Shown: positions 1-64,000 of the stretch, piece after piece | How the letters are laid out: each line of letters starts with the position of its first letter | Position numbering within the stretch: the stretch's first letter is position 1 | Source of the DNA: Streptomyces roseoverticillatus | GTDB lineage: Bacteria > Actinomycetota > Actinomycetes > Streptomycetales > Streptomycetaceae | NCBI RefSeq assembly: GCF_000719265.1 | Contig: NZ_JOFL01000032.1 | Location: 30,193-94,192 of the forward strand | Direction of reading: 5' to 3' | Length of the DNA stretch: 64,000 bases | Made by a program: the position numbers and the translations under genes | The notes under the pieces: model-generated | Seen by the model: the letters and a program-made list of their open reading frames with translations, nothing else | Told to the model about the DNA's origin: nothing | Database searches by the model: none

Positions 1-1
1 G

Positions 2-412
2 CTGATGGCGACGGTGCTGGTGCACGGCGTGCCGGTGTGGGTGGCCGGGGCGTCCTGGGTGTTCGGCGGCTACGGCATGGGCCTGACGATCTCCAGCGGC
101 GCGGTGCTCCTGCTGAAGCTGTCCCGGCCGGGCGAGGAGGGCACGAACGCGGCCTCCCTGCAGACGTCGGACGCGCTCGGCAGCATCCTCCTGGTCGGGC
201 TGGCCGGAGTGCTCTTCGTCTCGTCCGGGGGCGGTTCGACGGCCGCCGCGGAGGGCGCCTCGGCGGCCCCGTCGCACGCCTTCGCGGCGGTCTTCGCGGC
301 CGCGGCGGCGTTCGCGCTGGTGGGCGCGTACGTGGCCACCCGGCTCGCGCCGCGGGAGGCCGCCGGCCGCGGTGTGACCTCGGTCCCACCCTCGGGTGAC
401 CCCGGGGCGTAA
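2..412 (+). CDS. MFS transporter, C-terminal part (cut by window start)
   Basis: The frame is already open at the window edge, so only the last 136 or so residues are present. They hold three hydrophobic segments, at about residues 5-35, 55-75 and 90-112 of the visible part, separated by a short loop with a charged LSRPGEEG stretch. The chain then ends in a polar Pro/Gly-rich tail. This looks like the final helices of a 12- or 14-helix major facilitator superfamily protein, probably an exporter. The substrate cannot be told from this fragment. The next gene starts 70 bp downstream. Confidence 0.6.
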   Translation: MMATVLVHGVPVWVAGASWVFGGYGMGLTISSGAVLLLKLSRPGEEGTNAASLQTSDALGSILLVGLAGVLFVSSGGGSTAAAEGASAAPSHAFAAVFAAAAAFALVGAYVATRLAPREAAGRGVTSVPPSGDPGA

Positions 413-482
413 CCCCGGAGCGTGAACCGCGGCCCCGGTAGGCTGACGCGGTTGCCGACCGCCGAACCAGCCGACGGAGACC

Positions 483-2225
483 GTGACTACCACCACAACC
501 CACCACCATCTCTCCCCTGCTTTCCCCGGCCGGGCCCCTTGGGGTACCGCGAACAAGCTCCGCGCCTGGCAGCAGGGCGCCATGGAGAAGTACGTCCAGG
601 AGCAGCCGCGCGACTTCCTCGCCGTCGCCACCCCGGGCGCCGGCAAGACGACCTTCGCCCTCACCCTGGCCTCCTGGCTGCTGCACCACCACGTCGTCCA
701 GCAGGTGACCGTCGTCGCCCCGACCGAGCACCTGAAGAAGCAGTGGGCGGAAGCGGCGGCCCGGATAGGCATCAAGCTCGACCCGGAGTACAGCGCCGGC
801 CCCCTCGGCCGCGAGTACCACGGCGTCGCCGTGACCTACGCCGGCGTGGGCGTGCGCCCGATGCTGCACCGCAACCGCTGCGAGCAGCGCAAGACCCTTG
901 TCATCCTCGACGAGATCCACCACGCCGGCGACTCCAAGTCCTGGGGCGAGGCGTGCCTGGAGGCCTTCGAGCCCGCCACCCGCCGGCTCGCCCTGACCGG
1001 CACGCCCTTCCGCTCGGACACCAACCCCATCCCGTTCGTGACGTACGAGGAGGGCAACGACGGCATCCGACGCTCCTCCGCCGACTACACGTACGGGTAC
1101 GGCAACGCCCTCGGCGACGGCGTCGTCCGCCCGGTCATCTTCCTCTCCTACAGCGGCAACATGCGCTGGCGCACCAAGGCGGGCGACGAGATCGCGGCCC
1201 GCCTCGGCGAGCCCATGACCAAGGACGCCGTCTCCCAGGCCTGGCGCACCGCGCTCGACCCGCGCGGCGAGTGGATGCCGAACGTGCTGCGCGCGGCCGA
1301 CCGCCGGCTGACCGAGGTGCGCAAGTCCATCCCGGACGCGGGCGCCCTCGTGATCGCCTCCGACCAGGAGTCCGCCCGCGCCTACGCCAAGCTGATCCGC
1401 GAGATCACCGGCGAGGGCGCCACGCTCGTGCTGTCCGACGACGGCGGCGCCTCCCAGCGCATCGACGACTTCTCGCACGGCACCGACCGCTGGATGGTCG
1501 CCGTCCGCATGGTGTCCGAGGGCGTCGACGTGCCCCGGCTCGCGGTCGGCGTCTACGCGACGACGATCTCCACGCCGTTGTTCTTCGCCCAGGCCGTCGG
1601 CCGCTTCGTGCGCTCCCGGCGCCGCGGCGAGACGGCGTCCGTCTTTCTGCCGACGGTCCCGGACCTGCTGACCTTCGCCAATGAGATGGAGGTCGAGCGC
1701 GACCACGTCCTCGACAAGCCCAAGAAGGGCGACGGCGAGGAGGATCCGTACGCGGAGGAGGACAAGCTCCTCGCCGAGGCGGAGCGCCAGCAGGACGAGG
1801 ACACCGGCACCGACGACCAACTCTCCTTCGAGGCGCTGGAGTCGGACGCGGTCTTCGACCGGGTGCTCTACAACAACGCCGAGTTCGGCATGCAGGCGCA
1901 CGCGGGCAGCGAGGAGGAGCAGGACTACCTCGGCATTCCCGGCCTGCTGGAGCCCGAGCAGGTGCAGTTGCTGCTGCAGAAGCGGCAGGCGCGCCAGATC
2001 GCGCACAGCCGCAAGCGGCCGGACGAGGAGGCGGACCTCCTCGAACTGCCCGCCGAGCGGCGCCCCGTGGTCACCCACAAGGAGCTCCTGGAGCTGCGCA
2101 AGCAGCTCAACACGCTCGTCGGCGCCTACGTCCACCAGAGCGGCAAGCCCCACGGCGTCATCCACACCGAACTCCGCCGCGTCTGCGGCGGCCGCCCCGA
2201 TATCCGTAATTCGGTCCTGGCCTGA
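483..2225 (+). CDS. DEAD/DEAH-box superfamily 2 helicase
   Basis: This is a 580-residue ATP-dependent nucleic-acid helicase of superfamily 2, of the XPB/SSL2-like type. Walker A is PGAGKTT at about residues 51-57. The Walker B box is DEIH at 143-146, followed by TGTP at 172-175. The second RecA-like domain carries SEGVDVP at 345-351 and the arginine-finger motif QAVGRFVRSRR at 370-380. An acidic, low-complexity segment at about 410-450 follows. The GTG start has a GGAGA ribosome site a few bases upstream. A hypothetical N-terminal run of Thr and His follows the start. It could act in DNA repair, but nothing nearby fixes its role. Confidence 0.85.
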   Translation: MTTTTTHHHLSPAFPGRAPWGTANKLRAWQQGAMEKYVQEQPRDFLAVATPGAGKTTFALTLASWLLHHHVVQQVTVVAPTEHLKKQWAEAAARIGIKLDPEYSAGPLGREYHGVAVTYAGVGVRPMLHRNRCEQRKTLVILDEIHHAGDSKSWGEACLEAFEPATRRLALTGTPFRSDTNPIPFVTYEEGNDGIRRSSADYTYGYGNALGDGVVRPVIFLSYSGNMRWRTKAGDEIAARLGEPMTKDAVSQAWRTALDPRGEWMPNVLRAADRRLTEVRKSIPDAGALVIASDQESARAYAKLIREITGEGATLVLSDDGGASQRIDDFSHGTDRWMVAVRMVSEGVDVPRLAVGVYATTISTPLFFAQAVGRFVRSRRRGETASVFLPTVPDLLTFANEMEVERDHVLDKPKKGDGEEDPYAEEDKLLAEAERQQDEDTGTDDQLSFEALESDAVFDRVLYNNAEFGMQAHAGSEEEQDYLGIPGLLEPEQVQLLLQKRQARQIAHSRKRPDEEADLLELPAERRPVVTHKELLELRKQLNTLVGAYVHQSGKPHGVIHTELRRVCGGRPDIRNSVLA

Positions 2226-2439
2226 CCGGATCGCGGGCAGACTCTTCCGCTGAGCGGACCGGCGGCGCTACGGTGCCGGTCACGCACACGCCCCGTGGCA
2301 GCGCCGCCGCGGAGCGCAGCCGGTACAGAAGAGCTGCAAGAAGCGACAAGCCGCCGGCGGCCTCTCCTTGCGCGCTGCCGGCTGCGGACCGGCGGCGCAC
2401 CCCACCCCGAGAGCCGCCATACATCGGAGGAGGGGCGTC

Positions 2440-3081
2440 GTGACAGCGGAGACCTCGCAGACGCTCGACCGGGGACTGCGCGTCCTCAAACTGCTCGCCG
2501 ACACCGACCACGGCCTGACCGTCACCGAGCTGTCCACCCGGCTCGGGGTCAACCGGACGGTCGTCTACCGCCTGCTCGCCACGTTGGAGCAGCACGCACT
2601 GGTCCGCCGGGACATCGGCGGCCGCGCCCGGGTGGGCCTCGGGGTGCTGCGGCTCGGCCGCCAGGTGCACCCGCTGGTGCGCGAGGCGGCCCTGCCCGCC
2701 CTGCGCTCCCTGGCCGAGGACATCGGGGCCACCGCCCACCTCACGCTCGTCGACGGCACCGAGGCGCTCGCGGTGGCCGTCGTCGAGCCGACGTGGACGG
2801 ATTACCACGTGGCCTACCGCGCGGGCTTCCGCCACCCCCTGGACCGGGGCGCGGCCGGCCGCGCCATACTCGCCGCCCGCCGCGGCGAGACCGACAGCCC
2901 CGGCTACGCCCTCACCCACGGCGAGCTGGAGGCCGGCGCGAGCGGCGCGGCGGCGCCGCTGCTCGGCGTCCTGGGGATCGAGGGCAGCGTGGGCGTGGTG
3001 ATGCTCACGGACACGATCCCCGACCGCGTGGGCCCGCGCGTGATGGAAGCGGCGAAGGAGGTTGCGGACGCCCTGAGGTGA
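2440..3081 (+). CDS. IclR-type transcriptional regulator
   Basis: This is a 213-residue DNA-binding regulator. The N-terminal winged helix-turn-helix (about residues 8-60) reads TLDRGLRVLKLLAD and then LTVTELSTRLGVNRTVVYRLL, which is the typical IclR opening. The C-terminal half (about 75-210) fits the IclR effector-binding domain but is somewhat short: usual members have about 250 residues. I chose the GTG at 2440 because a strong GGAGGAGG site lies just upstream. An in-frame ATG 72 bases earlier has none. It stands alone between a helicase and a protease gene, so its target is unknown. Confidence 0.8.
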   Translation: MTAETSQTLDRGLRVLKLLADTDHGLTVTELSTRLGVNRTVVYRLLATLEQHALVRRDIGGRARVGLGVLRLGRQVHPLVREAALPALRSLAEDIGATAHLTLVDGTEALAVAVVEPTWTDYHVAYRAGFRHPLDRGAAGRAILAARRGETDSPGYALTHGELEAGASGAAAPLLGVLGIEGSVGVVMLTDTIPDRVGPRVMEAAKEVADALR

Positions 3082-3195
3082 GCCTGAGGTGACCCGGGCG
3101 GGCGCCTCCGGCCCGGGTGTTCCCCCGCCCTCGCCGCGCCTCGCCCGGCGAGGGCGCATGTCACGGAAGGGACGCCGGTGAACTAGATTCGCTGC

Positions 3196-4035
3196 ATGCC
3201 CGCTCCGACCACGCCCGCTCCGGCCACGCCTTCCCCGGCCAAGCCCGCCCGGTCCCGCCGCGCCCGGACCCTCGCCGTCTGTGCCGTGCCCGTCGTCGCC
3301 CTGCTCGCCTCCGTGCCCTTCGTGCCGCTGCCGTTCTCCGTGGCGCAGCCCGGCTCGACGGTGGACGTGCTCGGCTCCCACGAGGGCAAGCAGGTGATCC
3401 GGATCGAGGGCGCCTCCGCGCGGAAGACCACCGGCCAGCTGCGCATGACCACGATCGTGGTGACGGGCCCGCGCGTCGACGTGGACCTGGGCGACGTGAT
3501 CAGCGGCTGGTCCCGTACGGACCGGGCCGTGATGCCGCACGACGCCGTCTACCCCGTCGGCGACTCCGACGAGGAGGTCGACGCGCACAACCAGGAGGAG
3601 ATGAAGAAGTCGCAGGACGCGGCCACCGACGCCGCCCGCCGCTACCTGCACCGCTCGCCCGGCGAGCTGAAGACCGGCCTCAGCCTCGGCGACGTGGGCG
3701 GGCCGAGCGCGGGGCTGCTCTTCACCCTCGGCATCATCGACAAGGTCGACGGCGACGGCCGCGGCGGCGAGCTCACGGGCGGGCGCATCATCTCCGGCAC
3801 GGGCACCATCGACGCCGACGGGACCGTCGGCGAGGTCGGCGGCGTCCCGCTGAAGACGCAGGCGGCCCGGCGCGACGGCGCGACGGTCTTCCTCGTCCCG
3901 AAGGCCGAGTGCTCGGCGGCGAAGGCCAACCTGCCCAAGGGGCTGCAGCTGGTCCCGGTGGAGAAGCTGCAGGACGCGGTCAAGTCGCTGCGGGCCCTCG
4001 CGGCGGGCGACGAGAACAACGTTCCCACCTGCTGA
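3196..4035 (+). CDS. membrane-anchored S16 (Lon-type) serine protease
   Basis: This 279-residue exported protein has an uncleaved signal anchor at about residues 24-47, after a basic RSRRAR stretch. The C-terminal half is a Lon-family S16 peptidase domain with the Ser-Lys dyad visible. The serine is in DVGGPSAGLL (Ser171) and the lysine in GEVGGVPLKTQAA (Lys220). No AAA domain is present, so it resembles the YlbL type, which degrades or trims proteins outside the membrane without ATP. A clear PDZ domain is not obvious. It is transcribed towards the ABC importer and the two genes end 20 bp apart. Confidence 0.8.
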   Translation: MPAPTTPAPATPSPAKPARSRRARTLAVCAVPVVALLASVPFVPLPFSVAQPGSTVDVLGSHEGKQVIRIEGASARKTTGQLRMTTIVVTGPRVDVDLGDVISGWSRTDRAVMPHDAVYPVGDSDEEVDAHNQEEMKKSQDAATDAARRYLHRSPGELKTGLSLGDVGGPSAGLLFTLGIIDKVDGDGRGGELTGGRIISGTGTIDADGTVGEVGGVPLKTQAARRDGATVFLVPKAECSAAKANLPKGLQLVPVEKLQDAVKSLRALAAGDENNVPTC

Positions 4036-4055
4036 CCCCCCTGCCCGCTGAGCGC

Positions 4056-5024
4056 TCAGCGGGTGATGAACCCCTCCCTCACCAGCCACTCCTCCGCGAC
4101 CTCCCGCGGGTCCTTCCCCGCCACGTCCACCTCGGCGTTGAGCTCCCGCGCCACGTCGTTGTCGAGCCGCGCCGTGATGGGGTCCAGGACGTCCTTGATC
4201 GCCGGATACCTGCGCAGGGTCGCGCTGTTGATCTCCGGCGCGGCGTTGTAGTTGGGGAAGAAGTGCTGGTCGTCGCGCATGACGACGAGGTGCATGGCCG
4301 CGATGCGGCCGTCGGTGGTGAACACCTCGCCGAAGGTGCAGGAGCGCCCGCCGGAGACCTGGGTGTAGATGATGCCGCCGTCCATCTTCTGGACGCGGGA
4401 GGCGGGCACGTTCATGCCGTACGCCTTCGCCATGCCCTGCAGCCCGTCGTCGCGCGCCGCGAACTCGGTCTCCACGCACAGGGTCACGGCGTTCGGGTCG
4501 CGCCTCGACAGGGCGGCCACCTCCGAGAGCGTGCGGGTGCCGTACCTGTGGGCGCCGGCGCGGCTCATGGCCAGGGCGTACGTGTTGTCGAGCGCGGCGG
4601 GCGCGAGCCAGGTGAGGCCGTTGCGGGCGTCGGCGTCACGGACGGCCCGCCACTGCCGCTGCGGGTCGGGGATCGGCTGGTCGTGGCCGAGGTAGGTGAT
4701 CCAGGCGGTGCCCGTGTACTCGTACATGGCGTCCGCACCGCCGGACCGGACGGCCTCGCGCGCCCCGATCGAGCCCTGGATGTTGGTGCGGTCCAGCACG
4801 CTCGCGCCCGCGGCCTTGAAGGCGAGGCCCATGATCTGGCCGAGCACGATGTTCTCGCTGAAGCTCTTGGAGGTGACGGTCAGGGAGGCGCCCTTGAGCG
4901 GCAGGCCCCGGCCGACCGAGCCGGGCCGGACGCCGTCGGCCAGCGGGGAGCCGCTGGTCAGGCCGCAGCCGCCGGCCAGGGGCAGGAGGAGCGCGAGGAC
5001 GAGGGCGAGGGCCGTCGCCGGCAC
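4056..5024 (-). CDS. osmoprotectant ABC transporter, substrate-binding lipoprotein (OpuCC-like)
   Basis: This 322-residue lipoprotein opens with a hydrophobic signal ending in the lipobox LAGGC at about residues 16-20. The body fits the OpuAC/OpuCC glycine-betaine or choline-binding fold, with TVTSKSFSENIVLGQIMG early and DAMYEYTGTAWITYLG in the middle. It would capture a compatible solute outside the cell and pass it to the permeases encoded upstream. The start is uncertain. The GTG at 5024 is the last one before the signal core, and it lies 35 bp after the permease stop. It is the fourth and last gene of the importer operon. Confidence 0.85.
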   Translation of the reverse strand: MPATALALVLALLLPLAGGCGLTSGSPLADGVRPGSVGRGLPLKGASLTVTSKSFSENIVLGQIMGLAFKAAGASVLDRTNIQGSIGAREAVRSGGADAMYEYTGTAWITYLGHDQPIPDPQRQWRAVRDADARNGLTWLAPAALDNTYALAMSRAGAHRYGTRTLSEVAALSRRDPNAVTLCVETEFAARDDGLQGMAKAYGMNVPASRVQKMDGGIIYTQVSGGRSCTFGEVFTTDGRIAAMHLVVMRDDQHFFPNYNAAPEINSATLRRYPAIKDVLDPITARLDNDVARELNAEVDVAGKDPREVAEEWLVREGFITR

Positions 5025-5059
5025 CCTCCGCCCGCCCGGGCCGGGACGCCCCCGGCGGC

Positions 5060-5880
5060 TCAGGACGACCCCAGCCCGCGCGGCCGCAGCAGCAGCTCGG
5101 CCAGGGACGCCATCCAGTCCACCAGCAGGGCGAGCGCCACGGTCAGGACCGACCCCAGCACGAGCACCGGCATCCGCTGGTTGGTGATGCCCGACGCGAT
5201 CAGGTCGCCGAGCCCGCCGCCCCCGCCGAAGTAGGCGAGCGTCGCCGTGCCCACGTTGAGGACGAGGGCCGTCCGCACGCCCGCGAGGATCAGCGGTACG
5301 GCCAGGGGCAGTTCGACCCGGCGCAGCACGCCCAGGGCCGACATGCCGATGCCGCGCGCGGCCTCCACCAGCGTCGGGTCGATGGCGCGCAGCCCCGCGA
5401 CCGTGTTGGCGAGCACGGGCAGCACCGCGTAGACCACCATGCCGACGAGCGCGGCCTGCATGCCGATGCCCAGCCAGATCACCAGCAGCGCCAGCAGACC
5501 GATCGCGGGCGTGGCCTGGCCGACGTTCGCGACGGCGACGACGGGGGGCGCGGCGGGGCGCAGCCGGGGGCGGGTGAGCAGGATGCCCAGCGGGATGGCG
5601 ATGATCAGCACGAAGAAGGTGGAGACGACGGTGAGGACGACGTGCTGCCGCAGGCGCAGCCAGACGTTGCCGTCGGCGATGGAGTTCCGGGCGACGGAGT
5701 CGAGGTCGGCGCCGCGGAACCACAGCCAGGTCGCCAGCAGCAGGGCCAGCAGGAAGCAGGGCAGGATCGTCAGCTTCTGCCAGGTGACGCGGCGCCGGGG
5801 GCGCGGGGCGGGCACGGGCGCGGCACTGTCTTCGGCCCCCTCGGCTTCCTGCCGGCCCGGCCGCTCCGGGGACGGGGGCC

Positions 5881-5884
<4 letters not shown>
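5060..5884 (-). CDS. osmoprotectant ABC transporter permease (OpuCB/OpuCD-like)
   Basis: This 274-residue inner-membrane permease has about six helices. A polar, Pro-rich N-terminal tail of some 35 residues precedes the first helix. The conserved cytoplasmic EAA-type loop that docks the ATPase is seen as VEAARGIGMSALGVLRRVELP. The GTG start overlaps the stop of the ATPase gene in a GTGA, so the two are translationally coupled. Together with the other permease it should form a heterodimeric channel for glycine betaine or a similar solute. The exact substrate is inferred only from the family. Confidence 0.85.
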
Positions 5885-7192
<1,308 letters not shown>

Positions 7193-7200
<8 letters not shown>

Positions 7201-7840
7201 GGATCCCGCCCGGGATCGTCAGCCGCCCGATCAGCACGTACGCCGCGTCGAAGAGCAGGGCGAGCACGATGATCCCGAGCGTTCCGGCGAGCACCTGGTT
7301 GAGGGCGTTGGCGCTGCCCAGCGACGAGACGCCGCGGAAGATCTCGTTGCCGAGGCCGGGCCCCGAGGCGTACGCGGCGACCGCCGCGATGCCCATCAGC
7401 ATCTGGGTGGCCACCCGGATACCGGTGAGGATCGGCGGCCAGGCCAGCGGCAGCTCGACGCGCAGGAGCCGGGCCGCCCGGGACATCCCGATCCCCTTCG
7501 CGGCGTCCACGAGCGAGGGGTCCACGCCCCGCAGCCCCACGACCGCGTTGCGGACGATCGGCAGCAGCCCGTAGAGCACGAGCGCCGTGACCGTCGGCGC
7601 CACGCCCAGGCCGGTGAGCGGGACGAGCAGGCCGAGCAGGGCCAGCGAGGGCACGGTCAGCAGGGTCGCCGTCGTGGTCACCGCCAGGTTCCCGGCCCAC
7701 TCGCTGCGGTACGTGAGCACGCCGATCACCACGCCGATCAGGGTGGCGACGACCATGCACTGGAAGACGGCGCTGGCGTGCTGGTAGCTGTCCGCCAGCA
7801 GCTGGGCGCGGCGGCCCGCGACGTACTCCCAGAAGCTCAC
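7193..7840 (-). CDS. osmoprotectant ABC transporter permease (OpuCB-like), first gene of operon
   Basis: This 215-residue membrane permease has about six helices and the ATPase-docking loop VDAAKGIGMSRAARLLRVELP. It is close in size to typical OpuCB/OpuCD proteins. The GTG start at 7840 is supported by a GGGAGGCG ribosome site just upstream. It is the promoter-proximal gene of the four-gene importer operon: permease, ATPase, permease, binding protein. It begins 67 bp after the end of the Lrp regulator on the same strand, so read-through from that gene is possible. Confidence 0.87.
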
Positions 7841-7907
7841 CCGCTCGCCTCCCTCTCGCGCGTCGGGGATCCCGGGGCCGTTGAAGCGGACGCAAGGCCT
7901 CGGGACC

Positions 7908-8390
7908 TCAGGGCCGGTACGGGGTCTGCGACGACGCCTGCTGCACCAGCGGGATGATCCGCAGCGGCACGGCGTTCTCCATGACGATCGCCGTGGAGGC
8001 CCGCACGATGCCATCAAAACCCACAACGCGGTCGATCACACGCTGGAGGTCGGCGTTCGAGCGTGCGACCAGGCGGCAGAGCATGTCGCCGCGCCCGGTC
8101 GTGGTGTGCAGCTCCAGCACCTCGGGCACGGTCGCGAGGTGCGCCCGGACGTCGCCGCCCTGCCCCTGCTTGATCTCCAGCGTCGCGAAGGCCGTCACCG
8201 GATAGCCCAGCGCCGCGGGGTCCACGTCCGGGCCGAAGCCGCGGATGACGCCCTGCGCCTGCAGCCGGTCCAGCCGCGCCTGCACGGTCCCGCGCGCCAC
8301 GCCCAGCCGGCGCGAGGCCTCCAGGACGCCGATCCGCGGCTCCTCGGCCAGCAGCTCGATCAGCCGGCCGTCCAAACGATCGATCGCCAC
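7908..8390 (-). CDS. Lrp/AsnC-family transcriptional regulator
   Basis: This 160-residue regulator has an N-terminal helix-turn-helix (about residues 4-55, with RLGVARGTVQARLDRLQ as the core). A RAM-type ligand-binding domain follows, with LHTTTGRGDMLCRLVARSN. It is divergent from hppD across a 121-bp gap. Members of this family often control amino-acid catabolism, so tyrosine breakdown through hppD is a reasonable target. That is inferred from position only. The osmolyte importer downstream on the same strand is another possible target. Confidence 0.85.
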   Translation of the reverse strand: MAIDRLDGRLIELLAEEPRIGVLEASRRLGVARGTVQARLDRLQAQGVIRGFGPDVDPAALGYPVTAFATLEIKQGQGGDVRAHLATVPEVLELHTTTGRGDMLCRLVARSNADLQRVIDRVVGFDGIVRASTAIVMENAVPLRIIPLVQQASSQTPYRP

Positions 8391-9654
<1,264 letters not shown>

Positions 9655-9655
9655 C

Positions 9656-9690
9656 GGCCCCCGGCCCCCGGCCCCCGGCCCCCGGCCCCC
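9656..9690. repeat. five perfect 7-bp tandem repeats (GGCCCCC)
   Basis: Starting one base after the hppD stop codon there are five uninterrupted copies of GGCCCCC, followed by a related GGGCGGG tract. This is a simple-sequence repeat in the 67 bp between hppD stop and the next transcript's ribosome site region. It could act as part of a terminator or be neutral slippage. Confidence 0.9.
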
Positions 9691-9756
9691 GGGCGGGCTC
9701 CCCGGATGCCGGGCGGGCCCGGGCTTGAATTCCGCTGCGGCGGGGAGAGAGATCGT

Positions 9757-11130
9757 ATGGCCGATCTGATCGAGCACCTGCGCGAAGGACTCCCCGCCGA
9801 AGCGATCCTCACCGACCCCGACGTCACCGCGTCGTACGCCAACGACATGGCGAGCTTCTGCACCGCGGGCCGGCCGGCGGTCGTCACGCTGCCCCGCACC
9901 GTGGAGCAGGTACAGCACGTCATGCGCACCGCCACCGCCCTGCGGGTCCCCGTCGTCCCGCAGGGCGCCCGCACCGGCCTGTCCGGCGCGGCCAACGCCG
10001 CCGACGGCTGCATCGTGCTCTCCCTCGTCAAGATGGACCGCATCCTGGAGATCGACCCCGTCGACCGCGTCGCCGTCGTCGAACCGGGCGTCGTCAACGC
10101 CGTCCTCTCCCGCGCCGTCGCCGAACAGGGCCTCTACTACCCGCCCGACCCGTCCAGCTGGGAACAGTGCACCATCGGCGGCAACATCGGCACCGCCTCC
10201 GGCGGCCTGTGCTGCGTGAAGTACGGCGTCACCGCCGAGTACGTCCTCGGCCTCGACGTCGTCCTCGCCGACGGCCGGCTGCTCAGGACGGGCCGCCGCA
10301 CGGCCAAGGGCGTCGCGGGCTACGACCTCACCCGCCTGTTCACCGGCTCCGAGGGCAGCCTCGGCGTCGTCGTCCGCGCCGTCCTCGCGCTGCGGCCCGC
10401 ACCGCCCCAACAGCTCGCGCTCGCCGCCGAGTTCCCCTCGGTCGCCGCGGCCGGCGAGGCCGTCCGGCAGATCATGGCCCGCGGCCACGCCCCCTCGCTG
10501 CTGGAGCTCATGGACCGCACGACCGTCCACGCCGTCAACGCCATGGCGAAGATGGGCCTCCCGGAGACCACCGAAGCGCTGCTCCTCGCCGCCTTCGACA
10601 CCCCCGACCCGGCCGCGGACCTCGCCGCCGTCGCCGAGCTGTGCACGGCCGCGGGCGCCGACCAGGTCGTCCCGGCCGAGGACGCCGCCGAGTCCGACCT
10701 GCTCCTGCAGGCCCGCCGGCTCGCCCTCACCGCCCTGGAGACCCTCCGGCCCGCCACCATGATCGACGACGTCTGCGTGCCCCGCTCCCGCCTCGCCGGC
10801 ATGCTGGAGGGCACCGCGGAGATCGCCCGCAAGTACGGCCTCACCATCGGCGTCTGCGCCCACGCCGGCGACGGCAACACCCACCCCGTCGTCTGCTTCG
10901 ACCCCGCCGACGCCGACGAGTCGCGCCGCGCCCGCGAGTCCTTCGACGCGATCATGGCCCTCGGCCTGGAGCTGGGCGGCACGATCACCGGCGAACACGG
11001 CGTGGGCGTCCTGAAGAAGGAGTGGCTCGCGAGGGAGCTGGGCCCCGTGGGCCTGGAGATCCAGCGGGGGATCAAAAAGACCTTCGACCCCCTGAACCTC
11101 CTGAACCCGGGCAAAGTGCTGGACGCGTAA
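9757..11130 (+). CDS. FAD-linked oxidase (glycolate oxidase GlcD / D-lactate dehydrogenase type)
   Basis: The 457-residue flavoprotein has an N-terminal FAD-binding PCMH-type domain (about residues 35-215). It contains VVPQGARTGLSGAA, and GGNIGTASGGLCCVKYG as the FAD-contact loop. The C-terminal FAD-linked oxidase domain contains HAGDGNTHP and TGEHGVG. It probably oxidises a 2-hydroxy acid such as glycolate or D-lactate. The true substrate cannot be read from the sequence. The ATG at 9757 follows a GGGGAGAG site. It lies downstream of hppD on the same strand, separated by the 7-bp repeats. Confidence 0.85.
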   Translation: MADLIEHLREGLPAEAILTDPDVTASYANDMASFCTAGRPAVVTLPRTVEQVQHVMRTATALRVPVVPQGARTGLSGAANAADGCIVLSLVKMDRILEIDPVDRVAVVEPGVVNAVLSRAVAEQGLYYPPDPSSWEQCTIGGNIGTASGGLCCVKYGVTAEYVLGLDVVLADGRLLRTGRRTAKGVAGYDLTRLFTGSEGSLGVVVRAVLALRPAPPQQLALAAEFPSVAAAGEAVRQIMARGHAPSLLELMDRTTVHAVNAMAKMGLPETTEALLLAAFDTPDPAADLAAVAELCTAAGADQVVPAEDAAESDLLLQARRLALTALETLRPATMIDDVCVPRSRLAGMLEGTAEIARKYGLTIGVCAHAGDGNTHPVVCFDPADADESRRARESFDAIMALGLELGGTITGEHGVGVLKKEWLARELGPVGLEIQRGIKKTFDPLNLLNPGKVLDA

Positions 11131-11175
11131 GGCACTTGACGCGCGGGCTCCGGCACCGGCACCGGCGGCGTTACG

Positions 11176-11586
11176 TCACGCGCCCAGGATCTCCCGCAGC
11201 GCGGCATCCAGCTCCAGCCGCTCCCGCTCCGACCCCGGCGCCACCACCCGCAGCGTCCGCTCCAGCCACGCCGACACCGCCGGCGCCGGGGCCTCCAGCA
11301 GCGCGGCGCCGTCCGGCGACGACAGCGCCATGCACACCACGCTGCGCCCGTCCGTCCGCGTCGGCCACACCCGCACGTCACCGCTGCCGCACGGCCGGAA
11401 CACCCCCTCGACCAGCAGCTCGCGCGCGAACGTCCAGTACACCGGGGCCTCCGAGGTGACGTGGAAGGCGATGTGCACCGCGTACGGGTCGGCCGTCCGG
11501 TAGCTCAGCCGCGACGGCACGGGGATGCTGCGCTCGGGCGACAGCACCAGGTCGATCTCCAGCTCTCTTTCCACCACGGTGTGCAT
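11176..11586 (-). CDS. ssgG: SsgA-like sporulation/cell-division protein, probably SsgG
   Basis: The 136-residue protein has the SsgA-like fold hallmarks: SIPVPSRLSYRTADPYAVHIAF near the N-terminus and WTFARELLVEGV in the middle. These proteins are confined to morphologically complex actinomycetes and guide septum formation and spore-wall steps by helping place division and peptidoglycan machinery. The SsgG assignment rests on length and on my recollection that ssgG lies near hppD and RDD genes in S. coelicolor. The family itself is clear, the paralogue less so. It is convergent with the FAD oxidase. Confidence 0.75.
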   Translation of the reverse strand: MHTVVERELEIDLVLSPERSIPVPSRLSYRTADPYAVHIAFHVTSEAPVYWTFARELLVEGVFRPCGSGDVRVWPTRTDGRSVVCMALSSPDGAALLEAPAPAVSAWLERTLRVVAPGSERERLELDAALREILGA

Positions 11587-11927
11587 GAAGTGCGCCCTCT
11601 CTGCTCTGCTTCTCTCGGTCCGTGGCCCCTCGCGAACGGACCCGCACCGACAGAGAGCGCAACGACCCCCACACCATTACGCGACTTCGCCGAACCGGTG
11701 CGCCGGTCGCACGTGTGAGTGGTCCCGCCCGCGGGACGGCCGCAGAGTGGAGAGCCGTCTGGTAGACCTGTGTGCAGCGCGCCCGGTTGCCTTTTGTGCA
11801 TAGAGGTCATGAGGCAGGGGAGCAGCGCGACCCACGTCGCTCGAGTGCGGCAGACTGCTTGTCGTCGCCCGCCCCACCGAGCACCGACACCGCAGTACGG
11901 CCGAGCAGATACGGGACACCGGAGACC
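11587..11927. other. 341-bp intergenic region without a gene
   Basis: This gap separates ssgG from the divergent RDD gene and must contain both promoters. A short inverted repeat, GTCCCG and CGGGAC separated by four bases, is seen at about 11722-11737. The DNA is a little richer in A/T than its surroundings. No small gene with a convincing ribosome site is visible. Confidence 0.5.
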
Positions 11928-13433
11928 ATGAGCGCCCCTTCCTCAGGATCCGCCGACAATAGCCCCGCGCAAGGGTTTTATCCGGACCCTTCCATTCCTG
12001 GCTATATCCGTTACTGGAGCGGCACCGCCTGGGTGCCCGGTACGAGCCGGCCGGCGCCCGCCGAGGGCGAGCCGATGCCCGCGCCGCCCGCCGGGCTCGC
12101 CAGGCCCGCGGCGCCCGCGCTCGCCTCGCCCGTGCCGCCGACCCCGCGCCGCTCCGGCCCCGACCGGCAGCCGGCCGCGCAGCAGCCCGACGAGACGGGG
12201 CCGATGTTCCTCGACGAGGAGCCGGCCCTGCGCGAGGCCCGCTCGGAGCCGGCCCCCGCCTGGCGAGCGGAGCCCGCCCGGCAGGAAGGCTTCGGCGGCG
12301 ATCAGGACCGGCGCGTCTCCTGGGGCGAGGCCTCCGGGCCCGGCTCCGGCAGCGGGATGCCCGGGCCCCGTGATCCGCGCGTCGCCTCTCCCGCCGCCTC
12401 CGGCCCGGCCCGCCCCGAGCCTCACCGCCCCGAGCCTCACCGCCCCGAGCCTCACCGCCCCGAGCCTCACCGCCCCGAGCCTCACCGCCCCGAGCCGCAG
12501 CGCGCCGAGGAGCCCGCGGCCCGGGCGGAGAGCGGCGTCCCCGCCGTCCGGCCCGGCGGCACGATGCAGCTGCGCACCTCCGGCCGGCCCGTTCCGCCGG
12601 GCGCCGCCGCGAGCCGGCCGGATGCCCGCGTGGAGGAGGCGCAGGCCCAGCCCCCCGCCGGGCCGCAGTCCATGCCGCCGGAGCGCCGGGCCCTGCCCGC
12701 CGCGGCCCCGGCGGCCGCGCTGCCCGCTCCCGCGCGGTCCGCGCCCGCCGCCCTGCCCGAGCCCCGTCCGCAGGAGCAGCCCCGCCCCCGCACCGCGGAG
12801 CAGGCCCGGCCCGCGGCCGGCGGCTGGGCCCAGCAGGTGCAGCAGCTGGCCCAGCAGCAGCCCCCGGCCGCCGCCTCCTCCGAGGTGGCCGCGCCGTGGA
12901 AGCCCCCGAAGGACGACCCCTTCCTGCGGGCCGCGCAGGAGCAGGGCCGCCCCGCGCCGCTGGCGCGGCGGCTCGCCGCCCGCCTGATCGACTCCGTCGT
13001 GCTGGGCGCCGTCGTCGGCGCCGTGGCCGTGCCGCTGTGGGCCAAGGCCGTCACTCACATCGACGACAAGGTCGCGCAGGCCAAGCAGTCCGGCGAGACG
13101 GTCACGGTCTGGCTGCTCGACGGCACGACCGGCACGTACCTGGCCGTCGTGCTGGGCGTCCTGCTCGTCGCCGGCGTGGTCCTGGAGGCGCTCCCCACCG
13201 CCAAGTGGGGCCGCACCCTGGGCAAGCGGCTGTGCGGCACGCGCGTCCTGGACATCGAGTCGCACGACAGCCCGCGCTTCGGGGCGGCGCTGCGCCGCTG
13301 GCTGGTGTACGGGGGGCTCGGCGCGCTGGGGATCGGCGTGATCGGCGCCCTGTGGTGCGTGTTCGACCGCCCGTGGCGGCAGTGCTGGCACGACAAGGCG
13401 GCCCGTACGTTCGTGGCGGTGGGCAAGCGCTGA
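11928..13433 (+). CDS. RDD-family membrane protein with DUF2510 domain
   Basis: The 501-residue protein begins with a DUF2510-like segment (FYPDPSIPGYIRYWSGTAW at about residues 15-33). A long disordered Pro/Ala/Arg-rich linker of about 320 residues follows. It includes six copies of a five-residue HRPEP-type repeat. The C-terminal 150 residues are an RDD domain with three helices, opening with the Arg/Asp motif of ARLIDSVVLGA and ending in HDKAARTFV. RDD proteins are membrane proteins of poorly known function, some linked to ion transport. The ATG at 11928 follows GGAGACC. A second RDD gene follows 55 bp later, probably in the same operon. Confidence 0.8.
   Translation: MSAPSSGSADNSPAQGFYPDPSIPGYIRYWSGTAWVPGTSRPAPAEGEPMPAPPAGLARPAAPALASPVPPTPRRSGPDRQPAAQQPDETGPMFLDEEPALREARSEPAPAWRAEPARQEGFGGDQDRRVSWGEASGPGSGSGMPGPRDPRVASPAASGPARPEPHRPEPHRPEPHRPEPHRPEPHRPEPQRAEEPAARAESGVPAVRPGGTMQLRTSGRPVPPGAAASRPDARVEEAQAQPPAGPQSMPPERRALPAAAPAAALPAPARSAPAALPEPRPQEQPRPRTAEQARPAAGGWAQQVQQLAQQQPPAAASSEVAAPWKPPKDDPFLRAAQEQGRPAPLARRLAARLIDSVVLGAVVGAVAVPLWAKAVTHIDDKVAQAKQSGETVTVWLLDGTTGTYLAVVLGVLLVAGVVLEALPTAKWGRTLGKRLCGTRVLDIESHDSPRFGAALRRWLVYGGLGALGIGVIGALWCVFDRPWRQCWHDKAARTFVAVGKR
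12411..12500 (+). repeat. six 15-bp tandem repeats in the RDD gene linker
   Basis: Five identical copies and one diverged copy of CGCCCCGAGCCTCAC run from 12411 to 12500. Each unit encodes five residues (RPEPH), giving a His/Pro/Glu-rich track in the disordered linker. The copies are identical at the DNA level, so the expansion is recent. Confidence 0.95.
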
Positions 13434-13488
13434 CCCGAACGGCACAGCGCCGGATGCGGGGCGCCGCCCCCCGGGTTCTACTCGGGCC

Positions 13489-14205
13489 ATGAGCACCGAG
13501 CCGCCGCCCGAGGACGACCCCTTCAAGAAACGGCCGACGGAACCGCGCCTGCCGCCGTACGGGTCGCCCCCGCCGGGAGCCCCGCCCCCGCCGGGCCCCG
13601 GCGCGTCCCCGGAGGGTGGCGCGTACGCAGGCGGCGGCCGGCCGCCCGGCTCGGAGGTGCCCTACGGCGGTGATCCGTACGGGGGGCCGCCGCCCGGCCC
13701 GGGCGGCGGCCCCGGCAATCCCTACGGCGATCAGTTCGGCGCCGCCGACCCGCTCGCGGGCATGCCCCCGCTCGCGAACCGGTTCAAGCGGCTCGTCGCC
13801 CGCATCATCGACGCGCTGCTCGTGTCCATCCCGGTCACCGCGGTCTTCAAGGCCGCGATGTGGGACTGGGATCCGGCGAACTGGAACGACGGCCGGGCCA
13901 CGAGCCTCGGCATCATCATCGCCGTCGTCTACTTCCTCTACGAGGGGCTGATGCTCACCAAGCGGGGGCAGACCGTCGGCAAGATGGCGATGAGCATCCG
14001 GGTGGCGATGCTGGAGAACGGAGCGATCCCCCAGGGAAGCCCGGGCTGGACGCGCGCCGCCGTGTACAACCTGCCGCAGGTGGTGCCCTGCTGCGGCTTC
14101 CTCTTCTGGCTGGTCAACGTGCTCTGGTGTACGTGGGACATGCCGTACCACCAGTGCATCCACGACAAGGCGGCCAAAACGGTGGTGGTCTCAACCGTGC
14201 AGTGA
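13489..14205 (+). CDS. RDD-family membrane protein
   Basis: The 238-residue protein has a Pro/Gly-rich cytoplasmic N-terminus of about 90 residues and then an RDD domain. That domain starts at ANRFKRLVARIIDALLVSIP and ends in HQCIHDKAAKTVVV. About three membrane segments are seen. It is the second of two adjacent RDD genes on the same strand and shares the architecture of its neighbour without the DUF2510 part. The two may work together in the membrane. The function is unknown. Confidence 0.8.
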   Translation: MSTEPPPEDDPFKKRPTEPRLPPYGSPPPGAPPPPGPGASPEGGAYAGGGRPPGSEVPYGGDPYGGPPPGPGGGPGNPYGDQFGAADPLAGMPPLANRFKRLVARIIDALLVSIPVTAVFKAAMWDWDPANWNDGRATSLGIIIAVVYFLYEGLMLTKRGQTVGKMAMSIRVAMLENGAIPQGSPGWTRAAVYNLPQVVPCCGFLFWLVNVLWCTWDMPYHQCIHDKAAKTVVVSTVQ

Positions 14206-14209
14206 GTGC

Positions 14210-14464
14210 TCAGTGCAGTGAGTGCTCGCTCAGTCTCGATTCGGTGGGCAGGGGAGCGCGCTGCCGGGGCACCCGGGGCCTGCGGGAGCCGACGCGCGGC
14301 ACCGGGAAGGCGACGGCGACGAACAGGCCGAGCGCGAGCGCTGCGACGGCTATGACCGCGATCCCGAACCCCGAACTCGTCTGCGAGAGCAGCAGCATGG
14401 CGAGGGTCGAGAAGACGACGGTGGCCGATCCGTAGGTTATCTGTGCGGGGGTCGGACGCGGCAT
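14210..14464 (-). CDS. small two-helix membrane protein
   Basis: The 84-residue protein has two predicted membrane segments (about residues 10-27 and 32-53) and a basic C-terminal tail. The PRP start sequence and the TYGSATVVFSTLAML core look like a conserved small Streptomyces membrane protein, but I do not recognise a named family. It ends five bases from the RDD gene stop, convergently. No function can be proposed. Confidence 0.65.
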   Translation of the reverse strand: MPRPTPAQITYGSATVVFSTLAMLLLSQTSSGFGIAVIAVAALALGLFVAVAFPVPRVGSRRPRVPRQRAPLPTESRLSEHSLH

Positions 14465-14802
14465 GGCGGGATCCGTCCTCGGAGCAAAGGTGTGGGTGCG
14501 GAGCCGGCTGGTGCGAAGAGCGTGCGTACAGCAATGGTGTACACCAAAACGACTCTACGGTCCTGTCTGCCCGAGCGGAACTGCCGGTAAGCGTGACCTA
14601 ACACACGGTGCCGGAGCACGGGGGGCGCACGGAGTCATCCGCCGGTCCAAGTGGTGAGATGAGCGCGCCCGTTGCTGTCCGAAATCCGCAACATAAAGGT
14701 CGGATAACGTACTTGCTCTTCCAGTTGTAGTCAAGGTCTGTCTTTTCTTGCGTCACTCCGGTCAAATACCTCCACAGTTGTCACTGGGGAGGACATTCAC
14801 AA
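14465..14802. other. 338-bp intergenic region, divergent promoters
   Basis: The region lies between the small membrane protein gene and the secreted M6 protease gene and has no convincing gene. It is visibly more A/T-rich than the coding DNA, with CATAAAGG and TAGTCAAGGTC stretches near the protease side. That fits a regulated promoter. A good GGGGAGGA ribosome site lies at 14786-14793. Confidence 0.5.
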
Positions 14803-17214
14803 GTGAAGAGCAGCCAACGGAGGCTCGCCAGATCCGCCGCCGTGGCCACGACCGTCGCGCTCGCCGCGACGGCCCTGGCCACGGGGACCACGGCCGGGAT
14901 CGCACAGGCGGCCACCACTGCCGGCACGCCGTCGAGCATCGAGCGCCACGACCCGGAGCAGGCCGGGAAGGGCGTCGAGCACGACCTCAAGGGCCCGTAC
15001 GCGAAGAAGCAGGAGGCGCAGCGCAAGGCTGCCCTCGACAAGGTCATATCCGGCGACGCCCGCGTGGAGCAGCGCGGCGCGTCGAAGGTCGTCCAGCTCG
15101 GCAAGGGGAAGTACGTCGAGCTCGCCCGGGAGAAGACCGACCGCATCTTCACGATCCTCGTGGACTTCGGCGACAAGGTCGACGACACCACGATGTACGA
15201 CCCGGACGGGCCGGACGGGCCCAAGCCGCCCGTGAAGAAGTACGGCGGGCAGCCGGGCCCGGCGCACAACCAGATCAAGCAGCCGGACCGCAAGAACGAC
15301 AACAGCACGGCCTGGCAGAAGGACTACAACCGGGAGCACTTCCAGGACCTGTACTTCTCGCACGACAAGGACAAGGAGTCCCTGGCGAAGTACTACGAGA
15401 AGCAGTCCTCGGGCCGCTACACGGTCGACGGCACGGTCACCGACTGGGTCAGGGTCCCCTGGAACGAGGCCCGTTACGGCGCCAACTACTGCGGCTCCAC
15501 CAACTGCCCCTCCGCCTGGGACCTGGTGCGCGACGGCGTCAACCAGTGGGTGAAGGACCAGAAGGCGGCCGGCCGCAGCGACGCCGACGTCAAGGCGCAG
15601 CTGGCCACCTACGACCAGTGGGACCGCAACGACTACAACGGCAACGGCAACTTCAACGAGCCCGACGGCTACATCGACCACTTCCAGATCGTGCACGCCG
15701 GCGAGGACGAGTCCGCCGGCGGCGGCGCGCAGAAGACCGACGCCATCTGGGCCCACCGCTGGTACGCCTACGGCTCGGACGCCGGCAAGACCGGCCCCGG
15801 GAACAACAAGGCCGGCGGCACGCAGATCGGTGACACCGGCATCTGGGTCGGCGACTACACGATGCAGCCCGAGAACGGCGGCCTCGGCGTCTTCGCCCAC
15901 GAGTACGGCCACGACCTGGGCCTGCCCGACGAGTACGACACCACCGGCACCGGTGAGTCCTCCGTCGCCTACTGGTCGCTGATGTCCTCCGGTTCCTGGC
16001 TGGGCCGCGGCAAGGACACCATCGGTGACCTGCCCGGCGACATGAGCGCCTGGGACAAGCTGCAGCTCGGCTGGCTCAACTACGACAAGGCGAAGGCGGC
16101 GACGAAGTCGACGCACAAGCTGGGCGTGGCCGAGTACAACACCAAGGACAAGCAGGCGGTCGTCGTCGACCTGCCCAACAAGGCGGTCAAGACCGACGTC
16201 GTCAAGCCTGCCGAGGGCGGCAAGCAGTGGTGGGGCGGTCAGGCCGACGACCTGAAGAACACCCTCTCCCGCCCGGTCGACCTCACCGGCAAGTCCAAGG
16301 CGAGCCTGGACTTCTCGGGCTGGTGGGACATCGAGGCGGGCTACGACTACGCCTACGTCGAGGTCTCCACGGACGGCGGCAAGAACTGGACCCCGGTCGA
16401 CGGCACGGCCGACGGCAAGTCCGTCCCGCGCGACGGCGGCGACAAGCCCGCGCTGACCGGCCAGTCCGGCGCGTACAAGAAGCTGGCGTACCCGCTCGAC
16501 GCGTACGCCGGCAAGAAGATCGACCTGCGCTTCCGCTACTCCACGGACGGCGGCACCACCGGCAAGGGCTTCACCGCCGACGCCATCAGCCTCACCGCCG
16601 ACGGCGCCACCCTCTTCGCCGACGGCGCCGAGGGCGACGACAACGGCTGGACGGCGAAGGGCTTCTCGCGCATCGGCGAGTCCTTCACCAAGGAGTACGC
16701 GCAGTACTACATCGCCGAGAACCGGCAGTACGTCTCGTACGACACGACCCTGAAGACCGGCCCGTACAACTTCGGCTGGAAGAAGGACCGTCCGGGCTGG
16801 GTCGAGCACTACCCGTACCAGAACGGTCTGCTGATCTGGAAGTGGGACACCTCGCAGGCCGACAACAACGTCGGCGTGCACCCCGGCACCGGCCGCATCC
16901 TGCCGGTCGACGCGCACCCGCAGATCGAGAAGTGGGCCGACGGTTCGGTCATGCGCAACCGCTTCCAGGCGTACGACTCGCCCTTCAGCTGGTTCCCGAG
17001 CGAGGGCTACACCGTCCACCAGGACGGCGTCGCGGCCCGCGTGAAGGCCAAGCTCGGCGCGCCGCTCTTCGACGACCGCAAGGGCACGTACTGGAGCAAG
17101 GACAATCCGACCGGCGGTGTGCAGGTTACTGACACCAACACCCGGATCAAGATCCTCTGGCAGGCGCCGAGCGGCTCCTCGATGACCGTCCAGGTGAGCC
17201 CGTCGGGCAAGTAA
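14803..17214 (+). CDS. secreted M6-family metalloprotease (immune inhibitor A type)
   Basis: The 803-residue exported protease has a signal peptide with an RRLARSAAVA start and a hydrophobic core ending near AQAAT (about residue 38). The zinc site HEYGHDLGLPDEYD begins at His366. Glu367 is the catalytic base and Asp/Glu residues follow, as in the M6 family. The rest (about 470-700) contains carbohydrate-binding or MAM-like beta segments typical of immune inhibitor A. It would be secreted to degrade proteins outside the cell. The GTG start is backed by GGGGAGGA nine bases upstream. Confidence 0.92.
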   Translation: MKSSQRRLARSAAVATTVALAATALATGTTAGIAQAATTAGTPSSIERHDPEQAGKGVEHDLKGPYAKKQEAQRKAALDKVISGDARVEQRGASKVVQLGKGKYVELAREKTDRIFTILVDFGDKVDDTTMYDPDGPDGPKPPVKKYGGQPGPAHNQIKQPDRKNDNSTAWQKDYNREHFQDLYFSHDKDKESLAKYYEKQSSGRYTVDGTVTDWVRVPWNEARYGANYCGSTNCPSAWDLVRDGVNQWVKDQKAAGRSDADVKAQLATYDQWDRNDYNGNGNFNEPDGYIDHFQIVHAGEDESAGGGAQKTDAIWAHRWYAYGSDAGKTGPGNNKAGGTQIGDTGIWVGDYTMQPENGGLGVFAHEYGHDLGLPDEYDTTGTGESSVAYWSLMSSGSWLGRGKDTIGDLPGDMSAWDKLQLGWLNYDKAKAATKSTHKLGVAEYNTKDKQAVVVDLPNKAVKTDVVKPAEGGKQWWGGQADDLKNTLSRPVDLTGKSKASLDFSGWWDIEAGYDYAYVEVSTDGGKNWTPVDGTADGKSVPRDGGDKPALTGQSGAYKKLAYPLDAYAGKKIDLRFRYSTDGGTTGKGFTADAISLTADGATLFADGAEGDDNGWTAKGFSRIGESFTKEYAQYYIAENRQYVSYDTTLKTGPYNFGWKKDRPGWVEHYPYQNGLLIWKWDTSQADNNVGVHPGTGRILPVDAHPQIEKWADGSVMRNRFQAYDSPFSWFPSEGYTVHQDGVAARVKAKLGAPLFDDRKGTYWSKDNPTGGVQVTDTNTRIKILWQAPSGSSMTVQVSPSGK

Positions 17215-17252
17215 TCCCCGCAGGATCTGCGTTTATGCAGGTCAGCGCAGTG

Positions 17253-17284
17253 TCGGCCGTCGCCCTCTAGCGGGCGGCGGCCGA
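17253..17284 (+). terminator. stem-loop terminator after the M6 protease gene
   Basis: A 13-bp stem (17253-17265 paired with 17272-17284, one G-U pair) closes a six-base TCTAGC loop, 38 bp after the protease stop. The following TCGCGTTTA has only a weak U run, as is common in Streptomyces. Confidence 0.75.
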
Positions 17285-17349
17285 TCGCGTTTAGATGACT
17301 GGCGTGACGCTGTTATTGACACCCCGGCCCGGGGAGAGGTGACGCGGGC

Positions 17350-17676
17350 ATGGCAGGCGGTGGTTTCTGCAAGCTGCCGGGCGGCAGTGTGGTGGTGGCC
17401 CTCTACCTTCCCGGGCCGCCCGGCGGGGGCGCGTCGCCCGGAGCCCGGGTGCGGGTGCTGGTGCACGCCGCGAACCGGGCGCGCGCGCTCACGCGCCTGC
17501 GGAACCTGGGCCTGCGGGCGGTCTACCTGCGGGGCAATACGGAGCCGCCGACGCCGGACGAGATAACGGCGGTCCTCCACCATCCGGACGGGCTGGTCTG
17601 GCGCGCGGCGCCGGACGACGACACGGAGTCGTGGCATCCGATACGGACGCTGCTGCGGAGGGCGCCTGCGGCGTAG
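17350..17676 (+). CDS. conserved hypothetical protein (108 aa)
   Basis: The 108-residue soluble protein has no signal peptide or membrane segment. Its middle part (VRVLVHAANRARALTRLRNLGLRAVYLRG) predicts a small alpha/beta fold. The C-terminus contains DEITAVLHHPDGLVWR. I do not recognise the family. The ATG is preceded by a GGGGAGAGG site. It lies between the protease terminator and the convergent nicotinamidase gene. Confidence 0.6.
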   Translation: MAGGGFCKLPGGSVVVALYLPGPPGGGASPGARVRVLVHAANRARALTRLRNLGLRAVYLRGNTEPPTPDEITAVLHHPDGLVWRAAPDDDTESWHPIRTLLRRAPAA

Positions 17677-17925
17677 GTTTTTGCCTGCACGGACGGCTTG
17701 CGGCCGGTGCGGCACCGCCGGATACGTCGACGGTGGTTGCGCGCCGTCGCGGCGGGAGATTTTCCGGGGCTTCGCCCCGGGCTGGGGGCTCGCCCCCAGG
17801 AAACTGGGGGCACCTCCCAGCGGTAGCCGGGGGAGAAAGGGCGGGACCGGGGCCTAACCTCCGCCGCAGCGGCGATCAGCCACCGTCCACGCACCCGGCG
17901 GTGCCGAGCCCCGCTCAGCCGGAGC

Positions 17926-18519
17926 TCACCCCGTCGCAACCACCGGCTTGCCGGTGAGCTCGACGCCCGCCCCGCGGAGCTCCTCCAGCGCCCGATCCGT
18001 CGTCCGCGAAGCGACCCCCGCCGTGAGGTCGAGCAGAACCTGCGTCGAGAACCCCTCCCGCGCCGCGTCCAGCGCGGTAGCGCGGACGCAGTGGTCCGTG
18101 GCGATGCCGACGACGTCGACCTCCGTGACGCCCCGCTCCCGCAGCCAGTCCGCCAGGGACACCCCGTTCTCGTCGGTGCCCTCGAACCCGCTGTACGCGG
18201 CCGCGTACGCCCCCTTGTCGAAGACGGCGTCTATCGCCCCGGAGGCGACGACCGGAGCGAAGTTCGGGTGGAACCCGGACCCCTCCGTGCCGGCGACGCA
18301 GTGCGGCGGCCAGGTGGTTTCGTAGTCCGGCTCGGCGGAGAAGTGCGCGCCGGGGTCTATGTGGTGGTCGCGCGTGGCGACGATGTGCCGGTACCCGGCG
18401 GTGGCCTCGCCGACGAGGTCGGTGATGGCCGCGGCCACGTCCGCCCCGCCCGCGACCGCGAGGCTGCCGCCCTCGCAGAAGTCGTTCTGCACGTCGACGA
18501 TGATCAGTGCACGCTGCAT
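17926..18519 (-). CDS. pncA: nicotinamidase (isochorismatase-like)
   Basis: This 197-residue enzyme hydrolyses nicotinamide to nicotinate and ammonia for NAD salvage. The catalytic triad is visible: Asp9 (IIVDVQNDF), Lys102 (FDKGAYAAAYSG) and Cys144 (GIATDHCVRAT). The metal ligands Asp51, His53 and likely His59/His73 lie in TRDHHIDPGAHF and PPHC. Downstream of pncB on the same strand, it supplies the substrate for the next enzyme. The 148-bp gap suggests it may also have its own promoter. Confidence 0.92.
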   Translation of the reverse strand: MQRALIIVDVQNDFCEGGSLAVAGGADVAAAITDLVGEATAGYRHIVATRDHHIDPGAHFSAEPDYETTWPPHCVAGTEGSGFHPNFAPVVASGAIDAVFDKGAYAAAYSGFEGTDENGVSLADWLRERGVTEVDVVGIATDHCVRATALDAAREGFSTQVLLDLTAGVASRTTDRALEELRGAGVELTGKPVVATG

Positions 18520-18667
18520 AGTGCGGATCCTTTGTGGAAGGGCCCTCGGCCGACAGTGCGGATCACGACTGTACGGATCGCCTCTCTGTGACCGAGGGTA
18601 GTGACTTCCGTTGCGCAATGGGAGAGGGGCCCCGAGCGGGGGAGCCCCACCGGGCGCACCGGGAGCG

Positions 18668-19996
18668 TCAGAGGTACTCGGTGGGGAGTACCGGCTCACC
18701 GCGCGAGAGCTGGGTCGCGGAGAGGGGGAGCCCGGCCCGGGCGGCGGCGTGCCGCTCCCGCACGGTGTCCAGGGGCTCGCGGGCGACGACCTCGCCGCCG
18801 CGGACGAGCTCCACGATCAGCTGGTGGTCCGCGAGCTCCGGCGGCACCGGCCCGGTGCCGACGACCTCGGCCTCGGCGACCCCGGCCGCGTCGGGCCGGC
18901 GCGCGGCCCACTTGCGGCCGCCGATGGAGGTCTTGCCGCCCATGGACTTCTTGGCGACGGGCCGCAGCGGCGCGTCCGCGCCGGCCTCGTCCGCGCGGGC
19001 CACGAGCTTGTAGACCATCGAGCAGGTGGGGTGCCCGCTGCCGGTGACGAGCTGGGTGCCGACCCCGTACGCGTCGACGGGGGCCGCGGCGAGCGAGGCG
19101 ATGGCGTACTCGTCGAGGTCGCTGGTGACGACGATCTTCGTCTTGGTGGCGCCCAGGTCGTCCAGCTGCTGCCGCACGCGGTGCGCGAGCAGCAGCAGGT
19201 CGCCGGAGTCGATGCGGACGGCGCCGAGCCCGGGGCCCGCGATCTCCACGGCCGTGCGGACGGCCTCGGTCACGTCGTAGGTGTCGACGAGCAGGGTCGT
19301 GCCCCCGCCGAGCGAGTCGACCTGGGCGGTGAAGGCGTCGCGCTCGCTGTCGTGCAGCAGCGTGAAGGCGTGCGCACTGGTGCCGACGGTCGGAATGCTG
19401 TAGCGGAAGCCGGCCGCGAGGTCGGAGGTGGAGGTGAAGCCGCCCACGTACGCGGCGCGGGAGGCGGCGACGGCCGCGAGCTCGTGGGTGCGCCGGGCGC
19501 CCATCTCGATCAGCGGGCGGTCTCCGGCGGCCACGGACATCCGGGAGGCCGCGGCGGCGACGGCCGAGTCGTGGTTGAGGATCGACAGGATCACGGTCTC
19601 CAGCAGGACCGCCTCGGCGAAGGTGCCCTCGACGCGCAGGATCGGCGAGCCGGGGAAGTAGACCTCGCCCTCGGGGTAGCCCGAGATGTCGCCGCGGAAG
19701 CGGTAGTCCGCGAGCCAGGCCAGCGTCGGCTCGTCGACGATCCGCTGGGCGGTGAGGAAGTCCAGGACTCCGCTGTCGAAGCGGAAGTTCTCCACGGCGT
19801 CCAGGACGCGGCCGGTGCCCGCCACGACGCCGTAGCGGCGCCCCTCGGGCAGCCGGCGGGTGAAGACCTCGAAGACCGAGCGGCGGTCGGCGGTGCCGGA
19901 GCGCAGCGCGGCCTGCAGCATCGTGAGTTCGTACCGGTCGGTGAAGAGGGCCGTCGACGGAACGTCCACCGGCAGCCTCAAGTCCGCAGCGTTCAT
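18668..19996 (-). CDS. pncB: nicotinate phosphoribosyltransferase
   Basis: The 442-residue enzyme joins nicotinate to PRPP to give nicotinate mononucleotide. The N-terminus has ALFTDRYELTMLQAAL, typical of the family. VRIDSGDLLLLA and VVTSDLDEYAI provide the phosphoribosyl-binding part of the barrel, followed by GVGTQLVTG. The ATG at 19996 gives the usual length. An ATG seven codons earlier is also possible. Ribosome sites are weak for both. It is divergent from clpS and sits upstream of pncA, so the two salvage enzymes are neighbours in one direction. Confidence 0.92.
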   Translation of the reverse strand: MNAADLRLPVDVPSTALFTDRYELTMLQAALRSGTADRRSVFEVFTRRLPEGRRYGVVAGTGRVLDAVENFRFDSGVLDFLTAQRIVDEPTLAWLADYRFRGDISGYPEGEVYFPGSPILRVEGTFAEAVLLETVILSILNHDSAVAAAASRMSVAAGDRPLIEMGARRTHELAAVAASRAAYVGGFTSTSDLAAGFRYSIPTVGTSAHAFTLLHDSERDAFTAQVDSLGGGTTLLVDTYDVTEAVRTAVEIAGPGLGAVRIDSGDLLLLAHRVRQQLDDLGATKTKIVVTSDLDEYAIASLAAAPVDAYGVGTQLVTGSGHPTCSMVYKLVARADEAGADAPLRPVAKKSMGGKTSIGGRKWAARRPDAAGVAEAEVVGTGPVPPELADHQLIVELVRGGEVVAREPLDTVRERHAAARAGLPLSATQLSRGEPVLPTEYL

Positions 19997-20163
19997 GGAA
20001 CGAGATGCTACCCCCAATACTCGTCAGTCTGACGATTTCTACGGAGTGACGCCCGGCACCCGCCCGGCCCTCGCCCGCGACCCGGCCGGCGCGCACCCCG
20101 CGTCCGGTCGACGCGCGGCTCGGGGTACCCCCGTTTGTGCATCGCAAGCCCCCGAGTGGCAGC

Positions 20164-20475
20164 ATGGGAAACGTGAGTGTTGCACCGGTCGAGATCGAAC
20201 GCACCGAGTCGAGCGAGTCCCCGTACGCGGTGACCGAGCCCGACGTTCCCTGGGTCACGCTGGTTCACAACGACCCCATCAACCTCATGAGTTATGTGAC
20301 GTATGTCTTTCAGGCGTACTTCGGCTACTCCAAGGACAAGGCCCACAAGCTGATGCTCGACGTCCACCACAAGGGGCGCGCCACCGTTTCCAGCGGCAGC
20401 CGCGAGGAGATGGAGCGCGACGTGCAGGCGATGCACGGCTACGGGCTGTGGGCGACGCTGTCGCAGGACCGTTGA
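20164..20475 (+). CDS. clpS: ATP-dependent Clp protease adaptor ClpS
   Basis: This 103-residue adaptor binds the Clp ATPase (ClpC in actinobacteria) and hands it proteins with N-end-rule degrons. The recognition region [16 protein letters not shown] and the ClpA/C-binding helix with [15 protein letters not shown] are present. Either the ATG at 20164 or the GTG at 20173 could be the start. The GTG gives the usual VSVAPVEIE opening. It overlaps the next gene by one base (TGATG), so the two are coupled. Confidence 0.93.
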
Positions 20476-21077
20476 TGGCCGGCCACTTCGAGCCGCTGTC
20501 CGGCGGCGGGGCCGCCGTGGCCCTGGACGAGGTCGAGGTCTCCATCCTGCGCAGCCTGACGGTCCAGCTGCTGGAGCTGATCGGCCCGGGCGACGCCGCG
20601 GGCCCCGAAGGCGCCGATCCGCTCGCCCGGCTCTTCGCCGAGGGCCCCAGCGAGCCGCCGTCCGACCCCGCGCTCGCCCGGCTCTTCCCCGACGCCTACG
20701 GCGACCCGGGTGCCGGGCAGGACCCGCAGCAGCGCGCGTACGCCGCCGAATTCCGCCGCTACACCGAGAACGACCTGCGCGACCGCAAGCGCGAGGACGC
20801 CCTCGCGGTCGTCCGCTCGCTGGACGCGCTCACGGTGGCCGGAGCCGCCGGGGATGACGTGGCCGTCCTGCGCCTCACGCCCGAGGACTGCCGCCGCTGG
20901 CTGGGCACCCTCAACGATCTCCGGCTGACCATCGGCGCGCGGCTGGAAATCACCCATGAGGACGACAGCGAGGCGCTGCTCCGGCTGCCGGACGACGATG
21001 CGCGCAAGCCGATGGTGATGGCCCATCTCTGGCTCGGCGGACTACAGGAAACGCTGGTAGATGCACTGATGGGATGA
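20475..21077 (+). CDS. DUF2017 family protein
   Basis: The 200-residue soluble protein belongs to the DUF2017 family, which is regularly encoded just after clpS in actinobacteria. It is mostly helical, with EVSILRSLTVQLLELIGP near the start and WLGTLNDLRLTIGARLEIT near the end. Translational coupling to clpS (start codon overlaps the stop) suggests a role in the same protein-quality pathway, but the function is not known. Confidence 0.85.
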   Translation: MAGHFEPLSGGGAAVALDEVEVSILRSLTVQLLELIGPGDAAGPEGADPLARLFAEGPSEPPSDPALARLFPDAYGDPGAGQDPQQRAYAAEFRRYTENDLRDRKREDALAVVRSLDALTVAGAAGDDVAVLRLTPEDCRRWLGTLNDLRLTIGARLEITHEDDSEALLRLPDDDARKPMVMAHLWLGGLQETLVDALMG

Positions 21078-21395
21078 TCGATCAAAAGCATCCGGACATC
21101 CGCTCAGGGAACAATCAGGTCCGGATAACGATCGGATCACCGTAACGGTGCCTATTAACGCTCTTTTTCCTTATTGTCCGCATTTCTTTGTGGTCTGCGT
21201 CACTCGTCCATGATCGGCATTCAGACGATCTACCGGCCACTCGTGGTACATCTTTGCGACCTGCCTCCGTGACGCCACCCATGTTCACGGCGGGAGCGCT
21301 GAGCCGGCCGACCGTCGGCACTCGCAGGACTCCATCCGGGGGGATCGGAACCCGATCCGGAGCAACCGGATCGGTATGGAGAAAGGCGCACCACC
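21078..21395. other. 318-bp intergenic region before the amino-acid permease
   Basis: There is no gene here. A small stem, CACCG TAA CGGTG, at about 21138-21150 is followed by CTCTTTTTCC and may end the clpS-DUF2017 transcript. The stretch around 21120-21210 is A/T-rich for this genome and probably holds the permease promoter. A GGAGAAAGG ribosome site lies just upstream of 21396. Confidence 0.5.
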
Positions 21396-22886
21396 ATGAC
21401 CTCTGAGCAGGTCGCGGCCCGTACCGCGGACGCAGTCGCGGAACCGGGTCACAAGGGAAGCGGTAAGACGGCTTCCGAGGGTTACGAGCGGGGACTCGGT
21501 AACCGCCAGATTCAGATGATCGCCATTGGTGGCGCCATCGGCACCGGCCTCTTCCTCGGCGCGGGGAAGGCCATTTCCAAGGCCGGACCCAGCCTGATCC
21601 TGGCTTATGCCATAGCCGGTCTGGTCATCTTCTTCATCATGCGAGCGCTCGGCGAGCTGCTCATGTACCGCCCGGTGTCGGGCTCCTTCTCGGACTACGC
21701 CCGGGAGTTCCTCGGCCCCTTCTGGGGTTATGTCACCGGATGGACGTACTGGCTCTTCTGGGTCGTCACCGGAATCGTCGAGGTGACCGCAGCGGCCTCC
21801 TATGTGCAGTACTGGAACCATTCCATTCCGCAATGGGTCTCCGCGCTGGTCTTCACCGTCATCCTCTACTTCGCCAACCTGATCTCCGTGAAGCTCTTCG
21901 GTGAGCTGGAGTTCTGGTTCTCCATGGTCAAGGTCACCGCCATCATCGGCATGATCCTGATCGGTGTCGGCGTGCTGACCATCGGCTTCTCCGACGCCGG
22001 TGACACCGCCACCGTCACCAACCTCTGGAACGACGGCGGCTTCTTCCCGCACGGCATCGGCAACACCCTGATGACCCTGCAGATCGTGATGTTCGCCTTC
22101 CTCGCCGTCGAGCTGGTCGGCGTCACCGCGGGCGAGGCCAAGGACCCGGAGAAGACGCTCCCCAAGGCGATCAACACCGTGCCGTGGCGCATCGCCGTCT
22201 TCTACATCGGCGCGCTGATCATCATCCTGGCCGTGGTCCCGTGGGGCGAGTTCATGCCGGGCGTGAGCCCGTTCGTCGCCGCCTTCCAGAAGATCGGCCT
22301 GCCGGCCGGTGCGGGCATCGTCAACTTCGTCGTCCTCACCGCGGCGCTGTCGTCCTGCAACTCGGGCATGTACTCCACCGGCCGCATGCTGCGCGACCTG
22401 TCGCTCAACGGCCAGGGCCCGAAGTTCTTCGGCGAGCTGACCAAGCGCGGCCTGCCGCTGCGCGGCACCACCTTCTCCGCCGCGCTGATGCTCGTCGGCG
22501 TCTGGATCAACTACCAGTGGCCGGGCAAGGCGTTCGATTACGTCGTCTCCTTCGCGACCATCTCCGGCATGTGGGCGTGGATCGTGATCCTCGTCGCCCA
22601 GCTGCGCTACCGCCGCAAGGCGAACCGCGGCGAGCTCCCGCAGTCCGCGTTCCGCGCCCCCGGCGCCCCGTGGACCAGCCTCTTCGCGCTCGCCTTCATC
22701 TTCATGGTGATCGTGATGATGGGCATCGACGCGGACGCCCGGGTCTCGCTGTACTGCGCCCCGGTCTGGGCCGCGATCATGTGGGTGTCCTACCTCGTGC
22801 TGAAGCGCCGCAACCCGCAGGCCTTCGAGCGCAAGGACTACACGCAGGCCGCCGTCGAGGCCGTCAAGGTCGACCAGGCCGCGTAA
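21396..22886 (+). CDS. amino-acid permease (APC superfamily, AAT type)
   Basis: The 496-residue transporter has twelve membrane segments and a 35-residue cytoplasmic N-terminus. The substrate-binding helix 1 signature is GGAIGTGLFLGAGKAI, and the helix 3 to 4 region has SFSDYAREFLGPFWGY. This pattern fits the GabP/LysP/ProY group, which imports amino acids with protons. The exact amino acid cannot be assigned. It is monocistronic, bounded downstream by a strong terminator. Confidence 0.9.
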   Translation: MTSEQVAARTADAVAEPGHKGSGKTASEGYERGLGNRQIQMIAIGGAIGTGLFLGAGKAISKAGPSLILAYAIAGLVIFFIMRALGELLMYRPVSGSFSDYAREFLGPFWGYVTGWTYWLFWVVTGIVEVTAAASYVQYWNHSIPQWVSALVFTVILYFANLISVKLFGELEFWFSMVKVTAIIGMILIGVGVLTIGFSDAGDTATVTNLWNDGGFFPHGIGNTLMTLQIVMFAFLAVELVGVTAGEAKDPEKTLPKAINTVPWRIAVFYIGALIIILAVVPWGEFMPGVSPFVAAFQKIGLPAGAGIVNFVVLTAALSSCNSGMYSTGRMLRDLSLNGQGPKFFGELTKRGLPLRGTTFSAALMLVGVWINYQWPGKAFDYVVSFATISGMWAWIVILVAQLRYRRKANRGELPQSAFRAPGAPWTSLFALAFIFMVIVMMGIDADARVSLYCAPVWAAIMWVSYLVLKRRNPQAFERKDYTQAAVEAVKVDQAA

Positions 22887-22922
22887 GGCCTGACGGAAGG
22901 CCTCCCCGGCCGTCCGGCATCC

Positions 22923-22959
22923 GGGCCCGCCCGTACCACTGACTGGTACGGGCGGGCCC
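22923..22959 (+). terminator. strong hairpin terminator
   Basis: A perfect 16-bp stem (22923-22938 with 22944-22959) closes a five-base CTGAC loop 36 bp after the permease stop, followed by TTCGCCTTG. It insulates the cysteine operon that starts 33 bp further on. Confidence 0.9.
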
Positions 22960-22991
22960 TTCGCCTTGTCCGCGTGCCTATCCTGGGGCGC

Positions 22992-23414
22992 ATGCTGACC
23001 ATCACGCAGGACCTGTACGACCGGATCGTCGCGCACGCCCGCGCGGACCACCCCGACGAGGCCTGCGGCGTGGTCGCCGGACCGGCCGGCAGCGGCCGCC
23101 CCGAGCGGTTCGTCCCCATGCTCAACGCCGCCCGGTCGCCCACGTTCTACGAGTTCGACTCGGCGGACCTGCTGAAGCTCTACCGCGAGCTCGACGACCG
23201 CGACGAGGAGCCCGTGGTCATCTACCACTCGCACACGGCCACCGAGGCCTACCCCTCCCGCACGGACATCTCGTACGCGGGCGAGCCCGGCGCCCACTAC
23301 GTGCTCGTGTCCACCGCCGACACCGACGGCGAGGGCCCCTTCCAGTTCCGCTCGTTCCGCATAGTGGACGGCCAGGTGACCGAAGAGGACGTCACCGTAG
23401 TGCCTGCCTACTGA
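22992..23414 (+). CDS. mec: JAMM metalloprotease for CysO processing (Mec-like)
   Basis: The 140-residue zinc protease of the JAMM/Mov34 family has Glu23 and the metal-binding HSHTATEAYPSRTD motif at 79-92 (His79, His81, Ser89, Asp92). In Mycobacterium tuberculosis the Mec protein releases cysteine from the CysO-cysteine adduct. The order here, followed by cysO and cysM on the same strand, is the same as in that pathway. Because the CysO encoded here ends two residues past its diglycine, this enzyme may also trim the precursor. Confidence 0.9.
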   Translation: MLTITQDLYDRIVAHARADHPDEACGVVAGPAGSGRPERFVPMLNAARSPTFYEFDSADLLKLYRELDDRDEEPVVIYHSHTATEAYPSRTDISYAGEPGAHYVLVSTADTDGEGPFQFRSFRIVDGQVTEEDVTVVPAY

Positions 23415-23534
23415 GCTCCCGCCCTCCGGCGGGCCGCGGCTGTCCGCATGCCGGTACGAACGTCCGGCGGCCGCACACGGAATCGATACGATCTGCCCCA
23501 GGTGCCCCACCCGCACGCCGACAGGAGCCGCATC

Positions 23535-23816
23535 ATGGCCATCGAGGTCCGCATTCCGACCATCCTCCGCACCTACACCGACGGCAAGAAGGCCGTCGAA
23601 GGCAGCGGCGCCACCATCGACGAGCTCTTCAAGGACCTCGACACCCGCCACGCGGGCATCCGCGAGCGCCTCGTCGACGAGTCCGGCGAGCTGCGCCGCT
23701 TCGTCAACGTCTACCTCAACGACGAGGACGTCCGCTTCCTCGCCGGCATCACCACCGAGCTCACCGACGGCGACAGCGTCACCATCCTCCCGGCCGTCGC
23801 CGGTGGAATGGTCTGA
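23535..23816 (+). CDS. cysO: sulfur-carrier protein CysO (MoaD/ThiS-like)
   Basis: The 93-residue ubiquitin-fold protein carries sulfur as a C-terminal thiocarboxylate for cysteine synthesis. It opens with EVRIPTILRTYTDG and ends in LPAVAGGMV. Carriers normally end in Gly-Gly, as M. tuberculosis CysO does in my recollection. Here Met-Val follows, so activation would need removal of two residues. It lies between mec and cysM, 15 bp before cysM, and all three should act together. The ATG has a good AGGAG site. Confidence 0.92.
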   Translation: MAIEVRIPTILRTYTDGKKAVEGSGATIDELFKDLDTRHAGIRERLVDESGELRRFVNVYLNDEDVRFLAGITTELTDGDSVTILPAVAGGMV

Positions 23817-23828
23817 GGCGCGGCGTAG

Positions 23829-24782
<954 letters not shown>

Positions 24783-24973
24783 CGGCGCCCGACGGCTCCC
24801 TTCCGGCATCCGGCGGCGCGCGGCAGCCTCCGAACGACGCGCGGCGGCCACGCGTCCGTACCGGTGACTTCAGCCACAACCCCACCTCGTGGAGGAGCGG
24901 GCGTCCCCTTCGCGCCTTACGCTCGACGGACCGCATGGCCCCCCGTCACGAGTCAACGGAGGTTCAGGCCCGC

Positions 24974-25726
24974 ATGAAGCTCACCGTCGTCGGATGCTCG
25001 GGGTCGTTCCCGTCCACGGAATCGGCCTGTTCGAGCTACCTCGTCGAGGCCGACGGCTTCCGGCTGCTCCTCGACATGGGCAACGGAGCCCTCGGCGAGC
25101 TGCAGCGCCACATCGGTCTCTACGACCTCGACGCCATCCTGCTCTCGCACCTGCACCCCGACCACTGCATCGACATGTGCGGCTATTTCGTGGCCCGCTA
25201 CTACCGGCACGAGGGCGGCCGGGCCGAGGCCATCCCCGTCTACGGGCCGAGCGACACCGAGCACCGGCTGTCCACCGCGTACGGGGACGTGCCCGATGAG
25301 TCCTGCATGCGCGAGGTGTTCGACTTCCGCACCCTCGCCCCGGGCACCTTCTCGGTGGGCCCGCTCACCGTCCGCACGGACCGGGTGCGCCACCCCGTGG
25401 AGGCCTTCGCCTTCCGCGTCGAGCACGACGGCAGCGCCCTCGTCTACTCCGGCGACACCGGCCCCTGCGAGGAGCTGCACGAGCTGGCCGCCGGCGCCGA
25501 CCTGCTGCTCTGCGAGGCGTCGTTCACCCATGGCAAGGAGGACATCCCGGACCTCCACCTCAACGGCCGCGAGGCCGGCGAGCACGCCGCGCGGGCCGGC
25601 GCGGGCCGGCTGGTCCTCACCCACATCCCGCCGTGGACGGACCCGCTGACCAACCTCCGCGACGCGCGCGCCGTCTACGACGGGCCGGTCGAACTCGCCC
25701 GCGCGGGCGCGGTGTACGAGGTCTGA
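24974..25726 (+). CDS. metallo-beta-lactamase-fold hydrolase (RNase Z-like)
   Basis: The 250-residue protein has the MBL metal motif HLHPDH at about residues 56-61, and a second set of ligands in VYSGDTGPC and THIPPW. The N-terminal MKLTVVGCSGSFPS matches the ElaC/RNase Z side of the superfamily, but it lacks a clear exosite arm for tRNA binding. It may be a phosphodiesterase of unknown substrate. An AGGAGG-like site (CGGAGGTT) supports the ATG. It lies 191 bp after cysM, so it may have its own promoter. Confidence 0.85.
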   Translation: MKLTVVGCSGSFPSTESACSSYLVEADGFRLLLDMGNGALGELQRHIGLYDLDAILLSHLHPDHCIDMCGYFVARYYRHEGGRAEAIPVYGPSDTEHRLSTAYGDVPDESCMREVFDFRTLAPGTFSVGPLTVRTDRVRHPVEAFAFRVEHDGSALVYSGDTGPCEELHELAAGADLLLCEASFTHGKEDIPDLHLNGREAGEHAARAGAGRLVLTHIPPWTDPLTNLRDARAVYDGPVELARAGAVYEV

Positions 25727-25764
25727 CCCGTCCTGTTCTTTTGGTTTCCATAAATGTTTATGCG

Positions 25765-25799
25765 AATGCCCCCGAAATCCATGGGATTTCGGGGGCATT
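25765..25799. terminator. bidirectional hairpin terminator
   Basis: A perfect 16-bp stem (25765-25780 with 25784-25799) closes a three-base ATG loop between two convergent genes. AT-rich flanks (AAAT and TTTA) lie on both sides, so it can stop transcripts from either direction. Confidence 0.95.
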
Positions 25800-25823
25800 T
25801 ACCTGCGGTGTTCAGGTGAGGCG

Positions 25824-27200
<1,377 letters not shown>

Positions 27201-27250
27201 CGGATTCCTCCAGGTGAGGCGGGCGCTCGGGGGAAGGGGGGTGGCCCGCT

Positions 27251-27266
27251 TTTGGTCTACACCACT
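27251..27266. promoter_or_regulatory. DasR operator (dre) upstream of nagE2, site 1
   Basis: TTTGGTCTACACCACT matches 13 of 16 positions of the dre consensus ACTGGTCTAGACCACT. It lies 51 bp upstream of the nagE2 start. DasR is the GntR-family repressor that releases its sites when glucosamine-6-phosphate rises. Confidence 0.8.
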
Positions 27267-27267
27267 G

Positions 27268-27283
27268 AGTGGTTTAGACCATG
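27268..27283. promoter_or_regulatory. DasR operator (dre) upstream of nagE2, site 2
   Basis: AGTGGTTTAGACCATG matches about 12 of 16 dre positions and starts one base after the first site. Two adjacent sites suggest strong repression of nagE2. Confidence 0.65.
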
Positions 27284-27346
27284 TTGTAGCACGTGAGTCC
27301 GGGATAAAGGAATCCGTGCTTCCCGGTGGCTTCCGACACAGCGGAA

Positions 27347-27373
27347 AGCCCCCGGCCGGGCACTCCGGGGGCT
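27347..27373 (-). terminator. hairpin terminator after nagE1
   Basis: A 9-bp G/C stem (27347-27355 with 27365-27373) lies between the nagE1 stop and the nagE2 promoter. On the minus strand it is followed by TTTCC. It should separate the two transporter transcripts. Confidence 0.75.
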
Positions 27374-27407
27374 CGTGACAGGGAGCGATTACCCCTGCAC
27401 GGTGCAG

Positions 27408-27445
27408 CTAGTCCTTGACGTTCCCGCTAGTCCTTGACGTTCCCG
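27408..27445 (-). repeat. 19-bp tandem duplication over the nagE1 stop codon
   Basis: Two identical 19-bp copies (27408-27426 and 27427-27445) sit head to tail. The gene-proximal copy contains the last six codons and stop of nagE1. The second copy repeats them after the stop, so the protein is not changed. Confidence 0.95.
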
Positions 27446-28752
27446 CGCTCGATCTCCTCCGCGAGCTCTTCCGGTTCACGCCCCGGAGTCGGCAGGTCGA
27501 ACTTCGTAATCGCGAACCGGAAAATCGCGTAGTAGACGACCGCGAAGCACAGCCCGATCGGAATGATCAGCCACGGCCTGGTCGCCAGCCCCCAGTTGAT
27601 CACGTAGTCGATCAGGCCGGCCGAGAAGCTGAAGCCGTCGTGCACCCCCAGGCCCCAGCTCACCGCCATCGACACGCCCGTGAGCAGCGCGTGCACCACG
27701 TACAGCACCGGCGCGATGAAGAGGAACGAGTACTCGATGGGCTCGGTGATCCCCGTGACGAACGAGGTCAGGCCCACCGAGAGCATCATGCCCGCGATCT
27801 CCTTGCGCCGGTGCGGCTTCGCGCAGTGCGCGATGGCCAGCGCCGCGGCGGGCAGCGCGAACATCATGATGGGGAAGAAGCCGGTGGTGAACTGGCCCGC
27901 GTGCGGGTCGCCGGCCAGGAAGCGGTTGATGTCGCCGTGCACCACCGTGCCGTCCGGCTTCGTGTAGTCGCCGAACTGGAACCACATGAAGGTGTTGAGG
28001 AACTGGTGGAGCCCCACCACCAGCAGCGCCCGGTTCGCCACGCCGAAGACGCCCGATCCCCCCGAGCCCAGGTCCGACAGCCACTTGCTGAAGCTCGTCA
28101 GCGCGTCGCCGACCGGCGGCCAGACGAACAGGCAGATCACCGCGAAGCCCAGCGCGACGAACGACATCAGGATCGGCACGAGCCGGCGCCCGTTGAAGAA
28201 GCCCAGCCAGTCCACCAGCCGCACCCGGTGGTAGCGCATCCAGAACCACGCGCTCAGCAGGCCGATCACGATGCCGCCGAAGACCCCCGGGTTCTGGAAG
28301 CTCGCGGGGGACGCCTGCCCGCCCATGGAGACGCACACCCCGCTCCACAGCCCCGCCCCGCCGAACGTCGACTCGTGCGGGCAGTCCTCCGGGAACTGGT
28401 GCAGCACGGAGAAGTAGACGAGGAAGGCCACCACGGCCGCCAGCGCCGTCGAGCCGTCCGCCTTCTTCGCCATGCCGATGGCCACGCCCACGCAGAACAG
28501 CAGCGGCAGGCCGAGCGCCGAGTCCAGCAGCGCGCCGCCCGCGCCCGCGAAGACCTTCGCCACGTCCGTCCAGCCCAGCCCGTCCGTGCCGAAGACGTCC
28601 GGCTGGCCGAGCCGGTTCAGGATGCCCGCGGCCGGGAGCACCGCGATGGGGAGCTGGAGGCTGCGGCCCATCTTCTGCAGGTTCGAGAAGAGGGTCTGCC
28701 AGCGCTCCCGCCACCGGTTCTGACGCGGCGCGGCCGCGGCGTCCGTGCTCAT
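27427..28752 (-). CDS. nagE1: PTS N-acetylglucosamine permease paralogue, EIIC component (NagE1-like)
   Basis: The 441-residue EIIC protein is a close paralogue of the neighbouring NagE2-like protein. It has the same GRSLQLPIAVLPAAGI opening and GITEPIEYSFLF sugar-binding motif, but no Lys-rich N-terminal tail. A loop insertion at about residues 125-155 contains several Cys and Gly residues. It is divergent from nagF across a single strong dre site. In S. coelicolor, as I recall, NagE2 is the main transporter and NagE1 is less important. Confidence 0.85.
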   Translation of the reverse strand: MSTDAAAAPRQNRWRERWQTLFSNLQKMGRSLQLPIAVLPAAGILNRLGQPDVFGTDGLGWTDVAKVFAGAGGALLDSALGLPLLFCVGVAIGMAKKADGSTALAAVVAFLVYFSVLHQFPEDCPHESTFGGAGLWSGVCVSMGGQASPASFQNPGVFGGIVIGLLSAWFWMRYHRVRLVDWLGFFNGRRLVPILMSFVALGFAVICLFVWPPVGDALTSFSKWLSDLGSGGSGVFGVANRALLVVGLHQFLNTFMWFQFGDYTKPDGTVVHGDINRFLAGDPHAGQFTTGFFPIMMFALPAAALAIAHCAKPHRRKEIAGMMLSVGLTSFVTGITEPIEYSFLFIAPVLYVVHALLTGVSMAVSWGLGVHDGFSFSAGLIDYVINWGLATRPWLIIPIGLCFAVVYYAIFRFAITKFDLPTPGREPEELAEEIERGNVKD

Positions 28753-28805
28753 CTGCGTCCTCCCGGCCGCCGCCCCGGCGACGGTCCACTCGGTGCTTGC
28801 CGCAT

Positions 28806-28821
28806 ACTGGTGTAGACCACT
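28806..28821. promoter_or_regulatory. DasR operator (dre) between nagE1 and nagF
   Basis: ACTGGTGTAGACCACT matches 15 of 16 positions of the dre consensus. It lies between the divergent nagE1 and nagF genes and can repress both. This is the best of the three sites in the window. Confidence 0.9.
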
Positions 28822-28957
28822 TATGCGCGCGCTTGTGGGTGTCGCCATCATTTGCCAGACGGCGGACATATGCCCACATAGTTGGGCTGAACGTGGTTTA
28901 CCGTGGGGAAGCCGGTCGGTGGTACCGCCGAAGGGCCGAAGACAACCAGGAGTGCAC

Positions 28958-29191
28958 ATGGCCAGCAAGGCTGAGAAGATCGTCGCCGGCCTCGGCGGCA
29001 TCGACAACATCGAGGAGATCGAGGGCTGCATCACCCGTCTCCGCACCGAGGTCGCCGACCCGGAGCTCGTCGACGAGGCCGCCCTCAAGGCCGCCGGCGC
29101 CCACGGCGTCGTGAAGATGGGCACCGCCATCCAGGTTGTCATCGGCACCGACGCCGACCCGATCGCCGGTGAGATCGAAGACATGATGTGA
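28958..29191 (+). CDS. nagF: PTS N-acetylglucosamine EIIB component (NagF-like)
   Basis: The 77-residue EIIB protein passes phosphate from HPr/EIIA to the incoming sugar. The phosphorylated cysteine is Cys24 in EGCITRLRTEV. Its size is that of a single free EIIB domain, so it can serve both EIIC proteins encoded on the other strand. The ATG is preceded by a CCAGGAG site. The 136-bp leader contains the dre operator upstream. Confidence 0.92.
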   Translation: MASKAEKIVAGLGGIDNIEEIEGCITRLRTEVADPELVDEAALKAAGAHGVVKMGTAIQVVIGTDADPIAGEIEDMM

Positions 29192-29198
29192 GCCGTGA

Positions 29199-29223
29199 GC
29201 CGTGAGCCGCTGAGGCTCACGGC
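29199..29223 (+). terminator. hairpin after nagF
   Basis: A 10-bp stem (29199-29208 with 29214-29223) closes a GCTGA loop eight bases after the nagF stop. A second G/C-rich arm pair further on (29226-29233 with 29277-29284), followed by TTCGCCTTG, may form the main terminator. Confidence 0.65.
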
Positions 29224-29318
29224 CGGGGCCCCGCCCGGAATGCGCGCATACGTAACATACGTACCGCGATCCGGAACGGGGCCCTTCGCCTTGCCCCGAT
29301 ACCAGTAGGCTCATCACC

Positions 29319-30050
<732 letters not shown>

Positions 30051-30181
30051 GCAGCCGCGCGGGCAGCGGCGCAGGCGACCGCGCAGGCAACCGCCGGAGG
30101 ATCACCAGCGTTCCTACGGGCGTACGGACGGGACAGCCCCGCCCGTACGCCCGTAGCCGCATCAAGGGGAGGGAAACCCTC

Positions 30182-30571
30182 ATGTCCGCCATCTCCGCCC
30201 GCAGGACGTCTCTCGCGCTCGCCGCCGCCGCGCTCGCCGTACCGCTCGCCGCCGGCTGCTCCACCGCCCAGAAGGCTGTCGACTGCGCCCGCCTCGGCAT
30301 CGAGATATCCAACGACGTCGACGACCTCCAGCGCAGCGTCACCGACACGGCGACCGACACCGACAACGCGGGCAGGATCCTCGACAACCTCGAGAAGGAC
30401 ACGAAGAAGCTCAAGGACAAGAGCAGCAACGTCGACGTCGGCAAGGCCCTCGACCACCTGGAGAAGGCCATCGGGAACGTCCGCGACGCCCTGCGGAACG
30501 ACAAGACCCCGGACCTGACGCCGGTCACGGACGCGGCCGGAGAACTCTCGAAGGTGTGCACGTCGAAGTAG
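30182..30571 (+). CDS. putative lipoprotein
   Basis: The 129-residue protein has a signal peptide with the lipobox LAAGC (Cys26). The mature part is mainly helical, with many Asp, Lys and Leu residues and a likely coiled coil (DDLQRSVTDTATDTDNAG, LDNLEKDTKKLKDKSS). Two further cysteines lie near residue 35 and at the C-terminus. It is probably held on the outer face of the cytoplasmic membrane. The family is not recognised. It lies between rph and rdgB. Confidence 0.75.
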   Translation: MSAISARRTSLALAAAALAVPLAAGCSTAQKAVDCARLGIEISNDVDDLQRSVTDTATDTDNAGRILDNLEKDTKKLKDKSSNVDVGKALDHLEKAIGNVRDALRNDKTPDLTPVTDAAGELSKVCTSK

Positions 30572-30598
30572 ACCGGGGCGGGCCGGGATAATCGCCCC

Positions 30599-31201
30599 AT
30601 GAAGCGCCTGATCCTCGCCACCCGCAACGCCAACAAGGTCACCGAGCTCCGCGCCATCCTGGAGGCCGCCGGCCTCGGCGTCGAACTGGTCGGCGCCGAC
30701 GCCTACCCCGAGGTCCCGGACGTCAAGGAGACCGGCGTCACCTTCGCCGAGAACGCCCTCCTCAAGGCCCACGCCCTCGCCCGCGCCACCGGCCACCCGG
30801 CCGTCGCCGACGACTCCGGCCTGTGCGTCGACGTCCTCGGCGGCGCCCCCGGCATCTTCTCCGCCCGCTGGGCCGGCGCCCACGGCAACGACAAGGCCAA
30901 CCTGGACCTCCTCCTGGCCCAGCTCGGCGACATCGCCGACGAACACCGCGGCGCCCACTTCGCCTGCGCCGCGGCCCTGGCCCTCCCGGACGGCACGGAG
31001 CGCGTCGTCGAAGGCCGCCTGGAGGGCACCCTGCGCCACGAGCCCGCGGGCGGCGGCGGCTTCGGCTACGACCCGGTCCTGCAGCCCCTGGGCGAGACCC
31101 GCACCTGCGCGGAGCTGACGGCGGACGAGAAGAACGCGATCAGCCACCGGGGGAAGGCGTTCCGGGCGCTGGTGCCGGTGGTGCGGGAGCTGCTGGGCTG
31201 A
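30599..31201 (+). CDS. rdgB: XTP/dITP diphosphatase (RdgB/Ham1)
   Basis: The 200-residue enzyme cleans the nucleotide pool by hydrolysing dITP and XTP to monophosphates. The family motifs LATRNANKVTELRAI, DDSGLCVDVLGGAPGIFSAR and SHRGKAFRAL are all present. It lies 27 bp after a lipoprotein gene and ends at a strong hairpin shared with the convergent tRNA gene. Confidence 0.96.
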   Translation: MKRLILATRNANKVTELRAILEAAGLGVELVGADAYPEVPDVKETGVTFAENALLKAHALARATGHPAVADDSGLCVDVLGGAPGIFSARWAGAHGNDKANLDLLLAQLGDIADEHRGAHFACAAALALPDGTERVVEGRLEGTLRHEPAGGGGFGYDPVLQPLGETRTCAELTADEKNAISHRGKAFRALVPVVRELLG

Positions 31202-31208
31202 GACAACG

Positions 31209-31241
31209 GCGTGTGGCACCCGCACTGCGGGTGCCACACGC
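31209..31241. terminator. hairpin between rdgB and the tRNA gene
   Basis: A perfect 16-bp inverted repeat (31209-31224 with 31226-31241) with one central base lies seven bases after the rdgB stop and six bases beyond the tRNA 3' end. It can terminate both transcripts. Confidence 0.9.
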
Positions 31242-31247
31242 CGAATG

Positions 31248-31323
31248 TAGGGCCGACGAGATTCGAACTCGCACTGTCCACTACCTAAAAGTGGCGCCTC
31301 CTGGCCAGTTGGGCTACGGCCCC
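31248..31323 (-). tRNA. tRNA with UAG anticodon in a class I body (nominally tRNA-Leu)
   Basis: Read on the minus strand, a 76-base cloverleaf is clear. The acceptor stem is GGGGCCG with CGGCCCT, followed by discriminator A. The D-arm stem is GCC/GGC, with the conserved GG in a long D-loop. The anticodon stem is CCACT/AGTGG with loop TTTAGGT, giving anticodon UAG, which reads CUA leucine codons. The variable loop is only five bases (ACAGT). The T-arm is GCGAG TTCGAAT CTCGT. Leucine tRNAs normally have a long variable arm, so which synthetase charges it is open. No CCA is encoded. The first ten bases overlap the end of the HNH gene. Confidence 0.85.
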
Positions 31324-32024
31324 ACGACTAGATTACTGGTCCTGCTGCTGTCAGTGCCAGCGGGAGGGACTGGACGGCGTTGCCGCCCGCCACGGCACCA
31401 GGTGCTTGTGATCGAGTGACAGTTGGGGCAGAGCATCCGGAGGTTCTCTCGGCGATCGTCGCTCCAGTCACCGTTGATGTGATCGATCTCCAGAGTCATG
31501 GGCCCGCCGTGCCACACAGGGCCGGTTCCACAGCGGGCACACTCTTGTGGCACGCCGATCTCGCCCAAGGCTCGGCGGAGCAGCGCTGTCTTGGTTCGGC
31601 GTTTGCCGCTGTGTTTGACGAGCAGTTCCTCCGGGGTCTTTCTGGGGGTTGTGCCGGGCCTTCCACGTTGGTGCGCCTGCCCGAGAAAGTGAGAAGTAGT
31701 GAGGCCGTCCTCGTCCATCCACTTGCGCAATCGGGAGCGCTGACCGGCGGTGCTCCGCCGGCCGAGCCGTCTCAGCGCCTCAGCCATGGACGTGGACCGG
31801 GACACTGCGTCGCGCAGGGTGTCGGGGCACGGCCTGCCTCTGCGGTACGGGCGACGAGGAAAGTGCGAGACGTCGATTCCGTAGTGTGCGAATCGCCGAT
31901 AGAGGTACTGGGGCAGGTGGCGATAGGGCCGGGTACCGAAGAAGGCTATGACCTCATTGATGTCGGCGCACGTTCGAGCAGCCTCGGCCAGCCGCTCACG
32001 CGTGTACGGCGTGCCGCTGCTCAC
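31314..32024 (-). CDS. HNH endonuclease (second of pair, overlaps tRNA)
   Basis: The 236-residue protein has two copies of an N-terminal motif ending in G(I/L)xxSHF (GIDVSHF at 49-55, GLTTSHF at 107-113), probably helical DNA-binding modules. The C-terminal HNH nuclease domain has Cys162/Cys165 and Cys199/Cys202 for a structural zinc. Its active-site motif is LEIDHINGDWSDDRRENL, with His182 as the general base. The GTG start overlaps the upstream HNH stop (GTGA). Its TAG stop is positions 8-10 of the tRNA. The family resembles homing-type HNH proteins. The target is unknown. Confidence 0.85.
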   Translation of the reverse strand: MSSGTPYTRERLAEAARTCADINEVIAFFGTRPYRHLPQYLYRRFAHYGIDVSHFPRRPYRRGRPCPDTLRDAVSRSTSMAEALRRLGRRSTAGQRSRLRKWMDEDGLTTSHFLGQAHQRGRPGTTPRKTPEELLVKHSGKRRTKTALLRRALGEIGVPQECARCGTGPVWHGGPMTLEIDHINGDWSDDRRENLRMLCPNCHSITSTWCRGGRQRRPVPPAGTDSSRTSNLVVGP

Positions 32025-32698
32025 CGGCCCTCACCGCTACTACGTGATGCGCGGCGGGCAACTGCGTGACGGGCCTTCCCACGGCCACGGTACGTGTCCG
32101 TTGTCGAGTGGCAGTTGGGGCAGAGCAGCCGCAGATTCTCGATGCGATTGTTGCGCCAGTCTCCGTCGATGTGGTCGACCTCCAGCGGCAGTGGATACCC
32201 CTGCCACGTGGCCTCGATGCCGCACAGTACGCAGCGGTCGGTCACGCCGAATGCCAGCAATGCTCCCCTGAGGCGACAGCTCTGCTCGCGGCGAGCCTTG
32301 GGCGAGGTCTGCACGGTCAGCAGTTCCTCCGGGGAGCGCTTCCGTTTCGCCACTCCCGAGGCGGGAGTGGCGAAGTGTGAGGTATCGATGCCGAACGCCC
32401 GGACCCGGCGGCTGATGTGGGTGTGGTGGCCGCCCACTACCTCGATGCCGAGGTGGCGTAGGACTTCGCACATGTTGGACGACGCCGCCACCGCGTCTTC
32501 GAGGATCTCCTTGGTCCAGCGAGCCCCTTCGCGTTCGAAGTGGGACGTGTCCACGCCCAGCTTCCGCATGCGGTCGTGAAGATACCGGCGGCGCGAACTC
32601 TTCGGGTCCACCCCCAGCTTCTCCAGCGCCTCCGATAACGTCCGCGACGATTCCGCCGCCTCCGCCAGAACCTCTCGCGTGTACGGACTGACAGGCAT
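32021..32698 (-). CDS. HNH endonuclease (first of pair)
   Basis: The 225-residue protein shares its architecture with the next gene. Two GxDTSHF-type repeats (GVDTSHF at 48-54, GIDTSHF at 103-109) precede an HNH domain with Cys156/Cys159 and Cys193/Cys196 zinc pairs and catalytic LEVDHIDGDWRNNRIENL (His176). The pair looks like a tandem duplication that has diverged. It begins 113 bp after the ProP gene stop on the same strand. The DNA looks less G/C-rich than neighbouring genes, which suggests acquisition. Confidence 0.85.
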   Translation of the reverse strand: MPVSPYTREVLAEAAESSRTLSEALEKLGVDPKSSRRRYLHDRMRKLGVDTSHFEREGARWTKEILEDAVAASSNMCEVLRHLGIEVVGGHHTHISRRVRAFGIDTSHFATPASGVAKRKRSPEELLTVQTSPKARREQSCRLRGALLAFGVTDRCVLCGIEATWQGYPLPLEVDHIDGDWRNNRIENLRLLCPNCHSTTDTYRGRGKARHAVARRASRSSGEGR

Positions 32699-32811
32699 GG
32701 CGCCCCTCCCCGACGTCGATGTGATGCGACCGCGTATCCGTTCGCGATCTCGAACTCATCAACGACGCGCCTGCCCGACAGTTACGCCAAATGTGCGAAC
32801 CATCTGACCTG

Positions 32812-34329
32812 TCAGAACTTCGGTTCGGGCGCCCGGGACGTCACCATCTCCTCCGCTTCCTCCCGCGTCGCCACCGCCGGCGGCGACCCCTCCAGCGGCC
32901 GGCGCGCCGTCTCCCGCATGAAGGCGACGGCGACCATGCCGACGAGGGCCGCGCCCGCCGTGTAGACCGCGGGCGTCATGTCGCTGCCCGTGGCGTGGAT
33001 CAGGGCCGTGATCACCAGTGGGGTCGTGCCGCCGAAGAGGGACGTGGAGAGGTTGTAGCCGATGGCGAGGGAGCCGTAGCGGACCGGGGTGGGGAAGAGG
33101 GCGGGGAGGGCCGCGGACATGGTGCCCAGGAGGCACACCAGGGGGAGGCCCAGCATCAGCATGCCGCCCAGGACCGCGGGCAGGCTGCCCTGTTTCAGCA
33201 GCAGGAACGCCGGGGCCGACAGGACCACGAAGCCGCCCATGCCCGCCATCAGCAGCGGTTTGCGCCCGACGCGGTCGCTCAGGCGCCCCACACACGTGAT
33301 GACCGTCATCAGCAGGGCCATCGTCGCGATGAGGATCAGCAGGCCGTGCGTGTCGTCGTAGCCGAGCTGGTCGGTCAGGTACGTCGGCATGTACGACAGC
33401 AGCATGTAGTCGGTGATGCCGTACGCCCCGGCCAGGACCACGCAGAGCAGCAGCCTCGCCCACTGGGTGGTGAAGATCTGCTTCAGCTCGGTGCCGCCGC
33501 CTCCCGCCTCCTCCTCCGCCAGCTTCTGGAACGCCGGGGTGTCCTCCAGCCGCAGCCGCAGGTACAGGCCCACGAGCCCGAGCGGCCCGGCGACGAGGAA
33601 GGGGATCCGCCAGCCCCAGTCCGTCATCGCCGCGCCGCCGAGCGCCGACGTCATGGCCGTGACGAGGCCCGCCGCGCCGATGTAGCCCGCGAGGGTGCCG
33701 CATTCGAGGAAGCTGCCGAAGTAGCCGCGGCGCTTGTCGGGCGCGTACTCGGCGATGAACGTCGCCGCGCCCCCGTACTCGCCGCCCGTCGAGAAGCCCT
33801 GCAGCATCCGGAAGCAGATCAGCAGCACCGGCGACCAGAAGCCGATCGCCGCGTACGAGGGGATCAGGCCGATGGCGAAGGTGCCGGAGGCCATCAGCAC
33901 CATCGTCAGGGCCAGGACGCGCTTGCGCCCCACCCGGTCGCCGAGCGGGCCGAAGAACATGCCGCCCAGCGGCCGGACGAGGAAGGCCACGGCGAACGTC
34001 GCCAGCGACGACAGCAGCCGCACCGTGTCGTTGCCCGAGGGGAAGAAGACGTCCCCGAGGGTGACGGCGAGGTAGCTGTAGATGCCGAAGTCGAACCACT
34101 CCATGGCGTTGCCGAGCGCGGCCGCCTTGACGGCCCGTCTCACGGTCCGTTCGTCCGTGACGGTGATGTCCGTGCGCCGCAGCCGGGGGTTGCGGCGGCG
34201 GGCGACGGCCCGGAAGAGGGCCGGGTGGCGTCTGACCGCGGCCGGGTCGTGGCCGTTGCCATGTCCGTTCGTATGCCCGTTGCCGTTCCCGTTTCCGGTC
34301 TCGGCTTCCGTGCTGCTGCCGTTGGGCAC
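32812..34329 (-). CDS. MFS transporter of the metabolite:H+ symporter type (ProP-like)
   Basis: The 505-residue transporter has twelve membrane segments and the family motifs GNAMEWFDFGIYSYLAV near helix 1 and FFGPLGDRVGRKRVL between helices 2 and 3. FSTGGEYGGAATFIAEYAP marks the MHS subgroup. It probably imports proline, betaine or a carboxylate with protons. The N-terminal 55 residues form an unusual Asn/Gly/His repeat (NGNGNGHTNGHGNGH) before the basic RRRNPRLRR stretch. The GTG start precedes that tail. A later start is possible but none is better supported. Confidence 0.88.
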   Translation of the reverse strand: MPNGSSTEAETGNGNGNGHTNGHGNGHDPAAVRRHPALFRAVARRRNPRLRRTDITVTDERTVRRAVKAAALGNAMEWFDFGIYSYLAVTLGDVFFPSGNDTVRLLSSLATFAVAFLVRPLGGMFFGPLGDRVGRKRVLALTMVLMASGTFAIGLIPSYAAIGFWSPVLLICFRMLQGFSTGGEYGGAATFIAEYAPDKRRGYFGSFLECGTLAGYIGAAGLVTAMTSALGGAAMTDWGWRIPFLVAGPLGLVGLYLRLRLEDTPAFQKLAEEEAGGGGTELKQIFTTQWARLLLCVVLAGAYGITDYMLLSYMPTYLTDQLGYDDTHGLLILIATMALLMTVITCVGRLSDRVGRKPLLMAGMGGFVVLSAPAFLLLKQGSLPAVLGGMLMLGLPLVCLLGTMSAALPALFPTPVRYGSLAIGYNLSTSLFGGTTPLVITALIHATGSDMTPAVYTAGAALVGMVAVAFMRETARRPLEGSPPAVATREEAEEMVTSRAPEPKF

Positions 34330-34577
34330 GGCTCGGCCCCCTCACGCTTCGGCGGTGACGTACGTACGCGCCTGCGTCTGCACGCTGCGCCGCCGCTCAA
34401 ACCGGTGCGCCCCCCGAGAGGGAGATAGGTCACGCCCGGCGGGCGGCCCGCCGGGCAGGGGGCTGCGGAAGCTGATATAGGCATGAAGGGAACGCGCGGC
34501 CCGATTTCACCGTCCCTCACAGCGGGGACGCACAGCCGTATCCCGGAAGACCTGCAAGACACCAGAGAGAGAGGCCG

Positions 34578-35111
34578 ATGGCCGACCGTGTGGCGCTCCG
34601 CCGGCCCGGCATGCGCACCGCCCTGGCGATCTTCGCGGTGGTGACGGTGCCGGCCATCGGCGGCCTGTGGGTGAGCGCGGCCGGGGACCGGTCGGACGCG
34701 GTGGCCGACGCCCCCAAGACGGCGGCGGCGCAGAAGTCGCACCTGCCGCGCGGTCCGGAGGCGGCGACGGCGCAGGACACGCCGGCGCCGCAGGAGCTGC
34801 CGGGCGTGCGTGAGTGCGGGGTCGGCAAGCCGGTCGTCGAGCCGAAGATCATCACGCTGAACTGCTCCAACGCGGGCGTTGTGGCCAGTGACATCAAGTG
34901 GGACTCGTTCGGCGCCGACGGCGCGGACGGCTCCGGCGTCGTGCTGGTCTCGGGCGCGGCCGGCGGCGGTGCGCCGGCCTCCTTCCCGGCGCGGCTGCGG
35001 CTCTACGACGTCACGAAGGTCGACGGCATGATGGCCTTCACGGGCATCGAGGTCAGCTATACGGGTGCCACCCCTCATGCGAAGGCGAAAGAGGTGTACA
35101 CGATCGCGTGA
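34578..35111 (+). CDS. exported protein of unknown function, coupled to sensor kinase
   Basis: The 177-residue protein has a signal anchor at about residues 12-35, then a disordered Ala/Thr/Pro linker. A C-terminal beta-rich domain (about 75-177) contains two cysteines, in RECGVGKP and LNCSNAG. The last base of its stop codon is the first base of the kinase start (TGATG), so the pair is translationally coupled. It may be the periplasmic partner that tells the kinase what is outside. I do not recognise the domain. Confidence 0.75.
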   Translation: MADRVALRRPGMRTALAIFAVVTVPAIGGLWVSAAGDRSDAVADAPKTAAAQKSHLPRGPEAATAQDTPAPQELPGVRECGVGKPVVEPKIITLNCSNAGVVASDIKWDSFGADGADGSGVVLVSGAAGGGAPASFPARLRLYDVTKVDGMMAFTGIEVSYTGATPHAKAKEVYTIA

Positions 35112-36352
35112 TGGGTATCCGTGGCCGGATCGCCCTCGCGATCTCCTTCGTCACCGCGCTCGCCGTCGTGGTGCTGGGACTGGCCGTGCACCACATTTCC
35201 GCGGCGGAGCGCGACCGGCAGGCCCAGGCGTACCAGGACGACTTGCTGAGCTCGGCCCTGCAGATCTACCAGCGCGACAGCACCCTCGCCCTGGGCGCTC
35301 AACTGGACGACGCGGCACTGCCGTTCCCGCTGGCCCGGGCCGTGGCGCGGGGCCGCTCGGGTACGTACATCAGCGGTGGTGAGGACCCGCGGGTGTGGGC
35401 GGCCACGGCCGTCGGCGGCGACAAGGTGCTGTCGGTGTCGGCCCCGTACCCGGACCGCGACCCCTTGATGACGGCGCTGGACAAGGCGCTGCTGGTGGCG
35501 GGCGCGGCGACGGTGGCGCTGATGGCGGTGGTCGCCTGGTTCGTGGCGCAGAGCCTGTCGCGGCGGTTGCGGCACAGTGCGGCCGCGGCCCGGCGGATTG
35601 CGGCGGGCGAGCCGCCGGACGCGGAGGCGCTGGCGGCCGGCGGCCGGGACGAGGTCGCGGAGCTGGGCCGCTCGGTTCACCACATGGCGACGTCGCTGGC
35701 GGCGCGGGTGGAGGCGGAGCGCGAGTTCACGGCCGACGTGGCGCACGAGCTGCGCACGCCGGTGGCCGGGCTCGTGGCTTCGGCGGAGCTGCTGCCGCAC
35801 CCGCGCGCCGTGGAGATGGTGCGCGAGCGCGCGCAGACGATGCGGGTGCTGGTGGAGGACTTGCTGGAGGTGTCCCGGCTGGACGCCGGCCGGGAGCGGG
35901 CCCAGCTCGACGAGGTGGAGCTGCCGTCGCTGGTGCGGGGGATCGTCAAGCGGGCGCAGGGCCAGCGCGGCGTGGACGACGTGGCGGTCGAGGTGGTCGG
36001 CGAGGGCCGGATCGTGGCGACGGACGCCCGCCGTGTGGAGCGCATCCTCGTGAACATCCTGGCCAACGCGGCCAAGCACGGGAAGCCGCCGATCGAGGTC
36101 ACGGTGCGGGGCACCCGGATCGTCGTGCGCGACCACGGCGACGGCTATCCGCCGGACCTGGTGGACCAGGGCCCGCGCCGCTTCCGCACGGCGGCGCCGG
36201 AGCGGGGCACGGGGCACGGCCTGGGGCTGACGATCGCCGTGGGCCAGGCGGTGGTGCTCGGGGCGCGTCTGGAGTTCGGCACGGCGGAGGGCGGGGGCGC
36301 GCGGGCGATTCTGGACCTGCCCGAGGCGGAGGCTCCTGCGGAGGGCGGGTGA
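35111..36352 (+). CDS. sensor histidine kinase without adjacent response regulator
   Basis: The 413-residue membrane kinase has two helices (about residues 7-29 and 125-147) around an extracellular sensor of about 95 residues. A HAMP-like linker follows, then the H-box DVAHELRTPVAG (His212), the ATP-binding N-box ILANAAKHG, DHGDGYP and GHGLGLTIA. Sensor kinases usually have a regulator gene next to them. Here the partner is the exported protein gene, and the gene downstream is bcp on the other strand. Its response regulator must be elsewhere. Confidence 0.9.
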   Translation: MGIRGRIALAISFVTALAVVVLGLAVHHISAAERDRQAQAYQDDLLSSALQIYQRDSTLALGAQLDDAALPFPLARAVARGRSGTYISGGEDPRVWAATAVGGDKVLSVSAPYPDRDPLMTALDKALLVAGAATVALMAVVAWFVAQSLSRRLRHSAAAARRIAAGEPPDAEALAAGGRDEVAELGRSVHHMATSLAARVEAEREFTADVAHELRTPVAGLVASAELLPHPRAVEMVRERAQTMRVLVEDLLEVSRLDAGRERAQLDEVELPSLVRGIVKRAQGQRGVDDVAVEVVGEGRIVATDARRVERILVNILANAAKHGKPPIEVTVRGTRIVVRDHGDGYPPDLVDQGPRRFRTAAPERGTGHGLGLTIAVGQAVVLGARLEFGTAEGGGARAILDLPEAEAPAEGG

Positions 36353-36448
36353 CGGCGCTTGCCGTGCGGGCCCGTTGCGCCTGCGGCGGGCGTCCTCGAA
36401 CGCCGGACGGGCTGGATTTTTGCCTGGAGCCCGTCCGGCGATCGATCC

Positions 36449-36916
36449 CTACAGGCCCAGGTCCTTGATGATCTTCGCGACGTGCCCCGTGGCCTTCACG
36501 TTGTAGAGCGCCCGCTCGACCCGGCCGTCCTCGTCGACGATCACCGTCGACCGGATCACCCCGGTGACCGTCTTCCCGTACAGCTTCTTCTCGCCGAACG
36601 CCCCGTAGGCCTCCAGCACCTTCTTCTCCGGGTCGCCGACGAGCGTGACCTTCAGGCTCTCCTTCTCGCGGAACTTCGCGAGCTTCTCCGGCTTGTCGGG
36701 GGAGACGCCGATCACGTCGTAGCCGTGGCCGGTGAGGAAGTCGAGGTTGTCGGTGAAGTCGCAGGCCTGCTTGGTGCAGCCGGGGGTGAGCGCGGCGGGG
36801 TAGAAGTAGACGATCACCTTGCGGCCCTTGCGGTCCGCGAGCGAGACCGGGTTGCCGTCGGCGTCGGGAAGGGTGAAGGCGGGGGCGGTGTCGCCGGGCT
36901 GCAGTCGCTCGCTCAT
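36449..36916 (-). CDS. bcp: thioredoxin-dependent peroxiredoxin (Bcp-like)
   Basis: The 155-residue peroxidase has the Bcp peroxidatic motif YPAALTPGCTKQACDF, with the peroxidatic Cys48 and a nearby Cys53 that may be the resolving partner. PAFTLPDADG marks the thioredoxin fold start. It removes hydrogen and lipid peroxides in the cytoplasm. The ATG at 36916 follows a GAGGAG site. The usual threonine of the motif is seen as T in LTPGCT. Confidence 0.93.
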   Translation of the reverse strand: MSERLQPGDTAPAFTLPDADGNPVSLADRKGRKVIVYFYPAALTPGCTKQACDFTDNLDFLTGHGYDVIGVSPDKPEKLAKFREKESLKVTLVGDPEKKVLEAYGAFGEKKLYGKTVTGVIRSTVIVDEDGRVERALYNVKATGHVAKIIKDLGL

Positions 36917-37057
36917 GGCTCTCCTCGGGTCGTGGGCCTGCGTCCCGAGCGTAGCCACCGGCCCGATCGGGGGTGCCGCGGGGCACGGCGTCCGGTGAGC
37001 TGACAGACTGTCGTCATCACTCATCATCACTCTTATCGAGACGACGGAGGCAGCGCG

Positions 37058-37378
37058 GTGTCGGATGCCAGGACCCCTGCGCAGATCGAGGCGGACATCG
37101 CCCGCAGGCGGAGCGAGCTCGCCGTGACGCTCGACGAGATCGGCGTGCGCATGCACCCGGCCACGATCATGGGCGACGCGAAGGCGAAGGTCGCCGCGAA
37201 GGTGGACCACACCGCGGGCCGCGCCTGCGCCACGGCGCACCGGCTGGTTTCGGACGTGAAGGCCCGCCTCACGACGGAGGACGGCGCGCCGCGGCTGGAG
37301 CGGATCGTGCCGGTGGCGATGGTCGCGGTGGGCGTGATCGGCCTGATCGCGGTGTCCTCGCGCAAGCGCGAGAAGTAG
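37058..37378 (+). CDS. DUF3618 family membrane protein
   Basis: The 106-residue protein begins with the DUF3618 signature RTPAQIEADIARRRSELA, a helical amphipathic stretch. It ends with one membrane segment (about residues 85-101) followed by basic RKREK. Such proteins are common in actinobacteria. The function is unknown. The GTG start follows a GGAGG site at a proper distance. Confidence 0.85.
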   Translation: MSDARTPAQIEADIARRRSELAVTLDEIGVRMHPATIMGDAKAKVAAKVDHTAGRACATAHRLVSDVKARLTTEDGAPRLERIVPVAMVAVGVIGLIAVSSRKREK

Positions 37379-37498
37379 AGCAGGGGCCCGGGCGGAGCGT
37401 AGGCGGGGCGTAGCCGGGCGTGGCCGGGGCGTAGGTCATATCCGCGGATCCGCGATCTGTGGCCGCGGGGCCGCGTGCGGGCAGGTACGGTCGTCTGC

Positions 37499-37840
37499 GT
37501 GAGCACGAACACCACCCACGACAAGCTGCCCATCCGGATGCTGCACGATCGCGTGCTGGTCCGGACCGATATCCCGGAGGGCGAGCGCCGGTCCTCCGGT
37601 GGCATCGTCATTCCCGCGACGGCGGCGGTGGGCCGCCGGCTGGCCTGGGCCGAGGTCGTGGCGGTCGGGCAGAGCGTACGGACGGTGGAGCCGGGCGACC
37701 GGGTGCTGTACGACCCCGAGGACCGCGCGGAGGTGGAGGTCCGGGGCGTGGCGTACGTGCTGATGCGGGAGCGTGACCTGCACGCGGTGGCGGCGGAGCG
37801 GCTGGAGGGGGCCGAGGACTCCACGGGGCTGTACCTCTGA
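37499..37840 (+). CDS. GroES-like (Cpn10 family) protein
   Basis: The 113-residue protein has the Cpn10 fold, with LPIRMLHDRVLVRTD at the start and a central mobile-loop region around ERRSSGGIVIPA. It ends with DRVLYDPEDRAEVEVRG. It is not next to groEL and differs from the genuine groES, so it is a paralogue. Its chaperonin partner, if any, is unknown. The GTG start is in frame and gives the normal length. It is followed at 20 bp by the guanidine riboswitch. Confidence 0.85.
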   Translation: MSTNTTHDKLPIRMLHDRVLVRTDIPEGERRSSGGIVIPATAAVGRRLAWAEVVAVGQSVRTVEPGDRVLYDPEDRAEVEVRGVAYVLMRERDLHAVAAERLEGAEDSTGLYL

Positions 37841-37860
37841 GTTTGCTACGGTCGTAGGTA

Positions 37861-37901
37861 CCCGACGAGACGCGCCGTACCGGGTCAGGACAAGACGACG
37901 C
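37861..37901 (+). promoter_or_regulatory. guanidine-III (mini-ykkC III) riboswitch
   Basis: The sequence closely matches the guanidine-III riboswitch consensus I know from Thermobifida fusca: a CCCG arm, ACGAGACGCGCCGTAC, the CGGG partner, TCAGGACAAGACG and a closing ACGC. The first helix is 37861-37864 with 37881-37884. The pseudoknot pairs about 37872-37878 with 37895-37901, with one C-A mismatch. It ends 34 bases before the sugE start and should switch on the exporter when guanidine builds up. Confidence 0.85.
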
Positions 37902-37935
37902 ACCCCTGGAAGCTCTTCTCCACGGAGGTGCCGTC

Positions 37936-38256
37936 ATGGCATGGGTCCTGCTCGCCGTCGCCGGCCTGCTCGAGGTCGGCTGGTCGATCGGCATGAAGTT
38001 CACCGACGGGTTCACGCGGCTGTGGCCGAGCGTGTTCACCATCGCGGGTATCGCCGCCAGCATGCTGCTGCTGTCACAGGCGGCGAAATCCCTGCCCATC
38101 GGTACGGCCTACGGGGTGTGGGTGGGCATCGGCGCGGCCGGCGCGGCGGTCCTGGGCATGCTGGTCCTGGGCGAGCCCGCCACGGCGGCGCGGATCTTCT
38201 TCATTGTGCTGCTGCTGGTGGCGGTCGTGGGTCTGAAGGCGACCTCGGGTCACTGA
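37936..38256 (+). CDS. sugE: SMR-family guanidinium exporter (SugE/Gdx)
   Basis: The 106-residue membrane protein has four helices. The first contains the essential glutamate in AGLLEVGWSIGMKFTDGF (Glu13), and helix 4 is IFFIVLLLVAVVGLKA. The GxxGxKxT-type signature GWSIGMKFTDGF supports the Gdx branch, which exports guanidinium, rather than the drug-exporting EmrE branch. The riboswitch directly upstream supports the same role. The ATG follows a GGAGGTG site. Confidence 0.95.
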   Translation: MAWVLLAVAGLLEVGWSIGMKFTDGFTRLWPSVFTIAGIAASMLLLSQAAKSLPIGTAYGVWVGIGAAGAAVLGMLVLGEPATAARIFFIVLLLVAVVGLKATSGH

Positions 38257-38298
38257 CCGGCCGGGGGTCCGGGGGTTGCCCCCGGGGATTGCAGCATC

Positions 38299-38349
38299 GT
38301 GTTGTTGCTGGTGGCGGTCGTGGGCTTGAAGGCGACCTCGGGCCACTGA
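38299..38349 (+). pseudogene. fossil C-terminus of a second SMR gene
   Basis: This 51-bp stretch repeats the last 16 codons and the stop of sugE (38206-38256) with five base changes. All five are at synonymous positions, so both encode VLLLVAVVGLKATSGH. It has no start codon or upstream part and cannot be expressed alone. It looks like the remains of a tandem paralogous SMR gene after a deletion, or an old partial duplication. Confidence 0.8.
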
Positions 38350-38375
38350 TCCCTCAGCGGCCTGTTAGTGGTCCG

Positions 38376-40709
38376 TCAGTAGTCCCCGAACAGCCCCCCG
38401 TCCAGCCCGCCCCCGCCCTTCGGCTCGTTCGGGATGAACGTGGGCAGCCCCGGGATCGACGGCGGCCCCGTCGGCGGCCGGGTCGGGAAGCCCGTGGGCG
38501 GTCCGGTCGGCGGCAGCGGCGGGAACGACGGCGTGGGCGGCGTCGGCGGCGCCGGGATCGACGGCGGCGCGGAGGTCGTCGGCGGCGCCGGGATCGTCGG
38601 CTCCATGGTGGGCATCCGGGCCCCGCTCTCCAGCTCCAGGTCGAAGTCCTTGACCGACGTGCCGGAGAGCGCGGCGCCCGTGTACGCGGCCCAGATGTCG
38701 GCGGGGAATCCGCCGCCGTTGATCCGGGCCTGCCCGGCCGCGCCGTAGAGCGACTTGTGCTCGCCGGTCTCGGAGTCCTGGCCCATCACGGCGACGACGG
38801 TCGCGAGGTCGGGGGTGTAGCCCGCGAACCACGCCGCCTTGTCGTCCTCCGCGGTGCCCGTCTTGCCGGCCGCGGGCCGTCCCGCGGCCTGCGCGCCCCG
38901 CCCGGTGCCGTTGTCGACGACGCTCTCCAGGATGGAGGTGGTGGTGTCGGCGGCCGTGCGCGTGACGGCCTGCTTGACGTCCTGGTTCGGCAGCGGGACG
39001 AGCTCGGCGCCCTTGGTGACCTTGTCGACGAGGGTGTACGCGCCGTGCCGCCCGTGGTTGGCGAGCGTCGCGTACGCCTGGGTCATGTCCAGGACGCTGG
39101 CGTTGGCGACGCCGAGCGCGATGGACGGGTTGGCGTTGAGGTCGGGGGTGTTCGACGGGATGCCGAGGGCGACGGCGGTGTCCTTGACCTTGGCGGGGCC
39201 GACGTCCTGGGCCATCTGCGCGTAGACGGCGTTGACGGACAGGTCGGTGGCCTTGGTGACGGTGATCTGCCCGTACGAGATGTCGTCCTCGTTGGCGGGG
39301 GCGTAGCCGACGGGCCCGTTCGGCCCCTGCACGGGACGCTTGTTCGTGCCGTCGTAGAGCGTGAACGGGGTGATGGTGCGCCCGTCCTGGGTGGAGGCGT
39401 CGCCCGCGACGGCCGAGGTGAACACGAACGGCTTGAAGGTGGAGCCGACCTGGAAGTCGCGGCGGGTCGCGTTGTTGACGAACTGCTTGGTGTAGTCGAT
39501 GCCGCCGTAGAGGGCGACGACCCGGCCGGTCCGCGGGTCGATGGAGGCCCCGCCGGCCCGTACGTACCGGTCGACGGCGCGGTCGTCGCTGAGCTCGTCC
39601 ATCAGCTGTTTCTGCACGGCGCTGACGAAGGCTTCCTGCTTCTTCTTCTCGACGGTGGTGGTGATGCGGTAGCCGCCGCGGGCGAGCGTCTGCTCGTCGA
39701 CGATCTTGTTGCTGGTGAGGTAGTCCTTGACCGCCTCGACCAGGTAGCCGCGCTGGCCGGACATGCCGAGCCGGGCCCTCGCCTTGCCGGGCGCGGGGAA
39801 CTTCATGGCGCCGCGCTCGGCCTGCGTGAGCCACTTCTTCTTGACCATGCCGTCGAGGACGTAGTTCCAGCGGGCGGTGGCGCGCGCCTGGTTCTCGGGG
39901 TGGGCGCCGACGTCGTAGAGGCTGGGGGCGTTGAGGAGCGTGGCCAGGTAGGCGCCCTCGGCGGTGTTCAGCTTGTCGGAGTCCTTGCCGTAGTAGGCCT
40001 GCGAGGCGGCCTGGATCCCGTAGGCGTTGCGGCCGAAGTAGCTGGTGTTCAAATAGCCTTCGAGGATGTCGTCCTTGCTCTCCTCGCGGTCCAGCTTGAT
40101 GGCGATGAAGAACTCCTTCACCTTGCGGCTGATCGTCTGCTCCTGGCCCAGGTAGTAGTTCTTGACGTACTGCTGGGTGATGGTGGAGCCGGACTGCTTG
40201 CCCTTGCCGGTGACGGTGTTCCAGGCGGCGCGCAGCATCGCCTCGGGGTTCACGGCGGACTCGGAGTAGAAGTCGCGGTCCTCGGCGGCGAGCACGGCGT
40301 GCTGCACGTCCCGGGGCACCTTGCTGAGCGGCACGCTCTCGCGGTTGACCTCGCCGTCGCGGGCCAGCTGGCTTCCGTCGGCGTAGAGGTAGACGTTGCT
40401 CTCGGCGACCGCGGCCTGGTTGGCGGCGGGGATCTGCACGAGCATGTAGCCGGCGATGAGGCCGGTGGCGATGAGCAGGACGACGAACAGGATGGCGCCG
40501 ACCACCATGCGCCAGGTGGGCAGGAAGCGGCGCCAGCCGGTGCGGCGCGGGCGGCGGCCGTTGCCGTTGCCGCCGCCGGGCCGTTCCGGTGTCCCGGGCC
40601 GGCCGCCGTGCCCGTTGCCGCGGCCCGGGCCGTTGGTCTCCCTGGGCGCCCAGCCCGCCGGTGCGCCACGGCCGCCCCCGGCGGCCCGCTGTGCGTGCTC
40701 GTCGCTCAT
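38376..40709 (-). CDS. bifunctional class A penicillin-binding protein
   Basis: The 777-residue peptidoglycan synthase has a cytoplasmic Gly/Arg-rich tail and one helix at about 69-91. The glycosyltransferase family 51 domain (about 120-300) has its catalytic Glu in AAEDRDF (Glu143). The transpeptidase domain has SxxK at STFKPF (Ser423/Lys426), SVN at 491-493 and KTG at 615-617. The last 75 residues are a Pro-rich extracellular tail ending in GGGGLDGGLFGDY. It builds and cross-links cell wall outside the membrane. It is divergent from the DUF1707 gene. Confidence 0.94.
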   Translation of the reverse strand: MSDEHAQRAAGGGRGAPAGWAPRETNGPGRGNGHGGRPGTPERPGGGNGNGRRPRRTGWRRFLPTWRMVVGAILFVVLLIATGLIAGYMLVQIPAANQAAVAESNVYLYADGSQLARDGEVNRESVPLSKVPRDVQHAVLAAEDRDFYSESAVNPEAMLRAAWNTVTGKGKQSGSTITQQYVKNYYLGQEQTISRKVKEFFIAIKLDREESKDDILEGYLNTSYFGRNAYGIQAASQAYYGKDSDKLNTAEGAYLATLLNAPSLYDVGAHPENQARATARWNYVLDGMVKKKWLTQAERGAMKFPAPGKARARLGMSGQRGYLVEAVKDYLTSNKIVDEQTLARGGYRITTTVEKKKQEAFVSAVQKQLMDELSDDRAVDRYVRAGGASIDPRTGRVVALYGGIDYTKQFVNNATRRDFQVGSTFKPFVFTSAVAGDASTQDGRTITPFTLYDGTNKRPVQGPNGPVGYAPANEDDISYGQITVTKATDLSVNAVYAQMAQDVGPAKVKDTAVALGIPSNTPDLNANPSIALGVANASVLDMTQAYATLANHGRHGAYTLVDKVTKGAELVPLPNQDVKQAVTRTAADTTTSILESVVDNGTGRGAQAAGRPAAGKTGTAEDDKAAWFAGYTPDLATVVAVMGQDSETGEHKSLYGAAGQARINGGGFPADIWAAYTGAALSGTSVKDFDLELESGARMPTMEPTIPAPPTTSAPPSIPAPPTPPTPSFPPLPPTGPPTGFPTRPPTGPPSIPGLPTFIPNEPKGGGGLDGGLFGDY

Positions 40710-41043
40710 GTCTGTAGGGACTCCTCGGCCGCCGCCGTTGGTTCGGTCACGGCGGCGCGGTCTCGTGTCGGGCGGTCCGCTGTGCTTCGTACACGTCGTA
40801 CATCCCGTCGAACACTGTCGCATCATGCGTTCCGCGCCAATGGCACGTTCGGCACACCGGGCAGACCCGGCTCGGCCGTCCGGGTCAGGTGCCGGCCACT
40901 CCGGGGGGTGAAAACCGGGGCCGACGCTGCCGAGGTTCAACGACCGGATGCGGTACGAGATGCGCCCTGGCGGGGCCGTTGCGGTGAATGTCCCTTCAGG
41001 TGCACGGCCCTGAATCGATTCTTCCGCTCGCTACGCTGTTCGT
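40710..41043. other. 334-bp intergenic region, divergent promoters
   Basis: There is no convincing gene between the PBP and DUF1707 genes. Open frames here are coding-strand shadows and lack ribosome sites. Two divergent promoters must be present, but I see no clear consensus boxes. Confidence 0.45.
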
Positions 41044-41712
41044 ATGATGAGCGAACTTCCAGAAATGCGCGCCTCGGACGCGGAGCGGGAGCGGATCGCT
41101 GAGGCCCTGCGCGAGGCCGTCGCCGAGGGCCGGCTGACGATGGAGGAGTTCGAGGAGCGCCTGGAAGCGGCGTACAAGGCCAGGACGCACGGCGAGCTGG
41201 AGCCGCTCGTACGGGACCTGCCGGCGCCCGGCGGCGGCACGGCCGCCGTCTCCCTCACCAAGCGGGCGGGCGCGGTCGCGCCGGGCGGGCAGGACTGGGC
41301 CGAGCGCATCGGCGGCGGCCCCGTCAGCGGCCCGGTCGCCATCGGCGTCATGGGCGGCTTCCAGCGCAAGGGCACGTGGACCGTGCCGCGCCGGTTCACC
41401 GCCTTCGCCTTCTGGGGCGGCGGCGAGATCGACCTGCGCGACGCGCGCTTCGAGGACGGCGAGGTCGTCATCCGCTGCATCGCGATCATGGGCGGCATGC
41501 AGGTCACCGTGCCGCCGGACCTCGACGTCCACGTCGGCGGCGTCGGCATCATGGGCGGCTTCGACGACAAGGCCTCCGGCCCGGGCACGCCGGGCTCCCC
41601 GCGCGTCCGCATCACTGGCTTCGCCTTCTGGGGCGGGGTGGGCGTGGACCGCAAGGAGACGAAGGCGGAACGGAGGCGGCTCCGCGAGGAGCGGCGGAAG
41701 TCGCTCCAGTAG
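41044..41712 (+). CDS. DUF1707 protein with cell-wall-stress-type C-terminal domain
   Basis: The 222-residue protein starts with the DUF1707 motif RASDAERERIAEALREAVAEGRL (split here as RASDAERERIAEAL and REAVAEGRLTMEEFEERLE). It ends in a repeated beta-domain like the cell-wall-active antibiotic response family (VIGVMGGFQRKG, IMGGMQVTVP, VGIMGGFDDK). It is soluble, with no membrane segment. Members occur in actinobacteria and firmicutes and may join stress signalling. Either of two adjacent ATGs could be the start. Confidence 0.8.
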   Translation: MMSELPEMRASDAERERIAEALREAVAEGRLTMEEFEERLEAAYKARTHGELEPLVRDLPAPGGGTAAVSLTKRAGAVAPGGQDWAERIGGGPVSGPVAIGVMGGFQRKGTWTVPRRFTAFAFWGGGEIDLRDARFEDGEVVIRCIAIMGGMQVTVPPDLDVHVGGVGIMGGFDDKASGPGTPGSPRVRITGFAFWGGVGVDRKETKAERRRLREERRKSLQ

Positions 41713-41872
41713 CACGTACGGGTTCGGGCGCGGCCCGGCACCGCCGGACAGGTGTCCGGTGGCTGCTCGCCGTGGCGGCGGCAAAGACATGCCCGCCGCT
41801 ACGGCGAGAAACCTCCGCGGGGAGGGTCCGGCGGAATGCGAGGTCCGCCGGAGTCGTACGTACCCCGGAAAA

Positions 41873-43198
41873 TCAGAGCGCCGCCGCGGCCTGCCCCTTG
41901 AGACTCTCCAGGTCCAGCGCCCGCGCCATCGCCTCGTACCCCGCGTCGCTCGGGTGCAGGTGGTCCCCCGAGTCGTATGCCGGAAGCAGCCGCTCCGGGG
42001 CGGCCGGGTCACGCAGCGTGCGGTCGAAGTCCACGACGGAGTCGAAGACGCCGCCCGAGCGGATGATCTGGTTGACCCCCTGCCGCGTGACCTCCTGCCG
42101 CTGCACGGCACCCTTGTGCCCGTGGAACGGCATCAGCGTGGAGCCGACCACCCGCAGTCCGCGCTCGTGCGCGCGCCGCACCATCGACCGCAGCCCGTCG
42201 ATGATCTGCTGCGGATTGTCGACCTGCGGCTTGCGCAGGATGTCGTTGACGCCGAGCGCGATGACGACGACGCGGGCGCCCGTACGGCCCAGCACGTCCC
42301 GCTCGAAGCGCGAGAGGCCGCTGAGGTTGTTCGCGGTCGGCGAGGGGGAGTTGCTCAGCAGTATGCGGTTGCCGCTGATGCCCTCGTTGAGGACGCCGTA
42401 GCGCGGAGCGCCCGGCTCCGTGCGCAGCCGGGCGGCCAGGAAGTCCGTCCAGCGGCGGTTGAGGCCGGCGGAGGACGTCACGCCGTCGGTGATGGAGTCG
42501 CCGAGCGCGACGACGGCGCCGTGCGCCTCCTGCGTCCACACGTCGACGCCCGAGACATAGCGCCAGTACGGCGTCTTCGTCGTGTACGCCGTGCCGAGCG
42601 GCTCCTCGGCGTGGTCGCCGCGGGCCATGAAGGAGGTCTGCCGGGCGCTCGCGTGGTAGGTGACCGGGCCGGACGGGGTCGGCGAGTATGTCGTGACGAG
42701 CAGGTCGGCCGCGGCGGGCACGGCCAGCCGGACCGGGTCGCTGATCAGGGACCCGCCGACCGGCACGGTGGCCGTGGGCTGCCCGGCGAAGGTCAGCCGC
42801 TGCATGCTGCCGGGCGCGGCGGCGGGGGAGCCGGGGGCCGCGGCGACGGCGAGCGAGGCGTGGGTGACGGCGAGCGGCACGGTGCCGTACAGGTTGGAGA
42901 GCTGGATGCGGGCCCCCGTGCCGCCGATGCTGGTGTGGAGCACGTTGCGGATGGACATGCCCGCGAAGCCGTTGGCGGTGTTCGGCTCGGCGGCCGCCGG
43001 CGCGGTGGCCCAGGAGCCCACCCACTGCCCGGAGGCGGCGGGCTCGGCGGAGCCGTGGTTCTCGTGCGAGCCGGTCGCGGCCCGCCCGTCCCGGCCGCCG
43101 GTCCCGAGGAATATCGCGGTCGAGATGATGATCACGACGGCCGCCAGCGCGGCGAGTACGGCGTAGGCCGTACCGCGGGGCAGGGGTGGCCTGTTCAT
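41873..43198 (-). CDS. secreted SGNH/GDSL-family esterase
   Basis: The 441-residue exported hydrolase has an N-terminal membrane anchor or signal (about residues 10-31). The SGNH motifs are GDSITDG (catalytic serine), GISGNRIL, ALGVNDILR and DHLHPSD (catalytic Asp and His). It probably cleaves esters outside the cell, such as lipids or acetylated sugars. An AGGAGAC ribosome site precedes the ATG. The gene points away from the DUF445 gene. Confidence 0.9.
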   Translation of the reverse strand: MNRPPLPRGTAYAVLAALAAVVIIISTAIFLGTGGRDGRAATGSHENHGSAEPAASGQWVGSWATAPAAAEPNTANGFAGMSIRNVLHTSIGGTGARIQLSNLYGTVPLAVTHASLAVAAAPGSPAAAPGSMQRLTFAGQPTATVPVGGSLISDPVRLAVPAAADLLVTTYSPTPSGPVTYHASARQTSFMARGDHAEEPLGTAYTTKTPYWRYVSGVDVWTQEAHGAVVALGDSITDGVTSSAGLNRRWTDFLAARLRTEPGAPRYGVLNEGISGNRILLSNSPSPTANNLSGLSRFERDVLGRTGARVVVIALGVNDILRKPQVDNPQQIIDGLRSMVRRAHERGLRVVGSTLMPFHGHKGAVQRQEVTRQGVNQIIRSGGVFDSVVDFDRTLRDPAAPERLLPAYDSGDHLHPSDAGYEAMARALDLESLKGQAAAAL

Positions 43199-43472
43199 TG
43201 CGGATGTCTCCTGGAAGAGGCGGAGCGGGCAGCTCCGGGTGCGGAACCGGGGACGGAAACAGCGACTGATCAGCAACAGCGCCCTCGCGGTCCGATCGCC
43301 GTTCCATGATCCCACGGTGGTCTCGGGGTGCGCCCGTGGGGAGCGCCCGTCGGTCCGGGGGGTCAGGCAACGTGTCACATGCGACTTGTCAGACGCGGGG
43401 AACTCCCGGTCCGTTCCAGGAGTAGGCCGGGTAAGGACAACGCACGGAAGTCGGCTGGAACGGGTGGTGCGG

Positions 43473-44834
43473 ATGAAACGGTCGCCTGATGGCGAACGCG
43501 GCGAGGGGCCGGACGGCGGGAGGGACGGCGGAACGGATACCGCCGAACGGGTGATGCCCGCTCCGCTGGGCGCTCTCACCTACAGCGCCGCCGACGAGGA
43601 GAAGCGCCGCGGCGTCCGCCGGATGAAGACGCTGGCCACGGGCCTCCTGCTCGCGGTCGCACTGGTGTACGGATTGGCGAAGTGGGGCCAGTCGGCGGGC
43701 GCGGGGGCCTGGGCCGGCTACGTGGCCGCCGCGGCCGAGGCCGGCATGGTCGGCGCCCTCGCCGACTGGTTCGCCGTCACCGCCCTCTTCCGGCGCCCGA
43801 TGGGCCTCCCCATCCCGCACACCGCCATCATCCCCACCAAGAAGGACCAGCTCGGCCGCAGCCTCGGCGACTTCGTCGGCGAGAACTTCCTCTCCGGCGA
43901 CGTCGTCCGCCTCCGGCTGCGCACCGTCGGCATCGCCTCCCGCCTCGGCACCTGGCTGTCCCGCCCCGAGCACGCCGACCGCGTCACCGCCGAACTGGCC
44001 ACGGCCGTGCGCGGCGCCCTCACCGTCCTGCGGGACTCCGACGTCCAGGCCGTCGTCGGCGAGGCCATCACCCGGCGCGCCGACGCCGCCGAGGTCGCGC
44101 CCGGCATCGGCGCCATGCTGGAGAAGGTCGTCGCGGACGGCGGGCACCGGCGCGTCGTCGACCTCGTGTGCGTCCGCGCCCACGACTGGCTCGTCGCGCA
44201 CGGCGACTCCGTGATGGAGGCCGTCACCGGGGGCGCGCCCGGGTGGACGCCGCGGTTCGTCGACCGCAAGGTCGGGGAGCGGGTGTACAAGGAACTGCTG
44301 CGCTTCGCCGCCGAGATGCGCGACATGCCCGGCCACCCGGCGCGGGGCGCCGTGGACCGCTTCCTCGCGGACTTCGCCCGCGACCTGCAGTCCGACACGG
44401 ACACCCGGGCCCGGGTCGAGCGGCTGAAGTCCGAGATGCTCGGCCGGGGCGAGGTCCAGGACGTCATCGCGTCCGTGTGGGCGTCGGTCCGCGCCATGAT
44501 CGTCGCGGCGGCGGAGGACGAGCGGAGCGAGCTGCGGCTGCGCGTGCGCGCGGGGATCCTGTCGCTCGGCTCGCGGATGGCGGGCGACGACCGGCTGCGG
44601 CAGAAGGTCGACGGCTGGCTGGAGGACGCGGCGGTGTACGTCGTCACGACCTACCGCGACGAGATCACGTCCCTCATCACGGACACGATCGCGAGCTGGG
44701 ACGCGGAGCACACGTCCCGCAAGATCGAGGCCCACATCGGCCGGGACCTCCAGTTCATCCGCATCAACGGCACGGTGGTGGGCGCGCTGGCGGGATCGTG
44801 CATCTACGGGCTGACGAGGTGGCTGGGGGGCTAG
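43473..44834 (+). CDS. DUF445 family membrane protein
   Basis: The 453-residue protein has the DUF445 pattern. After a polar tail come a helix at about 55-70 and a second hydrophobic region GALADWFAVTALFRRP. A long helical cytoplasmic domain follows, and a final membrane segment at the C-terminus. The function is unknown. Members are widespread. The start is unsure: GTG at 43467 is two codons upstream and equally possible. Confidence 0.85.
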   Translation: MKRSPDGERGEGPDGGRDGGTDTAERVMPAPLGALTYSAADEEKRRGVRRMKTLATGLLLAVALVYGLAKWGQSAGAGAWAGYVAAAAEAGMVGALADWFAVTALFRRPMGLPIPHTAIIPTKKDQLGRSLGDFVGENFLSGDVVRLRLRTVGIASRLGTWLSRPEHADRVTAELATAVRGALTVLRDSDVQAVVGEAITRRADAAEVAPGIGAMLEKVVADGGHRRVVDLVCVRAHDWLVAHGDSVMEAVTGGAPGWTPRFVDRKVGERVYKELLRFAAEMRDMPGHPARGAVDRFLADFARDLQSDTDTRARVERLKSEMLGRGEVQDVIASVWASVRAMIVAAAEDERSELRLRVRAGILSLGSRMAGDDRLRQKVDGWLEDAAVYVVTTYRDEITSLITDTIASWDAEHTSRKIEAHIGRDLQFIRINGTVVGALAGSCIYGLTRWLGG

Positions 44835-44908
44835 GGCCGTTCGTCCGGGCCGGCGCCGGGCCCTCTCCGGGTGCCCGCCGCCGACCCCGGCCCGGTTAGG
44901 GTCACCCC

Positions 44909-45106
44909 GTGTTGAAACGTCCTCACTTGTTGTGGCTGCTCGCCCCGTACGTCCTCTTCCTCGGCACGCTCCCGCTCGCCGACCGGGTGCGGCCGACGGT
45001 CATGGGCCTGCCCTTCCTCTTCTTCTGGCTGCTCGCCGCCACCCTCCTCACCCCCGCCGCCGTCTTCCTCGCCTGGCGCGGCGACCGCAAGCGAGGGCGC
45101 GTGTGA
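44909..45106 (+). CDS. DUF3311 family small membrane protein
   Basis: The 65-residue protein has two membrane segments (about 8-23 and 32-55) and a basic end. It matches the DUF3311 family, which is typically encoded just before sodium:solute symporters. The GTG start is near GGTCACCCC. It overlaps the symporter gene by four bases (GTGA), which implies that the two are made together, perhaps as subunits. Confidence 0.88.
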   Translation: MLKRPHLLWLLAPYVLFLGTLPLADRVRPTVMGLPFLFFWLLAATLLTPAAVFLAWRGDRKRGRV

Positions 45107-46623
45107 ACGGCAACGCGGCGGTCGCGACGACCGTCTTCGGCGTCTTCATGGTGCTCACCGTGGCCCTCGGCCTCCTCGCCGTCCGCGGCCGGGGCCGCAC
45201 CACCGGCATCGCCGAGTGGTCCGTGGGCGGCCGCAGCCTCGGCACCGTCTTCATCTGGGTGCTGATGGCCGGTGAGGGCTACACCAGCTTCAGCTACCTC
45301 GGGGCCGCCGGGTGGGGATACAACCACGGCGCCCCGGTCCTCTACGTCATCGCCTACATGTCCTGCGGCTACGCGATCGGCTACGTCGTCGGCCCGACCC
45401 TCTGGTCGTACGCCCGCCGCCACGGCCTCGTCACCATCACCGACATGGTCGCCCACCGCTACGGCCGCCCCTGGCTCGGCACGGCCGTGGCGATCCTGGC
45501 GACGGTGTGCCTGCTGCCGTACATCCAGCTCCAGATCACGGGCATGGGCGTCGTCGTCTCGACGATCTCCTACGGCGCCATCAGCCTGAACTGGGCCTAC
45601 TTCATCGCCTTCGCCGTGACGACCGGATTCGTGGTGGTGAGCGGACTGCGGGGGAGCGCCTGGGTGTCGGTGCTCAAGGACGTGCTCGTCATCGCCACGC
45701 TCGGCTTCCTCGCGATCTACGTCCCGAACCACTACTTCGATGGCTACGGGCCCTTCCTCGACCGCCTCGTCGCGGAGAAGCCCGCGTGGCTGACCCTCTC
45801 CGGCCACGGCGGCAGCGGCCTGGACGCGACCTGGTTCGCGACCACGAGCTTCCTCAACTCGCTGACGGTCGTCATCTTCCCGACCACCGTCGCGGGCTAC
45901 CTCGGCGCCCGCAACGCCGACGCGCTGCGCCGCAACGCGATGCTCCTGCCGTTCTACAACGTGCTGCTGTTCGTGCCGATGCTGCTGGGGATGGCGGCCC
46001 TCTTCGTGGTGCCGGGCCTGACCGGCGCCGGGTCGAACCTCGCGATGTTCAAGCTCGTCGTGGACTCGCTGCCCGCGTGGGCGGTCGGGGTCATCGGCGT
46101 CGCCGCGGCCCTCTCCTCCATCGTCCCCATGGCCGTCTTCATGCTGGTCATCGGCACGATGTGGGGGAAGAGCGTCCTCGGGACGGTCCCCGCCCTCGCC
46201 GGCCGCCCGCGGCGGCAGCGGCTCGCGGCCCAGGTCGTGGTGGTCGTGGCGGGCGGGCTCGCGCTCGTCCTGACCTACCTGACACCGAACACCCTGGTAC
46301 GCCTCTCCCTCATCTCGTACGAGGGGATGGCCCAGCTCGTGCCCATGGTCCTGCTGGGGCTGATGTGGCGTCGGCTGACGCTGTGGGGCGCCGTGAGCGG
46401 GCTCGTGGCGGGCGGGGCGCTCGTGTGCGCCCTGGTCTTCACCGAGCACGACCCGCTGTGGGGCGTGAACGCGGGCGCGCTCGCGCTGGGCGTGAACCTG
46501 GTGGTGGCCCTGGTTGTTTCGTGGCTCGGGCCGCGGCCGGTTGACGACCGTCCGGACGAGGAGGTGCTGGCGACGGACCCGCGGCCGGCGGACACGCGAG
46601 CGGAGGAGTCGGTTCCGGCATAA
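45103..46623 (+). CDS. sodium:solute symporter (SSS family)
   Basis: The 506-residue transporter has about thirteen membrane segments. It carries GEGYTSFSYLGAAGWGYN near the N-terminus and sodium-site type motifs in LSSIVPMAVFML. The SSS family imports sugars, amino acids, monocarboxylates or pantothenate with sodium. With a DUF3311 gene in front it most resembles the MctP monocarboxylate group. The substrate is not proven. Start and DUF3311 stop overlap. Confidence 0.9.
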   Translation: MNGNAAVATTVFGVFMVLTVALGLLAVRGRGRTTGIAEWSVGGRSLGTVFIWVLMAGEGYTSFSYLGAAGWGYNHGAPVLYVIAYMSCGYAIGYVVGPTLWSYARRHGLVTITDMVAHRYGRPWLGTAVAILATVCLLPYIQLQITGMGVVVSTISYGAISLNWAYFIAFAVTTGFVVVSGLRGSAWVSVLKDVLVIATLGFLAIYVPNHYFDGYGPFLDRLVAEKPAWLTLSGHGGSGLDATWFATTSFLNSLTVVIFPTTVAGYLGARNADALRRNAMLLPFYNVLLFVPMLLGMAALFVVPGLTGAGSNLAMFKLVVDSLPAWAVGVIGVAAALSSIVPMAVFMLVIGTMWGKSVLGTVPALAGRPRRQRLAAQVVVVVAGGLALVLTYLTPNTLVRLSLISYEGMAQLVPMVLLGLMWRRLTLWGAVSGLVAGGALVCALVFTEHDPLWGVNAGALALGVNLVVALVVSWLGPRPVDDRPDEEVLATDPRPADTRAEESVPA

Positions 46624-46871
46624 GGGGCGAATGGATCGACAGCTCGGCCGGTTAAGGCACTTGCTATGAGCAAAAGCGAATGGCGTGCACAGGGCTGACG
46701 AATTGCGACCAGGCCGACGAACCCGACTCGTCGGTCTGGACCAATTTTGACCGTACGTGTTCGGGAGATGGCGTAGATCCATGCAATGATCACCCGTACC
46801 ACCGGTAATCCGAGGTTTGTGCGAAGATTCCGTCCCCGGTCCGATCGGGCCGGGCGACAAGGGGAAACATC

Positions 46872-48023
46872 GTGCACATAACGAGATTCAGAGCCGCTGT
46901 TGGGGCGGCTGTGACGGTGGCCGCCACGGCCGCTCTCCTGCCCACGTCGGCCGCGTTCGCGGCCGGCAAGCCGGACTCCCGCACGGCGGACAGCGCAACG
47001 GTCGAGGCCTTCGGCCGAATAGCCGACGCCGTCCTGAAGGACCGCACCTCCGTCCTGCTGGACACCCGCTCGACGGCCGACCGCAAGGCGACCAGTCTCG
47101 ACGGGAAGGTCCGTCTCTCCTCCGGCCTTTCGCGGGCCGAGGACACCGGACTGTCCTCGCTCAAGACGCGCAAGGCGTGGCTCGCCGCCCTCGGCGAGGC
47201 GTACACGGCCGCGGAGACCAAGACGTCGGTCGACAAGACCACCGTCAAGGGCAACCGCGCCACGGTCCGGGTCACCGAGACCACGGAGCTCACGTACAAG
47301 AAGATCCGCGGTGACGAGCCGTCGACCACCGGCTTCACCGCTCACCACGAGCTCAGCTTCTCCCTCGGCAAGGGCGGGAACTGGGAGCTCACGGGCATCC
47401 GCCCGCAGGACGACGGCCCCGGCGCCATCAACGAGCCCCGCACCGCGGTGGCCGCGACCGGCAGCATCGACCTCAACGGCAGCCCGGCCTCGACCCGGTA
47501 CCCCGGCAGCAGGAACGCCAAGCCGAAGAACCTGACCCCCGCCAAGGGCGGTCTGGACTACAAGGCGATGGCGGCCTACGCCGAGAAGTACTGGCGTAAC
47601 TACAACCCCGCCTACCGCAGCTACAACGTCGCGGGCGGCGACTGCACCAACTTCATCAGCCAGTCCCTGAAGGCGGGCGGCTGGAAGGACGTGCCGGGTT
47701 CGGACACCTCCGACTACCACAAGTGGTGGTACAACAAGTCGAACCAGTCCGACTCCTGGGTCGGCGCCAACGAGTGGGCGTGGCACACGCTGTCCACCAA
47801 GCGGGCGACCAACCTGCCGAACGTCTACCAGATGGACGTCGGCGACATCCTGCAGATGGACTTCGACGGTGACGGGTCCAAGGACCACTCCATGATCGTC
47901 ACCTACCGGAGCAGGATGGGCGTCCCGTACGTGACGTACCACTCGACCAACACCTACCGGAAGTCGGTCGCGAGCATCATCGCGTCCTACCCGGGAGCGG
48001 TCTACTACGCCTACCGCACGTGA
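46872..48023 (+). CDS. secreted amidase-domain protein
   Basis: The 383-residue exported protein has a signal peptide ending near SAAFAAG (about residue 31). An N-terminal region of about 200 residues of unknown fold comes next. The C-terminal amidase_6-like domain (about 225-383) opens with YNVAGGDCTNFISQSLKAGG, with a catalytic Cys258, and includes DHSMIVTYRS (His339). It probably acts on peptide or cell-wall bonds outside the cell. The GTG start follows a GGGGAAAC site. Confidence 0.82.
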   Translation: MHITRFRAAVGAAVTVAATAALLPTSAAFAAGKPDSRTADSATVEAFGRIADAVLKDRTSVLLDTRSTADRKATSLDGKVRLSSGLSRAEDTGLSSLKTRKAWLAALGEAYTAAETKTSVDKTTVKGNRATVRVTETTELTYKKIRGDEPSTTGFTAHHELSFSLGKGGNWELTGIRPQDDGPGAINEPRTAVAATGSIDLNGSPASTRYPGSRNAKPKNLTPAKGGLDYKAMAAYAEKYWRNYNPAYRSYNVAGGDCTNFISQSLKAGGWKDVPGSDTSDYHKWWYNKSNQSDSWVGANEWAWHTLSTKRATNLPNVYQMDVGDILQMDFDGDGSKDHSMIVTYRSRMGVPYVTYHSTNTYRKSVASIIASYPGAVYYAYRT

Positions 48024-48133
48024 CGCGGCGTGGGCCACGGCCCGGATAACCTCTGGGGCGTGGCCCACAATTCCCTGTTCGCAGTCCGAAACGTCCCTTG
48101 CGGAGAGCGCCTCCGCTCTTGGACGATCAAGCG

Positions 48134-48991
48134 ATGAAACTGCTGCGTGTGGGGCCCGCAGGGGGCGAACGCCCGGCGCTGCTGGACGAGGACGGCACAC
48201 TCCGCGACCTGTCGGCGCTGGTGCCGGACATCGACGGCGCCCTGCTGGCCGACGGAGCCGCCCTGGCGCGGATCCGCGCCGCGGTCGGCGCGCGCATCCT
48301 CCCCGCCCTCGACCCCACGGGGCTACGGTCCGGGCCGCCGCTCAACCGCATCGGCAAGATCGTCGGCGTGGGCCTGAACTACCGCGGCCTGGCGGCCGAG
48401 ACCCGGTCGGTCATCCCGTCCGAGCCCGTGCTGTTCTTGAAGGCCGCGGACACGGTCGCCGGCCCGGACGACTCGGTGCTCATCCCCTGGGGGAGCGAGA
48501 AGACCGACTGGGAGGTGGAGCTGGGCGTGGTCATCGGCCGCACGGCCCGCCGCCTGGAGTCCGAGAAGGCGGCGATGAGTGTGGTGGGGGGATACCTGCT
48601 CGCCCACGACGTCTCCGAACGCGAGTACCAGTTCGACCGTGGCGGCGCGTGGGTCAAGGGCAAGAACTACGAGACGTTCACCCCGCTGGGCCCGTGGCTC
48701 GCCACGGCCGACGAGGTCTTTGACCCGCAGGACCTGCGGCTACGGCTGTGGGTGAACGGAGTCCTGCGGCAGGACGGCAGCACGGCGGACCAGATCTTCC
48801 CGGTGGCCGAGCTGATCCGGTACGTCAGCTCCTTCATGACCTTGTACCCGGGGGACGTGATCCTCACGGGAACCCCCGCGGGCGTGGCCCTGAGCCGCCC
48901 GGAGCCGAAGCCGTACCTGCGGGCGGGGGACGTGGTGGAGCTGGAGATCGAGGGCTTGGGGCGGCAGCGGCAGGTGTTCAAGGACGTGTAG
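48134..48991 (+). CDS. fumarylacetoacetate hydrolase family protein
   Basis: The 285-residue metal-dependent hydrolase has the FAH core, with GKIVGVGLNYRG, the metal ligands in EVELGVVIG and GYLLAHDVSERE, and PGDVILTGTPAGV at the end. It could act on acylpyruvates or aromatic-ring cleavage products. Its neighbours do not tell which. It is unlikely to be the tyrosine-pathway FAH itself, as it lies 39 kb from hppD. A different in-frame start 36 bases upstream is possible. Confidence 0.88.
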   Translation: MKLLRVGPAGGERPALLDEDGTLRDLSALVPDIDGALLADGAALARIRAAVGARILPALDPTGLRSGPPLNRIGKIVGVGLNYRGLAAETRSVIPSEPVLFLKAADTVAGPDDSVLIPWGSEKTDWEVELGVVIGRTARRLESEKAAMSVVGGYLLAHDVSEREYQFDRGGAWVKGKNYETFTPLGPWLATADEVFDPQDLRLRLWVNGVLRQDGSTADQIFPVAELIRYVSSFMTLYPGDVILTGTPAGVALSRPEPKPYLRAGDVVELEIEGLGRQRQVFKDV

Positions 48992-49061
48992 GGCGTCCGG
49001 GATCGCTGCGCTCGGCGTGTGCTCCGGGGATTTTGCCGGGGTTCCGGGCATATTTTGAGAT

Positions 49062-49325
49062 ATGCGCAGAATGAAGGCTGCGGTACTGGCCGCGCTCGTG
49101 GTGACGGTGGGTGTGGTGCTGGTGTGCGCGTTCACCCTGCCGGGGGCGGGGCGTGGGCCGGCGCCCCGGGAGGGGCGGACCGCGCCCGACGGCCGCGCGC
49201 TGATGCACGACGGCACGCCCCCGGGCGGCGAGACGCTGCTGGCGGGGGCGGGGATGGTTGCCGGGGGCGCGGCGCTGGGGCTTCTGGGGCTGGTTTGCAA
49301 CCGGCCGCGTCAGCGGGCAGGTTGA
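49062..49325 (+). CDS. small membrane protein
   Basis: The 87-residue protein has two membrane segments, one near the start (about 6-26) and one near the end (LLAGAGMVAGGAALGLLGLV), with a polar loop between. I do not know the family. Its last 16 bases overlap the end of the convergent DUF397 gene. Confidence 0.6.
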   Translation: MRRMKAAVLAALVVTVGVVLVCAFTLPGAGRGPAPREGRTAPDGRALMHDGTPPGGETLLAGAGMVAGGAALGLLGLVCNRPRQRAG

Positions 49326-49531
49326 AGAGTGTCCTCGCCGATGCGTATGGAGTGGACGAAGGTCGCCCAGGCGCGGGGTGCGAAGACGAATGCCCCTCGG
49401 GGGCGGGCTTTGCTGTCGCCTATGGCGACGAGTCTGTCTTCGGTGGCCTGCATCTCGATGCAGCCCGCGTTCTGGGCCTCACTGTAGGACGACTTATGCC
49501 ACCGGTGGGTGGGCAGGCTGTGGCGTATCAC
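49310..49531 (-). CDS. DUF397 protein
   Basis: The 73-residue protein matches DUF397, with WHKSSYSEAQNAGCIEM at the start and FAPRAWATFVHSIR near the end. These proteins are the partners of DUF5753-type HTH regulators across Streptomyces, where pairs of the BldB/WhiJ-like type modulate development. The GTG start overlaps the stop of the upstream regulator (GTGA). Confidence 0.92.
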   Translation of the reverse strand: MIRHSLPTHRWHKSSYSEAQNAGCIEMQATEDRLVAIGDSKARPRGAFVFAPRAWATFVHSIRIGEDTLQPAR

Positions 49532-50406
49532 GTGTGCGTCGCTTCCTGGTCGAGGTCGTTTGCGATCGAGGTGATCAGCTCGATGGAGTGCTGTGCCGAC
49601 AGAGCCGAGGCTTGAATGTTCCTGAAAGCCTTGCGGTATTTCGCCACTGGCCCATCATCCTCCAGGTACAACTCGCCGTCGAGCTGCGGGATATGGACGA
49701 CCTCAAGGTTCGTCGGGCCCGGGTACGAGTAGAGGTTGAACGAACCACCGGTGCATGCGTAGGCGTTCCGGGTGTACGGGATGATCTGGATCGTGATGTG
49801 CGGCGACCGGCTTGCAGCCACTAGGCGTCGGAGCTGGGTAGCCATGGCCTCGGTGCTGCCCATGTGCTGACGGACCACACCCTCCGGCATGAGGCAGACG
49901 TACTGCGGAGGGTCTTCCCGCTCGAAGACGCGCTGACGCTCCATGCGGAATTTGACGTAGAAGTCGAGCTGCTCGTCGGTCGGCGGATCGGGAGCTCCTG
50001 CCATGACCGTCCTGGCGTAATCCGGGGTCTGCAATAGACCTGGGATGACCTCGGCCTGGTACACCTCGATCCTGGCCGCATCATTCTCAAGGAGCAGAGT
50101 CTCCTTGAATCCTCCGGGCAGCATCTCGTGGTACTGGGTCCACCAGTTCCTCTTTCGCTCCTCGGATGCCAGCGCAGTCAGCCAGTCGCGAGTCTTCTGC
50201 CGCTTTACTCCGTAGAGATCCATCAGTGCATTCAGCTGCAGCCGGGTGATGCGCTGACATCCGGTCTCGACTCGGCTGACCTTGGAGTTGTCGCCGTCGA
50301 TCGCCTTCGCCGCCTGTGCGACCGTCACGCCTGCTGACACCCGTGCGTCCTTCAGTGCTGCGCCCAGCTTCCGCCGTCTGGCGGTGCGCTGTGCCTGCTG
50401 TCCCAC
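49528..50406 (-). CDS. XRE-family HTH regulator with DUF5753 domain
   Basis: The 292-residue regulator has an XRE-type HTH (about residues 14-65, GAALKDARVSAGVTVAQAAK then SKVSRVETG). A DUF5753 C-terminal domain follows (about 105-275, with VYQAEVIPGLLQTPDYART and LDGELYLEDDGPV). The GTG at 50406 has an AGGAGGT site four bases upstream. It forms a couple with the DUF397 gene that follows and faces two small genes across a palindromic operator. It resembles WhiJ or Scr1-type regulators. Its own target is likely the operator next to it. Confidence 0.92.
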   Translation of the reverse strand: MGQQAQRTARRRKLGAALKDARVSAGVTVAQAAKAIDGDNSKVSRVETGCQRITRLQLNALMDLYGVKRQKTRDWLTALASEERKRNWWTQYHEMLPGGFKETLLLENDAARIEVYQAEVIPGLLQTPDYARTVMAGAPDPPTDEQLDFYVKFRMERQRVFEREDPPQYVCLMPEGVVRQHMGSTEAMATQLRRLVAASRSPHITIQIIPYTRNAYACTGGSFNLYSYPGPTNLEVVHIPQLDGELYLEDDGPVAKYRKAFRNIQASALSAQHSIELITSIANDLDQEATHT

Positions 50407-50423
50407 CGTGACCTCCTGACCTG

Positions 50424-50460
50424 CAATTTGTAGAGCTGCAATTTGTAGCTCTACAAATTG
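50424..50460. promoter_or_regulatory. palindromic operator between the HTH gene and its divergent partner
   Basis: A 22-bp perfect palindrome (50439-50460: two 10-base arms CAATTTGTAG and CTACAAATTG around CT) overlaps a third direct half-site at 50424-50433. A 14-bp inverted arm pair is formed by 50424-50437 and 50447-50460. The position 18 bp upstream of the regulator start and 73 bp before the other gene fits an autoregulated operator. Confidence 0.75.
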
Positions 50461-50532
50461 GGGTTTGAAATCTCTCTGGAAATAGGTGCATTGTTGGCAG
50501 GGCGTCCGGAACTCGCGAAGGAGCGTTGGGGG

Positions 50533-50880
50533 ATGACATACAGGAACGGCGCGTTCGTCGTGGACACCCGGGATGGCCGGATCGTACAAGTCATCGGCGG
50601 CACAGGTGGGCGGGTTCACGTACGTCCACCCGGAGGTGGTACGGAATGGGAAGTACCGTTCGTCGCGCTGCGATTGGCGACCAGCGAGGAGCGCGCCGCG
50701 GTGCGGCGGAACCCGGAAACGGCCCGGCGCCCCGGAATCGCGGACTGTCCGACATGCCCGGCGCTAAAGGCGGCCTGGTGGGAGGCGGAGAACGGCGGGG
50801 ACGCGGCGAAGGCCGGGGACGCGCTCGTCGCGATGCGGCGGCACTGGAGGTCGCACATGGCGGAAGGGGCGCAGGCGTGA
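50533..50880 (+). CDS. small protein of unknown function, regulator neighbourhood
   Basis: The 115-residue soluble protein has a beta-rich N-terminus (GAFVVDTRDGRIVQVIGGTG) and a helical, His/Trp-rich C-terminus (WWEAENGGDAAKAGDAL) with one CPTC motif at about residues 75-78. The ATG has a GGAG site. It is coupled by GTGA overlap to the next small gene. It probably forms an accessory module with the DUF397 and HTH genes on the other strand. Confidence 0.75.
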   Translation: MTYRNGAFVVDTRDGRIVQVIGGTGGRVHVRPPGGGTEWEVPFVALRLATSEERAAVRRNPETARRPGIADCPTCPALKAAWWEAENGGDAAKAGDALVAMRRHWRSHMAEGAQA

Positions 50881-51113
50881 GGATCCGCTGCAACCACAGG
50901 GAGGGCTGGAACTACCCCGTACCCGGGGAGGCGCGCTGCAGGACCTGCGGAACCGTCCGCTTCACGGACTACGGGGCCGTCCGGCCCCCGGGTCTGCCGA
51001 GCGCGCTCACGCCGAAGCCGAGGGACGCCCGCAAGGCGGACCGGGCCGCAGCAGCGTGGATCGCGAACTCACCCCGTAGGAGGGCGTGGTGGGGGCTGGG
51101 GTCCGTGGCATAG
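50877..51113 (+). CDS. small zinc-ribbon-like protein
   Basis: The 78-residue basic protein starts with VRIRCNHREGWNYPVPGEARCRT and a CxxC pair (CRTC). With a Cys and His nearby these could bind zinc (Cys5, His7, Cys21, Cys24). The rest is basic and Trp-rich. Its GTG start overlaps the upstream stop. The family is unknown. Confidence 0.65.
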   Translation: MRIRCNHREGWNYPVPGEARCRTCGTVRFTDYGAVRPPGLPSALTPKPRDARKADRAAAAWIANSPRRRAWWGLGSVA

Positions 51114-51314
51114 GTGCGGGTCACGGCGTAGAAGTGGGCTGAAGGTCCGGCCTTCCGGCCGTCTGGACGAGGTGCCGGGGCCGGGGGCGGCGCCTCGCTT
51201 CGTAGCCGGGTGGCGGGGAGCCCCGGGCGTGTCCCGATAAAGTGTTCGAGTTCGTGGCGGTGCACGCGTGACCCACGGAACACTGGGAGTGCACGCGTTA
51301 CGGGGAGACAGTAA

Positions 51315-52148
51315 GTGAGCGGGTCCAGTGCGAGATATGGCAACCGTGCGGCCCCGGGCGGTGCGCTGAGGGCGTTCTTCCGCTCCTGGGCCGGGGGCCT
51401 CGCTCCCTCGGCCGAGCGCGTGGAGGACAAGCTCATCTCCGGGATGCAGCTTGCGCGTACGGTTCTCGGCCTGGTCGCCGCCGTCTGGCTGGTCGCGGCC
51501 TATCCGCTGAGCGGCGGCGGGCAGGAGTTCGTCCTCGGCAAGCTCCTCGAACTGGCCTTTTCCTGCGGCATCCTGGCGGCGGGAAGCATCATCGGCATTA
51601 CCGCCTTCCTCATCGCGAGTACCCCGGACAGGCGCCGTGACTTCGCCGCGCGTCTGCGCGGGCCGATCTCGGCCGCCCTCCTGCTGGCCGCGGGACCCCT
51701 CTGCATCTGGTTGTCCGTCGAGACCCTCAAGGGCGACCTCATCGACGGCCAGGACCTGAAGGACTTCTTCTCCGGTTTCACCGGCCCCGGAGTCATCTGC
51801 ACCGTGCTGGCCTTCCTGGCCCTGGCCATCGGCTGGCTCGCGGCTATCGCCGTGCTGCTCGGGTCGAGCGTCTACACGCTCCTGGCCACCTATCTCTGTG
51901 TCTTCACCTGCTTCATGGCCCGGGACGTGCACCAACTGCTCCCGGCGCTCATCTCGCCACTGCTGGTCTGGTCGCTCTTCGCGTTCCAGATGTTCAACGG
52001 TCCCGATGTCGCCGCGCCTCCGGAAGTGCTGTACACGTTCATGCTCGGCGGCCCGCTGTCGGTGACCGCGCTCTCGGTCTGGGAAGTGCGGCGCCTGCGC
52101 ATCCGCCACGGGATCACGCTGCGCGCCGCGCTGGGCCACGGAGTCTGA
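51315..52148 (+). CDS. multi-spanning membrane protein of unknown function
   Basis: The 277-residue protein has about seven membrane segments, from residue 45 onwards, and a 40-residue basic N-terminus. No transporter signature or enzyme motif is seen. A GTG start with a GGGGAGA site at the right distance is likely. It starts 202 bp downstream of the zinc-ribbon gene. The role is unknown. Confidence 0.7.
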   Translation: MSGSSARYGNRAAPGGALRAFFRSWAGGLAPSAERVEDKLISGMQLARTVLGLVAAVWLVAAYPLSGGGQEFVLGKLLELAFSCGILAAGSIIGITAFLIASTPDRRRDFAARLRGPISAALLLAAGPLCIWLSVETLKGDLIDGQDLKDFFSGFTGPGVICTVLAFLALAIGWLAAIAVLLGSSVYTLLATYLCVFTCFMARDVHQLLPALISPLLVWSLFAFQMFNGPDVAAPPEVLYTFMLGGPLSVTALSVWEVRRLRIRHGITLRAALGHGV

Positions 52149-52290
52149 CCGGGCGGCGCCTCCCGTAGGGGGCGCTCCACTGCGCGTCGGCGCGCCGGGG
52201 GCCGCTCCCGGGCGCCGCGTCCACGCCTGGCGGCGCCCGGCCCGTTCCTGCGCATACTCGGGGCTCGCAGAGTGGAAGGGCGTCCGACAC

Positions 52291-52881
52291 ATGAGATCCC
52301 GTGCTCTCGCCGTGGTGACGGCCGTCACCACGGCTCTCTTCCTTGCCCTCGGCCTGGTCGAACCCGCCCATGCCGGAGGGGGCGGCGCCCCGCCCCCTCC
52401 CGACGGGGTCTGCCTCGGCGGCATTCACTACACGTTCGACCCACCCCTGCAACTGACCCCCCGGGCCACGACCATCAAGTGGTCCGGCACCTATTCCTGT
52501 GTCTCTCCGGTCCTGCCGAGCCTGCGCGCCTGGGGCGGCACGTTCGACGGATCGACTCAGGCCACGACGGGGTGTCTCCAGACGGGCGTGAAGCAGGTTC
52601 TCGCCCAGGGCCTCGAAGAGAACGACAAGTGGTTCGCTCCCGGCACCCACGAGAAGGCCGGCAGCAGCACCCTGAGCGGGATGGTCTCGACGCTGCCGCG
52701 GCAGGACGGCACCCGCGTCTACGAGTGGACCGGCACGGTCACCGACGGCACCTGGTTCAAGGGCCACCACTTCAACGGCATCGGCGGGTACACCTCGCTG
52801 GCCGACAAGAACCTCTGCCTGGCGGGCGGCCGGATCGACCACAACGACGGCACCGCCAGCCTCGTGATCCTGCCGTTGTGA
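52291..52881 (+). CDS. secreted protein of unknown function
   Basis: The 196-residue exported protein has a signal peptide ending in VEPAHAGG (about residue 28). The mature part has four cysteines (in DGVCLGG, TYSCVSP, TTGCLQT and DKNLCLAGG), probably forming two disulfides. It looks beta-rich. I do not recognise the family. Confidence 0.75.
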   Translation: MRSRALAVVTAVTTALFLALGLVEPAHAGGGGAPPPPDGVCLGGIHYTFDPPLQLTPRATTIKWSGTYSCVSPVLPSLRAWGGTFDGSTQATTGCLQTGVKQVLAQGLEENDKWFAPGTHEKAGSSTLSGMVSTLPRQDGTRVYEWTGTVTDGTWFKGHHFNGIGGYTSLADKNLCLAGGRIDHNDGTASLVILPL

Positions 52882-52958
52882 CCTCCGGTGATTCCAGGGC
52901 CGTCTGCCGCACCCGGCAGGCGGCCCGTCCGGTCCGCACGGTCGGTAGGCTCGGAAGA

Positions 52959-53102
52959 ATGACCGATTCACCGGACGAGCCCACCGACGACGTACCGCGC
53001 TGGATGCTCGTGGTGTCGGCGGTGGCCGACGTGCTGCTCACCCTGCTGAAGTCGGGCGGACGAAGCAGGAGTTCCGGCGGGGGCGATGGGGGCGACGACT
53101 AG
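52959..53102 (+). CDS. possible small membrane protein (47 aa)
   Basis: The 47-residue frame starts MTDSPDEPTDDVPRWMLV, with one membrane segment (WMLVVSAVADVLLTLL) and a Gly/Ser-rich end. The preceding TCGGAAGAATG gives only a weak ribosome site. It could be a genuine small protein, but a chance frame is not excluded. Confidence 0.4.
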   Translation: MTDSPDEPTDDVPRWMLVVSAVADVLLTLLKSGGRSRSSGGGDGGDD

Positions 53103-53117
53103 GAACTGTCCGCCGGA

Positions 53118-53411
53118 TCAGGCTTCGGAGCCGAGGGGCCTGAGGTCGTAGAGGTAGGAGCGGTCGTTCTTGAAGCTGCGCCAGACGGTGGCGGGGGGTT
53201 CGGGTTCGTCAGCGTGACTGTTGAGGGGATGGGCGGTGACGAGGCCGTCAGCGATCTCGCAGTGCCAGCCGTCGGTCGGCGACCAGACGCACCACACGGC
53301 CCCGTCCGTTCGGCGGTAGGCGGGGCGGCCGTTGTGCTCGCCGTCGCGTTCGAAGAGGTAGCGGAGCCCGTCGATGTGGCGCACGAAGGTGAAGGATGCA
53401 AGTGCCGTCAT
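53118..53411 (-). CDS. hypothetical protein (97 aa)
   Basis: The 97-residue soluble protein contains two Trp/Cys-rich stretches (GAVWCVWSPTDGWHCEIADG) and ends in YDLRPLGSEA. The codon use fits the genome. I do not recognise the family. It faces the small 52959 gene 16 bp away. Confidence 0.65.
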   Translation of the reverse strand: MTALASFTFVRHIDGLRYLFERDGEHNGRPAYRRTDGAVWCVWSPTDGWHCEIADGLVTAHPLNSHADEPEPPATVWRSFKNDRSYLYDLRPLGSEA

Positions 53412-53695
53412 GCCTTCGGCACTGTATGGGACGACGCTGCTGGTGGCTAAGGAGTTCTGGGCGCAGACGAGGGAGAGCGCCTGCGAGGGCTGCCACCGCG
53501 CGCTCGCCGCGCACCGGGCCGCCCGCCCGGGCAGCTGTTAGGGCGTGCCGATGCCTAAGGGCTACGGGCCGAGCCCCCTGCCCCACCTCTGACCCCGCGT
53601 CAAAAACCAACGGCGCGAAGCCTCTCCGTCCTCATATGCTCACCTCACTCCCTTCCGGTGATCTTCCGGAGATTCGAGACATGTGAGGTGGAACG

Positions 53696-54127
53696 ATGAT
53701 TCTTCGTGCGTTACCGCGTGCCGCGGCCTGGGCGCTGGCCGCCACTTCCCTCGCCGGTGCCGCACTGGCCGGCAGCGCCGGTTCGGCGGCGGCCGCCACG
53801 GGGGGCGGCTGCACCGGCCCCGTGACGAAGCAGGCCTGCGCCACCCTCATAGACGACGGCGGCCGCGGCGGCGACATCCTCTTCGAGGCCCGCAGTGACT
53901 GGCCCGACGCCGGGGGCGACTGCCGCATGCGGCTGGTGGCCTTCGACGACACCACAGAGTGGCGGTGGGAGCGCGAGCTGCGCCGGTGCGACCGGCCGCT
54001 GGACTACCACTACAACCTGCCCAACCCGACCGCCGGGCACCGGTACCGGGCCGAACTGCAGATCCTTCCCAACGGGAAGAACTACGAGTTCGCCGAGTTC
54101 GTGAAGAGCCCGGTGCTCACGTACTAG
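53696..54127 (+). CDS. secreted protein of unknown function
   Basis: The 143-residue exported protein has a signal peptide ending near GSAAAATGG (about residue 36). The mature part has four Cys (TGGGCTGPV, KQACATL, GDCRMRL, RRCDRPL) and an aromatic-rich beta pattern. It might be a small extracellular protein. The ribosome site GAGGTGG lies within an inverted repeat. Confidence 0.72.
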   Translation: MILRALPRAAAWALAATSLAGAALAGSAGSAAAATGGGCTGPVTKQACATLIDDGGRGGDILFEARSDWPDAGGDCRMRLVAFDDTTEWRWERELRRCDRPLDYHYNLPNPTAGHRYRAELQILPNGKNYEFAEFVKSPVLTY

Positions 54128-54283
54128 GCGCAGGGCCGGAGCACGCCGACGCCGCGGCGGCCTCGTGGCGGAGGAGGGGCGCCCGAGCCGCCGGTCGGCG
54201 ATGTCCGGGGGCGTTGTCAGTGCCTCTTGGCACACTGGTGAGAACGATGCACCGCTAGGTACCGCTATGCCCCGAGAGGTCCC

Positions 54284-55447
54284 ATGCTCACCACCGTCGC
54301 CGTCGAGAACTACCGCTCCCTGCGCCGCCTGATCGTCCCCCTCGGACGGCTGAACGTGATCACCGGAGCCAACGCCACCGGGAAGTCCAGCCTCTACCGG
54401 GCCCTGCGGCTGCTGGCCGACTCGGCGCGGGGCGGTGCGGTCGCGGCGCTGGCGCGGGAGGGCGGGCTGGCGTCCACGCTGTGGGCGGGGGAGCGGAAGG
54501 GCTCGGGCCGCTCACCGGCGGCGAGCCTGCGGCTCGGCTTCGCGGGGGACGAGTTCGGGTACGCGGTCGACTTCGGGCACCCGATACCGACCTCGGGCAG
54601 CGGCGGCGCGCCGTCCATGTTCAACCAGGACCCCGAGATCAAGCGGGAGTGCACCTGGGCCGGGCCCGTACTGCGCCCCGCCGCCCTGCTCTCGGACCGC
54701 TCCGGCCCCGCCGTCCGCACCCGCACCGCGCAGGGCACTTGGCACAGCTCGGTCAACGCCGTCCGCCCCTACGACAGCATGCTCAGCGAGCTCGCCGACC
54801 CGCAGCTCGCCCCCGACCTGCTGCGGCTGCGCGAGCACATGCGGTCCTGGCGGTTCTACGACCACGTGCGGACCGACGCCCACGCGCCCGCCCGCAGCGC
54901 GCAGACCGGCACCCGCACCCCGGTCCTCGGCCACGACGGCGCCGACGTCGCGGCGGCGCTGCAGACGATCCGCGAGATCGGCGACCGGGACGCGCTGGAC
55001 GCCGCCGTGGACGCGGCGTTCCCCGGCAGCCGGGTGGAGATCGTCAGCGAGGGCGGCCGGTTCGAGCTCAAGCTGCACCAGCGCGGGCTGCTGCGCCCGC
55101 TCGGCGCGGCCGAGCTCTCCGACGGCACCCTGCGCTATCTGCTGTGGACGGCCGCGCTGCTCACCCCGCGCCCGCCCGCGCTGCTCGTCCTCAACGAGCC
55201 GGAGTCCAGCCTGCACCCGGACCTGCTGGCCCCGCTGGCCGACCTGATCCTGACGGCGGCGCGGGACACCCAGATCGTGGTGGTGACGCACGCCCCTGAC
55301 CTGGCCGCGGCCCTCGGCCGCGGCGCCGGCCGCCACCGCATCGACGTCAACTCCATCGCCCTCGTCAAGGACGCCGGCGGGCAGACGGACGTCGGGGGCC
55401 GCGAGAGCATGCTGGACGAGCCCCTCTGGCACTGGCCCAAGCGCTGA
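54284..55447 (+). CDS. AAA-family ATPase (AAA_21/RecF-like)
   Basis: The 387-residue ATPase has Walker A GANATGKSS at about residues 28-36. Its ABC-like C-terminal region has a signature-like AAELSDGTLRYL and Walker B VLNEPESSLHPD. This places it with the overcoming-lysogenization-defect/RecF group of single-chain SMC-like ATPases, whose roles include DNA repair and phage defence. There is no nuclease or reverse-transcriptase partner next to it, so a defence role is not supported. It stands alone. Confidence 0.82.
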   Translation: MLTTVAVENYRSLRRLIVPLGRLNVITGANATGKSSLYRALRLLADSARGGAVAALAREGGLASTLWAGERKGSGRSPAASLRLGFAGDEFGYAVDFGHPIPTSGSGGAPSMFNQDPEIKRECTWAGPVLRPAALLSDRSGPAVRTRTAQGTWHSSVNAVRPYDSMLSELADPQLAPDLLRLREHMRSWRFYDHVRTDAHAPARSAQTGTRTPVLGHDGADVAAALQTIREIGDRDALDAAVDAAFPGSRVEIVSEGGRFELKLHQRGLLRPLGAAELSDGTLRYLLWTAALLTPRPPALLVLNEPESSLHPDLLAPLADLILTAARDTQIVVVTHAPDLAAALGRGAGRHRIDVNSIALVKDAGGQTDVGGRESMLDEPLWHWPKR

Positions 55448-55460
55448 CCACCCGTGTCAG

Positions 55461-55575
55461 CCGTACGAGCCGTGCCACCCGTACGAGCCGTGCGATCCGT
55501 ATGAGCCGCAGCCCGTACGAGCCGTGCGGCCGTACGGGCCATGACGCCCGTACGGGCCGGGAGCGTACGGGCTAG
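55461..55575. repeat. about seven imperfect 18-bp repeats after the ATPase gene
   Basis: Copies of the unit CCGTACGAGCCGTGCGAT begin at about 55461, 55479, 55497, 55513, 55530, 55548 and 55563, spaced 15 to 18 bp with some base changes. The array runs into the stop codon of the convergent APH-fold gene. Confidence 0.85.
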
Positions 55576-56528
55576 GAGGCGGCGGCCGGCAGGCTCAGCG
55601 GGGCGCGGGAGCGCCAGAGGCCGACGACCGGCTCCAGCGTCGGGGCCAGGTCCGGCTTCAGGGTGGCGAAGGCCAGCGCGCCGACCACCTGCAGGAGCCG
55701 CGCGCCCTCCATGACGTCCAGCAGGGCGCGGTCCACCGCCGTGCCGCTCACGCGTTCGTACTCCTCGACCCCGGGCGGGCCCACGAGCGTGAGGTCCCAC
55801 TCCACGGGGCCGCGGGTGACGTCCTCGAAGTCGCTGAAGAGGTGGCCCGTAGCGGTGCGCAGGGCGTTGTACGCGGGGGAGTCGCCGTGCAGCGTCTGCA
55901 GGCGGGCGCCGGGGAAGTACGCGGAGAAGTCCTGGACGAGGGTCTCCAGGACGGCGTACTCCGCGTGGGCCCGGTCGAGTTCGGCCGCGGTGAGCATCGG
56001 GTGCGGGTTCCTGGCCAGCTCGGCCAGGGTGAGGCCCACGGCGGGGACGAGGGGCGACAGGACGGGCAGGTCGTCGCCGGGGTAGCCGGCGAGCAGCGCG
56101 TGCAGCTGCGCCGCCCAGCCCGTCTGCTCGACGAAGCGCTTCTCCAGGGCCGCCGGGTCCGTCACGCCGGAGAGGGGGTCCGTCTCGGTGACGAACTCCC
56201 AGAAGGTCAGCGACCTTCCGTCCAGCTCGACGGGCTCGCGGGGGACCAGGGGGCTCGGCGCCACGACGGGCGCGCCCCGGTCCGCCAGCCAGCCCGCGAC
56301 GGCGAGCTCGCGGCGCTGCTTCGCGGCCTGCTCCTCGACCGGGGCGACGGCCAGGGCGGGCACGCGTACGACGACGGGATGCGGGGCGAGGTGGACCAGC
56401 ACGTTGAAGACGTTGTGCAGGACGCGCGGCTCCTCCGCCTGCAGTCCCAGTCCGCGACCGGCCCTGGTGGCGAGGGCGAGGGCGTACTCGGCGCGCTGGT
56501 CCGCGGTCATGATGCCAGGATCGGTCAT
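55572..56528 (-). CDS. aminoglycoside phosphotransferase-fold protein
   Basis: The 318-residue protein has the APH/choline-kinase fold. The Brenner-type catalytic loop is LHGDSPAYNAL. The metal-binding aspartate lies in FSDFEDVTRGP, where DFE replaces the usual DFG/DWE. It is typical of small-molecule kinases of unknown substrate. There is no sign of a resistance role. Repeats lie on both sides of the gene. Confidence 0.82.
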   Translation of the reverse strand: MTDPGIMTADQRAEYALALATRAGRGLGLQAEEPRVLHNVFNVLVHLAPHPVVVRVPALAVAPVEEQAAKQRRELAVAGWLADRGAPVVAPSPLVPREPVELDGRSLTFWEFVTETDPLSGVTDPAALEKRFVEQTGWAAQLHALLAGYPGDDLPVLSPLVPAVGLTLAELARNPHPMLTAAELDRAHAEYAVLETLVQDFSAYFPGARLQTLHGDSPAYNALRTATGHLFSDFEDVTRGPVEWDLTLVGPPGVEEYERVSGTAVDRALLDVMEGARLLQVVGALAFATLKPDLAPTLEPVVGLWRSRAPLSLPAAAS

Positions 56529-56582
56529 ATCGGCGATCCTGCCCGGCGAAGTGCGTGGCTGTCGAAGCCATTTCGGCCGTCA

Positions 56583-56732
56583 GGAGCCGGTGCGATCACT
56601 GGGAGCCGGTGTGACCGCTAGGAGCTGGTGCGATCTCCAGGAGCTGGTGCAGCCATCGCGAGCTGGGGCCGTCGTCACGAGCCGGTGCCGTCGTCGCGAG
56701 CCAGTCGCCGTCGTCACGAACCCGCGCCACCG
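56583..56732. repeat. imperfect 19-bp repeats between the APH and membrane protein genes
   Basis: Seven to nine degenerate copies of a unit like GAGCCGGTGCGATCACTGG are spaced about 19 bp apart, with G/C-to-A/T changes accumulating towards the right. They run into the end of the gene at 56733. Confidence 0.75.
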
Positions 56733-57347
56733 TCACGAACCCGCGCCGTCGCGGTCGGCCCTTCCCACGAAGGCGAGCGCCTGCATGAAGAGCACGCCCC
56801 CGGCGGGCATCAGGTCGAGGCTTATGCCCATGACGACGATGCCGAGCACTATCGCGGTCAGCGTCCAGCCGGTGACGGGGCCCCGGCGGGAGACGAGCGC
56901 CCCGACAAGGGCGACCAGACCCACGTAGAAGAGGAGGGGGCCGGCGGAGTAGACGACGAGGTGGACGGCGGCGTGCGACTGGACCTGCTCGAAGAGGTCG
57001 CTCATCTCCGCGCCGTCCGCGGCCCGGAAGCCCACGACGAGGTCGATGGCCGCCTGCGCGAGGGAGGCGGCGAGGCCCGCGAGCGCGACGACGGTGCTGA
57101 CGGCGGCCACGCGGCGCCGCGCCGGGGAGCCGGCGGGCGCGAGGCGGCGCAGGCCGAGGAAGACCGGCCCGAACAGGGCCAGGCCGCAGAAGAGGGCCAG
57201 GTGACCCGCGGTCCAACCCGGGCCGGGCACGCCGGAGTCGGACAGCAGCCGGATGATTCCGTAGACGGCGAGGAGCGCCGGGCCGGCGATGAGGCAGAAG
57301 CGGGTCAGCGGGGTGAGGACGGGCCGTCCCGGCGCGTGAGGGGTCAT
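56733..57347 (-). CDS. multi-spanning membrane protein
   Basis: The 204-residue protein has about six membrane segments, the first at about residues 17-35. Polar loops contain RRLAPAGSPARRR. There is no motif I recognise. It may resemble DUF4386-like membrane proteins, but this is uncertain. The 3' end overlaps the repeat array. Confidence 0.65.
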   Translation of the reverse strand: MTPHAPGRPVLTPLTRFCLIAGPALLAVYGIIRLLSDSGVPGPGWTAGHLALFCGLALFGPVFLGLRRLAPAGSPARRRVAAVSTVVALAGLAASLAQAAIDLVVGFRAADGAEMSDLFEQVQSHAAVHLVVYSAGPLLFYVGLVALVGALVSRRGPVTGWTLTAIVLGIVVMGISLDLMPAGGVLFMQALAFVGRADRDGAGS

Positions 57348-57482
57348 GCTTCGATCCTGCGCCGCGGCACGGCGGAGATCATCGGTGATCTCCCCGACGC
57401 CACCCTGAGGGAACCCTTGGGGGTACGGGCCTTCGCGCGTACGGGTGGGATGCCCGCAGGAGGCCCGGCTTCCGTCACCCCG

Positions 57483-58037
57483 TCAGGAGTCCGCCAGGAA
57501 GCGCTCCAGGCCCGCCACCACCAGGGCGTGGTCCTCCGCCTGAGGCAGGCCCGAGACGGCGACCGCACCCACCACGCCCGTGCCCCGTACACGCAGCGGG
57601 AAGGCGCCGCCGTGGGCCGCGTAGCGGTCCGGATCCAGCCGGGACGACTCCTCGAACGTGCGGCCCTTGGCGCGGAAGCGGGCCCCGACCAGGAACGACG
57701 ACTCCCCGTACCGCTCCACCACACGGCACTTGCGCGCGATCCACGCGTCGTTGTCCGCGGACGTGCCGGGGAGCGCGCAGTGGAAGAGCCGCTGCGCGCC
57801 CCGGCGGATGCCGATCGTGACGGCCGCGTCCCGCTCCCGGGCCAGGCCCACGAGCAGGCTGCCCAGCCGCCAGGCGTCGTCGTTGCCGAAGCGGTCCAGG
57901 GTCAGCCGGCGCTCGGCCTCTTCCATGGCCGTCACCTCATCTTGGACCGCCGCCTCTTCCTGGGCCGTCACCTCTTCCAGCGCCGCTACCTCTTCCAGCG
58001 CCGCTACCTCTTCCTGGGCCGCCGCCTCCGCGCTCAC
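57483..58037 (-). CDS. heme-degrading-domain (UPF0303/DUF336-like) protein
   Basis: The 184-residue protein has a C-terminal domain (about 45-184) of the UPF0303 type: IGIRRGAQRLFHCALPGTS, SRLDPDRYAAHGGAFPL and VVGAVAVSGLPQAEDHALV. Members include heme-binding or flavin-binding proteins. It may take part in oxidoreduction with the preceding gene, since its GTG start overlaps that stop (GTGA). The first 38 residues are a Glu/Ala/Val repeat coded by 18-bp DNA repeats. A start at 57926 would skip most of it. Confidence 0.75.
   Translation of the reverse strand: MSAEAAAQEEVAALEEVAALEEVTAQEEAAVQDEVTAMEEAERRLTLDRFGNDDAWRLGSLLVGLARERDAAVTIGIRRGAQRLFHCALPGTSADNDAWIARKCRVVERYGESSFLVGARFRAKGRTFEESSRLDPDRYAAHGGAFPLRVRGTGVVGAVAVSGLPQAEDHALVVAGLERFLADS
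57916..58023 (-). repeat. six 18-bp tandem repeats at the start of the heme-domain gene
   Basis: Six units of 18 bp (57916, 57934, 57952, 57970, 57988, 58006), two of them identical, encode six residues each such as EEVAAL. They form an N-terminal coiled or helical leader. The period is in frame. Confidence 0.9.
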
Positions 58038-59188
58038 CGGGGCTCCCCGATCCGCACCGTGCGCCCCTCGTCCGCCGACACCTTCGCCGCCTCCAGCACC
58101 TGCAGCGCCGCCACCGCTTCCCGCGCCGTCACCGGCGGTTCGGCGCCCGTGCGCAGGGACGTCTCGATGGCCGCGTAGTAGGCGGGGTAGTCGCCCGGGA
58201 GCGTGGGTACGGGGTCGCCGCCGCCCGTCTGAGGGGACTCGCCCGCGCCGAGGCGGCCCCAGAGGGACTCGGGTTCGACGCCCCAGCCGGAGCGGTCGGC
58301 GCCGGGGCGCAGGCCCTCGCGGAGGGCGGCCTCCTGCGGGTCCAGGCCGTACTTCACGTAGCCCGCCGCGCTGCCCAGCACCCGGAAGCGGGGGCCGAGC
58401 TGGGCCGTGGTGGCGCTGACCCACAGGTGGGAGCGGACGCCGTTCTCGTGCGTCACGGCGATGAACGTGTCGTCGTCGGCCTCCGCGCCCGGGCGGCGTA
58501 CGTCCGCCTCGGCGTAGACGGCCGCGGCGGGGCCGAAGAGGGCGAGGGCCTGGTCCACGACGTGGCTGCCCAGGTCGTAGAGGAGGCCGCCGATCTCCGC
58601 CGGGTCGCCGGACTCGCGCCAGCCGCCCTTCGGCTGCGGGCGCCAGCGCTCGAAGCGGGACTCGAAGCGCAGGACGCTGCCGAGCGCGCCGTCGGCCAGG
58701 AGCCGCCGCACGGTGCGGAAGTCGTTGTCCCAGCGGCGGTTCTGGAACGGGCTCAGCAGCAGGCCGCGCTCCTCCGCGAGGCCGGCCAGCGCCTCCGCCT
58801 CGGCGGCCGTCGCGGCGAGCGGCTTGTCGACGACGACGGGGACGCCCGCTTCGAGGGCGGCGTAGGCCAGCGGCACGTGGGTCCGGTTCGGGGAGGCGAT
58901 GACGATCAGGTCGAGCTCCCCGGCGCGCTCGAAGAGCGCGTCGCTGCCGGCGACCGTCCGCACCCCGGGGTGCTCGGCCACGGCCCGCTGCTGCCGGTCC
59001 GGGTCGCCGGTGACGACGGTGTCGAGGACGAGGCCGTCCGTGGCGGCGATGAGCGGGGCGTGGAAGACGGAGCCCGCCAGCCCGTAGCCGATCAGGCCCA
59101 CCCGGAAGCCGTCCTGCCGGGCGGTCCCGCTGGTTCCGCCGGGTCCACCGGTCCCGTCGCCGCTGTTCGTGCCGTCCATGCGATCCAT
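58034..59188 (-). CDS. Gfo/Idh/MocA-family oxidoreductase
   Basis: The 384-residue NAD(P)-dependent oxidoreductase has the Rossmann motif GLIGYGLAGSVFHAPLI at about residues 33-49. The conserved VVVDKPLAATAAEAEAL follows, and its Lys is the catalytic residue. A GSHVVDQALALFG dehydrogenase motif comes in the second domain. It probably acts on a sugar or inositol. The start is ambiguous: three ATGs nine bases apart follow a GTG at 59206. The ATG at 59188 has a GGAGGG site at proper distance. A ROK regulator is divergent from it. Confidence 0.86.
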   Translation of the reverse strand: MDRMDGTNSGDGTGGPGGTSGTARQDGFRVGLIGYGLAGSVFHAPLIAATDGLVLDTVVTGDPDRQQRAVAEHPGVRTVAGSDALFERAGELDLIVIASPNRTHVPLAYAALEAGVPVVVDKPLAATAAEAEALAGLAEERGLLLSPFQNRRWDNDFRTVRRLLADGALGSVLRFESRFERWRPQPKGGWRESGDPAEIGGLLYDLGSHVVDQALALFGPAAAVYAEADVRRPGAEADDDTFIAVTHENGVRSHLWVSATTAQLGPRFRVLGSAAGYVKYGLDPQEAALREGLRPGADRSGWGVEPESLWGRLGAGESPQTGGGDPVPTLPGDYPAYYAAIETSLRTGAEPPVTAREAVAALQVLEAAKVSADEGRTVRIGEPR

Positions 59189-59206
59189 GCCGTCCATGCC
59201 CTCCAC

Positions 59207-59227
59207 TTTGGCAACGCTGTTGCGAAA
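59207..59227. promoter_or_regulatory. palindrome between the oxidoreductase and ROK regulator genes
   Basis: TTTGGCAAC GCT GTTGCGAAA is a 9-bp inverted repeat with one mismatch pair and a three-base centre. It lies between divergent genes, 32 bp before the ROK start. It is a likely operator for the ROK protein. Confidence 0.65.
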
Positions 59228-59258
59228 CTGCAAGCGAGCGGCAGGGACAGCAGTGACA

Positions 59259-60395
59259 ATGGCTCCCGTGAACCGCACGTCGCCCGCCACCCCCGGCGCC
59301 AACCTCACCGCCCTCCGCGACCACAACACCGCCCTCGTCCTCGGCCTGCTGCGCGACGCCGGGCCGGAGGGCGCGAGCCGGGCCGAGCTGGCCGCCCGCA
59401 CGGGCCTCACCCCGCAGGCCGTCAGCAAGATCACCGCACGGCTGCGGGCCGCCGGCCTGGCCGCCGAGGCGGGCCGCCGCGCGTCCACGGGCGGCAAGCC
59501 GCCCACCGTCCTGCGCCTCGTCCCGGACGCCGCGCACGCCGTCGGCGTGCACCTCGACCGCGACGCCCTGACGGTCACGCTCGTCGACCTCTCCGGCGCC
59601 GAGACCGCGACCCGCACGTCCCCCCTCGACCTCGGGGCGGGCGCGGAGACGGTCCTGGACGCGGTGACGGCGGAGGTCGCGCAGGTGCGCGCCGCGGCGG
59701 GCAGCGCCCTCCTCGGCGCGGGCGTCGCCCTCCCCGGCCCCCTCGACCACCGCACCGGCGTCCTGCACCGCGTCACCGGCTTCCCCCAGTGGGACGGCTT
59801 CCCGCTGCGCGACGCCCTCGCCGGACGGCTCGGCCTGCCCGTCGTCGTCGACAAGGACACCAACGCCGCCGCCCTCGGCCTCGTGCTCCGCCGCTGCGTC
59901 GGCCCGGCCGGCTCCTTCGCGTACCTCCACCTCGGCACGGGCCTGGGCGCCGGGCTCGTGCTGGGCGGCGCGGTGCACCGGGGCGCGCGGACCGGCGCGG
60001 GGGAGTTCGGCCACCAGGTCCTCCTGCTGGACGGCCCGCCGTGCCCCTGCGGCAACCGCGGCTGCATCGAGGTGCTGTGCCTGGACGCCGTCGCCCGCGG
60101 CGACATCGCGGAGGCGGCCCGCCTGCTCGGCACCGGCGCCGCCAACCTCGTACGCCTCCTGGACGTCGACCTCGTGCTGCTCGGCGGCGGCACGCTCCTG
60201 CGGGACGCCGCCGCCTACGCGGGCGGCGTGCGGGACGTGCTCGGAGACACGGGCGGTGGTGTCCCGGTGGCCGTCACCCCGGCCGGGGACCGCACCGTCG
60301 TCGAAGGGGCCGCGGAGCTCGTCCTGGCGTCGCTGTTCGGCCGGGAAAGCCGGGGCGGCCTCACGCACCCGTTCCCAGGAACCTCTCGACCTTGA
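59259..60395 (+). CDS. ROK-family transcriptional regulator
   Basis: The 378-residue regulator has an N-terminal winged HTH (about 15-70, with LAARTGLTPQAVSKITARL) and a sugar-kinase-like domain. The ROK zinc motif CPCGNRGCIE is at about 262-271 and HLGTGLGAGLVLGG at about 225-238. ROK repressors respond to sugars. The divergent Idh/MocA oxidoreductase and its partner are the likely targets, with the palindrome in between. The last 35 bp overlap the convergent gene at 60361. A GTG at 59268 is another start. Confidence 0.88.
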   Translation: MAPVNRTSPATPGANLTALRDHNTALVLGLLRDAGPEGASRAELAARTGLTPQAVSKITARLRAAGLAAEAGRRASTGGKPPTVLRLVPDAAHAVGVHLDRDALTVTLVDLSGAETATRTSPLDLGAGAETVLDAVTAEVAQVRAAAGSALLGAGVALPGPLDHRTGVLHRVTGFPQWDGFPLRDALAGRLGLPVVVDKDTNAAALGLVLRRCVGPAGSFAYLHLGTGLGAGLVLGGAVHRGARTGAGEFGHQVLLLDGPPCPCGNRGCIEVLCLDAVARGDIAEAARLLGTGAANLVRLLDVDLVLLGGGTLLRDAAAYAGGVRDVLGDTGGGVPVAVTPAGDRTVVEGAAELVLASLFGRESRGGLTHPFPGTSRP

Positions 60396-60801
60396 CCGAC
60401 GCGACCCGCACGGCGAACGACTCCTCCAACTCCGAGGCGTCGTCGCCCTCCTCGAACCGCATGCTCGTCCCCGTCCCGTCCGGCCCGGTGTACAGCGTGA
60501 CCGCCCATCGCGGCCGCGGCCCCTTGCCCGGCCGGCCGCGCCGCGAGGGCACCAGCACCGACCGGACGGGCCCGCCGCGCTCGTACGTGCCGGGGCCCAG
60601 CTCCTCCCACCGGCCGCGGAAGTGCGGCGCCGAGAAGACCGCGGGCAGGTCCTTGCCGGGATAGTGCCCGAGGAAGGGCTCCAGCAGGTCACCGATCAGG
60701 GGCAGGCCGGCCAGGCCCTTGAGAGGGTTCCTCCGGTACGTCTCGGCGTCGTCGCCGCTCCGCGGGCCCTGCGCCCCGAGCCCGCCGTGCTCCTCCGTCA
60801 C
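60361..60801 (-). CDS. hypothetical protein (146 aa)
   Basis: The 146-residue soluble protein contains YRRNPLKGLAGLPLIGDLL, then a beta-rich C-terminal part (RPRWAVTLYTGPDGTGTSM) ending in VKVERFLGTGA. I do not know the family. It follows the DUF5988 gene by two bases on the same strand, so the two form an operon. A GGAG site precedes its GTG start. Its 3' end overlaps the ROK gene. Confidence 0.65.
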   Translation of the reverse strand: MTEEHGGLGAQGPRSGDDAETYRRNPLKGLAGLPLIGDLLEPFLGHYPGKDLPAVFSAPHFRGRWEELGPGTYERGGPVRSVLVPSRRGRPGKGPRPRWAVTLYTGPDGTGTSMRFEEGDDASELEESFAVRVASVKVERFLGTGA

Positions 60802-60803
60802 CG

Positions 60804-61016
60804 CTACTCCGCCACCTCCGTGCGGCCCGTCCACTCGTAGACCGGCAGCCGGCCCCCGGGCGTGTCCCACTGCCGTGAGGTGGCCCGGAAATGTTCGTAA
60901 CCGCCCCGGAAGGGCACCTTCACTTCCTCGCCCGGCGCCGGGACCGGGACGATGTGCTCCGGGAGGCCCTCCGGCCCGCCCTGGAGGACGCACTTCTCAG
61001 CATCAGCAGTGGCCAT
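60804..61016 (-). CDS. DUF5988-like small protein
   Basis: The 70-residue protein has VLQGGPEGLPEHIVPVPAPG and then KVPFRGGYEHFRATS, which fits the DUF5988 family of small actinobacterial proteins. The function is unknown. It is the first gene of a two-gene operon with the 146-residue protein. Confidence 0.7.
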   Translation of the reverse strand: MATADAEKCVLQGGPEGLPEHIVPVPAPGEEVKVPFRGGYEHFRATSRQWDTPGGRLPVYEWTGRTEVAE

Positions 61017-61218
61017 GCCCCGATCCTGACCGAGCGGCGCCCGGCCGGCACGGCCAGGCGCACCGGCTCCACTCGGATGACACGAAAATAGGCTCATCGG
61101 GCGGTATGTGACGGCTGGTCGGGGTACGCGGCCGCGCCGGGCCGGGACCCGCGGGCGGGCGGTGGGAGGTTCGAGGCAGCAACCGGACCCCACCGACCCC
61201 CACCGCAAAGGTCCCGCG

Positions 61219-62016
61219 ATGCCCAAGCCCCGTGCGCTCGTCCTCGGCGCCACCGCGCTCGCGATCTTCTCGACGGCGGCCCCCGCCCCCGCGCACCAGG
61301 CGGCCGGCCCGGACCCCGCCCGCGCCCGCTGCGCCGCCCCCGGCGCCCCCGACTTCCCCATCGCCGCGCAGCTGAGCGGCGGCCCCGAGACGTACGAGCG
61401 CGGCGCCGCGCCCCGCACCTGGCGGCTGGAACTGCGCAACGAGTCCGCCGCCGAGTGCCGCGCCGTGCACCCCGTCGCGGTCCTCGCCGACCGCGGCCGC
61501 GCGCTGCGGCCGGGCGACATCCGGCTCGACTTCTACGACGCCGGGACCGCCCGCTGGCGCCCCGTCCGCTTCGAGCGGACCGACGAGGCCGAGAACGTCG
61601 GCGTCTTCGACGGCACGGCCCCGGCCGCCGGCCGCGCGGACCGCACGGCACGCACCGCGGCCGTCCCCGGGTTCGGCGGCTTCTCCGTCCCCGCGCACGG
61701 CAGCGTGCCCGTACGCGTCCGCCTGGCCTTCGCCAAGGGCGCCCCGGAAGGGTCCGTGACCGCCAACATCACCGCCGTGCAGCGGCGCGGCGACGACGGC
61801 GAGTGGGTGGGGGAGTCCAACGACTACACGTTCGGCATCGGCAGGATCCCGGACCGCGCGGGAGCCCCCGCCAAACGCGGCGCCGACGACGGCGAACAGC
61901 CCCTGCTGGCCGACACGGGCTCCCAGCGCCCCCTCCTCGCCATCGCGGCGGCGGCCGGCGCGCTGCTCCTCGCGGGAGCGTCCCTGATCGTGGGGGCCCG
62001 GCGCTCGGGGCGCTGA
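61219..62016 (+). CDS. secreted cell-wall-anchored protein with LAxTG sorting signal
   Basis: The 265-residue protein has a signal peptide ending near PAPAHQ (about residue 27). Beta-rich extracellular domains follow (about 45-210). The C-terminal sorting signal is LADTG at 230-234, followed by a membrane segment and ARRSGR. LAxTG is recognised by the class E sortases of Streptomyces, which would attach it to peptidoglycan. The ATG at 61219 is the best start. Its function outside is unknown. Confidence 0.82.
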   Translation: MPKPRALVLGATALAIFSTAAPAPAHQAAGPDPARARCAAPGAPDFPIAAQLSGGPETYERGAAPRTWRLELRNESAAECRAVHPVAVLADRGRALRPGDIRLDFYDAGTARWRPVRFERTDEAENVGVFDGTAPAAGRADRTARTAAVPGFGGFSVPAHGSVPVRVRLAFAKGAPEGSVTANITAVQRRGDDGEWVGESNDYTFGIGRIPDRAGAPAKRGADDGEQPLLADTGSQRPLLAIAAAAGALLLAGASLIVGARRSGR

Positions 62017-62144
62017 GGTTATCCACAGGCGGCAAGGACTCCACCGTGACCTGTTTACGCTTGAGGGGCAGGCCGTGGCACGAAGAGGTGCGACCCGGCG
62101 TCCCCGAGCCCCGTCAAGCGGGCGCGTACGGCAGGAGTCCCCGT

Positions 62145-62924
62145 ATGGCAGAGCGCAAGCCGATCGAGTCCTGGCTGACCGACATGGACGGCGTCCTGAT
62201 GCACGAGGGCATTCCCGTCCCCGGTGCCGACGCCTTCATCAAGCGGCTCAGAGAATCCGGCAAGCCCTTCCTCGTGCTGACCAACAACTCCATCTACACC
62301 CCGCGTGACCTGCACGCCCGCCTCGCCCGCATCGGGCTGGACGTGCCGGTCGCGAACATCTGGACGTCCGCGCTGGCCACCGCCCAGTTCCTGGACGACC
62401 AGCGGCCCGGCGGCACCGCGTACGTCATCGGCGAGGCCGGGCTGACCACCGCCCTGCACGACATCGGCTACGTCCTCACCGACGCCGAGCCCGACTACGT
62501 CGTCCTGGGCGAGACCCGGACGTACTCCTTCGAGGCGCTCACCAAGGCCATCCGGCTCATCAACGCCGGTGCGCGCTTCATCGCGACCAACCCCGACGAG
62601 ACCGGCCCGTCCGCCGAGGGCGCCCTGCCCGCCACCGGCTCCGTGGCCGCCCTGATCACCAAGGCGACCGGCCGCGAGCCGTACTTCGTCGGCAAGCCCA
62701 ACCCCCTGATGATGCGGGCCGGCCTCAACGCCATCGGCGCCCACTCCGAGGGCAGCGCCATGATCGGCGACCGGATGGACACCGACATCCTCGCCGGCCT
62801 GGAGGCCGGCATGCAGACCTTCCTCGTCCTCACCGGGCTGACCGGGCCCGAGGACATCGACCGCCACCCCTTCCGGCCCTCCCGCGTCGTCGACTCGATC
62901 GCGGATCTGGTCGACCTCGTCTGA
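62145..62924 (+). CDS. HAD-superfamily IIA phosphatase (NagD-like)
   Basis: The 259-residue phosphatase has HAD motif I DMDGVLMHEG (Asp14, Asp16 in TDMDG), motif II NN(S) in LVLTNNSIYTP, a Lys in VGKPNPLMM and motif IV GDRMDTDILAG. NagD-type enzymes remove phosphate from small molecules such as UMP or sugar phosphates. The native substrate is not known. A GCAGGAG site precedes the ATG. It follows the wall-protein gene by 128 bp. Confidence 0.9.
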   Translation: MAERKPIESWLTDMDGVLMHEGIPVPGADAFIKRLRESGKPFLVLTNNSIYTPRDLHARLARIGLDVPVANIWTSALATAQFLDDQRPGGTAYVIGEAGLTTALHDIGYVLTDAEPDYVVLGETRTYSFEALTKAIRLINAGARFIATNPDETGPSAEGALPATGSVAALITKATGREPYFVGKPNPLMMRAGLNAIGAHSEGSAMIGDRMDTDILAGLEAGMQTFLVLTGLTGPEDIDRHPFRPSRVVDSIADLVDLV

Positions 62925-63084
62925 CGCCGGGTCGGATCGCCGGGCCCGGCCGCCCGGCCCGGCCGCCCGGTGCGGGCCCTGATCTGAACGGGCCCCGTCC
63001 GGCACCGAACGGAGCAACCCGCCCACGGAGCGGATGCGCCCGCCGGGAACGGCAGGTGAATCTCTGACTGTCAGGAGGTTCACC

Positions 63085-63738
63085 ATGGACTCTGTCCGTC
63101 TTGCCCTGTGCGGTGCTCTCGCGGCCGTCGCCGTCTGCGCGCCCCTCGCGCACGCCAACGACGAGCCCGCCACCATGTCCGGAACGATCGAACTCACCCC
63201 CGTCAGCGCCCACCCCGGCGGCCAGGTGCAGCTGCGCGTCGCCGGCTGCTCGGGCGACAGGGCCACCGCCGCCTCCGAGGCGTTCGTGGCCGACGCCCGG
63301 CTCGCCAGGGACTCGGCCGGCCTGTTCGCCGCGGCGGCCGTCCGCTCGTCCGTGGACCCCGGCGTCTATCCCGTACGGGTCGCGTGCGACGGCGAGGACG
63401 CGGTGGCCGAGGGCAAGCTGACCGTCGTCCCGCACGGCAAGCCCCTGCCGTCCACGCACGGCCACGATCAGGCGCCGCCGCCCTCCCCGTCGCCGCAGCA
63501 CGACCGGGAGCGCGCGATGGACAGCAGGCCCGCCGTCCACCCGCAGCCGCCCCGTGCGCCGCACGAGCCGCCGGCCCCCGTGGCGCCCGTCCCCGCGGGC
63601 GGGGGCGGCACCGCGGCCGAGAACGCCCCCGGCACCCCCGGCCTCGTCCTGGCGGGCGTCACGGCGCTCATCGCCACCGGCCTGATCTGGCACCGGCGCC
63701 GGACCGAGGCGGCCCAGCAGTCCTCCGGGCAGCAGTGA
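63085..63738 (+). CDS. exported protein with C-terminal membrane anchor
   Basis: The 217-residue protein has a signal peptide ending in PLAHAND (about residue 25). A beta-sandwich-like domain follows (about 28-115, with Cys pair VAGCSGD and VACDGED), then a Pro-rich stalk. A C-terminal membrane segment comes before HRRRTEAA. No LPxTG-type motif is evident. AGGAGG is 6 bp before the ATG. It lies 19 bp before the truncated last gene, so the two are probably co-transcribed. Confidence 0.78.
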   Translation: MDSVRLALCGALAAVAVCAPLAHANDEPATMSGTIELTPVSAHPGGQVQLRVAGCSGDRATAASEAFVADARLARDSAGLFAAAAVRSSVDPGVYPVRVACDGEDAVAEGKLTVVPHGKPLPSTHGHDQAPPPSPSPQHDRERAMDSRPAVHPQPPRAPHEPPAPVAPVPAGGGGTAAENAPGTPGLVLAGVTALIATGLIWHRRRTEAAQQSSGQQ

Positions 63739-63757
63739 GGGAAAGCGACTCCAGGCC

Positions 63758-64000
63758 ATGTCCGAGCCCGTCCCACCCGACTCCTGCGCACCACCCGGAC
63801 CGCCCTCCCGCGCCGGCGGCCGCGGCCGGCTCCTGACGGGCGTGGTGTGGGTCGCCCTGCTGGTCGGCCTGTGGCTGTGGGGACGCGAGATCACCGAAGG
63901 GCACGGGCCCTCCGTCACCCCCACCGCCGGGGACGTCGCCGCGGCCGGCCGCCCGCTCGCCGACCCGCTGCCCCCGGCCCGCCCGCCCCTCCCCCCGGCC
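63758..64000 (+). CDS. membrane protein, N-terminal part (cut by window end); possible class F sortase
   Basis: Only 81 residues are visible. After a Pro/Gly-rich cytoplasmic part there is one membrane segment (about 30-43) and then a Pro-rich extracellular linker. This layout and the position next to an exported protein gene fit a class F sortase, but the catalytic domain lies outside the window. The ATG follows an AGGGAAAG site. Confidence 0.5.
   Translation, partial: MSEPVPPDSCAPPGPPSRAGGRGRLLTGVVWVALLVGLWLWGREITEGHGPSVTPTAGDVAAAGRPLADPLPPARPPLPPA

Follow-up and report, generated by a model that had tools for sequence, protein, structure and literature searches.

A tRNA-Leu(UAG) gene linked to free-standing HNH nucleases in place of the resident tRNA gene of Streptomyces

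In Streptomyces roseoverticillatus, two HNH nuclease genes (HNH1 and HNH2) and a divergent tRNA-Leu(UAG) gene form a cassette that sits in place of the ordinary class II tRNA-Leu(UAG) gene. Comparison with other genomes shows that the cassette has been exchanged horizontally many times and that the linked tRNA copy replaces a resident, presumably essential gene. The three genes likely represent a free-standing homing-endonuclease/tRNA cassette of probable phage ancestry.

Anatomy of the cassette

The window, i.e., the whole stretch of 64,000 nt of S. roseoverticillatus NZ_JOFL01000032.1 that was analyzed (its own genome is labelled G000), contains the following features:

30599..31201 (+): rdgB (Ham1p_like), convergent flank outside the cassette, 45 bp from the tRNA gene
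31207..31243 (no strand): perfect hairpin in the gap between rdgB and the tRNA gene, read from the sequence and an Rfam search
31247..31323 (-): tRNA-Leu(UAG), 77 nt, class I body, discriminator A
31314..31323 (-): 10-nt overlap of HNH2 and the tRNA gene; the HNH2 stop TAG is tRNA positions 8-10
31314..32024 (-): HNH2, 236 aa, same architecture as HNH1 and ~40% identical to it
32021..32024 (-): GTGA overlap of the HNH1 stop (TGA) and the HNH2 start (GTG)
32021..32698 (-): HNH1, 225 aa, two three-helix SHF modules and an HNH domain
32812..34329 (-): MFS/ProP-type transporter, the other flank, same strand and upstream of HNH1, outside the cassette

An earlier note, made from the window alone, had described two HNH genes coupled by a GTGA overlap and running into a tRNA gene on the same strand, located between rdgB and the gene of a ProP-type transporter. 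All of this is correct, and the stop codon of HNH2 even lies inside the tRNA gene: tRNA positions 1-10 coincide with the end of HNH2, its final 10 nt including the stop. The two GxDTSHF modules ascribed to each protein are also present, each closed by Gxx(T/V)SHF, but the motif is looser in HNH2 (GIDVSHF, GLTTSHF) than in HNH1 (GVDTSHF, GIDTSHF). Likewise, the DNA of the unit is less G/C-rich than its surroundings, as had been noted, but only mildly so (0.64-0.67 vs. ~0.68-0.77). No integrase was recognized among the ORFs of at least 80 aa listed within 26000-38000. HNH1 and HNH2 are ORFs of their own outside introns and inteins, and the tRNA gene is uninterrupted. The hairpin probably acts as a terminator in both directions and bounds the exchanged interval; sequence identity to a close relative (G060) drops starting at this position. 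Beyond rdgB, a small gene for a secreted or lipoprotein-like product (30182-30571, between rph and rdgB) is weakly conserved (36-58% identity in most matches) among well-conserved neighbors.

HNH1 has Pfam matches to PF13392 (7.9e-8) and PF01844 (2e-6), and HNH2 to PF01844 (1.7e-5); in both proteins, Pfam gives only an HNH domain, and a GIY-YIG domain is absent. The predicted structure of HNH1 places two three-helix units ahead of the HNH core (mean pLDDT 86.3, pTM 0.48); comparison of this model with the PDB returned nothing significant (best match McrA, E 0.068; I-HmuI in 22nd place, E 1.4). Both proteins match phrog_10822 (HNH1 5.6e-60, HNH2 2.1e-46), and the best PADLOC match of HNH1 is a homing-endonuclease model (2.7e-14). 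None of the toxin or defence families in PADLOC fits either protein beyond the HNH core, to which also the matches of ZorE are confined.

The tRNA of the window, whose anticodon reads CUA, scores 49.4 bits against the Rfam tRNA model. It lacks the long variable arm present in the tRNA-Leu of the same genome with the anticodons GAG, CAG, and UAA; a class I body is not the normal form of a bacterial tRNA-Leu. Exact copies are rare (DNA matches in 4 of 150 genomes, one of them partial) because the bodies differ among genomes: at 80% single linkage, the tRNA(UAG) bodies fall into five groups and one singleton split, and both class I and class II are common. The tRNA inventories were read in part, those of G005 and G064 mainly for class II-sized genes. 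Elsewhere in G000, a second class I tRNA(UAG) (contig C26, 74841-74914) lies beside a different PF01844 HNH gene (74497-74631); a tRNA similar to this copy occurs in 8 of 150 genomes, with tRNA-like remnants near some. A weak tRNA-like match on contig C9 (41527-41585; 33.9 bits, without ARAGORN call) is perhaps a degraded tRNA.

A change in the genetic code at UUG was considered and rejected. The tRNA(CAA) of G000 has a class I body as well, and the TTG codons of this genome align with leucine in 32 of 32 positions of relatives, which counts against recoding of UUG; the CTA codons are too rare for such a test, with only 9 aligned positions (5 Leu, 3 Val, 1 Arg). Codon rarity alone was rejected as the driver of the body change: TTA is rarer (0.26 vs. 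0.66 per 1000), yet the body of its tRNA(UAA), bldA, which is without such a nuclease, was kept in the three genomes compared.

Association of HNH and tRNA genes in bacteria and phages

Matches to HNH1 (E<=1e-3) are present in 92 of 150 Streptomyces genomes. In 50 loci (the window included), comprising 30 returned by the search and 20 more distant ones picked by hand from the matches, a tRNA with the anticodon UAG is always located downstream on the same strand and is always adjoined by rdgB (50/50 each); these counts represent one chromosomal site and are not phylogenetically independent. By contrast, among PF01844 HNH genes of 21 Streptomyces genomes, which served as control, none of the top 30 loci has a tRNA within ~1.5 kb; an exception outside these 30 is the HNH gene at 74497 on contig C26 of G000, which adjoins tRNA(UAG). 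The junction itself is tight in most of 150 HNH loci: the HNH stop precedes the tRNA by 0-30 nt in 64 and by 31-100 nt in 27, lies exactly at tRNA positions 8-10 in 13, and belongs to a frame that enters or crosses the tRNA elsewhere in 31. The gap exceeds 100 nt in 5 loci (the second genes are decayed in those known), and 10 lack a motif-bearing ORF.

The association extends to other families. A class-wide search yielded matches to HNH1 in 58 of 394 genomes; all loci returned from other families (11/11) have tRNA(UAG) as a same-strand neighbor; its body is class I in family f17 and class II in f19 and f37, and rdgB is absent from these loci. In 20 further loci picked from weaker matches (one of them Streptomyces), a tRNA invariably lies beside or overlaps the HNH frame (20/20), with the isotypes UAG (9), Thr-UGU (7), Leu-UAA (2, class I), Arg-CCU (1), and Pro-GGG (1). 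In a scan of GTDB species, tRNA-Leu(UAG) adjoins the HNH gene in 79 of the best 80 loci among at least 596 pattern matches (76 on the same strand, 3 convergent); these 80 loci represent at least 8 named families, and 47 are from outside Streptomyces, of which 8 have rdgB inside the locus. The earlier note would have regarded the linkage as accidental if HNH homologs were almost never next to a tRNA; they are so in 50/50, 11/11, 20/20, and 79 of the best 80 loci against 0/30 in the control; this control and the recurrence of the pair at other chromosomal sites rule out accidental neighborhood.

Several of the weaker matches differ in kind. The Thr-UGU loci L281 and L283-L288, from two families, encode a different, short zinc-ribbon HNH protein, whereas in L276 and L279, also from two families, class I tRNA-Leu(UAA) adjoins an SHF-HNH gene. 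In L290 (2164-4008), tRNA-Pro(GGG) is followed by two tandem SHF-module genes with a different C-terminal domain (289 aa each), and in L277, the HNH gene is followed 13 bp further by tRNA-Arg(CCU).

Among mobile elements, matches to HNH1 comprise 230 phage records and one weak plasmid record, and a plasmid vehicle was rejected on account of this single weak match. Of 14 phage records read, 7 have tRNA-Leu(UAG) next to the HNH gene, 4 have other tRNAs, and 3 have none. The order HNH-tRNA(UAG), with the genes overlapping or no more than ~20 bp apart, occurs in Escherichia phage mistaenkt, Citrobacter phage Maleficent, Pseudomonas phage phiPsa347, Vibrio phage D69, and a Klebsiella phage; in Agrobacterium phage Atu_ph07, the two genes are convergent, and in Gordonia phage GodonK, the tRNA is on the 5' side of the HNH gene. 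In IMG/VR, a tRNA is present within 150 bp of the HNH gene in 50 of 80 loci and absent from this range in 30; the nearest tRNA is Leu in 20 of the 50, whereas Leu makes up 52 of the 413 remaining tRNAs in these loci (p 7e-6); Gln is likewise overrepresented (9/50). Class I tRNA-Leu(UAG) occurs in phages, and the body of the window tRNA is similar to the tRNA-Leu found in phages of Streptomyces (86.7% over 60 nt) and in mycobacteriophages. The type represented by the window tRNA (T3) matches phage tRNA-Leu over most of its length; the search for a phage source of the class I types T1 and T2 gave only partial matches.

Replacement of the resident tRNA gene

The gene rdgB is present in 148 of 150 genomes. 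In 57 of 60 further genomes, taken in listing order (one with a contig ending at the site was skipped), tRNA(UAG) lies next to it; two of the three exceptions are G037, with a class II copy ~9.9 kb off, and G047, with a partial match ~21 kb off. Altogether, 108 tRNA-bearing sites have intact HNH genes (motif and open frame; 58 sites), remnants (22 sites, of which some, e.g., L187, may be intact), or no HNH similarity (28 sites); G005, for instance, has remnants of HNH1 at its rdgB site. HNH-free relatives carry the tRNA at this site too, which identifies the tRNA gene as the resident and the HNH genes as those that come and go, and the invasion, decay, and loss cycle of free-standing homing endonuclease genes is evident at these sites. 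The earlier note would have regarded the tRNA's presence at this site in HNH-free relatives as a sign of accidental linkage. Such sites do exist (28 of 108 without HNH, 22 with remnants). Chance is nevertheless not the explanation of the linkage, since HNH and tRNA genes are paired again at different chromosomal sites of other families as well as in phages.

The HNH-free genomes mostly share one near-identical class II body. Its canonical anticodon arm is present at 15 of the 28 HNH-free sites, 4 of the 22 sites with remnants, and 2 of the 58 intact sites (intact vs. HNH-free, Fisher 1.6e-7, kinship ignored). Conversely, class I bodies are found at 39 of the 58 intact sites, counting the 80-nt tRNAs of L041 and L048 as class I, and at 8 of the 50 other sites (7.8e-8, kinship ignored); the class II bodies number 19 of 58 and 42 of 50, respectively. 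Since the first 50 loci had been chosen for HNH, the 58 sites not so chosen are given separately: class I bodies occur at 4 of 10 intact sites, 2 of 20 with remnants, and 4 of 28 without HNH.

A search with the canonical class II tRNA found it in 70 of 150 genomes, at one place each and within 300 bp of rdgB in 62. No near-canonical class II copy turned up elsewhere in the 47 class I genomes, and the insertion of an extra tRNA beside the normal one was rejected for this reason; the search missed the divergent class II tRNA of G005, so that the exclusion applies to near-canonical copies.

Comparison with G060, a close relative (rdgB protein 96% and response regulator 100% identical), delimits the exchanged interval. 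The flanking genes are mostly 93-99% identical at the nucleotide level, with 87-97% per 120-nt bin in rdgB, but identity drops to 54-88% between 31241 and ~32800, with its minimum at the tRNA. The HNH genes of the two genomes differ by dS of 0.77 and 1.22 at dN/dS of 0.16 and 0.14; the high dS combined with low dN/dS indicates that the replaced interval is an older allele that was brought in, and not the product of fast protein change. In nine pairs of genomes, dN/dS is 0.10-0.33 in 16 of 18 comparisons and 0.65 in the two that involve a decayed HNH2; the HNH genes are under purifying selection.

On the rdgB tree (50 rows), the tRNA types require 24 changes, against a mean of 25.8 in shuffles, of which 46 of 200 are as low, whereas they require only 20 on the tree of the proximal HNH (67 rows; shuffled 33.9) and 17 on that of the distal HNH (51 rows; shuffled 26.2), with 0 of 200 shuffles as low in either case. 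The body type is thus random on the rdgB tree and clusters on the HNH tree, i.e., tRNA and nuclease partly travel together. The clustering concerns types T1 and T0; type T2 is not clustered (13 changes, shuffled 14.6), which indicates that bodies change also without a change of HNH clade and that the tRNA can be exchanged alone. Clustering of the HNH groups on the rdgB tree is slight (13 vs. 15.9 changes; 36/500).

A parallel case with an unrelated nuclease is tRNA-Leu(CAA). It adjoins a response-regulator gene in all 30 Streptomyces loci read and lies between this gene and pyk in the three genomes inspected. Of the 30 loci, 20 have a class I and 10 a class II body, and in 22, the tRNA is followed by a gene that is LAGLIDADG-like, an assignment based on a match to PF14528 below the cut-off (0.0014) and the conserved motifs LGLYLGDG and LIHSDG. 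In G000, the pair is located on contig C10:

L139, 4064-4981: LAGLIDADG-like gene
L139, 4956-5029: tRNA-Leu(CAA), same strand

In L139, L140, and L142, the LAGLIDADG-like gene directly follows the tRNA-Leu(CAA) on the same strand, and the tRNA is class I or class II depending on the species. Class-wide, a tRNA-Leu adjoins the LAGLIDADG-like gene in 49 of 49 loci (30 returned and 19 chosen): 45 are CAA, 43 of them on the same strand, and 4 are UAG (L541-L544, family f4), where the gene is divergent from a class II tRNA-Leu(UAG) on the opposite strand. On the LAGLIDADG tree (22 rows), the class of tRNA-Leu(CAA) requires 2 changes (shuffled 7.3; 0 of 500 as low), compared with 6 on the tree of the neighbor gene for the same rows (shuffled 7.2) and 8 for all 30 rows (shuffled 8.4). 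The tRNA class follows the nuclease tree here as well.

Possible mechanisms and known systems

The replacement and the co-inheritance of tRNA and nuclease are probably the outcome of a homing drive. The HNH proteins would bind DNA via their helix-turn-helix-like modules and, in a cell that receives the cassette, cut the resident tRNA(UAG) allele or a sequence beside it. Recombination in rdgB and the transporter gene would then repair the break and copy in the whole interval; the incoming tRNA would decode CUA for the cell and escape cutting because its body differs. After fixation, the nucleases would become superfluous and erode, and the tRNA would stay. A homing cassette in which the tRNA serves as both resistant allele and rescue explains why the anticodon is constant and the body variable, why body change, judging from the stability of bldA in three genomes, is limited to nuclease-linked tRNAs, the replacement in place, the decay after fixation, and the choice of isoacceptor. 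The nucleases may cut the resident copy and spare the linked tRNA, as suggested by the scarcity of the canonical anticodon arm at intact sites. Several observations count against the cassette: 2 of the 58 sites with intact HNH have the canonical arm, 4 of 28 sites without HNH have class I bodies, T2 is unclustered, and in the viral contigs, Leu is the nearest tRNA in only 20 of 50 loci and no tRNA is near in 30 of 80. The dependence of the Streptomyces counts on one site and the lack of a significant PDB match for the HNH1 model also weigh against it. Of the three ideas offered in the earlier note, a homing or selfish module is the best supported, a tRNA-supplying module becomes part of it, and nothing was found in support of a toxin-like nuclease set.

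The tRNA site beside rdgB might instead be a hot spot for recombination with phage tRNAs, with the HNH genes riding along and cutting elsewhere, or not near the tRNA at all. The class I tRNA-Leu(UAG) of phages that resemble these bodies, the changes of tRNA type inside HNH clades, and the class I bodies at sites without HNH would all fit, but a hot spot leaves unexplained why the HNH subfamily is found beside UAG at different chromosomal sites, why it lies beside one UAG tRNA within phage arrays of up to ~20 tRNAs, and why the CAA class tracks the nuclease tree; we consider it unlikely. Somewhat less probable still is a diversification of the bodies to evade attack at the RNA level (anticodon nucleases, tRNA-cleaving defence, or competitor toxins), with the nucleases as a mere vehicle for resistant bodies. 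It would account for a change of the body under a constant anticodon, and according to the available text of PMC13096335, tRNA genes next to SegB in phage T6 counter a tRNA-cleaving defence; yet bldA tRNA(UAA), which reads a rarer codon and has no such nuclease beside it, shows no change of body among three genomes. A constant anticodon with an altered body, as well as the genetic coupling, would be expected also if the HNH proteins were an RNase toxin against canonical tRNA-Leu(UAG) and the linked tRNA its immune form. This is very improbable, considering that the matching HNH families are DNA nucleases, that the tRNA outlasts the decay of the HNH genes by far, and that no known toxin or defence model fits beyond the similarity of the HNH domain.

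If the homing cassette is extended to both isoacceptors, it is conceivable, although we lean slightly against it, that natural cleave-and-rescue drives govern the chromosomal tRNA-Leu genes of actinobacteria, those for UAG and CAA at the least, with two unrelated nuclease families acting on one isoacceptor each. In that case, the resident allele would be cut and give way to a recoded tRNA, in many cases of the class I type found in phages; the cell would depend on the tRNA of a selfish element, and the identity rules of class I tRNA-Leu would evolve under nuclease pressure. The genes of tRNAs are usually regarded as slowly evolving and vertically inherited; here, two tRNA-Leu genes, each linked to a homing-type nuclease, exchange the entire body, at times across the divide between the two classes, and do so with such frequency that the body type carries no signal of the neighbor gene's tree. 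Should the mechanism hold, it would explain the origin of bacterial class I tRNA-Leu, with phage tRNAs becoming the host's own, raise the question of how tRNAs that lack the long variable arm are charged by leucyl-tRNA synthetase, and supply nucleases together with resistant and sensitive tRNA alleles for experiments.

The earlier note knew of no described system of this form. Relatives are in print, namely SegB and the tRNA arrays of mycobacteria, but among the papers listed in searches of the open-access literature, outside which most subscription papers fall, no account was found of a single chromosomal tRNA-Leu replaced by a nuclease-linked tRNA. SegB of phages T4 and T6 is a free-standing GIY-YIG nuclease encoded beside tRNA genes, which the available text of PMC13096335 implicates in breaks in tRNA-containing sequence and in the spread or amplification of the tRNA region. 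The association with tRNA genes is common to SegB and the HNH cassette; however, SegB is a GIY-YIG enzyme restricted to phages, with no isotype preference reported in that text (PMC13096335), whereas the cassette is HNH-based, chromosomal, and specific for tRNA-Leu(UAG), and replaces a resident host tRNA. HNH genes occur more widely than any other gene in the tRNA arrays of mycobacteria and their phages, and in cluster M phages, adjacent HNH genes are implicated in tRNA diversity (available text of PMC5966550); a horizontally acquired cluster of Mycobacterium contains a tRNA-Leu(TAG) with a short variable loop together with an HNH gene (PMC6582537, likewise in its available text). Those arrays are extra, many-gene clusters additional to the normal tRNA-Leu, unlike the single, isoacceptor-specific tRNA in the place of the normal gene at one conserved site.

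The phrog_10822 HNH proteins of Felix O1-like phages (Ounavirinae) and Otagovirus phages belong to the same protein family as HNH1 and HNH2, and their genes, like HNH2, adjoin a class I tRNA-Leu(UAG), ending 1-21 bp before it, but they have one SHF module and are encoded by a single gene inside long tRNA arrays. I-HmuI (1u3e) and other intron-encoded HNH homing endonucleases share with the cassette proteins the combination of an HNH core with extra DNA-binding modules; the cassette, however, is without intron or intein. Synthetic cleave-and-rescue drives combine a nuclease directed against an essential gene with a linked, recoded, and resistant copy, and are engineered and eukaryotic. The cassette, by contrast, is natural, bacterial, and located at the same locus as the gene that it replaces and presumably cuts, and would, if the mechanism holds, represent their natural chromosomal counterpart.
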